Source: Candidatus Poribacteria bacterium (GTDB lineage Bacteria > Poribacteria > WGA-4E > WGA-3G). From it: a stretch of DNA of 47,787 nucleotides. Below, piece after piece: positions 1 through 47,787 of this stretch. Numbering within the stretch: position 1 is the stretch's first letter; the number at the start of each line of letters is the position of its first letter. A program made the position numbers and the translations under genes. A model generated the notes under the pieces. It had not been told where the DNA came from, did no database searches, and was given only the letters and a program-made list of their open reading frames with translations. Location: contig JAPPFM010000046.1 of the NCBI GenBank assembly GCA_028821605.1, positions 49,237-97,023 on the forward strand, in the 5' to 3' direction.

Positions 1-1344
1 CTCCTCGTCTTCCGGTTCGGGTTCGGGTTCGGGTTCGCTAACATCGGTGACATTGATTGTGACGGTAATGCTATCACTCCCACCATTGCCATCAGAGACA
101 GAAACGGTGACGAAGTAGGAGTTCTTCGTCTGATAGTCTAATACGCCACTGGTTTGCAGCTGCCCAGAGGTACTAACGATACTAAACGAGGACGCATCCG
201 TGCCACTCAGACTATAGGTAAGCGTATCATTATCCGCATCGGTAGCAGAGACGGCACTGCCGATGTTTGTGCCGGATGCTGTGTTCTCTGTGACAGAGCG
301 CGTGGCACTGGTACCTTCCGTGAACTCAGGGGCACTGTTGGTAGAGGGATTGTTAGCAAGCGTTTCACTGACATCGGTGACATTGATCGTGACGATAATA
401 ACAACTCTATCCCCCTTGCCATCGTCGGCAAAAACGGAAAACGAGTAGGAGTTCTTCGTTTCATAGTCCAAGGGTGCTTTAGTTCGGAGTTGCCCGGTAT
501 GCCTGTCAATACTAAAAACTGGGCTCCCCTCCAGCCAACCCAGACTATAGGTAAGCATATCGTTATCCGCATCCGTTGCAGCCACAGGTGTGCCGATATT
601 TGTGCCGGCTGGGGTGTTCTCCGCAACAGTGCGCCTCGCGCGGATACCCTCTGTGAACACAGGTGCCGTATTGCTACCACTGGTGACAGTCAGCGGCAGG
701 TTACCAGATTTGACAAGCACGTAACCGTTGTGGCCGCTAGGTATACTCGGCAACGTTCCAATATCCACGGTGACATCTGCTGTTGTGCCAGCAGTGGGGG
801 TGACCGTAAGTGTGCTGCTCTCCACACTGCCGCGTGGAATAGTGAGTGTTGTCGCACCGCCTGTGATACTGCCATTTGTTACGGTAATCGGTAGGACGAT
901 GTTGAACAGTGCACCCGTAGGTGCAACTGCTTTGAACACTCCTTCTGTTACCTGCTCCAACGATACGGTAAGCGGTAATGGATCAACTGTGTTTCTACCT
1001 AATTTGATCGTTGTCAACGACATCCCTGCAAAGATGCCGGACGGTAGGCTACTGAGTTGATTCCTGAACAGATTGAGCCATGTCAGCGCGGTCATACCCG
1101 AGAAGTCGTCGCTTTTCAGTTCTGTAATACCAGAATTCCATAAATTAAGGCTTGTGATTGCAGCAAGGTGTGCCGCAGTCACATCGGCGGCATTATTCAC
1201 ACCCGGCACAGCGGCTACAATCGCATCGCGCACTTGTGGAGTACGTTCGCTCACAGGCGTAACATCTGCATAACCTGTAAGATATACACCAAAAACCGTT
1301 AAAATTGTTACGAAAATGGATACCACACATTTTTCTATTTTCAT
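1..1344 (-). CDS. Secreted LRR and cadherin-repeat protein (C-terminus beyond window)
   Basis: The minus frame is open from an ATG at 1344 to base 1, giving 448 codons with no stop, so the gene runs off the left edge. The start follows AGGAG with a 6-nt gap. Residues 1-27 form a signal peptide. Residues about 38-115 carry leucine-rich-repeat pattern (ITSLNLWNSGITEL, LTWLNLFRNQLSSLPSGIF). Residues about 120-220 are a beta-rich linker. Two cadherin-like units follow at about 222-330 and 335-437, each with ENT, ATDADND and NVTDVSE motifs typical of calcium-binding cadherin repeats. The visible end is a Glu-Pro tract that would lead into further domains. Such proteins are usually surface or secreted adhesion modules; the actual ligand is unknown. 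The domain reading is firm; the role is inferred. Confidence 0.85.
   Translation of the reverse strand, partial: MKIEKCVVSIFVTILTVFGVYLTGYADVTPVSERTPQVRDAIVAAVPGVNNAADVTAAHLAAITSLNLWNSGITELKSDDFSGMTALTWLNLFRNQLSSLPSGIFAGMSLTTIKLGRNTVDPLPLTVSLEQVTEGVFKAVAPTGALFNIVLPITVTNGSITGGATTLTIPRGSVESSTLTVTPTAGTTADVTVDIGTLPSIPSGHNGYVLVKSGNLPLTVTSGSNTAPVFTEGIRARRTVAENTPAGTNIGTPVAATDADNDMLTYSLGWLEGSPVFSIDRHTGQLRTKAPLDYETKNSYSFSVFADDGKGDRVVIIVTINVTDVSETLANNPSTNSAPEFTEGTSATRSVTENTASGTNIGSAVSATDADNDTLTYSLSGTDASSFSIVSTSGQLQTSGVLDYQTKNSYFVTVSVSDGNGGSDSITVTINVTDVSEPEPEPEPEDEE
14..37. repeat. Hexanucleotide tandem repeat GGTTCG x4
   Basis: Four exact 6-bp units lie inside the LRR/cadherin gene and encode the Glu-Pro spacer after the second cadherin unit. 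Unit number can change by slippage without breaking the frame, so spacer length may vary. Confidence 0.85.
38..672. repeat. Tandem cadherin-unit duplication, period about 330-333 bp
   Basis: The two cadherin units are recognisably related at DNA level. For example acatcggtgacattgat occurs at 41 and again at 371, and similar blocks occur near 269 and 602. This indicates tandem duplication with moderate divergence inside the coding region. Confidence 0.75.
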
Positions 1345-1525
1345 TATAAACTCCTTTCGCTTTCGCGAGGTAGGGATAACACGCATGGGGAGAAACCCAA
1401 TGCAACAAAAACAGCCTGCAACGAAACACTCCGTGTAAGACAGAACGCGTGCAGGCACGACCAAGATAGAACGACACTAAAGTCTATACTATCTTGTGAA
1501 GTATTATGCTTATCTATTGTTAAGC

Positions 1526-1536
1526 GGGGGGGGGGG
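1526..1536. repeat. Homopolymer tract G11
   Basis: Eleven consecutive G residues lie about 180 bp upstream of the start of the minus-strand LRR/cadherin gene. Such tracts change length easily by slippage; here it lies in the presumed upstream region of that gene. Confidence 0.9.
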
Positions 1537-1817
1537 TGTTAACCATGCAGATAACACAGTTAACTCTAAGTTAATAACATACAAAAGCAACGAACATCTA
1601 AAGAAACAGCGCGCAGCATCAACATATACACCATAGACTTGATGTACCGGTAATTGCGGTTGGGTGATGTTAATATTAATGTGTCCGCTTTGCATGGTCG
1701 TCACCTTCGTTCATGTAAAATGAGCACCCGTTTTTTCAGCATATAGGAGGTATTTCCACTTCACAGCACTTTTTTACATGAAAAACACGCTTATTTTTCT
1801 AAAATTGGCACCTATGG

Positions 1818-1835
1818 TGCGGTTTGGAAACCGTA
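1818..1835. repeat. Palindromic box (TGCGGTTT-GG-AAACCGTA)
   Basis: An 8-bp inverted repeat separated by GG, with one end mismatch. The same box without the mismatch occurs at 2126-2143. Confidence 0.7.
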
Positions 1836-2125
1836 CTAATCAGGGAATTGGGTAAATTGTTGTTATAATAAGTCAATTTTTGTAATTATTCAAATTAAAA
1901 ATAATAAAGTCTATGTTTAACTATAAATTATATGATATTTTCAGGGAAAAAGCAAATTATGTCCATAAAAATCGCTAATTTCACTTAGAGAGAACTTTGG
2001 GGTTAAGGTGAGTGATATAGACGCGGCGTTGTTAGAGACTTGGCACAAAACTTGGTAAAATACATTGTCCTCTTTACCAGTAAGAGATAGTAAAACCCAT
2101 AGTTAAGTGTGCACTTGGTGCCGAG

Positions 2126-2143
2126 TGCGGTTTGGAAACCGCA
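2126..2143. repeat. Palindromic box (TGCGGTTT-GG-AAACCGCA)
   Basis: Perfect 8-bp arms around GG; second copy of the box at 1818. It belongs with the other short GGTT..AACC palindromes scattered through the window. Confidence 0.75.
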
Positions 2144-2305
2144 CCTACCGGGGAGGGTGGATTTGCGATGGGGGTTCTCGATAAAATGTTAACGTATTTT
2201 CGGGCTTTACTATAATTCCTAAAACTTTTTTCAAATTCACGTTAAAATATGAAAATATACCTACCTTTTGAAACAGGTTCGTTTTCCATTCTGTCAGAAA
2301 AGCAC

Positions 2306-2335
2306 TTGACACTAATCGGATGAATCGCATAAAAT
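2306..2335 (+). promoter_or_regulatory. Sigma70-type promoter for the enolase-superfamily gene
   Basis: TTGACA (2306-2311), an 18-nt spacer and TAAAAT (2330-2335) lie 37 bp before the ATG at 2372. The -35 hexamer is a perfect consensus match. Confidence 0.6.
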
Positions 2336-2371
2336 TTCAACCATTAGAGACCAAAGATTGGAGGGAAATCG

Positions 2372-3385
2372 ATGAAAATCACAGGTTTTGAATACCGGAC
2401 CATCTCCATCCCTTTTATTCCTGCGATACAGGAACATTCGGGCATGGATTATCCAACCACGTTGATTTGGGTACACACAGATGAAGGACTGATAGGATTG
2501 GGTGAGAGCAATTCTCTGAACAGTGACATCACAGACCAAGCCGATGGAATCTCCGAAAAATATGTCGGCAAAAATCTTTGGGATATTGATCTCGCTTCCG
2601 AGTCATTTGCACTCCAGTGCGCTTTTTACGACTTAGCAGGACAAGCATTGGGAGTGCCTGCTCATAAGTTAATTGGCGAGAAACACAGAGATAGCGTTGA
2701 ACTCGCCTATTGGTCCCCACCGATGCCAGCGGAAGCAACAGCGGCGGAGGCAGAACGCGGCGCAAACATGGGTTTTCGGGTGCATAAACTCAAGGCGCGG
2801 AAGGCGAATATCGTCGAAACGGCTTGTTTAATTGAACAAGCGTGCGGTCCCGATTTCCAGATTCGCGTTGATCCAAACACGGAATTCGGTGATCTGGAGA
2901 CTGGTCTTCGACTCGCGGAGGAGTTGCTTCCTTATAACATCGAAGTCTATGAAGACCCAATACGATTTGAGGATTTGTCTTGGTATCGTCAGATGCGGGA
3001 ACAGGTCGAGGTTCCAGTCGCCCGTCATCTGGGAGCACCGCCGGGAATTTTAGAGAATATCCTTGCCGGTGCGGTGGATGCGGTCAACATGGGCGGGAAT
3101 GTCGCCGGTCTCCGCAAAAGTGCTGCCGTTGCCGAAGCGGCAGATCTACCGATCTGGGTGCAAATCTTCGCCTTCGGTTCATGTGTTGCTTCGACGTTCG
3201 CGGCACATATCGCATGTACGCTGCCGAACTGTACAATGCCGATTGACGAACTCCCGCATATCCGCGTTGATGACCTCTCTGGCGGTAGCATGGATCTCTC
3301 GAACGGTGCCATCAACCTATCGGATGCACCGGGGTTGGGTATCAGTCTTGATATGGATGCTGTTGAAAGGTATCGGATCCGCTAA
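2372..3385 (+). CDS. Mandelate racemase/muconate lactonizing-type enzyme (enolase superfamily)
   Basis: A 337-residue protein of normal family length. The N-terminal capping domain spans about 1-115 and the TIM barrel follows. The barrel has the K-x-K pair (K139, K141), metal-ligand Asp in RVDPNTEFG (D167) and metal-ligand Glu in VYEDPI (E194). The strand that normally carries the third acidic ligand reads PVARHLGAPPG, with His219 near the expected place, so the metal site is atypical. The superfamily abstracts a proton alpha to a carboxylate of sugar acids or related substrates; the substrate cannot be read from sequence. GGAGGG precedes the ATG by 6 nt. It is probably monocistronic, with its own promoter and with tandem repeats directly behind it. 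Confidence 0.85.
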   Translation: MKITGFEYRTISIPFIPAIQEHSGMDYPTTLIWVHTDEGLIGLGESNSLNSDITDQADGISEKYVGKNLWDIDLASESFALQCAFYDLAGQALGVPAHKLIGEKHRDSVELAYWSPPMPAEATAAEAERGANMGFRVHKLKARKANIVETACLIEQACGPDFQIRVDPNTEFGDLETGLRLAEELLPYNIEVYEDPIRFEDLSWYRQMREQVEVPVARHLGAPPGILENILAGAVDAVNMGGNVAGLRKSAAVAEAADLPIWVQIFAFGSCVASTFAAHIACTLPNCTMPIDELPHIRVDDLSGGSMDLSNGAINLSDAPGLGISLDMDAVERYRIR

Positions 3386-3401
3386 TGCTATACAGAGGTC
3401 A

Positions 3402-3512
3402 GAGAATGGGCGGGGTTCCAAACCCCGCCAGCAATGGGAGACAGGTTCCCAACAAATGTCGGAGAATGGGCGGGGTTCTAAACCCCGCCAGCAATGGGAG
3501 ACAGGTTCCCAA
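3402..3512. repeat. Two tandem 51-bp repeats, each with a GGCGGGGTT/AACCCCGCC palindrome
   Basis: Near-identical copies at 3402-3452 and 3462-3512 (period 60) start 16 bp after the stop of the enolase-superfamily gene. They differ at the palindrome centre (cc versus ct). A hairpin from either could act in 3' end formation, but no T-run follows. Confidence 0.85.
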
Positions 3513-3781
3513 TCAAGAAATTGTTCGTACAACGTCGGTTAACAATCAACTGATCGTTTGCAGCGATTAATTACCACAATTCGTTTGAAACCGAATCCCT
3601 CAGTCTAACGTTTTATTTTCACAGAAGGAAATCTGGTCAAACCGGAAATATCGACCAAGATGGAAAGCGATTTATAATCAGTTAGAGAGCATCTGTGCTT
3701 TGGCTGGAACAACAGTTCAGTATCTGTTAAGTGCAACTCTTAATACTCTATGTATTAACCAAGGCAAACCGCCAATAGCCT
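3513..3781. other. Gene-free stretch between repeats and the 65-residue gene
   Basis: No start codon-bearing reading frame with coding character was found. One frame is stop-free for about 65 codons but has no start and no recognisable motif. A promoter for the next gene must lie here, but no strong -35/-10 pair stands out. Confidence 0.5.
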
Positions 3782-3794
3782 AAGGAGAAATACA

Positions 3795-3992
3795 ATGACT
3801 GCAGAAGCGTATTGGAGAGTGTTAAAGAAATCAAACCGCATGTTGGCGTTAAATTGGGAAACCCTCGTAGCAGCACGCACTGAAGGCGATAAAGAACGGA
3901 TAAAGAGAGCCGAGCGGAATTATTTCCATTCACTGCGGAGTGCTATGACAGCAACGCAAAACGCGGTTTCGGAGCGGTTAGTTGTCCAGTGA
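3795..3992 (+). CDS. Small hypothetical protein (65 aa)
   Basis: The ATG is preceded by AAGGAGA with about 7 nt spacing, a strong translation signal. The product is short and basic, predicted mostly helical, with many Arg/Lys/Glu pairs (GDKERIKRAERN). It has no signal peptide, no membrane segment and no cysteine pairs. I do not recognise a family. It stands alone: repeats lie before it and a hairpin-T terminator follows about 190 bp later. Its reality rests on the ribosome binding site and the isolated placement, not on homology. Confidence 0.6.
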   Translation: MTAEAYWRVLKKSNRMLALNWETLVAARTEGDKERIKRAERNYFHSLRSAMTATQNAVSERLVVQ

Positions 3993-4050
3993 CGAAACGA
4001 AATATCAGATACGCGTGTACGGGCGACACATGTATCACTATTATCATTTT

Positions 4051-4066
4051 CTCACATTCATGTGAG
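4051..4066. repeat. Palindrome CTCACAT-TC-ATGTGAG
   Basis: Perfect 7-bp arms with a 2-nt centre in the intergenic stretch 3993-4395. It could be an operator or a remnant repeat; nothing ties it to a regulator. Confidence 0.4.
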
Positions 4067-4184
4067 ATGAAACACGTAAAATTTTCTTCTAACGTCACTG
4101 TCGTTTCAAAGTCTGTTTTATAGAAAAACGGTTCACATTAAAGTAAGCGTGGTCCCCACCGCATTTGGCAATTTTCAATTCATT

Positions 4185-4210
4185 GGCGAGGTTCCTGACC
4201 TCGCCTTTTT
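4185..4210 (+). terminator. Hairpin plus T-run terminator
   Basis: GGCGAGGT/ACCTCGCC arms with a 5-nt loop are followed directly by five T. It fits an intrinsic terminator for the 65-residue gene, although the arms also resemble the dispersed GGCGAGGTT palindromes. Confidence 0.6.
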
Positions 4211-4289
4211 ATTGTCATTTTCATCCGAAAAGAAAAGGTGTTTTTCATTGAACAACCGCTCATATATTTTCAGGTTTTACTCTAAAAGG

Positions 4290-4318
4290 TTGCAACAGCA
4301 TGCAAATCATGATAGAAT
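4290..4318 (+). promoter_or_regulatory. Promoter with extended -10 for the SIS-domain gene
   Basis: TTGCAA (4290-4295), a 17-nt spacer and TAGAAT (4313-4318) preceded by TGA, an extended -10 arrangement. It lies 77 bp before the start codon at 4396. Confidence 0.5.
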
Positions 4319-4395
4319 GGACAGCCACATTTCGTTATAACGCCTTATGAAGAATTCACAAATTAAGCCATCAAGGGACAGCAAGCAAAAATATT

Positions 4396-5163
4396 ATGAG
4401 TACCTCCGACCTACGTTACCTACACGTTGCACAAGACGTTCTAAAACAGATTGAAGCAACGCAAACCGACGCAATCGCACAAGCCTCTGAGATGTGCGCA
4501 GAGACAATAGCTGCAGACGGGCTCGTCTACTTGTTCGGATCGGGGCATTCCCGTATGCCAGTCGAAGAAATTTTCCCACGTTACGGAAGCTTCCCGGGTT
4601 TCTTTCCTATCGTTGAATTGGCGGTTACGTTCCACAACCAAGTTGTCGGTTGCAACGGGCAGCGCCAAGCACTCTTTTTGGAAAACGTCTCAGGATACGC
4701 AGAAGTCATCTTGCGCAATTTCACCTTCGGTCCGCACGACTGCATGATGGTGTTCTCCAATTCTGGCACGAACATCCTCCCCGTTGAAATGGCGATGGGG
4801 GCGAAAACGCGGAATCTTCCGCTTATAGCGGTGACTTCCATCGCACATAGCCGTTCATCAACATCGAAGCACACCTCTGGCAAACGCCTGTTTGAAATCG
4901 CTGACCTAACGATCGACAACTGCAACCCACCGGGTGATGCTGTCGTGGATGTCCCAAATCTGGCGTATCCAGTCGGTCCCACATCCAGCATTGGGACGCT
5001 CTCAATCGTCAATGCAATTAAATGCCGAGTTGCTGAACTTTTGACAGAACGTGGAAAACCGCCTGTTGTCCTGACCGGTGCTCATTTCCTCGGTCCCGAA
5101 GAATCAGCGAAGCAGATTGAGAGGGCTTATGACGATTATAAGGCGCGTGTACAGGGAAGTTAG
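4396..5163 (+). CDS. SIS-domain sugar-phosphate-binding protein
   Basis: 255 residues. The SIS fold is visible in VYLFGSGHSRMPVEE (about 44-58), the phosphosugar-binding loop VFSNSGTN (about 119-126) and LPLIAVTSI (about 141-149), followed by a long C-terminal helix pair. It resembles the COG4821 group of uncharacterised phosphosugar-binding proteins, about 240-250 residues long. Members bind or isomerise amino- or keto-sugar phosphates in the cytoplasm; the substrate here is unknown. The only Shine-Dalgarno-like run (AAGGGA) is far, about 18 nt upstream, but the N-terminus aligns with the family length. A nagB gene lies 15 kb away, so a link to amino-sugar metabolism is only a suggestion. 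Confidence 0.8.
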   Translation: MSTSDLRYLHVAQDVLKQIEATQTDAIAQASEMCAETIAADGLVYLFGSGHSRMPVEEIFPRYGSFPGFFPIVELAVTFHNQVVGCNGQRQALFLENVSGYAEVILRNFTFGPHDCMMVFSNSGTNILPVEMAMGAKTRNLPLIAVTSIAHSRSSTSKHTSGKRLFEIADLTIDNCNPPGDAVVDVPNLAYPVGPTSSIGTLSIVNAIKCRVAELLTERGKPPVVLTGAHFLGPEESAKQIERAYDDYKARVQGS

Positions 5164-5181
5164 CACGATACGATTTTTCCG

Positions 5182-5210
5182 TTGACTTTTCCCGGGCAAA
5201 TCCGTATACT
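5182..5210 (+). promoter_or_regulatory. Sigma70-type promoter of the nadD-yacG-yqeK-rsfS cluster
   Basis: TTGACT (5182-5187), a 17-nt spacer and TATACT (5205-5210); transcription would begin near 5217, just before nadD. One of the best promoter matches in the window. Confidence 0.75.
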
Positions 5211-5259
5211 TTAAGAAGCACGAAAAAATGCCGGATTCCCTGAAGCAAATTTGCATCCG

Positions 5260-5871
5260 ATGGACATTCCGACACCGAAAACGACTTATAGAATTGCTGT
5301 GATGGGTGGAACGTTCAACCCAATTCACTACGCACATCTGATCAGTGCCGAGCAGGTTCGGACAGGATTAGGCTACGACAAGATCCTGTTCATCCCTTCT
5401 GCCAGGCCACCACATAAGGTTGCAGACGCTGACATTATTGAACCGGAACATCGGTACCAGATGGTACTCTCGGCAATCGCAGAGAATCCACACTTTGAGG
5501 TGTCACGCATTGAATTGGAACGAGCCGGTCCGTCATATACTATTGAGACGCTGAAAACCCTGAAAAAACGCTATGGGGAATCCACCGAACTGGCATGGAT
5601 TATCGGGGCAGATTCACTCATTGAGTATAAAGTCTGGAGAGACTTTGACGAGGTGTTGGCGCGATGTGTTATGATCGCAACAACACGTCCGAATTACGAT
5701 CTGAATCGAGTTCCATTAGAAATCAGGAAACGGGTTACGACCTTTCCGGTAACAGGTGTTGATATATCCGCCACGGTTATTCGGGAGCGGATTCGGAAAG
5801 GGCTTTCAATCCAGTATCTTGTACCAGAAAAGGTTCACTCCTATATTCATCGGTATCAGTTGTACCAATAA
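5260..5871 (+). CDS. nadD: Nicotinate-nucleotide adenylyltransferase
   Basis: The enzyme joins ATP and nicotinate mononucleotide to deamido-NAD in NAD synthesis. The nucleotidyltransferase signature GGTFNPIHYAHL lies at about residues 15-26. WIIGADSL and the C-terminal DISATVIRERI (the ISxTxIR motif) match the family, and 203 residues is the usual length. The ATG at 5260 is chosen; an in-frame TTG at 5251 has a better-placed GAAG and could be used instead. It heads a cluster with yacG, yqeK and rsfS. nadD beside yqeK and rsfS is a widely conserved order, which supports all of these calls. Confidence 0.93.
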   Translation: MDIPTPKTTYRIAVMGGTFNPIHYAHLISAEQVRTGLGYDKILFIPSARPPHKVADADIIEPEHRYQMVLSAIAENPHFEVSRIELERAGPSYTIETLKTLKKRYGESTELAWIIGADSLIEYKVWRDFDEVLARCVMIATTRPNYDLNRVPLEIRKRVTTFPVTGVDISATVIRERIRKGLSIQYLVPEKVHSYIHRYQLYQ

Positions 5872-5932
5872 CCGCAGAAGTCCGTTTAAAAAATTAAGAC
5901 ACCAAAGATTAGAAAAGAAGGACGTTAAAAAC

Positions 5933-6166
5933 GTGCAACACACATGCAGTATGTGCGGAACAGTCTACGATTTTGTCTGGAAAGAAGGAACCCCTTTACC
6001 GAAAAATTTCCCTTTTTGCAGTGCTCGGTGTAAGGCAGCAGATTTGTCAAAATGGCTGAACGAGGAATACGCCATTCGTACTTCCTTGCCGGACATGATA
6101 GTGTCAGATACTGAACGAGAACTCCTTGTTGAACTCGGAGCGAGTCTCGATGACGACACAGACTAA
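5933..6166 (+). CDS. yacG: YacG-like zinc-binding protein
   Basis: A 77-residue protein with CSMC and, 18 residues on, CSARC, followed by KAADLSKWLNEEYAI; this matches the YacG treble-clef zinc finger and its conserved LxxWLxEEY tail. E. coli YacG binds DNA gyrase and inhibits it; whether that holds here is unknown. Translation most likely starts at the GTG at 5933, 10 nt after AAGAAGGA. The same frame is open further upstream but overlaps nadD and carries no motif. Its place between nadD and yqeK is unusual, since yacG commonly sits near coaE. The acidic C-terminus (LDDDTD) extends beyond the finger. Confidence 0.85.
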   Translation: MQHTCSMCGTVYDFVWKEGTPLPKNFPFCSARCKAADLSKWLNEEYAIRTSLPDMIVSDTERELLVELGASLDDDTD

Positions 6167-6208
6167 CTGAGCAAGGTTAACGAAATTCAAGAATTTAATA
6201 AAAATTAA

Positions 6209-6817
6209 ATGGATTGTACATTAGCAGAACTCCGGGCACATCCGAAGTCAGTTGAAATTCAGCGGTATCTTTCAGACAAGCTGAGCGAGAAACGTTTCCA
6301 GCATGTTCTCTCTGTACAAGAAATGACAATTGACCTTGCACGTATTCATGGCGCAGATGTCTGGCACGCCAACCTCGCTGCACTTTTACACGATAGCGCG
6401 AAATGGATGAGTCCTAAAGAATTATACACCGAAGTAAACCGCTACGACATTCGTCTCGATCCAATTGAAAAGGTAAATTCCTCGCTTCTGCATCCGTTCA
6501 TCGGCGTAAAACTTGCAATTGAGAAGTTTGCTGTAACTGAGCTTGAGGTACTTGAAGCCATTCGGAACCATACAACGGGCAGTCCATCAATGGGTCTTCT
6601 TTCACAAGTCCTATACGTCGCGGACTTTGCAGAACCGACACGGACCCACAAAGAGGCAGATACGGCGAGGGAACTGGCTTATACAGCATTGAAGCAGGCG
6701 GTACATTACGTCGCGCGTTCAAAGATTGCGCATCTTCTGGAAAAAGGGGTGCTGATTCACCCGAATACACTTCACACCTACAACAGCACGTTAGAGAGTC
6801 GTGAGATTGAAAAATAA
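6209..6817 (+). CDS. yqeK: YqeK-type HD-domain Ap4A hydrolase
   Basis: 202 residues. The HD metal site is complete: H32 (FQHVLSVQ), H61-D62 (LLHDSAKW), H95 (LLHPF), H121 (NHTTG) and D139 (VADFAEP). These match the YqeK family, which splits Ap4A symmetrically to two ADP. It sits between yacG and rsfS, the expected place after nadD. The ATG at 6209 has no evident Shine-Dalgarno and lies 42 bp after yacG, so expression may depend on read-through from the 5182 promoter. Confidence 0.9.
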   Translation: MDCTLAELRAHPKSVEIQRYLSDKLSEKRFQHVLSVQEMTIDLARIHGADVWHANLAALLHDSAKWMSPKELYTEVNRYDIRLDPIEKVNSSLLHPFIGVKLAIEKFAVTELEVLEAIRNHTTGSPSMGLLSQVLYVADFAEPTRTHKEADTARELAYTALKQAVHYVARSKIAHLLEKGVLIHPNTLHTYNSTLESREIEK

Positions 6818-6873
6818 GGGTGATCTTCGCGTGCCGTCGTATAGGAAGGACTTGAAACCTGGAAGGAAACATA

Positions 6874-7329
6874 ATGGAAAATGAAAAGAACACGTTAGAT
6901 ATGGTAAAAGCCGCTGCATCTGCAGCGATGAGCCGCCGCGCACAAGACGGAATTATCCTCGATCTCCGTGAACTTGATGGCTTCACAGACTTTTTCGCAA
7001 TCTTCAGTGGTGTCTCGGATATACAAGTAGAAGGTATCTCACAAGCCGTTCTTGAGGAACTTGAGACTAACTGGGAACAGCGTCCTTGGCATCAGGAGGG
7101 TGCGCGCAAAGCAGATTGGATCCTGTTGGACTACGTCGATTTTGTCGTGCATGTCTTTCTTTCTGAAAGGCGCGCCTATTATAATCTCGAACGCTTGTGG
7201 GCTGAAGCGGGTAGGATTGAAGTGCCGGAATTAACAATGCCCGAACATCAAGAGACATGGGAAAAAGAGATAGATCCGGATGGAGCGTTGGTCTTTGGCG
7301 AACGCGAGGAGGATACGTCGGAGACATAA
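6874..7329 (+). CDS. rsfS: Ribosome silencing factor
   Basis: RsfS binds ribosomal protein L14 and blocks subunit joining when nutrients are short. The family pattern is clear: DGFTDFFAIFSG (about 35-46), the GARKADWILLDYVDFVVHVF core (about 75-94) and YYNLERLW (about 100-107). It has a 40-residue acidic tail beyond the core. GGAAGG precedes the ATG by about 7 nt. As last gene of the nadD cluster it is followed by the small palindrome at 7331 and the convergent PP2C gene. Confidence 0.92.
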   Translation: MENEKNTLDMVKAAASAAMSRRAQDGIILDLRELDGFTDFFAIFSGVSDIQVEGISQAVLEELETNWEQRPWHQEGARKADWILLDYVDFVVHVFLSERRAYYNLERLWAEAGRIEVPELTMPEHQETWEKEIDPDGALVFGEREEDTSET

Positions 7330-7330
7330 A

Positions 7331-7346
7331 TTTCGTTTTAACGAAA
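7331..7346. terminator. Possible short hairpin between convergent genes
   Basis: TTTCGTT-TT-AACGAAA is a perfect 7-bp inverted repeat right after the rsfS stop. It is weak and AT-rich, so a terminator role is only possible. Confidence 0.3.
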
Positions 7347-7408
7347 CACGGTGTGAAGCACCTATAGGTGGAAAAAGATGGGAGTCCTGTTACATACCGG
7401 ATGGTAGA

Positions 7409-8143
7409 TTAATCGACAGCGATGAGGAGAACTGTGACGTTGTCGGTGCCGCCATAATCAAGTGCCTTGTTGATAAGATTCTGACCTGCCTCCTCAATAT
7501 TGTCGGCAGCCAAGATAATCTCAGCAATCTCACGGTCATCGATAATTAAGTCATGTAAACCGTCGGTACAAGCGAGAACAATGTCACCCGCGAGAAGTGG
7601 ATAGGCATCAGCATTGACGGTGACGGTTGGCATCAAGCCGATAGCCTGTGTAATAATATTTCGTTTTTCGTGCGTTCGACTCTCCTCCAATGTTATCTCG
7701 CCCTTTTCAACCATCTTTTGAACGAAGGAATCGTCGGTTGTTATCTGTGTGAGTTTCTCATCACGTAAGACGTATATCCGGCTATCACCGACGTGAACAT
7801 ACGTGAGGTAGCTGAAGGTAACAAAGCCTGCGATAAGAGTTGTCCCCATACCGCGTGCTTTACCGGTATTTTCGGCAGTAGTGTAGATGCGTTGATTCGC
7901 TTCCTCCGCAAGCTCGGTCAAAACCTCAAGTCTTTTCATGGGCCCCAGATCGCTATGTGGAGACACTTGGGCTTGTGCCCACTCCTGAATAATTTCAAGA
8001 GCGATACGGCTTGCGACATCACCGCTCTCATGCCCGCCTATGCCATCAGCAATGGCAAACAACTGGAGTTGCGCATCAAAATAATAGAGGTCTTCGTTTT
8101 GCTCACGAAGTTTACCTGTATCTGTTTTTGCTACAAACTGCAT
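7409..8143 (-). CDS. PP2C-family protein serine/threonine phosphatase
   Basis: 244 residues, typical of bacterial Stp1/PrpC enzymes. All metal-site motifs are present: REQNED (E17, D18), ADGIGGHESGD (D33), GTTLIAG, VHVGDSRIYVLRDE, ACTDGLHDL (D194) and GGTDNVTVLL (D234). The enzyme removes phosphate from Ser/Thr of proteins using two Mn or Mg ions. The usual partner kinase gene (pknB-like) is not in the window. It is a cytoplasmic single-domain protein without membrane segments. It faces rsfS tail to tail and shares a 372-bp upstream gap with the divergent propeller gene. Confidence 0.92.
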   Translation of the reverse strand: MQFVAKTDTGKLREQNEDLYYFDAQLQLFAIADGIGGHESGDVASRIALEIIQEWAQAQVSPHSDLGPMKRLEVLTELAEEANQRIYTTAENTGKARGMGTTLIAGFVTFSYLTYVHVGDSRIYVLRDEKLTQITTDDSFVQKMVEKGEITLEESRTHEKRNIITQAIGLMPTVTVNADAYPLLAGDIVLACTDGLHDLIIDDREIAEIILAADNIEEAGQNLINKALDYGGTDNVTVLLIAVD

Positions 8144-8515
8144 TTTTTGTATCGCCTGGATCGTCCGTGGTTAAGAATACGAAAAGGCTTAGTGCGCGCT
8201 ATATCAAGAACGGTGCCAAATTTATTCAAAGTAACCACATATCTTATCTTTTTTAGGGTTAACTACGTTAACTAAATGAAAAAACGATAAAATTCACTTT
8301 TCGGTTTCAAAATTCGCATCCAAACAGTAAAAAGAGCGACGTTATGACAGTTATTTCGGTAAGACTGTTATCTAAAATCGATGTCCTAATGTGATGATAT
8401 ACTACAATATAACGAATAAGTCAAGTTAATTCATTTAGTTTTCTATAAAAGGTATCTCCGAATCGCAGCACACCTTTGTAGGAGCGATCTCACGATCGCA
8501 ACGCCTATCTAAGCA
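8144..8515. other. Divergent intergenic region with palindromic repeat
   Basis: The gap separates the PP2C gene (minus) from the propeller gene (plus) and should hold both promoters. TGATATACT at about 8395-8403 resembles an extended -10 but lacks a clear -35. A repeat follows at its right end. No gene was seen. Confidence 0.5.
8478..8505. repeat. Palindromic repeat GTAGGAGCGATC-TCAC-GATCGC
   Basis: GCGATC/GATCGC arms around TCAC. The repeat ends 10 bp before the ATG at 8516, which has no visible Shine-Dalgarno. Confidence 0.6.
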
Positions 8516-9655
8516 ATGAACATAAAAAGATTGTCCGCGAGTCCAAAGCATCATTTTTTCGGGTATTACGGTATCAATCCGTGGGATAGCACCACAAGAT
8601 ATCATCTCGCATTAGAGACAGATTTTCATACGCACCGTCCGTTGCCCGAAGATGTCGCGACAGCTGGGCTAATCCATCGCGACACACACGAATTTATCCC
8701 ACACGCGAAAACCTCTGCTTTTAATCTCCAGCAGGGAAGTATGATGCATTGGATTAATGACGGTGCTGGCGCGGAATTCACCTTCAATGATTGGGAAGAT
8801 GGCACACTCGTATCACGTGCGATGAATCCAACCACAGGCACTTTCCGAACGATTCACGGTGCGATCGCTGCAGTGTCGCCGACCGCGCCACTCGCGATTG
8901 GCTTGAACTACGGACGTATGGCACACTGTCGTGCTGTCGTCGGCTATGCTACACACACTAAATCCACCGATGTTGAAGCGCAACCCGAGGACGATGGGTT
9001 ATATCAACTTAATCTTCAAAAGGGGAACTCAAAACTTGTCCTTTCTATTGCCGATGTCATCCGAGCAAGCGGAGACGGAGAGGTGGTAGGCAAACGGACA
9101 TGGTTTAACCATGTTCTGTTTAATACAGATGGAACACGTCTCCTATTCTTCTGTCGAGTTCGACAGGAAACAGGATTCTACACTTCACTCTGGACAGCGA
9201 ACCCTGACGGTTCCGATCTGGAAATGCAGATTCCATTCGGCTATCGAGTTTCCCATTTCGATTGGCGAACACCCACGCGAATTCTTGTTTCATCAGACAT
9301 ATTGGGCGAAATGGGGTTTGTTGAATTTACAGACGGTGTGCGTGACTTCACCCCTATCGGACGCGAGGTTTTGCCGAGTGACGGACACGCTTCATTTTCA
9401 CCAGACCGAGAGTGGCTGCTTTGTGATACATATCCTCGCGGTACAGAGCGTTTGGCGCAACTCATGGTTTACAATATCGCTGAAAACCGGAAAATTGTCT
9501 TGGGTGAATTCCACCACGAAGAACGGTTCGTTGGAGATATCCGATGCGATTTACATCCACGCTGGGCACCCGATGGCAAAACGATTACTTTCGACTCAGT
9601 CCATGAAGGTTCCCGACAGATATATCTCGTGGAGTTACCATCCTCACTCAAGTAA
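8516..9655 (+). CDS. TolB/oligogalacturonate-lyase-like beta-propeller protein
   Basis: 379 residues without a signal peptide. It begins with HHFFGYYGINPWDSTTRYHL, and repeated blade patterns follow: NTDGTRLLFF, ANPDGSDLEM, SFSPDREWLLCDTY and RWAPDGKTITFDS, the WD40-like PD40 signature with DGxxL cores. Such cytoplasmic propellers are seen in uncharacterised oligogalacturonide-lyase-like families and may act on sugars or only bind; catalytic residues cannot be assigned. It is followed after 26 bp by a dehydrogenase and then an M19 dipeptidase on the same strand, a possible operon. Confidence 0.75.
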   Translation: MNIKRLSASPKHHFFGYYGINPWDSTTRYHLALETDFHTHRPLPEDVATAGLIHRDTHEFIPHAKTSAFNLQQGSMMHWINDGAGAEFTFNDWEDGTLVSRAMNPTTGTFRTIHGAIAAVSPTAPLAIGLNYGRMAHCRAVVGYATHTKSTDVEAQPEDDGLYQLNLQKGNSKLVLSIADVIRASGDGEVVGKRTWFNHVLFNTDGTRLLFFCRVRQETGFYTSLWTANPDGSDLEMQIPFGYRVSHFDWRTPTRILVSSDILGEMGFVEFTDGVRDFTPIGREVLPSDGHASFSPDREWLLCDTYPRGTERLAQLMVYNIAENRKIVLGEFHHEERFVGDIRCDLHPRWAPDGKTITFDSVHEGSRQIYLVELPSSLK

Positions 9656-9681
9656 AGTCACTCGAATCTAAGAGGATTCTG

Positions 9682-10725
9682 ATGTTACCAGATGATAGTT
9701 CTCATGAAAAAATAGGACGATTACCAAGTATTGTGAGATGCTCCCTTGCTGACATTAAGGAACGGCGTGAAGCAGTTGTTTTGACAACAGAACCAGCATG
9801 GGAAGCAGTCAAGGGTATTGATGTCCATTCGCAACAACCCATCTATGTTGATGGAAATACGAAGGCGGATATGACCGCACTTGCAGAAGCGTGTGAGGGT
9901 GAAGTCATTTACGGTATCGGCGGAGGCTTGGCGATTGACACTGCTAAGTACGTTGCCGCAGCAAACGGACTTCCGCTGATCGCACTTCCTACGATTCTGT
10001 CAACAGATGCTTTTTTGACGAATGCAACAGGCGTAAGAGAAAATGGGTGCGTTCACTATCTTCCGTCAAAAGCACCTGACACCGTTATCATAGATATGGA
10101 TGTCTTGTGCAACGCGCCCGCCTCAATGCGAGCAAGTGGTGCTGCAGATGTCCTCTCAATTGCAACAGCAATGTGGGATTGGCAGGAAGCCGAAAAGATG
10201 GGTGCGAATCCATCAACTCAGCGGGTCACACCACAAGCGATTGATATAGGAGGTACTCTTCTCCAAACCCTCTTAGATAACGCACGGGAAATTGGTAGTG
10301 GCACCCCTACAGGGTTGAAACTTCTACTCGACCTGCTCTGTATGGAGGTGCAGCTCTGCTATCTATGTGGGCATAGTCGTGTTGAAGAAGGGAGCGAACA
10401 CCATTTTGTCTATGCAATTGAGAATCATTTATCATCCACTGACGAAACAACAAATGGAGAAACAGTTTTACACGGTGAATTGGTAGGACTCGGTATCTTA
10501 CTGATGGCTGTGCTCCAATCACAACCGTGGATGCAGTACCGCCACGCATTAGAGTGTTTGCAAATCAATTACCGACCATCTGTGGTTGCTCCGGATGCAA
10601 TCGCTGAAACGCTTATCAATTTATCCGACTATGTTACGCAACATCAACTGCCGTATACTGTCGCAACAACTTTACGGATTACACCCGATATCGCCAAGCG
10701 GACGATACAAACGATATTAGATTAG
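9682..10725 (+). CDS. Glycerol-1-phosphate dehydrogenase-like iron-containing dehydrogenase
   Basis: 347 residues of the Fe-ADH/dehydroquinate-synthase fold. The NAD-binding stretch VIYGIGGGLAIDTAKYVAA (about 74-92) and ALPTILSTDAFLTNATGVR match the AraM/EgsA glycerol-1-phosphate dehydrogenase group. GAADVLSIATAMWDW carries the metal-ligand Asp, and later His residues in the HSRVEEGSEHHF and ETVLHGELVGLG stretches complete the site. It probably reduces dihydroxyacetone phosphate or a related ketose; the substrate is inferred from the family only. AGAGGA lies 6 nt before the ATG. Its stop codon TAG is the first triplet of the palindrome at 10723, so the repeat defines the end of this protein. 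Confidence 0.82.
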   Translation: MLPDDSSHEKIGRLPSIVRCSLADIKERREAVVLTTEPAWEAVKGIDVHSQQPIYVDGNTKADMTALAEACEGEVIYGIGGGLAIDTAKYVAAANGLPLIALPTILSTDAFLTNATGVRENGCVHYLPSKAPDTVIIDMDVLCNAPASMRASGAADVLSIATAMWDWQEAEKMGANPSTQRVTPQAIDIGGTLLQTLLDNAREIGSGTPTGLKLLLDLLCMEVQLCYLCGHSRVEEGSEHHFVYAIENHLSSTDETTNGETVLHGELVGLGILLMAVLQSQPWMQYRHALECLQINYRPSVVAPDAIAETLINLSDYVTQHQLPYTVATTLRITPDIAKRTIQTILD

Positions 10726-10749
10726 GGGTTGGGTTACCCAACCCTTACA
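10723..10749. repeat. Palindromic repeat TAGGGGTTGGGT-ACCCAACCCTTACA (intergenic copy)
   Basis: A nearly perfect inverted repeat fills the gap between the dehydrogenase and the dipeptidase gene. It supplies the stop codon of the first. A second copy lies in frame within the dipeptidase at 10872. Confidence 0.85.
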
Positions 10750-10757
10750 TTAAAACT

Positions 10758-11843
10758 ATGGAAAAGAAAAACGAACAAATAGGATCAACCTCACAGATTT
10801 CGACCCTGCACAAGCAGTCTCTCGTTATTGATTCGCACAACGATGCTATCGTGGCGCATATCCGCCGAGGAGTAGGGGTTGGGTCACCCAACCCCTACAA
10901 TGAAAACGTCCAAAATTCCACGGAGCTGCCTGGTACGATCGCTTATCTCCGCGGTCCTGTCCCGCCTGAAGAGGAAGCCATCGGCATCCAACTTAACATT
11001 CCAAAAATGCGGCAGGGTGGCATCGATGCTGCATTTTTTGCCGTTGACGTGACACGCGCATGGAAAAATCACCTCGCCTATGCGTTAGATGCGTTTGGTT
11101 GGTTCGATGCAGAAGTGGCAGCAAACGCGGATGATATCTGTATCGCACGGAAAGCAAGCGACATTCGTGAAGCGAAATCGGCAGGTAAACTCGCTGCAGT
11201 TCTCGTCATTGAAAACAGCGAAGCCGTCGAACGGAGCCTGAATATCCTCCGTTCACTCTATATGATTGGTGTCCGCTCAATCGGGTTGACACATAACCTG
11301 AATACATGGGCATCAACAGGAAACGACGAAGAGGACCTTGGCGGTGGTTTGACACGATTCGGTATGGCATTGGTCAAAGAGATGAATCGTCTTGGAATGC
11401 TTGTGGATGTCTCCCACATTAGCGAGCGTGGCTTCTGGGACGTTCTCGAAATTTCAGAACATCCGGTCATTGCATCTCATAGCAACTGCAAAACATTGTG
11501 CCGTCACCCGCGGAACTTGAGCAACGAGCAGCTGAAAGCCTTGGCAGCCAACGGCGGCGTTGTAGGAATCACCTTCGTCCCGGGGTTTATCACCGTAGAC
11601 GGCTGGCAAAAAATGCCGCCCTTGGCGCAACTGCTTAACCACATCGCCTATGCAATCGACATCGCTGGAATCGACCACGTTGGTATCGGCTCAGATTTTG
11701 ACGGTGGTGGCGACCTGATCAAAGATGCCAGTGAATTCATCAAAATCGCGGAAGGGCTGAGCGAGCGAGGCTATTCCGATGACGATATACGAAAGGTGCT
11801 CGGTGAAAACCATCTACGCGTCTTTGAGGCGGCCTGCGGATAA
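10758..11843 (+). CDS. Membrane dipeptidase family (peptidase M19)
   Basis: 361 residues. The two-zinc site of renal-dipeptidase-type enzymes is complete: H27-x-D29 in IDSHNDA, E152 in VIENSEAVE, H220 in VDVSHISE and H241 in VIASHSN, with IGSDFDGGG near the end. The family cleaves dipeptides or D-amino-acid conjugates; no signal peptide is visible, so the enzyme appears cytoplasmic. Residues about 39-48 (VGVGSPNPYN) are encoded by a copy of the TAGGGGTTGGGT palindrome, in frame, in a surface-prone stretch after the first metal ligands. The ATG lacks a Shine-Dalgarno, because the upstream gap is another copy of the palindrome. Confidence 0.92.
   Translation: MEKKNEQIGSTSQISTLHKQSLVIDSHNDAIVAHIRRGVGVGSPNPYNENVQNSTELPGTIAYLRGPVPPEEEAIGIQLNIPKMRQGGIDAAFFAVDVTRAWKNHLAYALDAFGWFDAEVAANADDICIARKASDIREAKSAGKLAAVLVIENSEAVERSLNILRSLYMIGVRSIGLTHNLNTWASTGNDEEDLGGGLTRFGMALVKEMNRLGMLVDVSHISERGFWDVLEISEHPVIASHSNCKTLCRHPRNLSNEQLKALAANGGVVGITFVPGFITVDGWQKMPPLAQLLNHIAYAIDIAGIDHVGIGSDFDGGGDLIKDASEFIKIAEGLSERGYSDDDIRKVLGENHLRVFEAACG
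10872..10898. repeat. Palindromic repeat inside the dipeptidase gene
   Basis: TAGGGGTTGGGT followed by CACCCAACCCCTACA, the same palindrome as at 10723. It is read in a frame that avoids its TAG and adds about nine residues to the dipeptidase. Confidence 0.85.
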
Positions 11844-11865
11844 AGGAAATGTCTAATCCCTGTTA

Positions 11866-12861
11866 TCAGGTTCTCTCAAGTGCGCGAGAAACGGACTGCC
11901 ATACCTCATCTACACCAATCCCTTTCATACAGATATTATCCTTGCATTTATCCGTGAACTGCTTACAGGGGCTGCAGGGCACAGCATGGCGGATAGTTTG
12001 GTGTAATTCGCCGAGTGGTTGAAATCGGATGTGGTTCCCAGGACCGAATAGGGACACGGTGGGGGTACCCACCGCTGCGGCGATGTGCATGGGACCGGTA
12101 TCGTTGGTGAGAAAGAGATCGCATTTTTCAAGGCAGGCGGCTAACTCCCGAATCTGAAGGTTTCCCGCAAATGCAAAGGCACGCGCGTCCATTAGATTTG
12201 CGACAGTATGTACGAGTTCCGTTTCCCTTGGTCCACCAAAAATCAGGACATCAGCGTTGAAATGTTGTACCAGTTTATCGCCTATAGCTGCGAAGCGTTC
12301 AGGCATCCATTCGCGTAACTTCCATCCCGCCCCTGGAAAGAGTCCCACCTTTAAACCCGTCTCGGTAACGCCTGCAGTGTCAAATCGCTGCGTTGCATCC
12401 ACACGTTCGGATGCTGCAAGAAACATTTCAAGTTTCTGGTCTACCGCGGGAATTCCGGCTGCATATAACAGATCGAAGTAATGTGCTGTAGCGTGCTTGT
12501 TTCCCTGCTCAGGGACGCGAACAGTGCAAAGTCTACCTTTTCCAACACGCTCGGCGGCACCACTGAGATACATTAGCAGCTCCGTGCGAAACTTCCGTTG
12601 GAGGTCAATTGCCAGTGTGAATTTCCGTTCACGTAGGACGCGGGTAGTTCGTAACATCTCACCCGTATCCTTGTTTTTAGCGAACCGGTTAAACGTAATT
12701 ATTTCATCAAGGTGCGGATTTTCTCGAAGGACATCTGCTGCCTGTTCTGCGACAAGCATAGCAATATACGCATCCGGAAAATGGGCGCGAACAGCCCGAA
12801 TAACCGGTGTCGTAAGCACGATGTCGCCAAGAGAACTGAGCCGAATGAGTAGTATTCTCAT
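11866..12861 (-). CDS. Glycosyltransferase family 9 (heptosyltransferase-like)
   Basis: 331 residues. The N-terminal MRILLIRLSSLGDIVLTTPV is the GT9 signature, and the C-terminal DTGPMHIAAAVGTPTVSLFG is the donor-binding motif. GT9 enzymes such as WaaC and WaaF add heptose to the lipopolysaccharide core at the inner face of the cytoplasmic membrane. This supports an outer-membrane organism, but the sugar is not certain. The ATG at 12861 directly abuts a heptamer-type repeat array and has no Shine-Dalgarno. It is the last of four minus-strand genes (FMN reductase, RNase H, thiI, GT9). Confidence 0.88.
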   Translation of the reverse strand: MRILLIRLSSLGDIVLTTPVIRAVRAHFPDAYIAMLVAEQAADVLRENPHLDEIITFNRFAKNKDTGEMLRTTRVLRERKFTLAIDLQRKFRTELLMYLSGAAERVGKGRLCTVRVPEQGNKHATAHYFDLLYAAGIPAVDQKLEMFLAASERVDATQRFDTAGVTETGLKVGLFPGAGWKLREWMPERFAAIGDKLVQHFNADVLIFGGPRETELVHTVANLMDARAFAFAGNLQIRELAACLEKCDLFLTNDTGPMHIAAAVGTPTVSLFGPGNHIRFQPLGELHQTIRHAVPCSPCKQFTDKCKDNICMKGIGVDEVWQSVSRALERT

Positions 12862-12945
12862 AGTTTTCGGTTAAGCGTGTGGCAGCTGCAAACGTTTTCC
12901 TTCTACAAACGGGTTACTGAAAACTATTAACCGACAACTGTCTTC
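12862..12945. repeat. Paired inverted heptamer arrays between thiI and GT9
   Basis: AGTTTTCGGTTAAGC at the left and ACTGAAAACTATTAACCGAC at the right form opposing arms. The left arm touches the GT9 start codon, and the right arm contains the thiI stop codon. Confidence 0.65.
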
Positions 12946-14084
12946 TCAAGATTGTTCAATGCGTTTTCAACCAGTGTTTCTATATCCAAACGTGATTCTG
13001 CATCGGCTAATTCAGTAAGCGAGGCGCGGGTGGCAGGATGCTTGGGGACAAAAAGGGAACAACAATCCTGATGTGGACGTGTGGACACGTCAAAAGTACC
13101 TATCCGTTGTGCCTTTTCAATAATTTCAGCCTTGTCCTCGCCGATAAGGGGACGCAGAATCGGGATGTCGGCGATCGCTTCAATTGTTCGGAGGTTTGTT
13201 AAGGTCTGGGAAGCCACCTGTGCGAGGCTTTCACCAGTAACGAGTGCCTCAGCATTCACCATAGTCGCGACGCGCTGAGCGATCCGCGTCATCATTCGCC
13301 GATACAATAAAACTCGGAACGGGGCTGGTGTCGCTGCGACGATCATCTGTTGTAACTCAGCAAACGGAACAAGGTAGACCGTGCTGCGATAGTTTGACAC
13401 CGCCAAAATCTGAGTGAGTTCAATTACCTTCTCCAAAGAAGCCTTATCGGTATACGGATAACTGTAAAAGTGAATAAAAACGGCTTTTGCACCACGCTTT
13501 ATCATCTGCCACGCGGCGACAGGGGAGTCAATCCCGCCAGATAACATAACGAGTACTTTACCACTCACGCCGACTGGTAATCCACCAATCCCTTGAATCT
13601 TCTCTGTGGAGATATAAGCCCCATCTTGTGTTATTTTAACCCAACAAACCAGATCGGGATTGTGCATATCGGCACGTGCACCTGTTTCCTTGATGAGATA
13701 TCCACCGACCTCCGCACTCACCTGCGGAGAGGTTAACGGAAACGTTTTGTCTGTTCGTTTCGTCTCAACCTTAAGCGACTCGTAACAGACATTTTGGAGC
13801 TGCCGTAACGCCGCCTCTTTAATCGCGGTGATGTCCCTCTCAGCACGACAAGCGAGTTCAAAATAAGCGATGCCCATTACTTGCCGCAAGCGTTTTTTAA
13901 TTTCTATGGTATCAGTATGTTGTCCAAGGTGCACAAGAATTCTATCATGCAGCCGCTCTACTGTGGCATACCCTGTGCCACGCAGCGCGAGTTTGATGTT
14001 ATTCGCGAGTCGTTTCTCAAAAAATACCCTATTTTTGCCTTTAAGTCCAACTTCGGCGTAATGAACACTGAACAATTCTTCCAT
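12927..14084 (-). CDS. thiI: tRNA 4-thiouridine synthase ThiI
   Basis: 385 residues, the length of the rhodanese-less form such as that of Bacillus. The order is an N-terminal ferredoxin-like domain, THUMP (about 60-165) and the PP-loop ATPase with LVMLSGGIDSPVAAW (about 183-197). The conserved DCCSLFVPKHP near residue 343 includes the catalytic cysteine. The enzyme activates U8 of tRNA by adenylation and inserts sulfur; without a rhodanese domain it needs a separate sulfur carrier, usually a dedicated cysteine desulfurase, not seen here. It starts 23 bp after the RNase H gene on the same strand, and its last codons overlap a repeat arm. Confidence 0.93.
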   Translation of the reverse strand: MEELFSVHYAEVGLKGKNRVFFEKRLANNIKLALRGTGYATVERLHDRILVHLGQHTDTIEIKKRLRQVMGIAYFELACRAERDITAIKEAALRQLQNVCYESLKVETKRTDKTFPLTSPQVSAEVGGYLIKETGARADMHNPDLVCWVKITQDGAYISTEKIQGIGGLPVGVSGKVLVMLSGGIDSPVAAWQMIKRGAKAVFIHFYSYPYTDKASLEKVIELTQILAVSNYRSTVYLVPFAELQQMIVAATPAPFRVLLYRRMMTRIAQRVATMVNAEALVTGESLAQVASQTLTNLRTIEAIADIPILRPLIGEDKAEIIEKAQRIGTFDVSTRPHQDCCSLFVPKHPATRASLTELADAESRLDIETLVENALNNLEKTVVG

Positions 14085-14107
14085 AACTTTTCTCGCGCGA
14101 TAAAAAT

Positions 14108-14833
14108 CTAAAATAAGTTAGTTGTCTCCAAAGCACGGACAGCGTCTGTCAGACTAAAATGGAGTTTTGCAACGTCCCCTAATGCATCACTGCCATGCAG
14201 CGAAATAAACTCTCTACCTGCTTCCACGACCTGATACGCGCCTCTCGGTAATTGTATTTCATATTTTTCGGAAAGTGTTTCCATCCCACTCAAGAAAGTG
14301 TCACGGGCAATGATAGAAGCGGCAGCAACAGCAATGTCGCGTTCTGCTTTTGGAACCTGCTTTATCTTCATTCCGAAAGGGGCGCGAGGGGTTAAATGCT
14401 GTAAACGAGGCTCTCCGTTCACTCGCTGGTGCAGCTGCTGTGTGATGAGGTCATCTTTAGAAAATCTGTCAACAAGTGCGTGTTTGGCACCTATCCGGGT
14501 CGCTAAGGTATGAATCGCTTCCGCATGGAGCGATGCGAGAAGGTGGTTCAGGTTTTGCCCTCGCCTGCGGAGATTGGTATAAAGGGAATTATATTCAGTG
14601 GGCATCCTTTCTACAACAACAATATGCCGTTCATACTGATCGTGCATCAATTCGGCAAGGTCCCGGATACGACGATTTGACAACGTTTTCCCATCAGTAA
14701 TACCCAAATCGGAGAAAATTTCTCGACAGTCTCTGTCCACATAAACGGCTGCGACGACAAGCGGCCCGAAATAATCACCTTTTCCTGCCTCGTCTGTGCC
14801 GATCCATGCATTCCAGTTATGTATAGCCTTCAT
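14108..14833 (-). CDS. Ribonuclease HIII-like enzyme lacking the N-terminal domain
   Basis: 241 residues. GTDEAGKGDYFGPLVVAAVY near the start is the RNase HIII form of the DE(G/A)GxG site, and ALVDRF and AAASIIARDTF are the other catalytic blocks. RNase HIII cleaves RNA in RNA-DNA hybrids. Usual HIII proteins are about 300 residues because of an N-terminal substrate-binding domain; here the catalytic motif begins at about residue 12, so that domain is absent. It could alternatively be an HII-type enzyme with an HIII-like motif. Located between the FMN reductase (25 bp) and thiI (23 bp), probably co-transcribed. Confidence 0.82.
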   Translation of the reverse strand: MKAIHNWNAWIGTDEAGKGDYFGPLVVAAVYVDRDCREIFSDLGITDGKTLSNRRIRDLAELMHDQYERHIVVVERMPTEYNSLYTNLRRRGQNLNHLLASLHAEAIHTLATRIGAKHALVDRFSKDDLITQQLHQRVNGEPRLQHLTPRAPFGMKIKQVPKAERDIAVAAASIIARDTFLSGMETLSEKYEIQLPRGAYQVVEAGREFISLHGSDALGDVAKLHFSLTDAVRALETTNLF

Positions 14834-14858
14834 TTCACCTGCCGGATGCTATCCGCTT

Positions 14859-15428
14859 TCACACTGAATTCCGAAGGGCGGCAAATTCAACAACCTGCTT
14901 GCCTACCGCCTTAACGCGCGTCGTTAATTCAGTATCGTGTAAATTACCGTTCCCATCAAACGCTTGAGATGAATTCGGGATTGATACATCATTCGGCGCA
15001 ACCCAAGCGTGAAGAGCAGTGCCTACCGTCCGTAACATCGAAAGCGCATTTACTGCTCCCATTCGTCCACCCGATACACCAATAAGTCCAATAACCTTAT
15101 TCTCAAATTCATCAAATCCCATTAAATCAAGGGCACTCTTAAGGACACCGCTGAAGCTGCCGTGGTATTCGGGCGATCCAAGAAGAATGCCATCTGCACG
15201 TTTCACCTTTTCCCGTAGTCTGAACACGCCCGGTGGATATTCGCTTTCGCTTGCAACAGAGCCTTGAAAAACGAGGTCATATTCACTGAGTTCAAGCAAT
15301 TCAACTTCGGCACCTGCCTCTTCCGCAGCGGAAAGAGCGATTTGGAGTGCGGCATGCGTTGAACTACCTTGCCGTAGACTTCCACAGATCCCAACGACAT
15401 GGATGGATTGATTATCGGTCCCCTTCAT
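14859..15428 (-). CDS. NADPH-dependent FMN reductase family
   Basis: 189 residues with a flavodoxin-like fold. The FMN phosphate loop reads GSLRQGSST (about 14-22), the second loop SPEYHGSFSGVLKSALD (about 89-105), and GGRMGA binds the isoalloxazine side. Relatives reduce FMN, quinones or azo dyes with NAD(P)H in the cytoplasm. The ATG at 15428 is chosen because AAGGG lies 9 nt upstream; a TTG eight codons earlier would place that site inside the gene. It is the first gene of a four-gene minus-strand run, so its promoter should lie in 15429-15630. Confidence 0.9.
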   Translation of the reverse strand: MKGTDNQSIHVVGICGSLRQGSSTHAALQIALSAAEEAGAEVELLELSEYDLVFQGSVASESEYPPGVFRLREKVKRADGILLGSPEYHGSFSGVLKSALDLMGFDEFENKVIGLIGVSGGRMGAVNALSMLRTVGTALHAWVAPNDVSIPNSSQAFDGNGNLHDTELTTRVKAVGKQVVEFAALRNSV

Positions 15429-15631
15429 TTTCGGTATCCCTTTCAGCGTCAATTTAGTATTATTCGCCTATATTTACTGAAGTTCATCTTAGCATAACAT
15501 AGAAGGAAAGGTATGTCAAAAGATTTTTATGTCTGCAGCGGTGTCAGAATCTTGCAATTATAACATATATCTGAAATCAGACATCATCCACTCCAAATAG
15601 AAAAGGCAAAATGGATGGATGTAGATTTTCC

Positions 15632-15661
15632 TTGACATATTTAAGTTTTTTCGTGTATTAT
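15632..15661 (+). promoter_or_regulatory. Promoter of the first LamG gene
   Basis: TTGACA (15632-15637), an 18-nt spacer and TATTAT (15656-15661). A small hairpin AAAACGC-GG-GCGTTTT follows at 15675-15690 in the leader. The 58-bp block is nearly repeated upstream of the second LamG gene. Confidence 0.8.
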
Positions 15662-15775
15662 ATCTCTGTAAGTTAAAACGCGGGCGTTTTATCTAAAAGG
15701 TCGGTTGGAAGTCCACCTTAACACAAGCTGCTCGCATAGCACATTAATATGTTTTAGGCATGCGGAGGTTTACTC

Positions 15776-16567
15776 ATGCGTTTAATCATGTATCTAATTG
15801 CTGCTGCGCTACTAATAGTCGGCAGTGCACTCACCACACACGCTGTAGTCCAAGACGACGGCTTAATTCTTTACTTCAGTTTCGATGAAGCAGATGGTAG
15901 TACAGTTCAAGATGAATCAGGCGGCGGAAACGATGGCATGATCGATGGCGCGGACATTGTTGCCGATGAAGTCGTCTACGGTACAGGATCGTTGTTATGC
16001 GATGAACCTAATGACAGTGTATCGGTCGAATCATTTCAAGCATTAGAAGATTATACAGACAATTCCTATCTCTTCTGGCTCAATTTCACCGTCGCGAACT
16101 CGGGCAGCTGGGATCAAATTATCGCGAAAAAGGCACCCGGTTCTGACCGTTCGCCCGGTATCTGGACCTGTAACCGCGTGAGTTTGCACATCCACTACCG
16201 GTTCAATCCAGGTAACGCTGGAAGTCACTGCGTTGGCCCTGACGGCGAAGGTGATGCCTTTGACACGGGCGACTGGCACCATATTGCTGGTATCAAAGAA
16301 GGTAACGGATTCAAGTTTTACATTGATGGCGAAGTGGTTGACGAACAGACTGTTCCGGAAAGTCACGCGCAAGGGGAAGAGAAGCTCTATATCGGTAAAA
16401 CGGGTTATAACTCTGCGAAGTTTTACCTTGATGACCTCTATATCTACGACAGAGCACTCAGTGCTGATGAGATAACAACCGTCATGGAGGGTGGTCTTCT
16501 TACCCCTGTGGAACCGCAAGACAAACTCGCTACGACGTGGGGACAACTGAAAACACATCGTGACTAA
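15776..16567 (+). CDS. Secreted LamG-domain protein, copy 1
   Basis: 263 residues. Residues 1-23 are a signal peptide (MYLIAAALLIVGSALTTHA). The remainder is a concanavalin-like LamG/laminin-G jelly roll: GLILYFSFDEADGS at about 29-42, then WDQIIAKKAP, the WHHIAGIKEGNGFKFYIDG block and YLDDLYIYDRALSADEI near the end. LamG domains bind sugars or proteins outside the cytoplasm; the partner is unknown. The tail LATTWGQLKTHRD is shared with copy 2. GGAGG precedes the ATG by 8 nt. A 110-nt leader separates the promoter from the gene. Confidence 0.88.
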   Translation: MRLIMYLIAAALLIVGSALTTHAVVQDDGLILYFSFDEADGSTVQDESGGGNDGMIDGADIVADEVVYGTGSLLCDEPNDSVSVESFQALEDYTDNSYLFWLNFTVANSGSWDQIIAKKAPGSDRSPGIWTCNRVSLHIHYRFNPGNAGSHCVGPDGEGDAFDTGDWHHIAGIKEGNGFKFYIDGEVVDEQTVPESHAQGEEKLYIGKTGYNSAKFYLDDLYIYDRALSADEITTVMEGGLLTPVEPQDKLATTWGQLKTHRD

Positions 16568-16581
16568 TTTCACATTATAAA

Positions 16582-16611
16582 ATGTGGGATGGCTCTAATG
16601 TCATCCCACAT
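16582..16611 (+). terminator. Inverted repeat after LamG copy 1
   Basis: ATGTGGGATG/CATCCCACAT, perfect 10-bp arms with a 10-nt loop, 14 bp after the stop. It lacks a long T-run but fits a 3' end hairpin. Confidence 0.5.
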
Positions 16612-16762
16612 CTATCCTTCCTCTGTGTCTGTTTGCTCGTCAAAATTTTTACCTGTTTTTCTGAGCGAAGCTTGTCCTCTGCCATCATAGACACGAGTCC
16701 AAAATCCCACAGCAACACAACAAATACCTTGATTTCCATCTCTAATCCCCTTCGTTTTAAAT

Positions 16763-16870
16763 AGGACTTACGCAATTTTCTGGTAAACCTTAAGGTCCGC
16801 CCACTGCTGGCGAGGTTTCTAGGGGAAATACCCAAGCAAAAACACCTCACCAGCAAAGAGAGCTGCGTAT
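16763..16870. mobile_element. MITE-like element with ACTTACGCA/TGCGTA ends
   Basis: AGGACTTACGCA at the left and CTGCGTAT at the right are imperfect terminal inverted repeats. Inside, CTGGCGAGGTTTCTAG and CACCTCACCAG form a second inverted pair around GGGGAAATACCCAAGCAAAA. It codes for nothing. A related element lies at 20838-20980, and cores without ends lie at about 29005 and 38761. Confidence 0.65.
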
Positions 16871-16896
16871 CAAAAAATTCCATACGCAGATTTTCC

Positions 16897-16926
16897 TTGA
16901 CACATTTAAGTTTTTTAGTGTATTAT
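16897..16926 (+). promoter_or_regulatory. Promoter of the second LamG gene
   Basis: TTGACA (16897-16902), an 18-nt spacer and TATTAT (16921-16926), nearly identical to 15632-15661 including the flanks. The leader hairpin of copy 1 is not kept here. Confidence 0.8.
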
Positions 16927-17042
16927 ATCTCCGTGAGTTAAAACGCGGGTCTCTTATTCTTTCACAGTAGGCTTGCAAGCCACAGACTATAAGCGACTTG
17001 CACGGTACGCTAATTTTCTTTCAGACATGAGGAGGTTTACTC

Positions 17043-17837
17043 ATGCGTTTAGTTATGTATGTACTCGCCGTTGCCCTATTAATAATAGGCAGCGCACTCA
17101 CCACAGATGCCGCAAAGGTCGAAGACAAGGGTTTAATCCTTTACTTCAGTTTCGATGAAGCAAAAGGTGGAAATCTTGAAGATGGAACCGGCGGCGGAAA
17201 TGATGGTGAAATAGTTGATGGCGCGAAGATTGTCAAGGATGAAGTCGTCCACGGTAAAGGCTCAATGTTATTCGCAAAGCCCGGGGACAGTGTACAAGTC
17301 GATTCCTTCAAAGAATTAGCAGATTATGGAGATAACTCCTATCTCTTCTGGCTCAACTTTACGGATCCGAACTCGGGTGGCTGGGATCAAATTATCGCGA
17401 AAAAGGCACCCGGCTCTGACCGTTCACCCGGTATCTGGACTTGTAACCGTGTGCCGCTGCACATCCACTATCGGTTTAATCCCGGTAACGCAGGCACGCA
17501 TTGCGCGGGTCCCGATGGAGAAAACGACACATTTGATACCGGTAAATGGTATCACATTGCAGGTGTCAAAGAGGATGCCGAGTTGAAGTTCTATGTTGAT
17601 GGAAAAGAAGTTGTGAAAATAGCTGTTCCGAAAGATCACGCGCAAGGGGACGAGAAACTTTACATCGGTAAAACGGGTTATAACGCTGCGAAGTTCTATA
17701 TTGACGATCTCTACGTCTACGACAGAGCTGTCAGTGCGAAAGAGGTTACAGACATTATGGACGGAGGACTGCTTCCTGTTGAACCTGAAGACAAGGTCGC
17801 CACTACGTGGGGGCAACTGAAAAAGCGTCGTGACTAA
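17043..17837 (+). CDS. Secreted LamG-domain protein, copy 2
   Basis: 264 residues with a signal peptide (about 1-23), the same LamG fold and about the same length as copy 1. Long stretches are identical (YLFWLNFT, WDQIIAKKAPGSDRSPGIW, HIHYRFNPGNAG, KLYIGKTGYN), whereas the charge pattern elsewhere differs (many Lys here, Asp/Glu in copy 1). It ends with VATTWGQLKKRRD. GGAGG lies 8 nt before the ATG. Copies 1 and 2 clearly arose by tandem duplication of gene plus promoter, after which an element inserted between them. No function can be assigned beyond secreted binding. Confidence 0.88.
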   Translation: MRLVMYVLAVALLIIGSALTTDAAKVEDKGLILYFSFDEAKGGNLEDGTGGGNDGEIVDGAKIVKDEVVHGKGSMLFAKPGDSVQVDSFKELADYGDNSYLFWLNFTDPNSGGWDQIIAKKAPGSDRSPGIWTCNRVPLHIHYRFNPGNAGTHCAGPDGENDTFDTGKWYHIAGVKEDAELKFYVDGKEVVKIAVPKDHAQGDEKLYIGKTGYNAAKFYIDDLYVYDRAVSAKEVTDIMDGGLLPVEPEDKVATTWGQLKKRRD

Positions 17838-17853
17838 TTTCACACCCTGAAAT

Positions 17854-17880
17854 GTAGGGACGGCTCCCGTGCCGTCCCAC
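17854..17880. repeat. Palindromic repeat GTAGGGACGGC-TCCCGT-GCCGTCCCAC
   Basis: A strong GC-rich hairpin (GGGACGGC/GCCGTCCC) lies 16 bp after LamG copy 2 and 20 bp before the TPR gene. It may end the LamG transcript and occupies the TPR gene's upstream region. Confidence 0.7.
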
Positions 17881-17900
17881 CTCTACTCTCTTATCCCCGC

Positions 17901-19256
17901 ATGTTTACGCATCAATGTCGTCTGTCCTTCACAAGTCTGCTTTTCTATTTTATTCTACTCGCTCCGTTTGCACCGATGCAAGGGTGGTGCGACGCTGAGC
18001 AGGAATTCAACAGCAGATTTGAACGCGGTGTTCGCTACCTTGATGCGGAACAGTATGATCTGGCACTCGCCGAATTCCAATCTATCCGAAGAGAATTTTC
18101 AACATCCCAAGGTGTTGGCAGCCTTGCCGAATGCTACATCGGTATTGTCCATCAAGAACTTAATAATCTGAACGAGGCAGTGACGGCATATCACAAGGCA
18201 TTGGCACTGACAGCACCACAAAAGGTGCACGGGAACGTCCACCTGCATTTGGGGATCGTTTACAAGACACAAGGGAAGTTATCATCTGCTGAAAACCATC
18301 TCAAACAAGCACTCACACTGTTACCCGAAACTGCAGAAGCACGCATCCATCTCGGTGACGTGTATGTGCTTCAACACCGATTGAATGCAGCTGAAAATGC
18401 TTATCGTGAAGGGATTCGCCTGAATCCAAACCATACTGAATCTTATTATGGGTTGGGAAGGATATCAGAACTGCAGAACCACTTGCAACAGGCAATAGAG
18501 TATTACGACGATGCCCTCGTGCGCAACCAATATTGGGCACAAGCACATTACCGCCGCGCCCTCACGTATCGGAAACTTGGAAATAGTGAACAAGCCAAGG
18601 TCGCTATGGCACAGTTTCAACACCTGAAAACTTACGAGGATACGGTGCATCAGTTTCGGGAGGCACTTTACGAGAATCCAAACATGCCGATGTTATACAT
18701 CAAATTAGGGGAACTTCACGAGGCATATAACAATTTAACGGCGGCAGCCCGGGTTTACGAAATTGCGACACAGGTGCATCCGTCTGACCTGTCAGCACAC
18801 ACTCATCTTGGCGAAGTGTTCATCAAACAGCGTGTGTTTGAAAAAGCAGCTCGTGCCTACCAGAAAGCCACAGAAATCGCTCCAGACGATGCCCAGATAT
18901 GGCTGAAATTGGGTGTCATCCATATCAACCAGCAGCAGTTTGAATTAGCAATTTCGGTGTTCAAACAAGTGATCGCTGTAGATAGGACAGAGGCGGAAGG
19001 GTATAACAACTTGGCGCGTGTCTATGCAGGACTCGGTAAAGAGATGCAACAGGCAATCGACTTAGCCAAGCATGCTGTCTCCTTGGCTCCAACTGCGAGA
19101 CATTACGACACGCTCGCGTACACCTATTACCGCAACGCACAATATGCCCAAGCGTTAGAAGCGATTCATCAAGCCATCGCGTTGGCACCAGAGGCGGATG
19201 CATACGGCAAACTATTATCGAAAATTCAGGCAGCGCAAGCCGCGAAGGAACGATAA
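17901..19256 (+). CDS. Secreted TPR-repeat protein
   Basis: 451 residues. A signal peptide covers about 1-31 (LLFYFILLAPFAPMQGWCDA). About ten tetratricopeptide repeats follow, for example NLNEAVTAYHKALAL, LSSAENHLKQALTLLPETAE, LNAAENAYREGIRLNPNHTE, FEKAARAYQKATEIAPDDAQ and YAQALEAIHQAIALAPEADA. TPR arrays are protein-binding scaffolds; this one should act in the periplasm or at the envelope. The ATG lacks a Shine-Dalgarno and follows the palindrome at 17854. The stop is immediately followed by the ATG of the next gene, so the two are translationally coupled. Confidence 0.88.
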   Translation: MFTHQCRLSFTSLLFYFILLAPFAPMQGWCDAEQEFNSRFERGVRYLDAEQYDLALAEFQSIRREFSTSQGVGSLAECYIGIVHQELNNLNEAVTAYHKALALTAPQKVHGNVHLHLGIVYKTQGKLSSAENHLKQALTLLPETAEARIHLGDVYVLQHRLNAAENAYREGIRLNPNHTESYYGLGRISELQNHLQQAIEYYDDALVRNQYWAQAHYRRALTYRKLGNSEQAKVAMAQFQHLKTYEDTVHQFREALYENPNMPMLYIKLGELHEAYNNLTAAARVYEIATQVHPSDLSAHTHLGEVFIKQRVFEKAARAYQKATEIAPDDAQIWLKLGVIHINQQQFELAISVFKQVIAVDRTEAEGYNNLARVYAGLGKEMQQAIDLAKHAVSLAPTARHYDTLAYTYYRNAQYAQALEAIHQAIALAPEADAYGKLLSKIQAAQAAKER

Positions 19257-20045
19257 ATGAAAAAGGGAATTTGTATAGGTTCACTACCCGGCAATTCGAC
19301 CGAAGAACGATTTAAACTTGCGAAAGAAGCAGGATTTGACGGTGTTGAAATCGGCACCCTCGGCAACGATACCGATAGACTCCAGACGAAAGAGATCGCA
19401 ACACAATATCAGTTAGAAGTGTTCAGCGTAATGAATAGCAAACACTGGGCATGCCCGCTTTCCGATGCAGATGATACGGTGCGCGCTGAATCGCGAGACG
19501 GCATGCTTGATTCTATAGCAACCGCAACGGCTGTTGGTGCGGACGCTGTCCTACTCGTTCCCGCTGTTGTCAATGAAGCAACTAACTATGAAGCAGCATA
19601 TAAACGTTCACAAACAGAAATTCGTAAGTTGATTCCAGCAGCAGCAGAAAAAGATATTACAATTGCCCTTGAGAACGTTTGGAATAAATTTCTACTTAGC
19701 CCGATAGAATTCTCGCAGTACCTTGATGAATTCGAGAGTGAGACCATAACAGCCTATTTCGATGTCGGTAATATCGTGCTGTACGGATATCCGCAACACT
19801 GGATTCGCTCTCTTGGGAGCCGCATTTCTAAAGTACATGTCAAAGGTTTCAATGCAATCGAAAGTCGGTTTACCTATCTGATTGAAGACTGTACAATCGA
19901 TTGGAACGCTGTCATGGCGGCACTTGAAGAGATCGGATATGATGACTACATGACAGCAGAACTACCAGTTGATGGAGACAATCCTGAAGGCAGGGTACAC
20001 GGCATTAGCGAGGATATGGATAAAATTATCGCTGGAAATGTATAA
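19257..20045 (+). CDS. Sugar phosphate isomerase/epimerase-type TIM-barrel protein
   Basis: 262 residues of the AP-endonuclease-2/xylose-isomerase-like barrel. Barrel strands are recognisable as AGFDGVEIG (about 24-32), ADAVLLVPAV, ITIALENVWNKF (Glu ligand near 142), TAYFDVGNI (Asp ligand), SKVHVKGF (His ligand) and YDDYMTAELP (C-terminal Glu). This metal set fits an aldose-ketose isomerase or epimerase; the substrate is unknown. It begins directly at the stop of the TPR gene with AAGGA 7 nt upstream, and its own stop is followed at once by nagB. The coupling suggests a role near amino-sugar use. Confidence 0.85.
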   Translation: MKKGICIGSLPGNSTEERFKLAKEAGFDGVEIGTLGNDTDRLQTKEIATQYQLEVFSVMNSKHWACPLSDADDTVRAESRDGMLDSIATATAVGADAVLLVPAVVNEATNYEAAYKRSQTEIRKLIPAAAEKDITIALENVWNKFLLSPIEFSQYLDEFESETITAYFDVGNIVLYGYPQHWIRSLGSRISKVHVKGFNAIESRFTYLIEDCTIDWNAVMAALEEIGYDDYMTAELPVDGDNPEGRVHGISEDMDKIIAGNV

Positions 20046-20837
20046 ATGGAAGTTATTATTCAACCGACCTATGCGCAGCTTGTAGCAGTTTCGGCAGAAA
20101 TCATCCGAAACGCGCTCCTAAAAAAGCCGAATCTCGTTCTGGGTCTTGCTACCGGCAGCACACCGATTGGGCTTTATGAGGCTCTGGTACGGATGCACAA
20201 AACAGAGGGTCTCGATTTTTCATCTGTGACGACTTTTAACTTAGACGAGTACGTCGGGATCCCCCCGAATCATCCGTATAGCTATCACACCTTCATGGAA
20301 ACTCACTTCTTTAGTGCCGTTAATATTCCGACCGAGAATTGCCGTATTCCGCAGAGTACAGTTGAGGCACATGAGGAATTCTGTGAGAACTACGAAGAAG
20401 CAATTGTAAATGCAGGCGGCATTGATATTCAAGTGCTTGGCATTGGAACAGATGGGCATATCGGGTTTAACGAGCCGAGTTCTTCCCTCGGATCTCGGAC
20501 GCGTATTAAGACCCTGACGCAGAGCACGTTGGAGGCGAACGCGTCACACTTTGGTGGAACCGTCGATGCAGTCCCAAAAATGGCAATCACGATGGGAGTA
20601 GGCACAATTATGGAAGCAAAACGGTGCCTACTTATGGCAAGTGGTGAATCGAAAGCAGAGGCAATTGCCCACGCTGTAGAGGGACCAATCACAGCTGAAG
20701 TTCCAGCATCGGCGTTACAGATGCATCCACACACAGTTGTCATCATTGACGAGGCTGCGGCCTCCAATTTGAAACGCGCAGATTATTACAAACAGGCTTA
20801 TGCCAACAAGCAGAAATTGTTGTCTCACAGACAATGA
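20046..20837 (+). CDS. nagB: Glucosamine-6-phosphate deaminase
   Basis: 263 residues, family length. It converts glucosamine 6-phosphate to fructose 6-phosphate and ammonia. Substrate and catalytic motifs are present: LGLATGSTPIGLY (about 32-44), FNLDEYVG with D67, GIGTDGHIGFNEP with D136, H138 and E143, and the C-terminal PASALQMHPH. It is the third member of a head-to-tail coupled set (TPR, isomerase, nagB), with zero spacing to the isomerase. No nagA is seen nearby. A MITE-like element starts at the stop codon. Confidence 0.93.
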   Translation: MEVIIQPTYAQLVAVSAEIIRNALLKKPNLVLGLATGSTPIGLYEALVRMHKTEGLDFSSVTTFNLDEYVGIPPNHPYSYHTFMETHFFSAVNIPTENCRIPQSTVEAHEEFCENYEEAIVNAGGIDIQVLGIGTDGHIGFNEPSSSLGSRTRIKTLTQSTLEANASHFGGTVDAVPKMAITMGVGTIMEAKRCLLMASGESKAEAIAHAVEGPITAEVPASALQMHPHTVVIIDEAAASNLKRADYYKQAYANKQKLLSHRQ

Positions 20838-20980
20838 AGACTTACGCAATTTGCTGATGGACACCTACGGCCCGCACGCCGCTGGCGAGGTTTTTAGGGG
20901 AAATCCGCAGAAACACCCAAGCGATACGCAGAAATGCTCAAGCAAAAACACCTCGCCAGCAAAGGATGCTGCATAAGTTC
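20838..20980. mobile_element. MITE-like element, second copy
   Basis: It begins AGACTTACGCAATTTGCTG and ends TGCATAAGTTC, giving imperfect ACTTACGCA/TGCATAAGT ends. CTGGCGAGGTTTTTAGGGG and CACCTCGCCAG form the inner inverted pair. It is longer than the 16763 copy, because GATACGCAGAAA-type units are repeated inside it. It lies in the gap between convergent genes and could also serve as a bidirectional terminator. Confidence 0.65.
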
Positions 20981-21015
20981 TAACAATGAAAAATAGAGAT
21001 ACTGCGCTACAACTC

Positions 21016-22443
21016 CTATTCATCCTGCAATCCGTATGCTTTCGCCTTCCGTTGGACCGTTCGTCGGCTTACTTTGAGGATTTCTGCGGCTTTTGCTTTG
21101 TTATTGTCCACAGATTCAAGGGTAGCACGCAGTGCCTCTCGGTTAATTTCATCCAGTGACATCCCAACTTTCACATTTAAATGCTGCCCGTTCTCAGTCG
21201 GATCCGTTGTCTCCCAGACATTGGGAACTGAAAGTAAGTTTGAAAACTCGGTCCCCGTTGCATTGAGAATGCGTTCGGGCAAGTGGTTCTGTTGAATGGT
21301 CGATTGCGTGGACATCACGACAATACCTTCAATGCAATTTTTTAATTCGCGTACATTTCCCGGCCAGTCATATTTCATTAAGGTTCTGATGGCTTCCGGT
21401 TCAATGGTTCTCAGAGCCTTCCCATTCTGTCGACAAAATTCTTCAAGAAAATCCTTAACGAGAAGCGGAACATCCTCAATACGTTCCTGAAGTGTCGGGA
21501 GATGGATAGGGATTACGTTAAGTCGATCATAGAGGTCCGGGAGGAATTCACGCTTTTCGGATGCGGCTTCCAAATCGTGGTTGGTAGCACATATAACACG
21601 GACATCCACCTGAATTGTTTTGTCACCACCGACGCGTTCAAATTCGCGTTCTTCAAGGACCCTCAAAAGGCGCGCTTGATTGGATAGGCTCAGCTGCGAG
21701 ACTTCGTCAAGAAATAAAGTGCCGCCATGTGCGAGTTCAAATCTGCCCCTGCGTTGATAATACGCCCCACTAAACGCCCCACGCTCATGACCGAAGAGTT
21801 CGGATTCAGCGAGGTTTTCGTTGAGCGTCGCACAATTAAAGGCAATAAGGGACCCTCGGCGCAAACTCCGGTGGTGAATCGCACGGGCGACCAATTCTTT
21901 GCCTGTCCCACGTGCCCCGTAAATCATCACAGTCGCTTTTGTAGGTGCGATCTGGGTAATCATGTCGCGAATTTTGGTGATTTGCGGTGAATTCCCTGTC
22001 AAGCGGCGCAAGCCTTCTCTTTCATCTATTTGTGACTGTAACTGCCGATTTTCAAAGGCAAGACGCTGATTTTCCAGCATTCTGTGCAGAAGTGCTGTCA
22101 GATGAACCGGATTAACCGGCTTCGGTAGAAAATAGGTGTCTTTGTACGCGAGCATCGCTTTGATCCCAATATCGGTTTCCAAAACGTTGGGTTCTGTAAT
22201 GAAAACCACACCTACATCTGGGTGATGCTGTGCCGCTGCTTCCAACAGCGTTAATCCGTCAATGCGCTCTGCTCTCAGTTGTGCAACGAGAATATCTACC
22301 TTGAGATGCTCAATTTGATGAAATGCCTGATACATGTTACCTGTAACGACGAGACGAAACCCTTTACCTGCAAGTGTCTCACAGACAAGTTCACGTTCAG
22401 GCCGGTCGGCATCTACAATAAGTATGGTTTTCTGTGCGTTCAT
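21016..22443 (-). CDS. Sigma54-dependent activator with degenerate receiver (NtrC type)
   Basis: 475 residues. A receiver-like domain (1-120) starts KTILIVDAD and keeps FLPKP, but the phospho-acceptor position reads ILVAQL (Q55 where Asp is expected), so it is probably not phosphorylated. The AAA+ domain (about 148-385) has Walker A GARGTGKE, the sigma54-contact loop GAFSGA, and Walker B GGTLFLDEVS. A Fis-type helix-turn-helix ends the protein (NKAKAAEILKVSRRTVQRK). It should remodel sigma54 holoenzyme at -24/-12 promoters. The ATG at 22443 follows GGAAGG by 9 nt; a TTG 14 codons earlier is less likely. No histidine kinase gene is nearby. Confidence 0.9.
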   Translation of the reverse strand: MNAQKTILIVDADRPERELVCETLAGKGFRLVVTGNMYQAFHQIEHLKVDILVAQLRAERIDGLTLLEAAAQHHPDVGVVFITEPNVLETDIGIKAMLAYKDTYFLPKPVNPVHLTALLHRMLENQRLAFENRQLQSQIDEREGLRRLTGNSPQITKIRDMITQIAPTKATVMIYGARGTGKELVARAIHHRSLRRGSLIAFNCATLNENLAESELFGHERGAFSGAYYQRRGRFELAHGGTLFLDEVSQLSLSNQARLLRVLEEREFERVGGDKTIQVDVRVICATNHDLEAASEKREFLPDLYDRLNVIPIHLPTLQERIEDVPLLVKDFLEEFCRQNGKALRTIEPEAIRTLMKYDWPGNVRELKNCIEGIVVMSTQSTIQQNHLPERILNATGTEFSNLLSVPNVWETTDPTENGQHLNVKVGMSLDEINREALRATLESVDNNKAKAAEILKVSRRTVQRKAKAYGLQDE

Positions 22444-22529
22444 AATGCGAGCACCTTCCACAGATATTCTTAAGATTCCGCTCAAGGCTTTTGTAGTAAA
22501 ACCCGTAATTACCTATACATCAACACAAT

Positions 22530-22560
22530 GGCGAGGTTCCAAACCCAAACCTCGCTAGCG
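22530..22560. repeat. GGCGAGGTT-type palindromic repeat
   Basis: GGCGAGGTTCCAAACC and AAACCTCGCTAGCGG form an imperfect palindrome, followed by AATGGGCTCTTGTTCCC, which resembles the AATGGGAGACAGGTTCCC half of the 3402 repeats. Confidence 0.6.
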
Positions 22561-22722
22561 GTAATGGGCTCTTGTTCCCTGACGATGTGTAAACATATTT
22601 CAGATTTTACTGTAATTGAAAAAAATATTTGTTTAAAATTTTGAATTCGGGTAAACTATTAAGATTATACTATTATAATATACAGGACGAAGAATTTTAT
22701 TTGCCCTTTTTCGGAGGAATGA

Positions 22723-23352
22723 ATGGATAAAAAACTCAGCTCGCTGTATAGACTCGGCGGGCTTACTGGTGCCTTGAGCGGCTTCCTTATGCTTGCGTCA
22801 AGTATTTGGTTTATTTTCGATTTATCGTCTATTTCTTCACTCTCACCAGACTTGGAAAAAATCGGGATTTTTCACGGAATAGGGGTCGTTGCGACACTTT
22901 TACTTATACCAACCCTATTAGCCGGTTACGGTTTACTCTCTTCTGAAGCGAGCTCACGAAGTACTTTGGGAGCAAGCTTCGCCATCCCCTGGATTATCAT
23001 AGAATTGATAGCCCACTGTTCACAAACTGCTCCATTAAACTCATTATCCGAGTTTGCGGGTGAGCCTACCGCTGCAATCGGTACATCGCTTTATGTGCTC
23101 TGGGCAGAGTGGGGCGAAGCACTCTTTATGACGGGTGCGTTCCTCTGTGCACTGCTATTACTCTGTTACGGTTCCGCACTTCATTCGTGGGGAAACTCAA
23201 TCGCTAGTTACCTATTCTTTTTTTCGATAATTGCCTTTCCAGTAGGTCTTTTCTTAAACCTTGGGGTCCAATTGCATGTGTTAATTCGAGGTATCGCCTT
23301 TTTATTCCTTGGAGGCATCCTCGTACAAGCACCACACGAAGACGAGATATAG
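22723..23352 (+). CDS. Hypothetical six-helix membrane protein
   Basis: 209 residues with about six hydrophobic segments: around 12-32, 48-68, 82-98, 120-150 (two close helices), 160-180 and 185-203. The N-terminus MDKKLSSLYRLGGLTG is positively charged and likely cytoplasmic. The layout recalls small DUF4386-like membrane proteins, but I cannot confirm this. GGAGG precedes the ATG by 5-6 nt; an AT-rich upstream stretch with TATACT (22666) and TATAAT (22674) is the probable promoter zone. It stands alone between divergent and convergent neighbours. Confidence 0.75.
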   Translation: MDKKLSSLYRLGGLTGALSGFLMLASSIWFIFDLSSISSLSPDLEKIGIFHGIGVVATLLLIPTLLAGYGLLSSEASSRSTLGASFAIPWIIIELIAHCSQTAPLNSLSEFAGEPTAAIGTSLYVLWAEWGEALFMTGAFLCALLLLCYGSALHSWGNSIASYLFFFSIIAFPVGLFLNLGVQLHVLIRGIAFLFLGGILVQAPHEDEI

Positions 23353-23470
23353 CAGACAGCAGAATCAGAGCAATAACATTCTGCAACATCAGCTTGTAAA
23401 AGGGACTCCGGACACTTTAATATTAACCGTAGTCTCAATTTGCCATTCAAAAACTCTCACAGACTCCACA

Positions 23471-24238
23471 TTACGTATCATCTTCATTTAGCAATCTCTC
23501 TAACTCTGCCAAGATATCCTCTTCGTCACTTTCTGCCTCCGGAGCCTCTGTATCAAGCGACTCCAGATCGGATCGAAATTCTATGAGGTTGCTGAGATAA
23601 CGTTCACGCGTAATATTTTCTGCTTCGCCGTGTTCCTCGCGTAAACACTCACCACAGAATTCTCCAATCTGTTGAATCCCTGTGTCAATATGTTGTAGGG
23701 CTGTCGCTGCGTCGTCCTCCTGTAGACTTAATTCCGCGTTGGCGATGCTGTGCATCATGAGCATATAGCCCTTATACTGGTAACTTCGCCAAGCGATTTC
23801 GGATGGCGCGTGTTGGCGTGCTAAATTCGTTACGGCAATATTGGTGGCAGTATCACGCTGGACATCCTTCCACCGTTTGATGCCCGCAAATAGAAGATAG
23901 CGGGTATATCGATGAAAAGATTCCTCAAAGAGCATTTCCCATTCCTCTGACTCCAATTGAAATCCTTCACGGGTGCCGTGTTCTTCTTCATAATCTTTCA
24001 ATTTCGCGAAGAAATAATCGTAATAGGAATTCACACCGTGCGGGCGCATACCATCGGGTCGACCGGTGGCGTAGATACGCGAGATAGTGAAGGCATTGGG
24101 TTGTACAACGACAACCTCCCTACCGTCTTCAATCTGTAAAACACTCACCGGACGGTCTGCGTCAAGGTTCAGCATTTCGAGGATTCGATCAAAGGTCTGA
24201 ACCCATCGAGTGTTTCTTTGTATAGAATCGTTCGCCAT
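23471..24238 (-). CDS. Hypothetical acidic protein downstream of carB
   Basis: 255 residues, no signal peptide or membrane helix, ending in a strongly acidic tail (EAPEAESDEEDILAELERLL). AAGGA lies 9 nt before the ATG. I recognise no family. The middle is helical with aromatic residues (YDYFFAKLKDYEEEHG, YQYKGYMLMMHSIANAE), and there is a C-x2-C pair in EFCGECLREE. It follows carB in the same direction after a 118-bp gap filled with heptamer-array repeat, so it may be the last gene of the pyrimidine operon, though a functional link is unproven. Confidence 0.7.
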   Translation of the reverse strand: MANDSIQRNTRWVQTFDRILEMLNLDADRPVSVLQIEDGREVVVVQPNAFTISRIYATGRPDGMRPHGVNSYYDYFFAKLKDYEEEHGTREGFQLESEEWEMLFEESFHRYTRYLLFAGIKRWKDVQRDTATNIAVTNLARQHAPSEIAWRSYQYKGYMLMMHSIANAELSLQEDDAATALQHIDTGIQQIGEFCGECLREEHGEAENITRERYLSNLIEFRSDLESLDTEAPEAESDEEDILAELERLLNEDDT

Positions 24239-24255
24239 TTGTATATCCTTTTTAT

Positions 24256-24358
24256 CGTTGTCAGTTGTCGGTTGTCGGTTGCCGGTAACTCCTTATAATA
24301 AGTGAGAACGCTTGCAACTGACACACGCTTAACTGAAAACTGATAACCGATAACTATT
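24256..24358. repeat. Paired inverted heptamer arrays after carB
   Basis: The left array is TTGTCAGTTGTCGGTTGTCG and the right array AACTGAAAACTGATAACCGA, opposite in orientation. The right array runs to within 2 bp of the carB stop codon. Confidence 0.8.
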
Positions 24359-27300
24359 AAAGCATTTGAAAATAATCTTGAAGAGGCGTGACTGTAATAT
24401 CTCCACGTTGCAACGCATCAATGGCGTTGACGGCTGCTGCTGCACCGGGTATCGTTGAGAAAATCGGAATATCATGTGCTATTGCCATTTCGCGAATTAA
24501 GAGTTCATTAGAACGATGCAAATCGCCAGTTGGTGTATTAATAATTAAATCTACCGCATGATTTTTGATATAATCGTGAATTGTCGGTCTGCCTTTACCG
24601 ATACTGAAAACGAGTTCTGACTCCATTCCGTTGCGAAGCAGCACCTTTGCTGTCCCATGTGTGGCGATGAGTTCAAAGCCCATATCAGTCAGTTTTTTGG
24701 CAATGAAGATAATGGCACGCTTGTCTTTATTTTTAACACTGATAAAAACTTTGCCACTGATAGGCAACGTATAACCACACGCCTTTTGTGCCTTCGCAAA
24801 GGCGCGAGAAACATCTGTATCAATTCCCATGACCTCGCCAGTTGACTTCATTTCGGGGCCTAAGCGCGTGTTTGAACCGGGAAAGCGGTTAAAGGGAAAT
24901 ACCGGTGCCTTGACGCTGAAATACGCAGGCTCAATTTCGCGTGTAAATCCGACTTCAGCAAGCGTCTTGCCTGCCATCACACGCGCTGCCAGTTTCGCCA
25001 AGGGTACACCAATCGCTTTACTCACAAATGGAATGGTTCGCGAGGCACGCGGATTCACTTCAAGTACATAAATCTCATCGTTCTTTATGGCATATTGGAC
25101 ATTCATTAAGCCACGCACGCGCAGTGCTTTCGCCAAAGCGTACGTGAAGGTCTTAAGGTTTTCAATCTGTTCATCTACGAGCGTATAAGGAGGCAGCACG
25201 CAGTCGCTGTCTCCCGAATGGATGCCTGCTTCTTCAATATGCTCCATGATACCACCGATGACAGTAAGGTCTCCATCGGATATCGCATCGACATCAACTT
25301 CAATCGCTTCCTCAAGATATTTGTCAATAAGCACAGGATGCTCTGGCGACGCTTGAACAGCAGATTGCATGTATTCATGCAAAAGTTCCTCGTCGTAAAC
25401 TATTTGCATGGCACGCCCACCTAAAACATACGACGGACGGACAATCACAGGGTAACCAAGTGAAGCAGCAATAGGTACAGCCTCCTCGCTTGAGGTTGCC
25501 GTCCCGTTAGGGGGTTGCCTTAATCTAACATCGTCTAACACCGCTTTGAAGAGCTGTCGGTCTTCAGAACGCGCTATATCTTCAGGACTTGTGCCAATGA
25601 TCGGTACGCCTGCATTTTTGAGCGCAATAGCAAGGTTCAGCGGTGTCTGCCCCCCAAACTGGACGATGACACCCACCGGTTTCTCCTTGTGATAGATGTT
25701 CAGAACGTCTTCACACGTCAACGGCTCAAAGTAGAGTCGATCAGAAGTGTCATAATCGGTGCTAACAGTTTCCGGATTGCTGTTTACCATGATGGTTTCA
25801 TAACCATCGGTTTTAAGTGCGAGGGCAGCATGAACACAACAGTAGTCGAATTCGATACCTTGCCCGATACGGTTCGGACCGCCACCGAGAATCATGATTT
25901 TGGGCTTATTAGATGGCCGCACCTCATCTTCACTGGAACAAGTAGAATAATAATACGGTGTTTCCGCCTCAAATTCAGCAGCACAGGTGTCAACGGTTTT
26001 GAAAGTTACCTCAATGCCGAGTCCTGCTCGACATTCACGGATAGCCTCTTCAGACACTTCATAGATGTCCCCCAGCTGCCGGTCAGAAAATCCGAACTGC
26101 TTTGCCTGATGAAGGAGTTTTTTTGTGGTTATCCCCTCTGTTTCATGTTCCGGTGGTGCTTGATTTGGCCCAGAACTCTGCAAACACTGTCCTATATGCT
26201 GCAGTGTATCAGGTTCCGACAAAGTCTTTTCAAAGTCTACAATTTCTTTCAAATTGTAGAGAAAAAACGGGTCGATATGTGTGTAGGCATAGATTTCCTC
26301 AATGCTCATTCCACGTGCGAGAGCAGCTTTGATATAAAAGATCCTTTTAACATTAGGGATACTCAGTTTGCTCGGAAGTTCAGACAAAGGGAGTTCATCA
26401 AGTGGGTGGTTGTCTAAACCCGACCATCCGGTTTCCAACGAGCGTAAGCCTTTCTGTAAAGCCTCTTTAAAGGTTCTACCGATAGCCATCGCTTCACCGA
26501 CAGATTTCATCTGCGTCGTGAGCGTCTCATCAGTTCCTTGGAATTTTTCAAACGCCCATCTCGGAATCTTGACCACAACATAGTCAATTGTTGGCTCAAA
26601 GCAGGCAGGCGTTTCAGCGGTAATATCATTAGGAATTTCATCTAAATTATAACCGACAGCGAGTTTCGCTGCGATCTTCGCAATTGGAAATCCAGTGGCT
26701 TTTGATGCAAGCGCAGAACTCCGAGAAACGCGGGGGTTCATCTCAATAACCACCTGTTTCCCAGTTTTCGGATCGACAGCAAACTGGATATTGGAACCGC
26801 CTGTGTCAACACCAATCTCACGGATAATTTTAATCGCCGAATCCCGCATCAGTTGGTATTCCTTATCCGTCAATGTTTGGATGGGCGCGACGGTAATACT
26901 ATCACCAGTGTGGACCCCCATCGCATCAACATTTTCAATGGAACATATAATGACAACGTTGTCCGCTCCATCCCGCATTACCTCCAACTCGAATTCTTTC
27001 CACCCGATGACAGACTCTTCAATGAGCAATTCACTGATTGGGCTTAGGGCGAGTCCCGCCGTGACCATTTTTTCATATTCTTCGATGTTATAAGCGATGC
27101 CACCACCCGTACCACCAAGCGTAAAGGCAGGACGGATAATCGCAGGGAAGCCGATCTGTTCAATAAGTGCGAGTGCCTCTTGCACGGAATGTGCAATACC
27201 GCTCTGAGGGACTTCTAACCCAATCTTCACCATCGCCTCTTTGAAGAGGGCACGGTCTTCTGCTTTCTGGATAGCGGGCAGCTTTGCACCAATCAGCTCA

Positions 27301-27638
27301 ACCCCGTACTTATCTAACACGCCCGATTCTGCAAGTTCAACAGACACGTTCAAAGCGGTTTGTCCACCGAGTGTAGGGAGCAACGCTTGTGGGCGTTCCT
27401 TGGCAATTACAAGTTCTACTGTATCCGCTGTAATCGGTTCAATGTACGTCTGATCAGCAAAGTCCGGATCGGTCATGATAGTAGCAGGATTACTATTGAC
27501 AAGGGTAATCTCATACCCTTCTTCCTTAAGTGCCTTACACGCCTGCGTTCCGGAGTAATCAAACTCACACGCCTGCCCAATAATAATTGCACCGGATCCG
27601 ATAATTAAGATTTTTTTTATGTCTGTTCGCTTTGGCAT
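24357..27638 (-). CDS. carB: Carbamoyl phosphate synthase large subunit
   Basis: 1093 residues, slightly longer than E. coli CarB (1073). It has the two ATP-grasp halves: the first begins [20 protein letters not shown], the second [20 protein letters not shown] near residue 575. The C-terminal MGS-like allosteric domain is seen around residues 960-1090 ([25 protein letters not shown]). It makes carbamoyl phosphate from bicarbonate, ATP and the ammonia delivered by CarA, feeding pyrimidine and arginine synthesis. The ATG has no Shine-Dalgarno; a heptamer-array repeat abuts it. The gene is the fourth of pyrR-pyrC-carA-carB. Confidence 0.96.
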
Positions 27639-27641
27639 GAT

Positions 27642-27775
27642 TAGTTTTCAGTTATCGATTATCAGTCTTAACCATCAACTCGTGCCTTAACATTTATAAC
27701 GGAGTCGAGTTGATGGTTAAAGTTAAGAGGCTTTTGTAAAGAAACACCTCTTGCAACTGACCGCTATCAACTAAT
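27642..27775. repeat. Heptamer arrays and long hairpin between carA and carB
   Basis: AGTTTTCAGTTATCGATTAT (left) and AACTGACCGCTATCAACTA (right) are the outer arms. Inside, TTAACCATCAACTCG (27668-27682) pairs perfectly with CGAGTTGATGGTTAA (27706-27720), a 15-bp stem. The carA stop codon lies in the right arm. The hairpin could modulate carB translation or stabilise mRNA; this is inference. Confidence 0.75.
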
Positions 27776-28940
27776 GACTCTTTCCGTCCATCATTTCCGT
27801 AAAACGCGAGAAAAGATAACTCGCATCGTGCGGACCGGGCGATGCCTCCGGATGATACTGTACAGAAAAAATGGGATACTCCCGATGCTGTATCCCTTCA
27901 AGTGTGTCATCATTTAGATTGATATGTGTAATGTCAACGCTATTTGGTAGTGAATCAATATCAACGCAGAACCCATGGTTTTGTGAGGTGATTTCAACCC
28001 GGTCGGTTTCAAGATGCTTGACAGGTTGATTCGCACCCCGATGTCCAAATTTCAGTTTGAACGTTTTCCCACCGAGGGCAAGCCCCAAAAGCTGATGCCC
28101 CAGACAGATACCGAAAAGAGGCTTTTTGCCTATTAATCCTTGGATTGTCTCAATTGCATAGTCAACTGGCATTGGATCGCCCGGACCGTTCGATAGGAAC
28201 ACACCATCCGGTTCCGCTGCGAGAATCTCTTCAGCAGTTGTTTTTGCTGGCACTACTTGCACCTGACATCCGTGCTCAGTGAGTTGACGCAAAATGTTAT
28301 ATTTTATACCAAAATCAACAGCAACAACTTTATAGTTTTCGGTTTTCGGTTTTCGGTTTTCGGTTAAAGAGATATTTGTGGAAGTTACAGATCCCTCTGG
28401 TAACTGATGGCTGATAACTGATGGCTGACAACTTTTCTGCCATGCATACGCGCTTGGACACGTCACCCGCTGTACCAAATCCCAACCTACCAAGCCGTGC
28501 CACGCTTTAGCTTTTTCTACAAGGTGCTTAGGATTTAGATCTTCCGTAGAGAGACATCCATTCATTACCCCATGAACTCGGAGGCGACGGGTGAGTGCAC
28601 GGGTATCAATTCCTTGGATCCCAATAATACCGTGCTCCGATAAGTAGGAATCTAAACTCCATTTTGAACGCCAATTGCTATGGTACGCGCTGTATTCACG
28701 AACCACAAACCCTTCTACCTGCGGACCGACAGATTCCACGTCTGTTTCGTTACAACCGTAATTGCCAATCAACGGATATGTCATCGTCACGATCTGTCCT
28801 TTGTAAGAAGGATCGGTCAAAACTTCCTGATAACCCGTCATACTTGTATTAAAGACAACCTCGCCGAGGGTTTCACCCGTCGCCCCAAATTGCTCGCCTT
28901 CAAAAACTGTTCCGTCCGCTAATGCGAGAATTGCTGTCAT
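27771..28940 (-). CDS. carA: Carbamoyl phosphate synthase small (glutaminase) subunit
   Basis: 389 residues. The N-terminal CPSase domain (about 1-165) starts [16 protein letters not shown]. The class I glutamine amidotransferase domain (about 204-385) carries the triad Cys279 in [12 protein letters not shown]363 and E365 in [11 protein letters not shown]. It hydrolyses glutamine and passes ammonia to CarB. Between the domains, residues about 169-203 ([30 protein letters not shown]) have no counterpart in the family and are encoded by a heptamer-array repeat like those between genes. The frame is intact across it. AAGGA lies about 11 nt before the ATG. Confidence 0.95.
28333..28436. repeat. 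Heptamer-array repeat inserted in frame within carA
   Basis: The left array is AGTTTTCGGTTTTCGGTTTT continuing to four units, and the right array TAACTGATGGCTGATAACTG and similar. The arms face each other, as in the intergenic copies at 12862, 24256, 27642 and 38698. Confidence 0.85.
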
Positions 28941-28989
28941 TTTTTTAATTTTCCTTGCGGTTCGTTCAGATGGATTGTGGAAAGAGCAG

Positions 28990-29075
28990 TCCTCTCCGTA
29001 TATCTAGGGGAAACACCCAAGCAATACGCAGAAATACCCTATCAAAAACACCCTGCGCCGTTGTTGCAGGCTACG
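28990..29075. repeat. Partial MITE-like core between pyrC and carA
   Basis: TCTAGGGGAAACACCCAAGC, AATACGCAGAAATACCC and ATCAAAAACACC match the core of the elements at 16763 and 20838, but the ACTTACGCA ends are not seen. It fills the 142-bp gap between the pyrC stop and the carA start. Confidence 0.6.
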
Positions 29076-29082
29076 CGCTTTT

Positions 29083-30381
29083 TTATCGCGAGCCGGGGCG
29101 CATCCCTATTCTGTTACCCTTTCTAAGTGTAAGAGCTTGCCATCCTCTAAGCTCCCAGCCTGCGAAAGGGGTGTTTTGACTTTTTGAGCGAGATTGTGTC
29201 ACGTCAACCTGATTAACTAAATCTGTATCAATCATAGTGACATCTCCAACTGCTCCGACAGAGAGTGTCCCACGGTCAATACCCAGTATGTTTGCTGGAA
29301 TAGATGTCATTTTCTCAATCGCCTCTGCGACCGTGAGGTATCCGGGTCGGACGAGGTGTGTAAACACAAGTGGCACACACGTCTCCAAACCGATAATTCC
29401 GTTTGGGGCATCAAGCATCCCTCGAGCTTTTTCTTCTGGCGTGTGTGGCGCATGGTCAGTCGCAATTGCGTCAATCGTGCCATCACGTAAACCTTCGATA
29501 ATCGCGTCAATATCGTTTTGCGTACGTAGGGGCGGATGCATTCTTGCATTCGTTCCCTGCTTTTCCACTTCCTTATCCGTAAGAACCCAGTGATGCGGGC
29601 ACGCCTCAGCGGTTACATGAACACCCCGCTGTTTCCCTTGGCGTATTAACTCAACCGCTCCGGCAGTGCTGACGTGAAGCACGTGGAGGTGACCTCCTGT
29701 CATCTCCGCCAACATGATGTCGCGCCCAACGATGATGTCCTCCGCAGCATTCGGACTACCGATAAGACCGAGTTTGCGAGAAGTCTCTCCCAAATTCATG
29801 ACTGCTCTTGCGTTGAGATTGTGCTCCTCACAATGAACCATGATTGGAAAACCGATTTCCGCGCTCAAGGCGAGCGCATCACGCATGAGTGCGGCATTCA
29901 TGACAGTAACACCATCATCACTGAAGCCAACCGCACCCGCAGCATGCATCCCGCGCATATCCGTGAGTTCATCACCCGCAAGATTTTTGGTGATACTACC
30001 GAAAGGAAATACGTTTGTCTCCGCAGTCTCGTGTGCGATGTTGTAAATCTGCTCAATCTTCTCAGGCGTGTCTATGACTGGTGATGTGTTTGCCATACAG
30101 ACAACTGAGGTAAATCCGCCCGCAGCTGCTGCCGCCGTGCCAGTAGCAATCGTCTCTTTATGCTCAAACCCGGGTTCACGGAGATGGACATGCATATCAA
30201 TTAAGCCCGGGGCAACAACGAGCCCCGTTGCATTATATACATCAGCCGTCTGGGGTTCAGGCGGTTTTCCGTTACCATTGACCCAGGCAATTTTACCGTC
30301 GGCAATGAAGATAGCACCGACCTCATCAATATTATTCGCAGGATCAATAATACGTCCGTTAGTAATAAACGCGTCGCTCAT
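29083..30381 (-). CDS. pyrC: Dihydroorotase
   Basis: 432 residues, amidohydrolase fold, type I dihydroorotase. The metal motifs are DMHVHLREPG (about 62-71), VHCEEHN (about 178), VLHVSTAGAV (about 231) and IATDHAPHTPEEK (about 305). It closes carbamoyl aspartate to dihydroorotate. The ATG overlaps the pyrR stop by 4 bp, so the two are translationally coupled. The last residues (RIGMRPGSR) are Arg-rich and close to the repeat that follows; they may be a slightly altered end. No aspartate transcarbamoylase gene (pyrB), which normally lies in such operons, is present in this window. Confidence 0.94.
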   Translation of the reverse strand: MSDAFITNGRIIDPANNIDEVGAIFIADGKIAWVNGNGKPPEPQTADVYNATGLVVAPGLIDMHVHLREPGFEHKETIATGTAAAAAGGFTSVVCMANTSPVIDTPEKIEQIYNIAHETAETNVFPFGSITKNLAGDELTDMRGMHAAGAVGFSDDGVTVMNAALMRDALALSAEIGFPIMVHCEEHNLNARAVMNLGETSRKLGLIGSPNAAEDIIVGRDIMLAEMTGGHLHVLHVSTAGAVELIRQGKQRGVHVTAEACPHHWVLTDKEVEKQGTNARMHPPLRTQNDIDAIIEGLRDGTIDAIATDHAPHTPEEKARGMLDAPNGIIGLETCVPLVFTHLVRPGYLTVAEAIEKMTSIPANILGIDRGTLSVGAVGDVTMIDTDLVNQVDVTQSRSKSQNTPFAGWELRGWQALTLRKGNRIGMRPGSR

Positions 30382-30947
30382 TCCGCTTCCCTTTCATAAA
30401 TGATGGCTGAGTCTATTCCACCTTCTTCAGCAAGTTGTACCCGAACGAATTCTTTTCGGGAAGTCGGTACATTTTTCCCAACATAATCTGCAGCAATTGG
30501 CAATTCCCGATGTCCCCTATCGATTAGGGTAGCCAATTGGATTGCAGCTGGACGACCGAAATCCATAAGTGCGTCCATTGCGGCGCGAACGGTTCGCCCT
30601 GTATAGAGCACCTCGTCTACTAAAATGACCCATTTACCGGTAATTTCAAAAGGAAGTTCGGTATTGCTGACCTGGATCTGTGTCTCATGGAGATTAATAT
30701 CGTCTCGATAGAGCGTGACATCAATCGCCCCGACATCAACTTCAATATTTTCGATGCGTTCAAGGTTTTCAGCAATGCGGTGTGCAATGAAGTCCCCTCG
30801 ACTTTTTACGCCGACAAATACAAGATCCCCGATGTGTTTATGGTTTTGCTCTAAAATTTCGTGAGCGATTCTGAGCAATGCGCGGCGAATTTCTTCGGGA
30901 TTCATCACTTGTGCTTTTTCACGCCCCGTGGAAACTGTTATTGACAT
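30378..30947 (-). CDS. pyrR: Pyrimidine operon attenuator/uracil phosphoribosyltransferase
   Basis: 189 residues, family length. The PRPP-binding loop VILVDEVLYTGRTVRAA (about 107-123) and the start GREKAQVMNPEEIRRALLRI match PyrR. In Bacillus and relatives PyrR binds the 5' leader of pyr mRNA when UMP is high and favours termination. The matching RNA site and terminator are seen just upstream (30993-31130), so this PyrR probably regulates its own operon that way. The gene overlaps pyrC by 4 bp and is first of pyrR-pyrC-carA-carB. Confidence 0.95.
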   Translation of the reverse strand: MSITVSTGREKAQVMNPEEIRRALLRIAHEILEQNHKHIGDLVFVGVKSRGDFIAHRIAENLERIENIEVDVGAIDVTLYRDDINLHETQIQVSNTELPFEITGKWVILVDEVLYTGRTVRAAMDALMDFGRPAAIQLATLIDRGHRELPIAADYVGKNVPTSRKEFVRVQLAEEGGIDSAIIYEREAE

Positions 30948-30992
30948 CTTTTTGTCCTGTGGTAGTTTATTGCTTGAGTTCTCTTAATAAAC

Positions 30993-31027
30993 AAAAAGCC
31001 CCTCCCGTCTGATGAGACGAGAAAGGC
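30993..31027 (-). terminator. Attenuator terminator in the pyrR leader
   Basis: On the minus strand GCCTTTCTCGTCT and AGACGGGAGGGGC form a 13-bp stem (some G-U pairs) with loop CATC, followed by TTTTTG. It lies 46 nt before pyrR, inside the leader, so it would stop transcription before the operon. Confidence 0.85.
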
Positions 31028-31090
31028 ATCATCCAACCGGTTCATTTTTACAGTCTAAATTTTGACTCCGATTCCAATTGTAATCTTGCA

Positions 31091-31127
31091 TCCTTTTTTC
31101 AACCTCTCTGGATTGGATTAAAAAGGG
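31091..31127 (-). promoter_or_regulatory. PyrR-binding anti-antiterminator in the pyr leader
   Basis: Minus-strand AATCCAGAGAGGTT (31114-31101) matches every position of the PyrR-site consensus ARUCCNGNGAGGYU. It is bracketed by CCTTTTT and AAAAAAGG, which pair to form the lower stem. Its GAGAGG half can pair instead with CCTTTCTC, the left arm of the terminator at 31015-31027, and TCCAATC can pair with GGTTGGA just before it. So the mutually exclusive anti-antiterminator, antiterminator and terminator of a PyrR switch are all present. Confidence 0.88.
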
Positions 31128-31158
31128 TCTTTGATATGACCGTCCTATTGATTGTTAT

Positions 31159-31188
31159 ATTATAACATAATTCGTGTATTAATTGCAA
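31159..31188 (-). promoter_or_regulatory. Promoter of the pyrR operon
   Basis: On the minus strand TTGCAA (31188-31183), an 18-nt spacer and TATAAT (31164-31159), with TGT before it giving a perfect extended -10. Transcription would start near 31152, leaving a leader of about 205 nt that holds the PyrR site and terminator. Confidence 0.75.
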
Positions 31189-31245
31189 ACTTTTTTCTTT
31201 TTTCAAGCCATTCAGTTTTCTGAGATTATAGCCATCCCAAAAGTA

Positions 31246-31866
31246 CTACACCTTTTGTTCCACCATGTTTGCGAGGATGCCGAGGATTTTGTCACATTGT
31301 GTGATTTGGTAAAGTGCCAGATCAATGTGGAGTCTTTGCCCTTCCAGTTTGAGAAAGTGCCAATTTATTCCTGAAGTAGTAGCTCCATAAATGCAAGGGA
31401 TTTCGTTCCCTTTTGCCTTATTAAAGCGTTGTGCGGCGATCATCTCTGCAACACATGCCCCGAGCCCAATTATGTGGGACTCATCCTTTCCTGAGATATC
31501 GGGAACCTTAACAAAAAGACTAACAGGTGCCTCTAAAATAAATGGCAGTGAGTCCAGACTTATTAAAAAATCGCACATACCGGTCAAACCCTTTTCGAGA
31601 TCAACATTGAATTCAATACCAGAAAAAAGAGTTGGACAGCGATTCAAATGTACCCACAACTCAAAAAGGATATGAGAAATAACAAATTCTGACTTCGCTT
31701 TATGTGTGTTTACTGCAAAGGCTAATTGCACCCTTTCCTCAAGATCTGTCGTGAAATGGGGACGTGGGACAATCGGTTCGATGTGAGAAAAGAGACCTAA
31801 GGTTTCAACGATTTCGAGTTGAAACACTTTGACTACCGTTTCTAAGGTAAAATCGTTATAAACCAT
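31246..31866 (-). CDS. Degenerate paralog of a PD-(D/E)XK-fold protein
   Basis: 206 residues, clearly homologous along its whole length to the protein at 34919-35527 (SLFSGIEFNVD versus TLFSGIEFNVD, GLTGVCDFL versus GLTGMCDFL, IYGATTSG). The paralog has D100 then E121-A-K123; here the Asp remains (D99) but the E-x-K site reads K120-V-P122 and GLGQC has become GLGAC. The catalytic site of the fold is therefore lost, although the frame is intact, which suggests a binding role or early decay. AAGGAG precedes the ATG by 12 nt. It follows the WD40-protease gene by 57 bp on the same strand. Confidence 0.75.
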   Translation of the reverse strand: MVYNDFTLETVVKVFQLEIVETLGLFSHIEPIVPRPHFTTDLEERVQLAFAVNTHKAKSEFVISHILFELWVHLNRCPTLFSGIEFNVDLEKGLTGMCDFLISLDSLPFILEAPVSLFVKVPDISGKDESHIIGLGACVAEMIAAQRFNKAKGNEIPCIYGATTSGINWHFLKLEGQRLHIDLALYQITQCDKILGILANMVEQKV

Positions 31867-31923
31867 TGTGAGATAATCTCCTTCTAAAGAGTTGGTATGG
31901 CAGCCTACTCCTATATGTTCAAT

Positions 31924-33579
31924 TTATCTGCGGGACCGAGAATGTTTCAATTGCGATTTAGACAGCAATCGGTTTATGTACCTCGCGGGGATAGCCAATG
32001 CATTCATGTGCCTGTCACTCCGTGCGACAATGCCAATTAGGACACCTTGTTTGTTAAGCACGGGGCCGCCGCTATTACCACCAAACACATCGGATTGGAT
32101 GTGTAAAAAATCTCTATGATCCTTGAGAAATTCGCCGAGCGTCCACCGCCACAAATCTTGTCCACCTGGGTTGCCGAGGATGTAAACCAAATCACCTGCA
32201 TTTGTTGTTGGTGTGGTGGAGTTCCAATCAATTTCCCGGGCAGTTTCGGGGAGTCCATCAAGTCTGATAATCGCTAAATCCGTTTTCTCGTCTCTTGCAA
32301 CAACGTGTCCTTTAGTGTAATAACCGAGTCGTTTTAGCACATTGCCATTTGTAAGATAAAAGTTTCTGTCTTTAATGAGTTTACCGTTTTCGTCGGGAGC
32401 AGGGAAATAGACATCTATTGTGTTTTGTTTGCCTGTGACATGTGCGTTGGTGACGGCGAGTTTGGATTTTTTATCAATTAGCACGCCACTGCCTTCGCCT
32501 ATGCCTGGGTTGACTATCCACATGACTGCGCGGATGGCGTGGTCGTAGACTTGATTTGCGGTGAGTTTTGGTGGTGTAGGGGAATAATGCTCTACTGGAC
32601 GTGGAGTGGATAATTTCCAAAAGCGAATTGTTTGATCAAAACTCCCACTAGCGAGCCTGCTGCCATCGGGACTAAAGCACACAGAAGTGACAAGTGCTGT
32701 ATGGCCTTTGAGGGTTTGCGGGTGTGCCCCCGTGACGACATTCCACAAGTAGATGGTGCCGTCCGAATACCCGGTAGCGACTGTTTGTCCATCATGGCTG
32801 AACGACACAGCAAAAACAATATCCTTCCCTGTGAGTGTCCATAGATGTTTGCTTGTAATGACATCCCACAGACGGATTTCTTTAACGCTTCTACTAGCAA
32901 TTACTTGTCCATCAGGATTAAATGACACAATATCAGCAGGATTACCCTGTGTATTCTCCATAAATGTACATTGCTGCTTGCCTGTATTAACATCCCATAG
33001 ACGAATCGTGCCATCTCCAAACCCGCTTGCGAGTTTCTGCCCATCCGGACTGAACAACATTGTCCAGAAAAAAGATCCCGGTACTGTGCCTGTGAATGTG
33101 TATAGCTGCTTGCCTATGGCAACATCCCACAGATGGAGTCCTTCCCCTTCCCATTCCCAATTCCAAATTGCGAGTTTCTGCCCATCCGGACTGAACAATA
33201 CATTAAAGGGACCAGATCCTTGAAGTGTGGATGTGCGTAGCTGCTTACCTGTGGCAACATCCCATAGGCAGACAGTACCAAAGGTACTACCACTAGCAAG
33301 CGTGTGTCCATTTGGATCAAACGATACATCAGAAATAAAACGCGCCTCTGTGAATGTGTGTAGATGCGCGCCTATGGTAGCATCCCACAGATCAAGTCCT
33401 CTTCCATCTCCCCAAGTTGCGAGTTTCTGCCCGTCTGGACTAAATACCATTTCCTTGCCAAGAAGTCCGGTATCTACAGGAAGTGTCGCATAGTGAACAT
33501 ACCCTTGCGCAAACCCGTTTGAGAGAAAAAGTCTTATGACAAAAAGTAGCGTTGAAATGAGAAAACAGGTTTGTTTCAT
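31924..33579 (-). CDS. Secreted WD40-propeller/trypsin-like serine protease fusion
   Basis: 551 residues from the ATG at 33579, preceded by AGGAA. A signal peptide covers 1-25 (LISTLLFVIRLFLSNGFAQ). Seven WD40-type blades follow at about 35-322 (repeated FSPDGQKLA and LWDV motifs). A DegP-like trypsin domain spans about 345-535 with the triad H380 (AVTNAHVTG), D434 (KTDLAIIRL) and S503 (GGNSGGPVL). The propeller presumably recruits a partner and the protease acts on it outside the cytoplasm. No PDZ domain is present. The same frame continues upstream to 33729, but the signal peptide fixes the start. It lies among genes with nuclease folds. Confidence 0.88.
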   Translation of the reverse strand: MKQTCFLISTLLFVIRLFLSNGFAQGYVHYATLPVDTGLLGKEMVFSPDGQKLATWGDGRGLDLWDATIGAHLHTFTEARFISDVSFDPNGHTLASGSTFGTVCLWDVATGKQLRTSTLQGSGPFNVLFSPDGQKLAIWNWEWEGEGLHLWDVAIGKQLYTFTGTVPGSFFWTMLFSPDGQKLASGFGDGTIRLWDVNTGKQQCTFMENTQGNPADIVSFNPDGQVIASRSVKEIRLWDVITSKHLWTLTGKDIVFAVSFSHDGQTVATGYSDGTIYLWNVVTGAHPQTLKGHTALVTSVCFSPDGSRLASGSFDQTIRFWKLSTPRPVEHYSPTPPKLTANQVYDHAIRAVMWIVNPGIGEGSGVLIDKKSKLAVTNAHVTGKQNTIDVYFPAPDENGKLIKDRNFYLTNGNVLKRLGYYTKGHVVARDEKTDLAIIRLDGLPETAREIDWNSTTPTTNAGDLVYILGNPGGQDLWRWTLGEFLKDHRDFLHIQSDVFGGNSGGPVLNKQGVLIGIVARSDRHMNALAIPARYINRLLSKSQLKHSRSRR

Positions 33580-33728
33580 AAGATTCGTTCCTGAGTGTGT
33601 ACCCTTTTCTACTCTGCCATTCATTCGTTTCTTGGCACCCCAATTCACTGGAGGCACCAAAAACCTTAAAAAGTTGGGGCATTCCTTTGAGCATCCGGTG
33701 GATCCAAAGTCTTTTCGTTCATATCCCA

Positions 33729-34526
33729 TTATTTAGCATGTTCTATATCTTGACGGTTCCGATAGTCCATAGAATAGGGTGAACCTATGGGGAGAACAGG
33801 GAGACGTAACTCAATGGAACACTTATCCTCATAGCGATATTTTGCAAAGTACGAAATATCAATAAGCCGATAATCAAGCCGTTCCGAGTCAACAGCCAAC
33901 ACGTACCCTAGCGGTGGGAACGCAATTTCGCTGGGGGCACGCTGACTCTCAATTTTGGCGCGAACTTTGCCCGCGATTTCTCCGAGACTCTCCGGACTGT
34001 CCATATTAAAATTGTTAGTGTCTACCTGCACCATTCCACCTGCCGTGCGGAATCCTTTAGCATTAAAAAATGCAAAGAACCTGATATCGGGATTCAAGTA
34101 ACGTTCTTCCTTATTTAACACGAACTTCACTAAATCTTGATGGTATAGCCTGAATTCATGGTCGTTGACGCTAAACATCATACAGGCAATTTGTTTAAGT
34201 ACTCGCAGAGGAAAAATTCGGAACCGGTAATAAAGCGATGGACGATTTTCTGTGTATTTAAGTACATTCATGCCTTGACATGCCCACTCAACGAAAGCAT
34301 CGCCGTACCAGGAACCTGTATTGTTGTTACAATTTTCGCAGAGAGTATGTCTGCCTAATCCTCTTTGAGAAATCTGATAATCGTAGTCTCTTCCAGGGAT
34401 CCCCATAAAATGGTTGTAGAGTTTTACAGAACAATCGTTAAACGCCTTTTCTGACGGCAGATGTTCAAACGACAATTTTTCATAACTCCCACAGAGATGA
34501 CATGTCCCTTTCACATTTTTTGCCAT
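33729..34526 (-). CDS. HNH-like zinc-finger nuclease-type protein
   Basis: 265 residues. The N-terminus has C9-x2-C12, then FEHLPSEKAF (E21-H22), and later LCENCNNNTGSWYGD (C63, C66), the arrangement of zinc-stabilised HNH domains in which the first His of the motif follows the first CxxC pair. The rest (about 80-265) is unassigned. I recognise no family beyond HNH-like, and activity is inferred. There is no signal peptide. It is on the same strand as the WD40-protease gene 149 bp downstream and the small-protein gene upstream. The stop lies close to a 150-bp non-coding gap. Confidence 0.65.
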   Translation of the reverse strand: MAKNVKGTCHLCGSYEKLSFEHLPSEKAFNDCSVKLYNHFMGIPGRDYDYQISQRGLGRHTLCENCNNNTGSWYGDAFVEWACQGMNVLKYTENRPSLYYRFRIFPLRVLKQIACMMFSVNDHEFRLYHQDLVKFVLNKEERYLNPDIRFFAFFNAKGFRTAGGMVQVDTNNFNMDSPESLGEIAGKVRAKIESQRAPSEIAFPPLGYVLAVDSERLDYRLIDISYFAKYRYEDKCSIELRLPVLPIGSPYSMDYRNRQDIEHAK

Positions 34527-34672
34527 TTTGTTTTCTTGCTATTGTTTGTATTTCTGTTTCGCAAAAGCAGTATTTCTCAGCCTATTATCAAGGCAGGCTG
34601 CCAACACCCGTAAATCGCTGTGAAATTTTTGAGCAGATACACAGTGGTTTATCGCTACAGAGAATGTCCCGG

Positions 34673-34891
34673 TCAATCTACTTTTTCAGAATGCTCCACC
34701 GCTGCGCGATCAGCCTTTTCGCTTGGCGGATCTGCAAACTTGTATTTCCCAGACTCCCGCATTTCTTTATCTAACTTTTGGTAATATGCAGCCAATTTGT
34801 TAAAATCATGTCCAAATTCTGCAGAGATTTTACGCCGCATTTCGCGAACTTCTTCCATAATACTGCATGCTATAGTTTCTTTGTTTTCCAT
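34673..34891 (-). CDS. Small helical protein (72 aa)
   Basis: The product has a charged helical core (SIMEEVREMRRKISAEFG and LDKEMRESGKYKF) and resembles the short proteins of about 60-80 residues that begin with a (M/I)EEVRxxR helix and are common in cyanobacteria; their function is not known to me. GGGAGG lies about 13 nt before the ATG. It starts 27 bp after the stop of the PD-(D/E)XK gene on the same strand, so they may be co-expressed. An antitoxin-like or partner role is possible but unproven. Confidence 0.65.
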   Translation of the reverse strand: MENKETIACSIMEEVREMRRKISAEFGHDFNKLAAYYQKLDKEMRESGKYKFADPPSEKADRAAVEHSEKVD

Positions 34892-34918
34892 TGTACTGAG
34901 CGAACCTCCCGGAACATC

Positions 34919-35527
34919 TTATGCCTTTTGCTCTACCATACTTGAGAAGATGCCGAGAATTTTGTCGCACGCATGAATAGGGTAGAACTCCGTGTCAATA
35001 TATAATCTTTGTCCTTCTAATTTGAGGAAGAGCCATTCTGTTCCTGAAGTGGTGGCACCATAAACGCGCGGGATATCGTTTCCATTTTCGGCATTAAAGC
35101 GTTGTGCAGCGTGCATCTCGGCGACGCACTGCCCTAATCCAACGGTCAGGTCATCCTTCTTTGCTTCAACAAGGACAATGACTGGTGCCTCTAAAACAAA
35201 CCGTGCTGGTGATAAACTCACTAAAAAATCACAGACACCGGTTAATCCGTTTTCAGCATCAACATTGAACTCAATGCCAGAAAAGAGACTGATGCGACGC
35301 TCAAATTTCTCACGCAGTTCAATGAGAACATTGGCAATAATCAGTTCAGACTTCGCCTTCTCTGTATTGACAGCAAGGGCTACCTGCATGTTTCGTTCTA
35401 ATACGGCTGTTAGCACCGAACTTGGAACTACCGGCTCTATGTCCGAAAAGAGGTTCTCCGCCTCAACCGTTTCCTCTATTTGAAATACCTTCTTCACCTC
35501 GGCTAAGGTAAAATTGCTATAAGCCAT
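34919..35527 (-). CDS. PD-(D/E)XK-fold nuclease-like protein
   Basis: 202 residues from the ATG at 35527; AGGAGG lies 9-10 nt upstream, inside an alternative ATG-initiated frame from 35557. The motif order fits a PD-(D/E)XK core: GLTGVCDFLVSL with D100, then VIVLVEAKKDD with E121 and K123, and GLGQCVAEM as the following helix. The N-terminal half (NTEKAKSELIIANVLIELR, LFSGIEFNVD) is typical of a family frequent in cyanobacteria and annotated only as restriction-endonuclease-like. No cofactor domain or methyltransferase is seen. The paralog at 31246 has lost this site. Role unknown; a nuclease in defence or repair is plausible. Confidence 0.78.
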   Translation of the reverse strand: MAYSNFTLAEVKKVFQIEETVEAENLFSDIEPVVPSSVLTAVLERNMQVALAVNTEKAKSELIIANVLIELREKFERRISLFSGIEFNVDAENGLTGVCDFLVSLSPARFVLEAPVIVLVEAKKDDLTVGLGQCVAEMHAAQRFNAENGNDIPRVYGATTSGTEWLFLKLEGQRLYIDTEFYPIHACDKILGIFSSMVEQKA

Positions 35528-35646
35528 TATGAGCGTGCCTCCTATGGGCCCGTGCATGTCTCAATCCCGATATTCTAAAGTTATGTTAAGTATATCCGGT
35601 AAAATTTCTATTGTCAAGAGAGATTGCAAGATCAGAAAAACCGGTG

Positions 35647-36429
35647 TTATTTTCCTTGCACGGCACTGATTTCGTCTTCGGAGATTTTATGGACGCTTTT
35701 CGGGTTAAAGGTCTGTGTTGTGTCTACGCGGAGTGCAACTTCAATCCTACCACCCGTTAGCACAAAGAACTGGATCAGGAAACCGCCACCTTGCATCGAT
35801 TCAACTTGATACTCTTCTTCGTCAAGATTACCGAGCCATTTTGGTAAAGTCTCTTCAAATTTTGGGTGAGCGAGTACATTTTCTGGCAACGCTATAATCA
35901 GAGTACCGGGCGCATCACCGATTGCATTCCCGATGACTTCTCGCCTCTCTACCATAAATGGTACAACTTGACTGGCGTATTCAAAATCATCAGTGGTGGT
36001 GCGTTCCAGCGGCACGAGTCCCCATGTCAAATGATGGATAAACGGATTTCCATATCCCTGACCGAGCATGTGTTGCAGTGCTGCTCTGTCAACGGGGTGT
36101 ACAACTGCAACATAATCGAACCATCCTTCGCTGCGTGCGGGACTCTCTGCGGATAATTGTGCGGAAACATTGATATAGTCGCAGCCATCAACAGGCGATG
36201 GATAGCACCGAGCGTCCCAACCGTTGACATAACCGAGCTGCTTCAAACCGTCAGCGACGAGGTGTGGCGGATCACAGAAGATCGCAGCGTGATCCATATT
36301 TGGATGGATTTCTATACCTGCTCCAATGACGCGTTCTGCGACCTCAGTCGCCTCGGCGAAGCGAAGGTCTGCGTTTTCTATCGTCAAGTAATCAGTGAAA
36401 TTTGTTGGCAATGTAATGGCGTTTTTCAT
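35647..36429 (-). CDS. Hypothetical protein, possibly VOC-fold
   Basis: 260 residues from the ATG at 36429, which has GGAGG 7 nt upstream. No signal peptide or membrane helix. Segments such as MDHAAIFCDPPHLVADGLKQLGY (quoted here in part: MDHAAIFCDPPHLV) and NPFIHHLTWGL resemble the His-bearing strands of vicinal-oxygen-chelate proteins such as glyoxalase or HPPD, but I cannot confirm a fold. The C-terminal part (GGGFLIQFFVLTGGRIEVAL) is beta-rich. It is divergent from the IsrB element, so its promoter lies in 36430-36640. Confidence 0.6.
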   Translation of the reverse strand: MKNAITLPTNFTDYLTIENADLRFAEATEVAERVIGAGIEIHPNMDHAAIFCDPPHLVADGLKQLGYVNGWDARCYPSPVDGCDYINVSAQLSAESPARSEGWFDYVAVVHPVDRAALQHMLGQGYGNPFIHHLTWGLVPLERTTTDDFEYASQVVPFMVERREVIGNAIGDAPGTLIIALPENVLAHPKFEETLPKWLGNLDEEEYQVESMQGGGFLIQFFVLTGGRIEVALRVDTTQTFNPKSVHKISEDEISAVQGK

Positions 36430-36571
36430 GGGATGCCTCCGTCTGTGTCTCGAAAGGAAGGAATTAGAATAAATCGATGAATCCAATTAAGATGATACAA
36501 GTCTATCAGAAACAGCGTTGATAAGCAAGCGTTTTTGGCGTACTTTGTAAGCCAACTTCCCGTAAAAATTG

Positions 36572-36600
36572 TTGAAAAAAGTGCTGATCTCTGCTAATGT
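36572..36600 (+). promoter_or_regulatory. Promoter that may drive the omega RNA and isrB
   Basis: TTGAAA (36572-36577), a 17-nt spacer and TAATGT (36595-36600) preceded by TGC (extended -10). It lies outside the conserved element, in flanking DNA, and would start transcription near 36607, about 45 nt before the conserved RNA scaffold. Confidence 0.4.
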
Positions 36601-36639
36601 TAATATGGGTTGTAAACTATACCCAAGACTCAAAAACAG

Positions 36640-36854
36640 AGGAGCGATTTGTCAGTGACCCCGCCCTAAAAGGCAAGGCTTGTGCGAAGCGTCCACCAAA
36701 CGTCCACTCCACGAGTTAAACCATTGACTACAGTAATATATCGCAGTATCTTGGTGTGGTAGCCAAATCAATGTTTCGGATACTCCCCTCGTCTGATTCC
36801 TCTTGGATACTGTGATCTGGAAGGGGCAATACAGACTCGAAAGAGGTTTACGTC
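36640..36854 (+). ncRNA. Candidate omega RNA of IsrB
   Basis: IscB/IsrB guides are encoded directly 5' of the protein gene, with the guide segment at the 5' end copied from flanking DNA. Here a gene-free 200-nt stretch begins with GTCAGTGACCCCGCCCTAAA, followed by several short stems: GCC/GGC around CTAAAA, CCCCT (36786-36790)/AAGGGG (36821-36826), and CTC-GAAA-GAG just before isrB. The guide would be the about 16-20 nt immediately upstream of 36652. Type and place are strong; precise ends are inferred. Confidence 0.65.
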
Positions 36855-37877
36855 ATGTTAGTTCCAGTCGTAGATAAGCATCAACAACCGCTAATGCCTA
36901 CGAAGCCTTCAAGGGCAAGGCGTTGGATAAAATCGGGTAAAGCGACTCCGTTTTGGAAAAACGGTATCTTCTGTGTCCGTCTGAACGTTGACCCGTCGGA
37001 TACCGAGTTCCAAGATATAGTTGTCGGTGTTGACCCTGGTAGTAAGAAGGAAGGCTTTACCGTCAAGTCAGCGTCTCATACTTACTTGAATGTGCAAGCC
37101 GATGCTCACAGCAAAGTCGGTAAAAAAGTTGAAAAGCGACGTGAGTTGCGTAGAGGCAGGAGGTCTCGGAAGTGTCCGAACCGAAAGAGTAGACTGAACC
37201 GACTTGCGAATAGAGAACGTATTCCCGCAGGCACGCGTGTGAGATGGGACTGGAAACTTCGCATCCTTGATTGGCTGTCAAAACTGTTTCCTGTGACGCA
37301 TGTATGCGTTGAAGACATCAAGGCGAGGAGTATAGAACGTGTGAAGAAGTGGAATCAATCCTTTAGCCCACTTGAAGTTGGGAAACAGTGGTTCTATAAC
37401 CAAATCCGAAAGCGATGGGAGTTGCTAACTTTACAAGGATACGAAACCAAAGAGATACGTGATAGACTTCGACTTACGAAGTCGTCAAATAAGTTAGCAG
37501 AAACTTTTGACGCGCACTGCGTAGACAGTTGGTGTTTAGCATATCACACCGTTGGGGGTGATAGCATACTTGATAATACGGATATATTTTGCATTTCGCC
37601 TATACCGATACGGCGGCGTGAACTCCATAGGCAGAACCCACAGAAAGGTAGTAAGCGTCCACGATATGGTGGCACGACTTGGAATGGATGGGTGAAGAAT
37701 ACACTCGTCAAACACGTTAAGCACGGATTAACTCGCATTAGCGGATTTGGTAAAAAGGGGATTTCACTCTATTCTTTGGAAGGGAAGCGTCTTTGTCAAA
37801 ACGCTAAAACCGCAGATTGTAAAGTGCTTACACGACTTAACTTTAACTATAGGAGCGGTGTTTCCTCCCCCGCCTAA
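36855..37877 (+). CDS. isrB: IsrB (RRXRR-domain RuvC-like RNA-guided nickase)
   Basis: 340 residues. The N-terminal PLMP domain reads MLVPVVDKHQQPLMPTKPSR. RuvC-I follows with D60 (VVGVDPGSKKEG), then the Arg-rich bridge helix RRELRRGRRSRK (about 95-106), RuvC-II with E153 (VCVEDIKAR), and RuvC-III with H221 and D224 (DAHCVDSW). Only about 65 residues separate RuvC-II and RuvC-III and no HNH domain lies there, so this is IsrB, not IscB. IsrB proteins use an omega RNA to nick DNA at a guide-matched site. The catalytic set is complete. The last nine codons lie in the right-end hairpin. Confidence 0.92.
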   Translation: MLVPVVDKHQQPLMPTKPSRARRWIKSGKATPFWKNGIFCVRLNVDPSDTEFQDIVVGVDPGSKKEGFTVKSASHTYLNVQADAHSKVGKKVEKRRELRRGRRSRKCPNRKSRLNRLANRERIPAGTRVRWDWKLRILDWLSKLFPVTHVCVEDIKARSIERVKKWNQSFSPLEVGKQWFYNQIRKRWELLTLQGYETKEIRDRLRLTKSSNKLAETFDAHCVDSWCLAYHTVGGDSILDNTDIFCISPIPIRRRELHRQNPQKGSKRPRYGGTTWNGWVKNTLVKHVKHGLTRISGFGKKGISLYSLEGKRLCQNAKTADCKVLTRLNFNYRSGVSSPA

Positions 37878-37897
37878 AGGTAGAGGTTTCCACACCG
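37856..37897 (+). repeat. Right-end hairpin of the IS200/IS605-type element
   Basis: CGGTGT (37856-37861) pairs with ACACCG (37892-37897), and CCTC pairs with GAGG further in. The loop region CCCCGCCTAAAGG contains the isrB stop codon. This is the subterminal hairpin type that Y1 transposases recognise. Confidence 0.75.
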
Positions 37898-37906
37898 AAG
37901 ATTTTG

Positions 37907-38695
37907 ATGAGAACAAACACGTTTAGAGAACTACTCAATGCTGATAAACCGACAGTCGGCACGCATATCCATACCACTTGGCCCTCCATCGTTGAGGCGA
38001 TTGGACATACAGGTTTGTATGACTACGTGGAATTCGTAGGCGAATACGGTCCGTTTGATCTGCACGATTTGGATAACTTGTGTCGGGCGGCTGAACTGCA
38101 CAACATCTCTACAATGATTAAAGTCGACCAAGAGCCACGCGGTTTCATCGCACAACGCGCGATTGGTTCCGGTTTCCAGAGTGTGCTTTATGCAGACTGC
38201 CAAAATGTCGAAGATGTCAAGGAATGCGTTCGTACCACGCGTGCAGATACACCAGAAGATGGGGGCAGCTACGGGGTAGCAACCCGCCGATTTTCCTATA
38301 TGGGTTACGGAGGTGGTCCAGAATACGTCCAAGCCCTCCGTGATGTCGTCAACGTCATTATGATTGAGAAGAAAGGCACCGTTGAGAACCTTGAAGAGGT
38401 GCTATCTGTTGAAGGCGTTGACATGATTCAGTGGGGTGGTTCGGATTATTCGATGAGTATCGGGATGGTCGGTCAGCGCGGTGCGCCTGAAATCCGAGAG
38501 GCACATGACCGGGTGTTCAAGACCGCCGTAAAAATGGGGGTACCACCGCGCGCCGAAATTGGAAGTGCCGACGACACGAAACGCTATCTGGATATGGGTG
38601 TTCGGCATTTCTGCATCGGTACCGATATTTCCATTCTCTACAGTTGGTGGCGTGAACAGGGTGACGGGGTAAGGAAGGCTCTTGAGGGACATTAG
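37907..38695 (+). CDS. HpcH/HpaI-family aldolase
   Basis: 262 residues of the class II pyruvate/2-dehydro-3-deoxy-aldonate aldolase fold. Visible motifs are KPTVGTHIHTTWPSIVEAIG near the start, VMIEKKGTVENLEE-type metal Glu (IMIEKKG, about 149) and GGSDYSMSIG with the metal Asp (about 178). The family cleaves 2-keto-3-deoxy acids to pyruvate plus an aldehyde; the substrate is unknown. The ATG at 37907 is used; a TTG just before it is possible. The IsrB element ends 10 bp upstream, so the native promoter has probably been separated from the gene, leaving only GAAG near the start as a ribosome site. Confidence 0.88.
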   Translation: MRTNTFRELLNADKPTVGTHIHTTWPSIVEAIGHTGLYDYVEFVGEYGPFDLHDLDNLCRAAELHNISTMIKVDQEPRGFIAQRAIGSGFQSVLYADCQNVEDVKECVRTTRADTPEDGGSYGVATRRFSYMGYGGGPEYVQALRDVVNVIMIEKKGTVENLEEVLSVEGVDMIQWGGSDYSMSIGMVGQRGAPEIREAHDRVFKTAVKMGVPPRAEIGSADDTKRYLDMGVRHFCIGTDISILYSWWREQGDGVRKALEGH

Positions 38696-38697
38696 AA

Positions 38698-38890
38698 GAG
38701 TTGTCAGTCGTCAGTTATCAGTTGTCGGAAAGTTTTAAAGTCCGTAAAGTGTGCTAAAGTGTTTTTGCTTGGGTGTTTCCCCTAGTAAAGTGGTCAACAA
38801 CTTTAGTACACTTCGCAACTTTAGATACACTTGCGAATTAACTGAAGGCTGAAAACTGACAACTATTCCTCTGACGACTGACAACTATTA
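38698..38890. repeat. Composite repeat: heptamer arrays around a MITE-like core
   Basis: AGTTGTCAGTCGTCAGTTAT at the left and CTGACGACTGACAACTATTA at the right are opposed arrays. Between them TTGCTTGGGTGTTTCCCCTAG (38764 on) is the reverse complement of the core found at 16820 and 29002. AACTTTAG units also repeat. It fills the entire gap between convergent aldolase and creatininase genes. Confidence 0.75.
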
Positions 38891-39619
38891 TTAAAGCATC
38901 CCCTGCATTTTCTCTGCTACCCAATCGACGGCGACATCGATCATTGCTTGCCCTTTTTCGGCTGTCGCCAATTTTGCCTGATGATGATATTCGCGATCGG
39001 ATTGCGCCTGTCCTTCATTGGAGATGGTGAGCTTCGCGCTGTCGTAATCCACGCCGTTCCAATCGACGTTTTCCGCAAAAGCAGCGAGCGCAAACGCCGT
39101 CTCAAATTCCGCAGCATGCCCAGGGCAAACGCCGGATTCCATTTGCTCCTTAACTAACTCTGGGGTGTATGCCTCCCAATAGGAGTGAAATTCGATGTTG
39201 ATACCGAGTTTCTCTCGGTAGCCATCTAAGCGTTCATGGACTGGACCTGCATTACCTGCATGTCCATTCACAATCAAGATATTGTCAATCCCGTGCCGAC
39301 GCATGCTATCAGCGACATCGTATAACACCTCACCGAAGACCTCCGCACGAAGCGTGAGAGTCCCCTTATGGTCCATCCAGTGTTCAGATACACCAATCGC
39401 CAAAGGTGTTGTCACAATAACTTGTGGAAATAATTTTTCAGCCGCTAATTTGGAGACATATACCGCGCTTTGCGTGTCGTGATACATCGCCAAATGTTCG
39501 TTATGTTGTTCTGTGCTACCCGTGGGAATAATCGCACCCTTGAGTGTGCCAGCATCAATCGCCTCTCGGAAATATCGCCGTTGGTTTTCCCAAAGTAGCA
39601 CGGATTTGATTTGAGACAT
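38891..39619 (-). CDS. Creatininase/creatinine amidohydrolase family protein
   Basis: 242 residues, normal family length. The metal motifs are PTGSTEQHNEHLAMYHDT (E and H residues near 33-38, D near 48), LIVNGHAGN (about 112-120) and PGHAAEFETAF (about 165-175). The family hydrolyses cyclic or linear amides such as creatinine or formamide-type intermediates; the substrate cannot be given. GGAGG lies 7-8 nt before the ATG. It lies 13 bp after the kinase gene, the third gene of a minus-strand unit that starts with a restriction-enzyme gene. The stop codon is next to a heptamer array. Confidence 0.9.
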   Translation of the reverse strand: MSQIKSVLLWENQRRYFREAIDAGTLKGAIIPTGSTEQHNEHLAMYHDTQSAVYVSKLAAEKLFPQVIVTTPLAIGVSEHWMDHKGTLTLRAEVFGEVLYDVADSMRRHGIDNILIVNGHAGNAGPVHERLDGYREKLGINIEFHSYWEAYTPELVKEQMESGVCPGHAAEFETAFALAAFAENVDWNGVDYDSAKLTISNEGQAQSDREYHHQAKLATAEKGQAMIDVAVDWVAEKMQGML

Positions 39620-39632
39620 TGTTTAACCTCCA

Positions 39633-40664
39633 TTATTTCGATAGAACACCACACCTATTAAGTGTGCTTTGGACCGCCGCAATACCGTCTTCCATCAGTG
39701 CCTGATTAGGCGGAAGATAGTCTTGTAAACTTTCCCAATCGTATTCGTTCTGCTGCACGTCTTCGTTTTTAAAGAGTATTTTGGTGCCGTAGTCTCGGAT
39801 TTCATTAAGTGTCCATTCATAGATATAGAAACCGAAAATGTCTGAATGTAGAAAAACATCATGCTGTCTTTCCGCGAGATACCTTTCCAAAACTACCTCA
39901 AATCGTTCGCCTGTGAAAGAGACTAAATCTTTTTCAGGTGGACCTAAGCAGACACCATCCCAATCAATTAAGTGTAATTGGTTTTCGGTATCCAAAATCA
40001 GATTCCCCGGTGTCGGATCGCCGTGTGTAATCACAAAGGATGTTTGTCGTGCCGCCGCCGAATGCCCTAACGCGTCGTATCTCTCAAGCGTCTGTAGAAC
40101 CTCTGATCTGTGTTGCGCAATCGCTTCAAGAAGTCGCTTCTGGTATCCATTCCGAGCCGGTATCTTTTCCGGTGCCTCAAGTACTGTGTGAAGTTCGTGT
40201 CGTAAGGGTAAGTCATACTTTGCGACTGTAAGGCTGTTAAAGGCAATTGCATCTGTGCTTCCATGGATTGTCGCGAGTAATGCCGCTGTTTGTGAGAGTT
40301 CCGTATCGGTGAAATCTTTTCCGACCTTCCATAAATCCCACCGGCTTTTACCTTCAATGAATGGAAACAGCGAGACACGAAAATCTTGCCATGGAATGCT
40401 CAACGCGCCATCTCGCGTTTCCAACGGTGCAACGACACCTGATATGCTGCAGTTGTGCCGCAGGAGTGATGCAACCTGCAAACAAGTATCTGGGACAGAA
40501 GTAGAGGCTTTGACAAAATACTTTTCTCTGGTTTCAGACACAACGATGTAGCCATAACTGTCCTCGCCTTCAGGCAAAAAAGTTATGGACTGTAAAGGTA
40601 ATACATAGGTAGTCCTGAGATGTTCCAACAATTCCGTTTTATCAAATGTATTGTCAACTTTCAT
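39633..40664 (-). CDS. Aminoglycoside phosphotransferase-family kinase
   Basis: 343 residues from the ATG at 40664. The protein-kinase-like APH fold shows FVKAST with the ATP-binding Lys, FVITHGDPTPGNLILD with catalytic Asp and Mg-binding Asn (about 217-232), and LHLIDWDGVCLGPPEKDL with the metal Asp (about 238). Such enzymes phosphorylate small alcohols: aminoglycosides, homoserine, choline or sugars. Resistance activity should not be assumed. A TTG at 40691 is a possible earlier start. It overlaps the end of the restriction-enzyme gene by about 11 bp. Confidence 0.86.
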   Translation of the reverse strand: MKVDNTFDKTELLEHLRTTYVLPLQSITFLPEGEDSYGYIVVSETREKYFVKASTSVPDTCLQVASLLRHNCSISGVVAPLETRDGALSIPWQDFRVSLFPFIEGKSRWDLWKVGKDFTDTELSQTAALLATIHGSTDAIAFNSLTVAKYDLPLRHELHTVLEAPEKIPARNGYQKRLLEAIAQHRSEVLQTLERYDALGHSAAARQTSFVITHGDPTPGNLILDTENQLHLIDWDGVCLGPPEKDLVSFTGERFEVVLERYLAERQHDVFLHSDIFGFYIYEWTLNEIRDYGTKILFKNEDVQQNEYDWESLQDYLPPNQALMEDGIAAVQSTLNRCGVLSK

Positions 40665-41433
40665 ATCTAAATTTCTCGAAATAACTATCAATCTCTGGTC
40701 TTAACTCAATACCAGCCATTTCAAAGGCATCCAACAGATCTGCGTAACTGCCTTCGCCGCCTAAAAAATCCCAGAGTTCTTCTGCTATCAAGACTTCGCG
40801 ATTCAGATCTAACATCCCTTTCATTGTCCATCGTTCATAAAGTTTTGGCTCATAAGGATTATAAGGGATACCAATCATTGTATTTACAATTGCCTCTGGA
40901 TTTCTGGCTAATTCGGCAGCTGTCCGTTCTAGGAGAGTTCGTTTGTATCCTTCAATATGGTTCCAACTAGGTTTCACAGGTTTCAAATCAATGAAAAATA
41001 ATGCACCATCATAATTTTCAAGTCGGATGTCCACCGGGGTCTGTTTCACTCGCCTCAAAGTGCCAGTTTGGCAAACCTGTCTAATTTCTTCCATTTCAAT
41101 ACATCTATTAGGTTTCCTTTTTGCAACCCACAGTTCATCCATTATGGTCTGAACCTGTTGCTGGGCATCAGGGCTAATTCTATTAAAAGGCTTAACTTGG
41201 GTTTCTGCAACCTTAAATCTTCCTCTTGCCAGTGCAATTGCTACTGGTTCATAAAACAAGGTCCCAAATTTTGTATTCAAGGAGTGAATGAAAGAAAATA
41301 AAGCCATTCTATCTTTACCGAGTAAACGATGATGAAAAGGCATATTGCTCACTTCAGGTTTATAGGACCGCAGCTTAGCACGCATACAATCCTTAATTTT
41401 CTCTTTAATCATTGTCTGTCGTTGCGAGGACAT
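40654..41433 (-). CDS. TdeIII-like type II restriction endonuclease
   Basis: 259 residues, family length. The PD-(D/E)XK site reads TPVDIRLEN with D135, then FFIDLKPVKPSW with D149 and K151. The surrounding pattern (HIEGYKRTLLERTA after the K, AKRKPNRCIEMEEIR before) is that of the TdeIII family (PF09520); TdeIII itself is reported to act at GGNCC, which need not apply here. No DNA methyltransferase is seen in the window, although such an enzyme would normally protect host DNA. It is the first gene of a unit with the kinase and creatininase. AAGGA lies 9 nt before the ATG. Confidence 0.78.
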   Translation of the reverse strand: MSSQRQTMIKEKIKDCMRAKLRSYKPEVSNMPFHHRLLGKDRMALFSFIHSLNTKFGTLFYEPVAIALARGRFKVAETQVKPFNRISPDAQQQVQTIMDELWVAKRKPNRCIEMEEIRQVCQTGTLRRVKQTPVDIRLENYDGALFFIDLKPVKPSWNHIEGYKRTLLERTAAELARNPEAIVNTMIGIPYNPYEPKLYERWTMKGMLDLNREVLIAEELWDFLGGEGSYADLLDAFEMAGIELRPEIDSYFEKFRYES

Positions 41434-41519
41434 CTATCAATTCCTTCTTTTAGGTGGAATATTGTCTCGGAGTATGCTGATACACAATAGACTTTGTTTG
41501 TCCACAGCCATGGGCTTAC

Positions 41520-41963
41520 TCAATCTGTTGAAATCAATTCTACTTTCTGAAGTACCACCTTACTCTGGTTTTTCAACTTCAAGGCTTCAGTGATGTTGCC
41601 CATGTTAATTGCGATCTTGAATTGTTTGGTAGAGGTCGAAAACCGCCCCAAGTAGTCCCCGACGGGAACATCGCCATAGTTTTCAACGAATTTTATCTGA
41701 ATTTTTTGTCCTGTTGTAAACGTCGCCTCAAGCGTGTCGCCGAGTTTCCAACCGCGTTCGGTAAACGGAGCAATTTCCAGATCGGTCACGGCATTGCCGT
41801 GATCGTCGATTTCTACAATTGTCCCAGTGAGCGATGCCATTTGAGGGATCTCTGGCGCGCTTGTCTTTTGACTGCATCCGATAAGGAGGACTACTGTCAT
41901 CAGGACACTTGCAAACGCCAACTTCCAACAACGAAAACAGCATTGATAGTAGAATTTCACCAC
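41520..41963 (-). CDS. Lipoprotein with a SAM-hydrolase C-domain-like fold
   Basis: 147 residues from the GTG at 41963, which has GGAGG 8 nt upstream. An N-terminal signal ends with the lipobox LLIGC (Cys30). The mature part, with GTIVEIDDHGNAVTDLEI, the YGDVPVGDY turn and INMGNITEALKLKNQSKV, resembles the C-terminal beta barrel of S-adenosylmethionine hydroxide adenosyltransferases (SAM_HAT), here without the N-terminal half that contributes to the active site. Thus it is probably a binding protein, not an enzyme. The resemblance is by pattern only. It faces the EEP-lipoprotein gene divergently. Confidence 0.65.
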   Translation of the reverse strand: MVKFYYQCCFRCWKLAFASVLMTVVLLIGCSQKTSAPEIPQMASLTGTIVEIDDHGNAVTDLEIAPFTERGWKLGDTLEATFTTGQKIQIKFVENYGDVPVGDYLGRFSTSTKQFKIAINMGNITEALKLKNQSKVVLQKVELISTD

Positions 41964-42063
41964 AATACATACCTCCATGAGTCTTTTAGAAACTGCCTTA
42001 AGTATAGTGGAAAGACAGGTAAATGTCAAGCGAAAGCAGCGAGTGATGTTCAAGCAATTTCAT

Positions 42064-42092
42064 TTGACACACTATCTGGTTTGTGTTATTCT
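42064..42092 (+). promoter_or_regulatory. Sigma70-type promoter of the EEP lipoprotein gene
   Basis: TTGACA (42064-42069), a 17-nt spacer and TATTCT (42087-42092) preceded by TGT, an extended -10. It lies about 120 bp before the ATG at 42211. Confidence 0.7.
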
Positions 42093-42210
42093 TTTTTTCC
42101 ACTATTTCCTGTGTAAAACACACCGGAATGCATTAATGCCAGTTGTGATCGGAAGATTGCTCTTATAGTAAGCGTGCCACAATGTAGAAATTGAGGCACC
42201 AGAGGTAAAT

Positions 42211-43329
42211 ATGTTAAAAAATTTGAATGTTTATAGTCGGTATTTGAAGTTTGATAGTTCCATAAAAATTGTTCTCCTATTGTTTGGCATCCTATTGAGT
42301 CTTTCGGGTTGCGAAAGAATATCAGACCCGATGCTACCGGATGACAGTACATTAGAAGCAGAACCCCTCACAGTGATGACTTACAACGTTTACGTCGGGG
42401 GCAGTCCGGATGAACTTTTAACTGTAGAGAATCTGTTACAGGTGCCCCAGGAAGTCGCTAATATCTATAACGCGATTATAGCATCAAACTTTCCGAGTCG
42501 TGCTGCGGCAATTGCTCAGTCTATAAAAGTCTATCAACCGCATCTTATCGGGTTACAAGAAATTTCGCTGGTTCGCCGACAGAGCCCAGGAGATAGACTC
42601 ACAGGTGGAGAACCTGCTGAAGAGGTCCTCTTCGATTTTCTCGAAATTATGATGGAAGCCCTTCAAACGGAAGGTTTAAACTATCAGGTCGCCGCGGAAG
42701 TCCAAAATTTTGATATTGAAATGCCAATGGGATCATTCAGCGAGTATGACGATGTCCGTCTAACCGATTTTGATGTAATTCTCGCCCGAAGCGATGTCAC
42801 TGTCTCGCGCCCTGTGAGCATGAATTACAACAGTAAACTTACGATTGACAGTCTCTTTATCGAAGTCTTGCGAGGCTACGTCGCTATAGATGCGACTGTC
42901 TCAGGTACGACTTACCGCGTTGTTAATACACATTTGGAGGCAGGGGCAATAGGGAAAGAAAGCCGAGTGGCACAAGCAGAAGAACTCGTGACTAACCTTC
43001 AAGACGAAACTTTACCCATCATCCTATTAGGGGATTTTAACACGGCGGCCTCCGATGGTGCTGCTTACCAAATTTTATTATCGGCGGGATATGTTGATGT
43101 CTGGCAGATGGACTCTGAGGGAACCGGCAATACGTGTTGTCAAGCTGATGATATCCTCAATGAGATGAGTGTTCTCTTTGAGCGGATTGATCAGATTTTC
43201 GTCCGAAATTTGGAACTTCCAGTTTCTATCCTGACGGACACCGTCGGTGATAAACCGTCAGATCGATTGGCTTCTGGATTGTGGCCCTCCGACCACGCGG
43301 GAGTCGTCGCACATTTCGCATTTGAGTAG
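42211..43329 (+). CDS. Endonuclease/exonuclease/phosphatase-family lipoprotein
   Basis: 372 residues. The lipoprotein signal ends LSLSGC (Cys34, CERISDPML follows). The DNase I-like EEP fold is complete: MTYNVY (Asn, about 56-61), GLQEIS (metal Glu, about 114), VNTHLEAG, LLGDFNTAAS (about 273-282) with Asp and Asn, RIDQIF and the terminal WPSDHAGV catalytic His. The enzyme is anchored to a membrane outside the cytoplasm; the fold serves nucleases, sphingomyelinases and phosphatases, and the substrate is unknown. AGAGG lies 7 nt before the ATG. A hairpin terminator follows. Confidence 0.88.
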   Translation: MLKNLNVYSRYLKFDSSIKIVLLLFGILLSLSGCERISDPMLPDDSTLEAEPLTVMTYNVYVGGSPDELLTVENLLQVPQEVANIYNAIIASNFPSRAAAIAQSIKVYQPHLIGLQEISLVRRQSPGDRLTGGEPAEEVLFDFLEIMMEALQTEGLNYQVAAEVQNFDIEMPMGSFSEYDDVRLTDFDVILARSDVTVSRPVSMNYNSKLTIDSLFIEVLRGYVAIDATVSGTTYRVVNTHLEAGAIGKESRVAQAEELVTNLQDETLPIILLGDFNTAASDGAAYQILLSAGYVDVWQMDSEGTGNTCCQADDILNEMSVLFERIDQIFVRNLELPVSILTDTVGDKPSDRLASGLWPSDHAGVVAHFAFE

Positions 43330-43352
43330 TATAAAATCGTTTGACATTCTAA

Positions 43353-43408
43353 AAAAGTAAAGCGCGCTACGACGTAGTTTGAAAATCCGTTGCAGCGCAC
43401 TTTTTGTT
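43353..43408. terminator. Bidirectional terminator between convergent genes
   Basis: AAAGCGCGCT (43359-43368) pairs with AGCGCACTTT (43394-43403), with one mismatch and a further GACG/CCGT inner stem. T-runs lie on both sides (TTTTTG after it; TTTTTT on the other strand), fitting termination of both the EEP gene and the binding-protein gene. Confidence 0.75.
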
Positions 43409-43423
43409 TAACGAGTTTTAGAC

Positions 43424-44599
43424 TTACTCGGTTCCGCTAATCTCAGGTGCCGCCTCAATTATCATATCCTGCGGCATACCATTAAGAATTTGCCGTACCC
43501 CGACACTTTTGACTGGATTGCGGTTCGCATCAAAATGAGAGATACTTGTAGCACCTTCGTAGCTTGTGATTTTAGCGATCGCATCTCGAATCGCAGCTGG
43601 ATCATCCGTTGATCCCACTGTTTCGATTGCCATTTTCAAGATTCTCATGGCATCATAGCCTGCTGCTGCAATGCCGTCAACGGAGCCGTATGTCGCCTTA
43701 TAAGCAGCATTAAAATCTACAGCATCCGGATCTAAGTTGGTACAATAGTAACCGTCAACAGGTTCATTATCCTCCAGAGTCGTAGACATCAGCGGATCAT
43801 CCCAACCATCGCTACCAATAAAGGTAGATTCAATTCCCATTTCCCGTGCTTGTTTCATTATATGTGGGTTCGCTGGTGGAAAACTGGCGAGGAGAAGGAC
43901 ATCAGGGGCTGCATCTTTAACTGCAGTAAGTTGTTCAGTAAACATCATCGCCCCACCCTCATAGGTTTCCTCGACAACTACGCTCCCGCCAAGTTTTTCA
44001 AAACTTGCCTTGAATGATTGCACAAAACCCTCAGAATAGACATCCGCGTTCTGCCAAATCATTGCAGCGGTACTCGCTCCTTGTTGACTTATAACTTTTG
44101 CCAGAAGTTCCGCCTGTAACACATTGGAGCCTGCAATGAGAAACATAAAATCATTTGGGTCAGTCGCGTCTGCCGTCACCTCTGCCCTTGTTGCTCCGAG
44201 GAGTACTGGGATATTGATGACGGGTCCAACTTTCACGGCGTGGCTCGAAAACAAGGGACCCAATATAGCGACAACACCTTCCATTTCAGCTAATTCTGTT
44301 GCAGACTGAACAACGGTATCTGTCGTTTCTGCCCTAAAACTCAACTCGACCTGCATGTTGAGGATACCTCCAGCTGCGTTGATTTCAGCTTGGGCAAGTT
44401 TAGCCCCTTTGCCAAAACTGGTATAATTTGGCTGTGGGTGAATCAAACCCACTTTAAGTGTGGGTATCGTGTCGGTATCAGAGGGAGGGACCATCTCATC
44501 AGTTACCCCCATGTCATGCATTCGTTCACACCCTGACAGCAACGCAACTGAGAGTGAAAGGCAAACGCAAAGCATTAATCTAAAAATTTTAATGTTCAT
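43424..44599 (-). CDS. Branched-chain-amino-acid-type ABC substrate-binding lipoprotein
   Basis: 391 residues from the ATG at 44599 (GGAGA 9 nt upstream). The signal ends VALLSGC, with lipobox Cys near residue 24 and CERMHDMG after it. The type I periplasmic-binding fold (ANF receptor) is seen as LKVGLIHPQPNYTSFGKGAK, AEINAAGGI, VAILGPLFSSHAV, GYDAMRILKMAIE and others. Such proteins deliver amino acids or related ligands to Liv-type ABC transporters. No permease or ATPase gene is near, so it is an orphan here. It is convergent to the EEP gene and followed by the 43353 terminator. Confidence 0.88.
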   Translation of the reverse strand: MNIKIFRLMLCVCLSLSVALLSGCERMHDMGVTDEMVPPSDTDTIPTLKVGLIHPQPNYTSFGKGAKLAQAEINAAGGILNMQVELSFRAETTDTVVQSATELAEMEGVVAILGPLFSSHAVKVGPVINIPVLLGATRAEVTADATDPNDFMFLIAGSNVLQAELLAKVISQQGASTAAMIWQNADVYSEGFVQSFKASFEKLGGSVVVEETYEGGAMMFTEQLTAVKDAAPDVLLLASFPPANPHIMKQAREMGIESTFIGSDGWDDPLMSTTLEDNEPVDGYYCTNLDPDAVDFNAAYKATYGSVDGIAAAGYDAMRILKMAIETVGSTDDPAAIRDAIAKITSYEGATSISHFDANRNPVKSVGVRQILNGMPQDMIIEAAPEISGTE

Positions 44600-44650
44600 A
44601 AATATAATCTCCATTAATAGTAGCAAGCACGCGTTATGTGCTGTAAAGTA

Positions 44651-45010
44651 AAGTTTAACGTGAGTTTGATAAATATAGTAAAATTTAACGTGAGTTTGAT
44701 AATTAAACGTGGGTTCAAGAATAAGATACGAATATGGACGTAGGTTGGGTTGAGCGGTAAAGCCACAAGCACATTTTCACTATACACAGCATTCCGGTTT
44801 CCAATGAACCCTTCCGGTAGATAGGTGTAGCGAAACCCAACATCCCAAACGGTGTTGGTATCATAATGCGTTGGGTTTCACTCGGTTTTTGGTGATTTCA
44901 GGTTTTCTGCTCCTCTGAAAACTGTGCTGTGTGCGATTTTTAGGAGATCTCCGTTCAACCCAACCTACAGGACGCTTCAATTTTTATTTTCAAACTCACG
45001 TTATATAACA
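44651..45010. repeat. Nested palindromic repeat region without genes
   Basis: TTTAACGTGAGTTTGAT occurs at 44654 and 44684 and, reversed, at about 44991. Inside lies a 230-bp element whose ends are TAGGTTGGGTTGAGCGG (44741) and CCGTTCAACCCAACCTA (44951-44967), with GAAACCCAACAT and GTTGGGTTTCACT as an inner pair. It occupies most of the gap upstream of the binding-protein gene and codes for nothing. Confidence 0.8.
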
Positions 45011-45081
45011 TGAGCGGTTCTCCTTTTTATGTCAGGTGAGGTCGTTTCACTATCGCAATCAAGGGGCTTTTCATTTCCACC

Positions 45082-46284
45082 TTAGAATTCGCGGGATTTT
45101 AGTTTCTCGAATACAAACCGTATTTCAGGCGTAAACACCTCTCTGAGTTTCAGTAGATTCTCAACATGCCATGCTCGGATAACTTCTAACTCACGGGCAT
45201 CGGCTTCAATGTCGCCCCCGCCATCCCGCCGAAATCCCAGTGTACAGGCGCGCTGTTCGTCTCGCCGATTCCAGCGTAACGGCGCGTCGAATCTCGCATT
45301 GATTTCAGATTTCCTTTCTATGAGAATATCAAAGAAGTTTTTGTTCTCTTCTTTTTTAGTGAAATCAATCTGTAGTCCCGTAGACACCTGCCTCCCTCGA
45401 ACAAAGTGCGCGTAATACCAGATGCCCCGGTCGCCAAAAGGAAAAAAGTAGACATTATTTCTTGAGTAAGAACTCCCGTCGGTAAAGTTATGCTGTTGCG
45501 TCATCTCAGTGTTGAGTGCCTGAAAATAAGACTGATACTTCTCTTTTTTCGTTGTCGGAGCCGGTGGAGGCACATCATTTTCATCTTCCTTGCATCCCTC
45601 TTGTGGACTTTTTAGCGTCTTGAGGAAACCTAAGACGTGCTCATTGCTCGGTTTGTATCCACAGTCGGCTTCTGTCGCCTCGGCGAGCACCTCTATCAAG
45701 AATTCATCTGCCATGTCTACCAACTTCTGCCACGTCTGCGGGAGATGTCTTGATGCCTCTCTTTGACCCACCAACTTCTTATAGTCATCTGCGAAGGTTT
45801 CAATCGCGACACCCTTGTGTATCGCAGCAAAACGCAAATATCTCTGAAGGCGGTAGGCATTCTTATCGCTGTCAGGATCGCTGAGATCCAACTCACAGAC
45901 CAAGCGTTGGGCGTAAGGACCCGTTCCAGATGGGTAAAAGAATCGCCACACCTTGCCATCCGTGAGTACGAGCATTGGCACACCTTGATGAAACGCATAC
46001 GAAAAAAGTTGCTCTTCTGCACCCGCAAGGGCACCCACTCGCTTGGCTTCAATGAGGACAATCGGGTGTTGTACCGGATCACAGAGGGCGTAGTCTACTC
46101 TCCCATTGGCAATTTTGTACTCACGACAGACAAGGGTTATATCGGTCGTCGTCCATCCCAAGCACTGGAGCAACCGATCTACAATCCCGTTACACACCGC
46201 GGCTTCATCGCGATAGAGACCGCGTTCTAAACCGGTTCGTATCTCATCAATCTCAGACACCAATCTTGCTATCTCTTTTGACAT
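45082..46284 (-). CDS. HsdR_N-like PD-(D/E)XK nuclease with DUF4268-like domain
   Basis: 400 residues from the ATG at 46284, preceded by AAGGGG at about 10 nt. The N-terminal domain (1-190) has the PD-(D/E)XK core of type I restriction N-terminal domains: GRVDYALCD (D64) and PIVLIEAKR (E79, K81), then QLFSYAFHQGVPMLVLTDG. A linker with EDENDVPPPAP (about 240) leads to a C-terminal domain (about 255-400) of aromatic-rich beta pattern resembling DUF4268. No helicase motor or methyltransferase is present. The gene starts 17 bp after the GIY-YIG-like gene, so they form a pair. Confidence 0.78.
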   Translation of the reverse strand: MSKEIARLVSEIDEIRTGLERGLYRDEAAVCNGIVDRLLQCLGWTTTDITLVCREYKIANGRVDYALCDPVQHPIVLIEAKRVGALAGAEEQLFSYAFHQGVPMLVLTDGKVWRFFYPSGTGPYAQRLVCELDLSDPDSDKNAYRLQRYLRFAAIHKGVAIETFADDYKKLVGQREASRHLPQTWQKLVDMADEFLIEVLAEATEADCGYKPSNEHVLGFLKTLKSPQEGCKEDENDVPPPAPTTKKEKYQSYFQALNTEMTQQHNFTDGSSYSRNNVYFFPFGDRGIWYYAHFVRGRQVSTGLQIDFTKKEENKNFFDILIERKSEINARFDAPLRWNRRDEQRACTLGFRRDGGGDIEADARELEVIRAWHVENLLKLREVFTPEIRFVFEKLKSREF

Positions 46285-46301
46285 AAAATACACCCCTTCG
46301 T

Positions 46302-46940
46302 TTACAGTCTTCGGTAAATCGCCAAAACTTCGCTCGGAGATGTCGAAAACCATTCTGTCCCGATCGCATTTGCTATCCGCCTGCTCTTTAGCACATCGTG
46401 TATGCGATTCTCCAGCGTTCGGCAATCCTCTGTCCTGAGAATGAGTGCGATTTGTGGTATCTCTGGACATTGATCGCCAATCTGTTGACTCACCCTGTCT
46501 GTAACTTCATTTTCAGTTCTACCGATATTGCATAGCCAATGAGGGGATCCTAATGATTCAGCATACCATTGATACGTCGGGAAATAATAGAGATAAACCG
46601 ACTCGTTGCCGCTGCCGATAATCTCCACCTGAGATGTATCAATTTTTCTATCAACATCTGTTCCTATCCCAAACCTTTCCTGCTTTAGACGTTCGCGCGC
46701 AGTCCAAACGGCGGTCTTCCCTCCACCTTCGGGATTATCCATACCTAACATTTTTGCCAGTTGTCTGTCAGGGATATGGTCAAATAGGGAAACATTATTT
46801 TCGTACTTGGTCAGATTCATCTCTTTCAGAACATGGTATGCCGCATCCGTATTTTTTCGTCGTTGTACCATGATCCTTGCTTCTTCAAGGAGTTGCCTGA
46901 ACCTTGGATATTTAAGGTTATCGTCATAAGTTTTCATCAT
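46302..46940 (-). CDS. GIY-YIG/T5orf172-like nuclease
   Basis: 212 residues. The C-terminal half (about 113-210) shows SVYLYYFP, the central CNIGRTENEVTDRV (KIGxT-type motif with Arg), LENRIHDVLKSRR with Glu177 and TEWFSTSPSEVL, the T5orf172/Mug113 version of GIY-YIG. The N-terminal half (about 1-105) is helical with LFDHIPDRQLAKMLG and a Gly-rich EGGGKTAVWTARERL, possibly a DNA-binding module (winged or helix-turn-helix). AGAAGG lies about 8 nt upstream of the ATG. The downstream HsdR_N-like gene follows by 17 bp. Role inferred: paired nucleases of an unknown, probably defensive, module. Confidence 0.72.
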   Translation of the reverse strand: MMKTYDDNLKYPRFRQLLEEARIMVQRRKNTDAAYHVLKEMNLTKYENNVSLFDHIPDRQLAKMLGMDNPEGGGKTAVWTARERLKQERFGIGTDVDRKIDTSQVEIIGSGNESVYLYYFPTYQWYAESLGSPHWLCNIGRTENEVTDRVSQQIGDQCPEIPQIALILRTEDCRTLENRIHDVLKSRRIANAIGTEWFSTSPSEVLAIYRRL

Positions 46941-47107
46941 TAGAAACGCCTTCTCTATTGATAGTTTGCGTTGTGTGTATATGCGTTGGAGAGTGTGATA
47001 AAGACACCATACGTAGGGGGGGCGAACTCACAACCTTACCGTTTCAGTTTCCCCCACGATGCTAGCAATTTGTTGCCTCTACACTCATAGATCTTCTCCT
47101 GGCTTAT
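46941..47107. other. Spacer between the coiled-coil gene and the nuclease pair
   Basis: This 167-bp gap holds a run of seven G (CGTAGGGGGGGCGAACTCAC) that resembles a short dispersed repeat; no other structure is obvious. A promoter for the GIY-YIG gene may lie here. Confidence 0.5.
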
Positions 47108-47787
47108 CTATTTCTTCAGGTAAAACATAGGGGGGCTATCATGTGATTTTGTTAGAATACCACGCTTTTCTAATGCCAATAAGATTGATAAAACATCATC
47201 ATAACCAACTCCAGTAAATACTGATACCTCGCCTGGCTGTATGCTTTCACCTGAGGTTTTATGCGTAACGAGGTAGTCTATTACCTTACCGATCTTAAAA
47301 TGAGGATAATTAAAGGCATCAGACAAGCCTTTACGGGATCCAGAATTGTATGCTACACCAGCCGCAAATAAAACTACCACAACGAAAACACAAGCCATTG
47401 TGAGGAGCATACCTTTTTTCTCTCTATCATGTTGCCGAGTCATTTCAAGTCTTTCTGACTGAGCAGATTCATTCGATAGCCTAATAGTTTCATATCTTTC
47501 TTTGATCACTTGAATTTCTGACTTCAAACTGTTATTTTCGAGTTCCAGTGCATCATTTCTTTGCTGAAGCGTAGCATTTTCGGTCTGCGTCGGGGATTTT
47601 ACTTTCTTCAGATAATCGTTTTCTGTTTTCAAAGCCTCGATCTGCTTTTCCACCACTGCTGCAATAGCATACTCAGCGTCATATTCTCCACCCGGCATAC
47701 TCTGTGTTTCATCCATCTCTTGAATTGTAGTCATCACTTGAATTTCTGACTTCAAACTGTTATTTTCGAGTTCCAGTGCATCATTTC
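47108..47787 (-). CDS. Coiled-coil, single-pass membrane protein with winged-helix-like tail (5' end beyond window)
   Basis: The frame is open to the right edge, so the N-terminus is incomplete. A long coiled coil (heptads with Glu, Leu, Asn: ENDYLKKVK, ATLQQRNDALELENNSLKSE) precedes one transmembrane segment (LLTMACVFVVVVLFAAGV). A short cytoplasmic or periplasmic domain follows that resembles a winged helix (VIDYLVTHK, TGVGYDDVLSILLALEKRG). The coil carries a duplicated segment: NDALELENNSLKSEIQV appears inside the gene and again at the window edge. Function unknown; an envelope sensor is one reading. It is in the same direction as the nuclease pair. Confidence 0.65.
   Translation of the reverse strand, partial: NDALELENNSLKSEIQVMTTIQEMDETQSMPGGEYDAEYAIAAVVEKQIEALKTENDYLKKVKSPTQTENATLQQRNDALELENNSLKSEIQVIKERYETIRLSNESAQSERLEMTRQHDREKKGMLLTMACVFVVVVLFAAGVAYNSGSRKGLSDAFNYPHFKIGKVIDYLVTHKTSGESIQPGEVSVFTGVGYDDVLSILLALEKRGILTKSHDSPPMFYLKK
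47504..47558. repeat. 55-bp exact direct repeat, inner copy
   Basis: The segment beginning ATCACTTGAATTTCTGAC is identical to the last 55 bases of the window (47733-47787). Both are read in the same frame by the coiled-coil gene. Confidence 0.9.
47733..47787. repeat. 55-bp exact direct repeat, terminal copy
   Basis: The window ends exactly where this repeat copy ends, which suggests an assembly break at a repeat; the true sequence may hold more copies. Confidence 0.85.

What the first reader, a model, noticed from the sequence alone, without database searches (positions are those of the whole stretch)
45082..46940. Two-gene nuclease module: GIY-YIG-like plus HsdR_N/DUF4268-like, no motor or methyltransferase
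Two different nuclease folds are adjacent (17 bp apart) on the same strand: a T5orf172-type GIY-YIG protein with an N-terminal DNA-binding-like half, and a PD-(D/E)XK protein with complete D64/E79/K81 plus a DUF4268-like domain. Neither a helicase nor a methyltransferase accompanies them. This is not a layout I know from named restriction or defence systems, and it lies in a nuclease-rich region. This is the best candidate for a new system.
Basis: partly seen in the sequence, partly recalled or inferred. Interest (0 to 1): 0.65.

Follow-up and report, generated by a model that had tools for sequence, protein, structure and literature searches.

The report
Adjacent pair of solitary nuclease genes
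In a sponge-associated Poribacterium two intact DNA-cutting-enzyme genes sit side by side, but in relatives they are almost always found apart, so this is most likely two independent mobile or defence genes that landed in the same variable spot, not a fixed two-part system.

Summary
On the minus strand there is a helix-turn-helix-like + GIY-YIG protein (46302-46940), and 17 bp downstream an HsdR_N + DUF4268 protein (45082-46284). Both have intact active-site residues, and no motor or methyltransferase gene lies beside them. The genome is a Poribacteria MAG. The module reading largely fails its own test. Of eleven other genes of the same GIY-YIG type in relatives, seven sit immediately upstream of one conserved PhyH-type dioxygenase gene, the closest (87% identical) sits beside surface-protein genes, and only one is next to DUF4268. 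Six close full-length HsdR_N-DUF4268 homologues, one in Latescibacterota, have no adjacent GIY-YIG gene. The pair, plus a coiled-coil gene found only here, fills a slot that holds no gene in at least 12 relatives and unrelated cargo in six. One part survives: DUF4268 and GIY-YIG genes are adjacent or fused more often than chance within Poribacteria (4 adjacencies of 118 DUF4268 genes, plus 2 fusions), but not in 19 DUF4268 loci from other phyla. A stronger module emerged in passing: 22 of 118 DUF4268 genes have a patatin phospholipase gene immediately downstream. The modelled DUF4268 domain resembles type III secretion chaperones/YbjN, suggesting a binding domain.

The parts
46302..46940 (-). 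212-aa protein: N-terminal helical helix-turn-helix-like domain (about 1-95) + T5orf172/MUG113-type GIY-YIG nuclease (about 105-212)
   Evidence: Pfam; family alignment with invariant Y116/G140/R149/E177/H181; AlphaFold2 model pLDDT 86.6
46285..46301 (-). 17-bp gap with Shine-Dalgarno-like AAGGGG before the ATG of the downstream gene
   Evidence: sequence
45082..46284 (-). 400-aa protein: HsdR_N-type PD-(D/E)XK nuclease domain (about 8-165, D64/E79/K81), helical linker (166-225), C-terminal DUF4268 domain (246-396)
   Evidence: Pfam; alignment; AlphaFold2 model pLDDT 91.7; structure match to BpuSI, DrdV and HsdR
47108..47787 (-). coiled-coil, membrane-spanning protein upstream on the same strand (continues beyond the window; 267 aa in L102); found only in this genome of 85, so not part of a conserved module
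44627..45081 (.). intergenic left edge of the variable slot, holding nested inverted repeats (44683-44707/44982-45006 and 44740-44757/44951-44968), MITE-like
43424..44626 (-). left conserved flank: Peripla_BP_6 gene; with the 996-aa M28-peptidase gene beyond the window it brackets the slot that holds no gene in at least 12 relatives

Best explanation
Two separately inherited nuclease genes lie side by side as cargo in a variable slot of the chromosome. (1) The HsdR_N-DUF4268 protein is a stand-alone, ATP-independent restriction-like nuclease: its PD-(D/E)XK domain cuts DNA and its DUF4268 domain, a probable binding domain with a chaperone/YbjN-like fold, recognises the trigger or target (modified DNA or an invader's protein), so no cognate methyltransferase or motor is needed. 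(2) The GIY-YIG protein is a site-specific DNA nuclease with an exchangeable N-terminal DNA-binding domain that behaves like a free-standing homing-type endonuclease gene: it inserts between conserved genes and swaps domains. Shown: presence, intactness, scattered contexts, modular domain swaps, slot without genes in relatives. Inferred: nuclease activity, role in defence, homing, and what DUF4268 recognises.
For: Of 11 other genes of the same GIY-YIG type, 7 lie just upstream of the same PhyH-type dioxygenase gene (about 79-100% identical to the query used), in a gap that is about 20 bp in several relatives and carries no GIY-YIG gene in the window's own genome. The 87% relative sits beside LRR/TPR/VWA surface genes. 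The same N-domain carries two different GIY-YIG types, and the same GIY-YIG type carries different N-domains; swapping of this kind is described for T5orf172 homing endonucleases (PMC10448857). Six full-length HsdR_N-DUF4268 homologues (48-66% identity) have no adjacent GIY-YIG gene, and the Latescibacterota genome with one has no T5orf172 at all. The slot holds no gene in at least 12 relatives and unrelated cargo in 6. DUF4268 is fused to HsdR_N, an ENQ-type PD-(D/E)XK-like domain, GmrSD_N, FRG-TPR and GIY-YIG, and its best PADLOC family is the defence candidate PDC-S11. The DUF4268 model matches SycT-type chaperones, Z 9.0, rmsd 3.5, 114 aligned; the nuclease domain matches BpuSI Z 12.5 and EcoR124I HsdR Z 9.8.
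Against: The 17-bp gap with a ribosome-binding-like site implies co-transcription. GIY-YIG genes are immediate neighbours of DUF4268 genes in 4 of 118 cases plus 2 fusions in this phylum, far above a naive random expectation of 0.04. In a different family of the phylum (L169) a GIY-YIG gene also lies 91 bp upstream of an HsdR_N-DUF4268 gene, in the same order. No activity of any of these proteins has been tested. Homing itself (cleavage of an allele lacking the gene) is not shown.
Confidence: 0.6

Rival explanations
1. A genuine but loosely built conflict system in which DUF4268 is the sensor or adaptor and a GIY-YIG nuclease is one of several interchangeable effectors; in the window the DUF4268 protein also carries its own HsdR_N nuclease, so two nucleases are triggered together.
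For: GIY-YIG is a same-strand neighbour within 300 bp of DUF4268 in the window, L090, L168 and L169, and fused to DUF4268 in L100 and L101, where a stand-alone DUF4268 gene also overlaps the start of the fusion gene. Among 117 same-strand neighbours T5orf172 is second to patatin (4, level with TPR). DUF4268-patatin operons show that DUF4268 genes do form two-gene units.
Against: Ten of 12 genes of the window's GIY-YIG type have no DUF4268 neighbour; 0 of 19 DUF4268 loci outside the phylum have a recognisable GIY-YIG neighbour in the sequence held. Both families cluster with other defence genes (for example Type ISP R-M in L168), which inflates adjacency.
Confidence: 0.27
2. A remnant of a Type I restriction system that lost its helicase, HsdM and HsdS.
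For: The N-terminal domain is of the HsdR_N family and superposes on EcoR124I HsdR.
Against: The full-length HsdR_N-linker-DUF4268 architecture with conserved catalytic residues recurs in at least six other genomes, including another phylum, which a decaying remnant would not do; no motor remnant is present.
Confidence: 0.04
3. The 17-bp spacing reflects selection for coupled expression of two unrelated defence genes, without functional cooperation of the proteins.
For: Tight spacing with a ribosome-binding-like site; no conserved pairing.
Against: Cannot be told apart from chance deletion after insertion with one genome; no second genome carries this exact pair.
Confidence: 0.09

Closest known systems
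PADLOC phage-defence candidate PDC-S11 (DUF4268 proteins, about 320 aa)
   Same: The C-terminal DUF4268 domain of the 400-aa protein matches at 1.4e-18; both put a PD-(D/E)XK-like domain in front of DUF4268.
   Different: Only the C-terminal half matches. Canonical members match end to end (L205, 2.4e-102) with an ENQ-type nuclease-like domain, whereas this protein has an HsdR_N domain with full D/E/K.
GmrSD family Type IV restriction enzymes carrying DUF4268
   Same: DUF4268 is a documented accessory domain of GmrSD homologues (PMC4619093), and a GmrSD_N-DUF4268 fusion exists in a related genome (L075).
   Different: No DUF262 or DUF1524 domain here; the nuclease is HsdR_N.
T5orf172 (GIY-YIG) homing endonucleases of phages
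   Same: GIY-YIG domain of the same Pfam family, exchangeable DNA-binding half, insertion beside conserved genes, lone genes.
   Different: Bacterial chromosome, a helical N-domain rather than Zn-finger CapR/DUF723-type domains, no relative found in phage records, homing not shown.
Type I restriction HsdR subunit and Type IIG enzymes (BpuSI, DrdV)
   Same: Fold of the nuclease domain and HsdR_N sequence family.
   Different: No helicase, no methyltransferase, no target-recognition subunit.

Membership tests
Conserved two-gene GIY-YIG + HsdR_N-DUF4268 system | the two families are regularly adjacent across genomes | tested here: not met
   only the window and one divergent case (L169) among the HsdR_N-DUF4268 genes examined; 10 of 12 GIY-YIG genes of this type without DUF4268 neighbour
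Type I restriction-modification | HsdR with helicase plus HsdM and HsdS | tested here: not met
   400-aa protein without helicase; no HsdM or HsdS adjacent
GmrSD Type IV restriction | DUF262 (GmrS) and/or DUF1524 (GmrD) domain | tested here: not met
   Pfam scan shows only HSDR_N and DUF4268 above cut-off
PDC-S11 (DUF4268 defence candidates) | full-length match to the model | tested here: not met
   matches only residues 232-388, profile 159-312
PF14088 DUF4268 | score above the curated cut-off | tested here: met
   56.6 bits against 27
T5orf172 / GIY-YIG nuclease superfamily | domain above cut-off with the catalytic Y/R/E residues | tested here: met
   39.3 bits against 20; Y116, R149, E177 invariant
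Homing endonuclease (free-standing) | cleaves and copies itself into alleles lacking the gene | not testable with these tools
   only the pattern of gene-free and occupied sites and domain swapping was seen
Homing endonuclease (free-standing) | lone gene inserted at a site that lacks it in relatives | tested here: met
   upstream of PhyH: GIY-YIG gene present in 7 genomes, absent in others including the window's own
PD-(D/E)XK nuclease (HsdR_N type) | D, E-x-K motif on the core strands | tested here: met
   D64, E79, K81 invariant; D64 in strand 61-68, E79 in strand 74-80 and K81 just after it in the model

The most novel reading that the evidence does not exclude
DUF4268 is a sensor or adaptor domain with a type III secretion chaperone/YbjN-like fold, shared by a family of modular two-gene defence systems expanded in Poribacteria, in which it is paired or fused with interchangeable effectors (patatin phospholipase, GIY-YIG, HsdR_N, GmrSD, FRG-TPR); the window pair would be a double-nuclease version.
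Probability: 0.25. Interest if true: 0.65.

Novelty: new variant of a known kind. Interest (0 to 1): 0.36.

Why it matters
The HsdR_N-DUF4268 protein joins two known restriction-type domains in a way that does not match the curated defence models as a whole, and the study shows DUF4268 to be a widely shuffled domain in one phylum (63 of 85 genomes, against 13 of 297 genomes sampled from another phylum). If DUF4268 is a sensor shared by nuclease and phospholipase effectors, one could test directly what it senses. The specific two-gene system proposed here, however, is probably a local coincidence.

Tried and rejected
Close relatives in viral contigs: none for the HsdR_N-DUF4268 protein, one distant GIY-YIG hit. 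Phage records: no match for either protein. Plasmid records: only DUF4268 halves of other proteins, two inspected examples without a GIY-YIG neighbour. Solved structures by sequence: none relevant. Foldseek with the GIY-YIG model found nothing significant. The coiled-coil gene upstream was considered as a third component and rejected because no other genome of 85 has it. A defence hotspot was considered for the slot; its cargo in six relatives is WD40, AAA, subtilase-like, surface proteins and a transposase, not clearly defence genes.

Full report
What is there. The window is part of a 6.0-Mb, 98% complete Poribacteria MAG (G000:C46:49237-97023; closest named records are Candidatus Poribacteria). 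On the minus strand a 212-aa gene (46302-46940) is followed after 17 bp by a 400-aa gene (45082-46284). The ORF caller's 462-aa version starts inside the upstream gene; ATG 46284, preceded by AAGGGG, is the likely start. Pfam finds T5orf172/MUG113 (GIY-YIG) in the first, and HSDR_N and DUF4268 in the second, all above the curated cut-offs. Catalytic residues are complete and invariant among relatives: D64, E79, K81 and Y116, R149, E177.

Structure. AlphaFold2 with homologues from related genomes gives a confident model of the 400-aa protein (pLDDT 91.7). Residues 8-167 superpose on the nuclease domains of BpuSI (Z 12.5), DrdV and HsdR of EcoR124I (Z 9.8). Residues 246-396 (DUF4268) superpose best on type III secretion chaperones such as SycT (Z 9.0, rmsd 3.5 over 114 residues), DUF1054-type proteins and YbjN. 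This fold is a middling match and shows no function, but among 42 DUF4268 sequences the near-invariant positions are hydrophobic, aromatic or Gly (for example F318, L321, I328, W338, W372), with no polar set that looks catalytic, so a binding role is more likely than a second active site. The GIY-YIG protein (pLDDT 86.6) has a helical N-domain whose helices 58-65 and 73-90 look like a helix-turn-helix.

Is the pair conserved? Both proteins were searched in all 85 held genomes of the phylum. Eleven other genes share the N-domain plus GIY-YIG layout. Seven of them lie immediately upstream of one conserved PhyH-type dioxygenase gene. In several relatives, and in the window's own genome (L287), that gap is about 20 bp after another conserved gene, with no GIY-YIG gene. 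The closest relative (G049, 87%) is beside LRR, TPR and VWA genes. Only one of the eleven (L090) has a DUF4268 gene next to it. In the other direction, six full-length HsdR_N-DUF4268 homologues (48-66%; five Poribacteria and one Latescibacterota) have no adjacent GIY-YIG gene; one (L092) has a weak one nearly 3 kb away. The Latescibacterota genome has no T5orf172 gene at all.

The site. In the genus, a single-copy 996-aa M28-peptidase gene and a Peripla_BP_6 gene are neighbours. They are less than 500 bp apart in 12 genomes (and 0.9 kb apart without a large ORF in one more), hold WD40, AAA, subtilase-like, surface-protein or transposase genes between them in six, and in the window's genome hold the coiled-coil gene and the two nuclease genes. 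The pair is therefore probably recent cargo in a variable slot, next to a nested MITE-like repeat. The coiled-coil gene occurs in no other genome searched.

What survives of the idea. DUF4268 is common in this phylum: 63 of 85 genomes, against 13 of 297 genomes sampled from the phylum of a Deltaproteobacteria MAG. It is fused to HsdR_N, an ENQ-type nuclease-like domain, GmrSD_N, FRG-TPR and GIY-YIG, and also stands alone. Among 118 distinct DUF4268 genes, a GIY-YIG gene is an immediate same-strand neighbour in four (window, L090, L168, L169), and two more genes are GIY-YIG-DUF4268 fusions (L100, L101). Random placement predicts about 0.04 adjacencies, a naive figure that assumed about 110 GIY-YIG genes and 4,600 genes per genome and ignores clustering of defence genes. 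L169, from another family of the phylum, even repeats the order GIY-YIG then HsdR_N-DUF4268, with an unrelated GIY-YIG protein and an extra N-terminal AlbA-like domain. No GIY-YIG neighbour was seen in 19 DUF4268 loci from other phyla (flanks mostly 1.5 kb). So there is a real but loose, phylum-limited association between GIY-YIG and DUF4268, not between these two gene families as such.

A stronger module. The commonest neighbour of DUF4268 is a patatin phospholipase: 22 of 118 genes have one immediately downstream on the same strand, scored by PADLOC as a 'Phospholipase' effector. The first gene of the operon inspected (L205) is a full-length PDC-S11 protein. No patatin neighbour was found in the small sample outside Poribacteria.

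How it most likely works. The 400-aa protein is best read as a stand-alone restriction-like nuclease whose DUF4268 domain supplies recognition, analogous to (but not a member of) GmrSD or PDC-S11 enzymes. DUF4268 was already noted as an accessory domain of GmrSD homologues (PMC4619093). The 212-aa protein is best read as a homing-type or solitary GIY-YIG nuclease with an exchangeable DNA-binding half; exchange of this kind is documented for T5orf172 endonucleases of phages (PMC10448857). Activity, target and any cooperation are inferred, not shown.

Noticed in passing
L205:2458-4426 and 21 further loci (e.g. L153, L154, L166, L201, L206, L221): Consistent two-gene operon in Poribacteria: PDC-S11-like protein (ENQ-type PD-(D/E)XK-like domain + DUF4268) followed within about 200 bp or overlapping by a patatin phospholipase scored by PADLOC as a 'Phospholipase' effector; 22 of 118 DUF4268 genes. 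A candidate defence system in its own right.
   Followed up: partly
L084-L086, L088, L089, L098, L099 against L287 and L239-L259: The gap between two conserved dioxygenase-type genes holds a GIY-YIG gene in seven genomes and none in many relatives; the nucleases are only about 33-59% identical to the two query proteins (up to 80% within one subtype) while the flanking PhyH proteins are about 87% alike.
   Followed up: partly
L100:5288-6896 and L101:5230-6799: A stand-alone DUF4268 gene overlaps the start of a winged-helix-like + GIY-YIG + DUF4268 fusion gene, in two genomes.
   Followed up: partly
window 40654-41433 (-): Lone TdeIII-type restriction endonuclease gene (Pfam 8.7e-75) with no methyltransferase beside it; its end overlaps the start of an APH-type kinase ORF.
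   Followed up: no
window 44683-45006: Nested inverted repeats (outer TAACGTGAGTTTGA, inner GTAGGTTGGGTTGAGCGG): a MITE-like element inside another, at the left edge of the variable slot.
   Followed up: no
window 31246-31866 and 34919-35557 (-): Two 58%-identical paralogues of unknown family flank a WD40-trypsin gene and a 265-aa gene with no Pfam match; looks like a duplicated or composite cargo unit.
   Followed up: partly
window 36855-37877 (+): RRXRR protein (Pfam 2.9e-34), of the kind found at the N-terminus of IscB-like RNA-guided nucleases; the rest of the protein was not examined.
   Followed up: no
L077:5399-7378 and L168:7266-7985: DUF4268 fused to FRG + TPR, and a DUF4268 protein with a hydrophobic, probably membrane-spanning N-terminus near a Type ISP restriction gene.
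   Followed up: no
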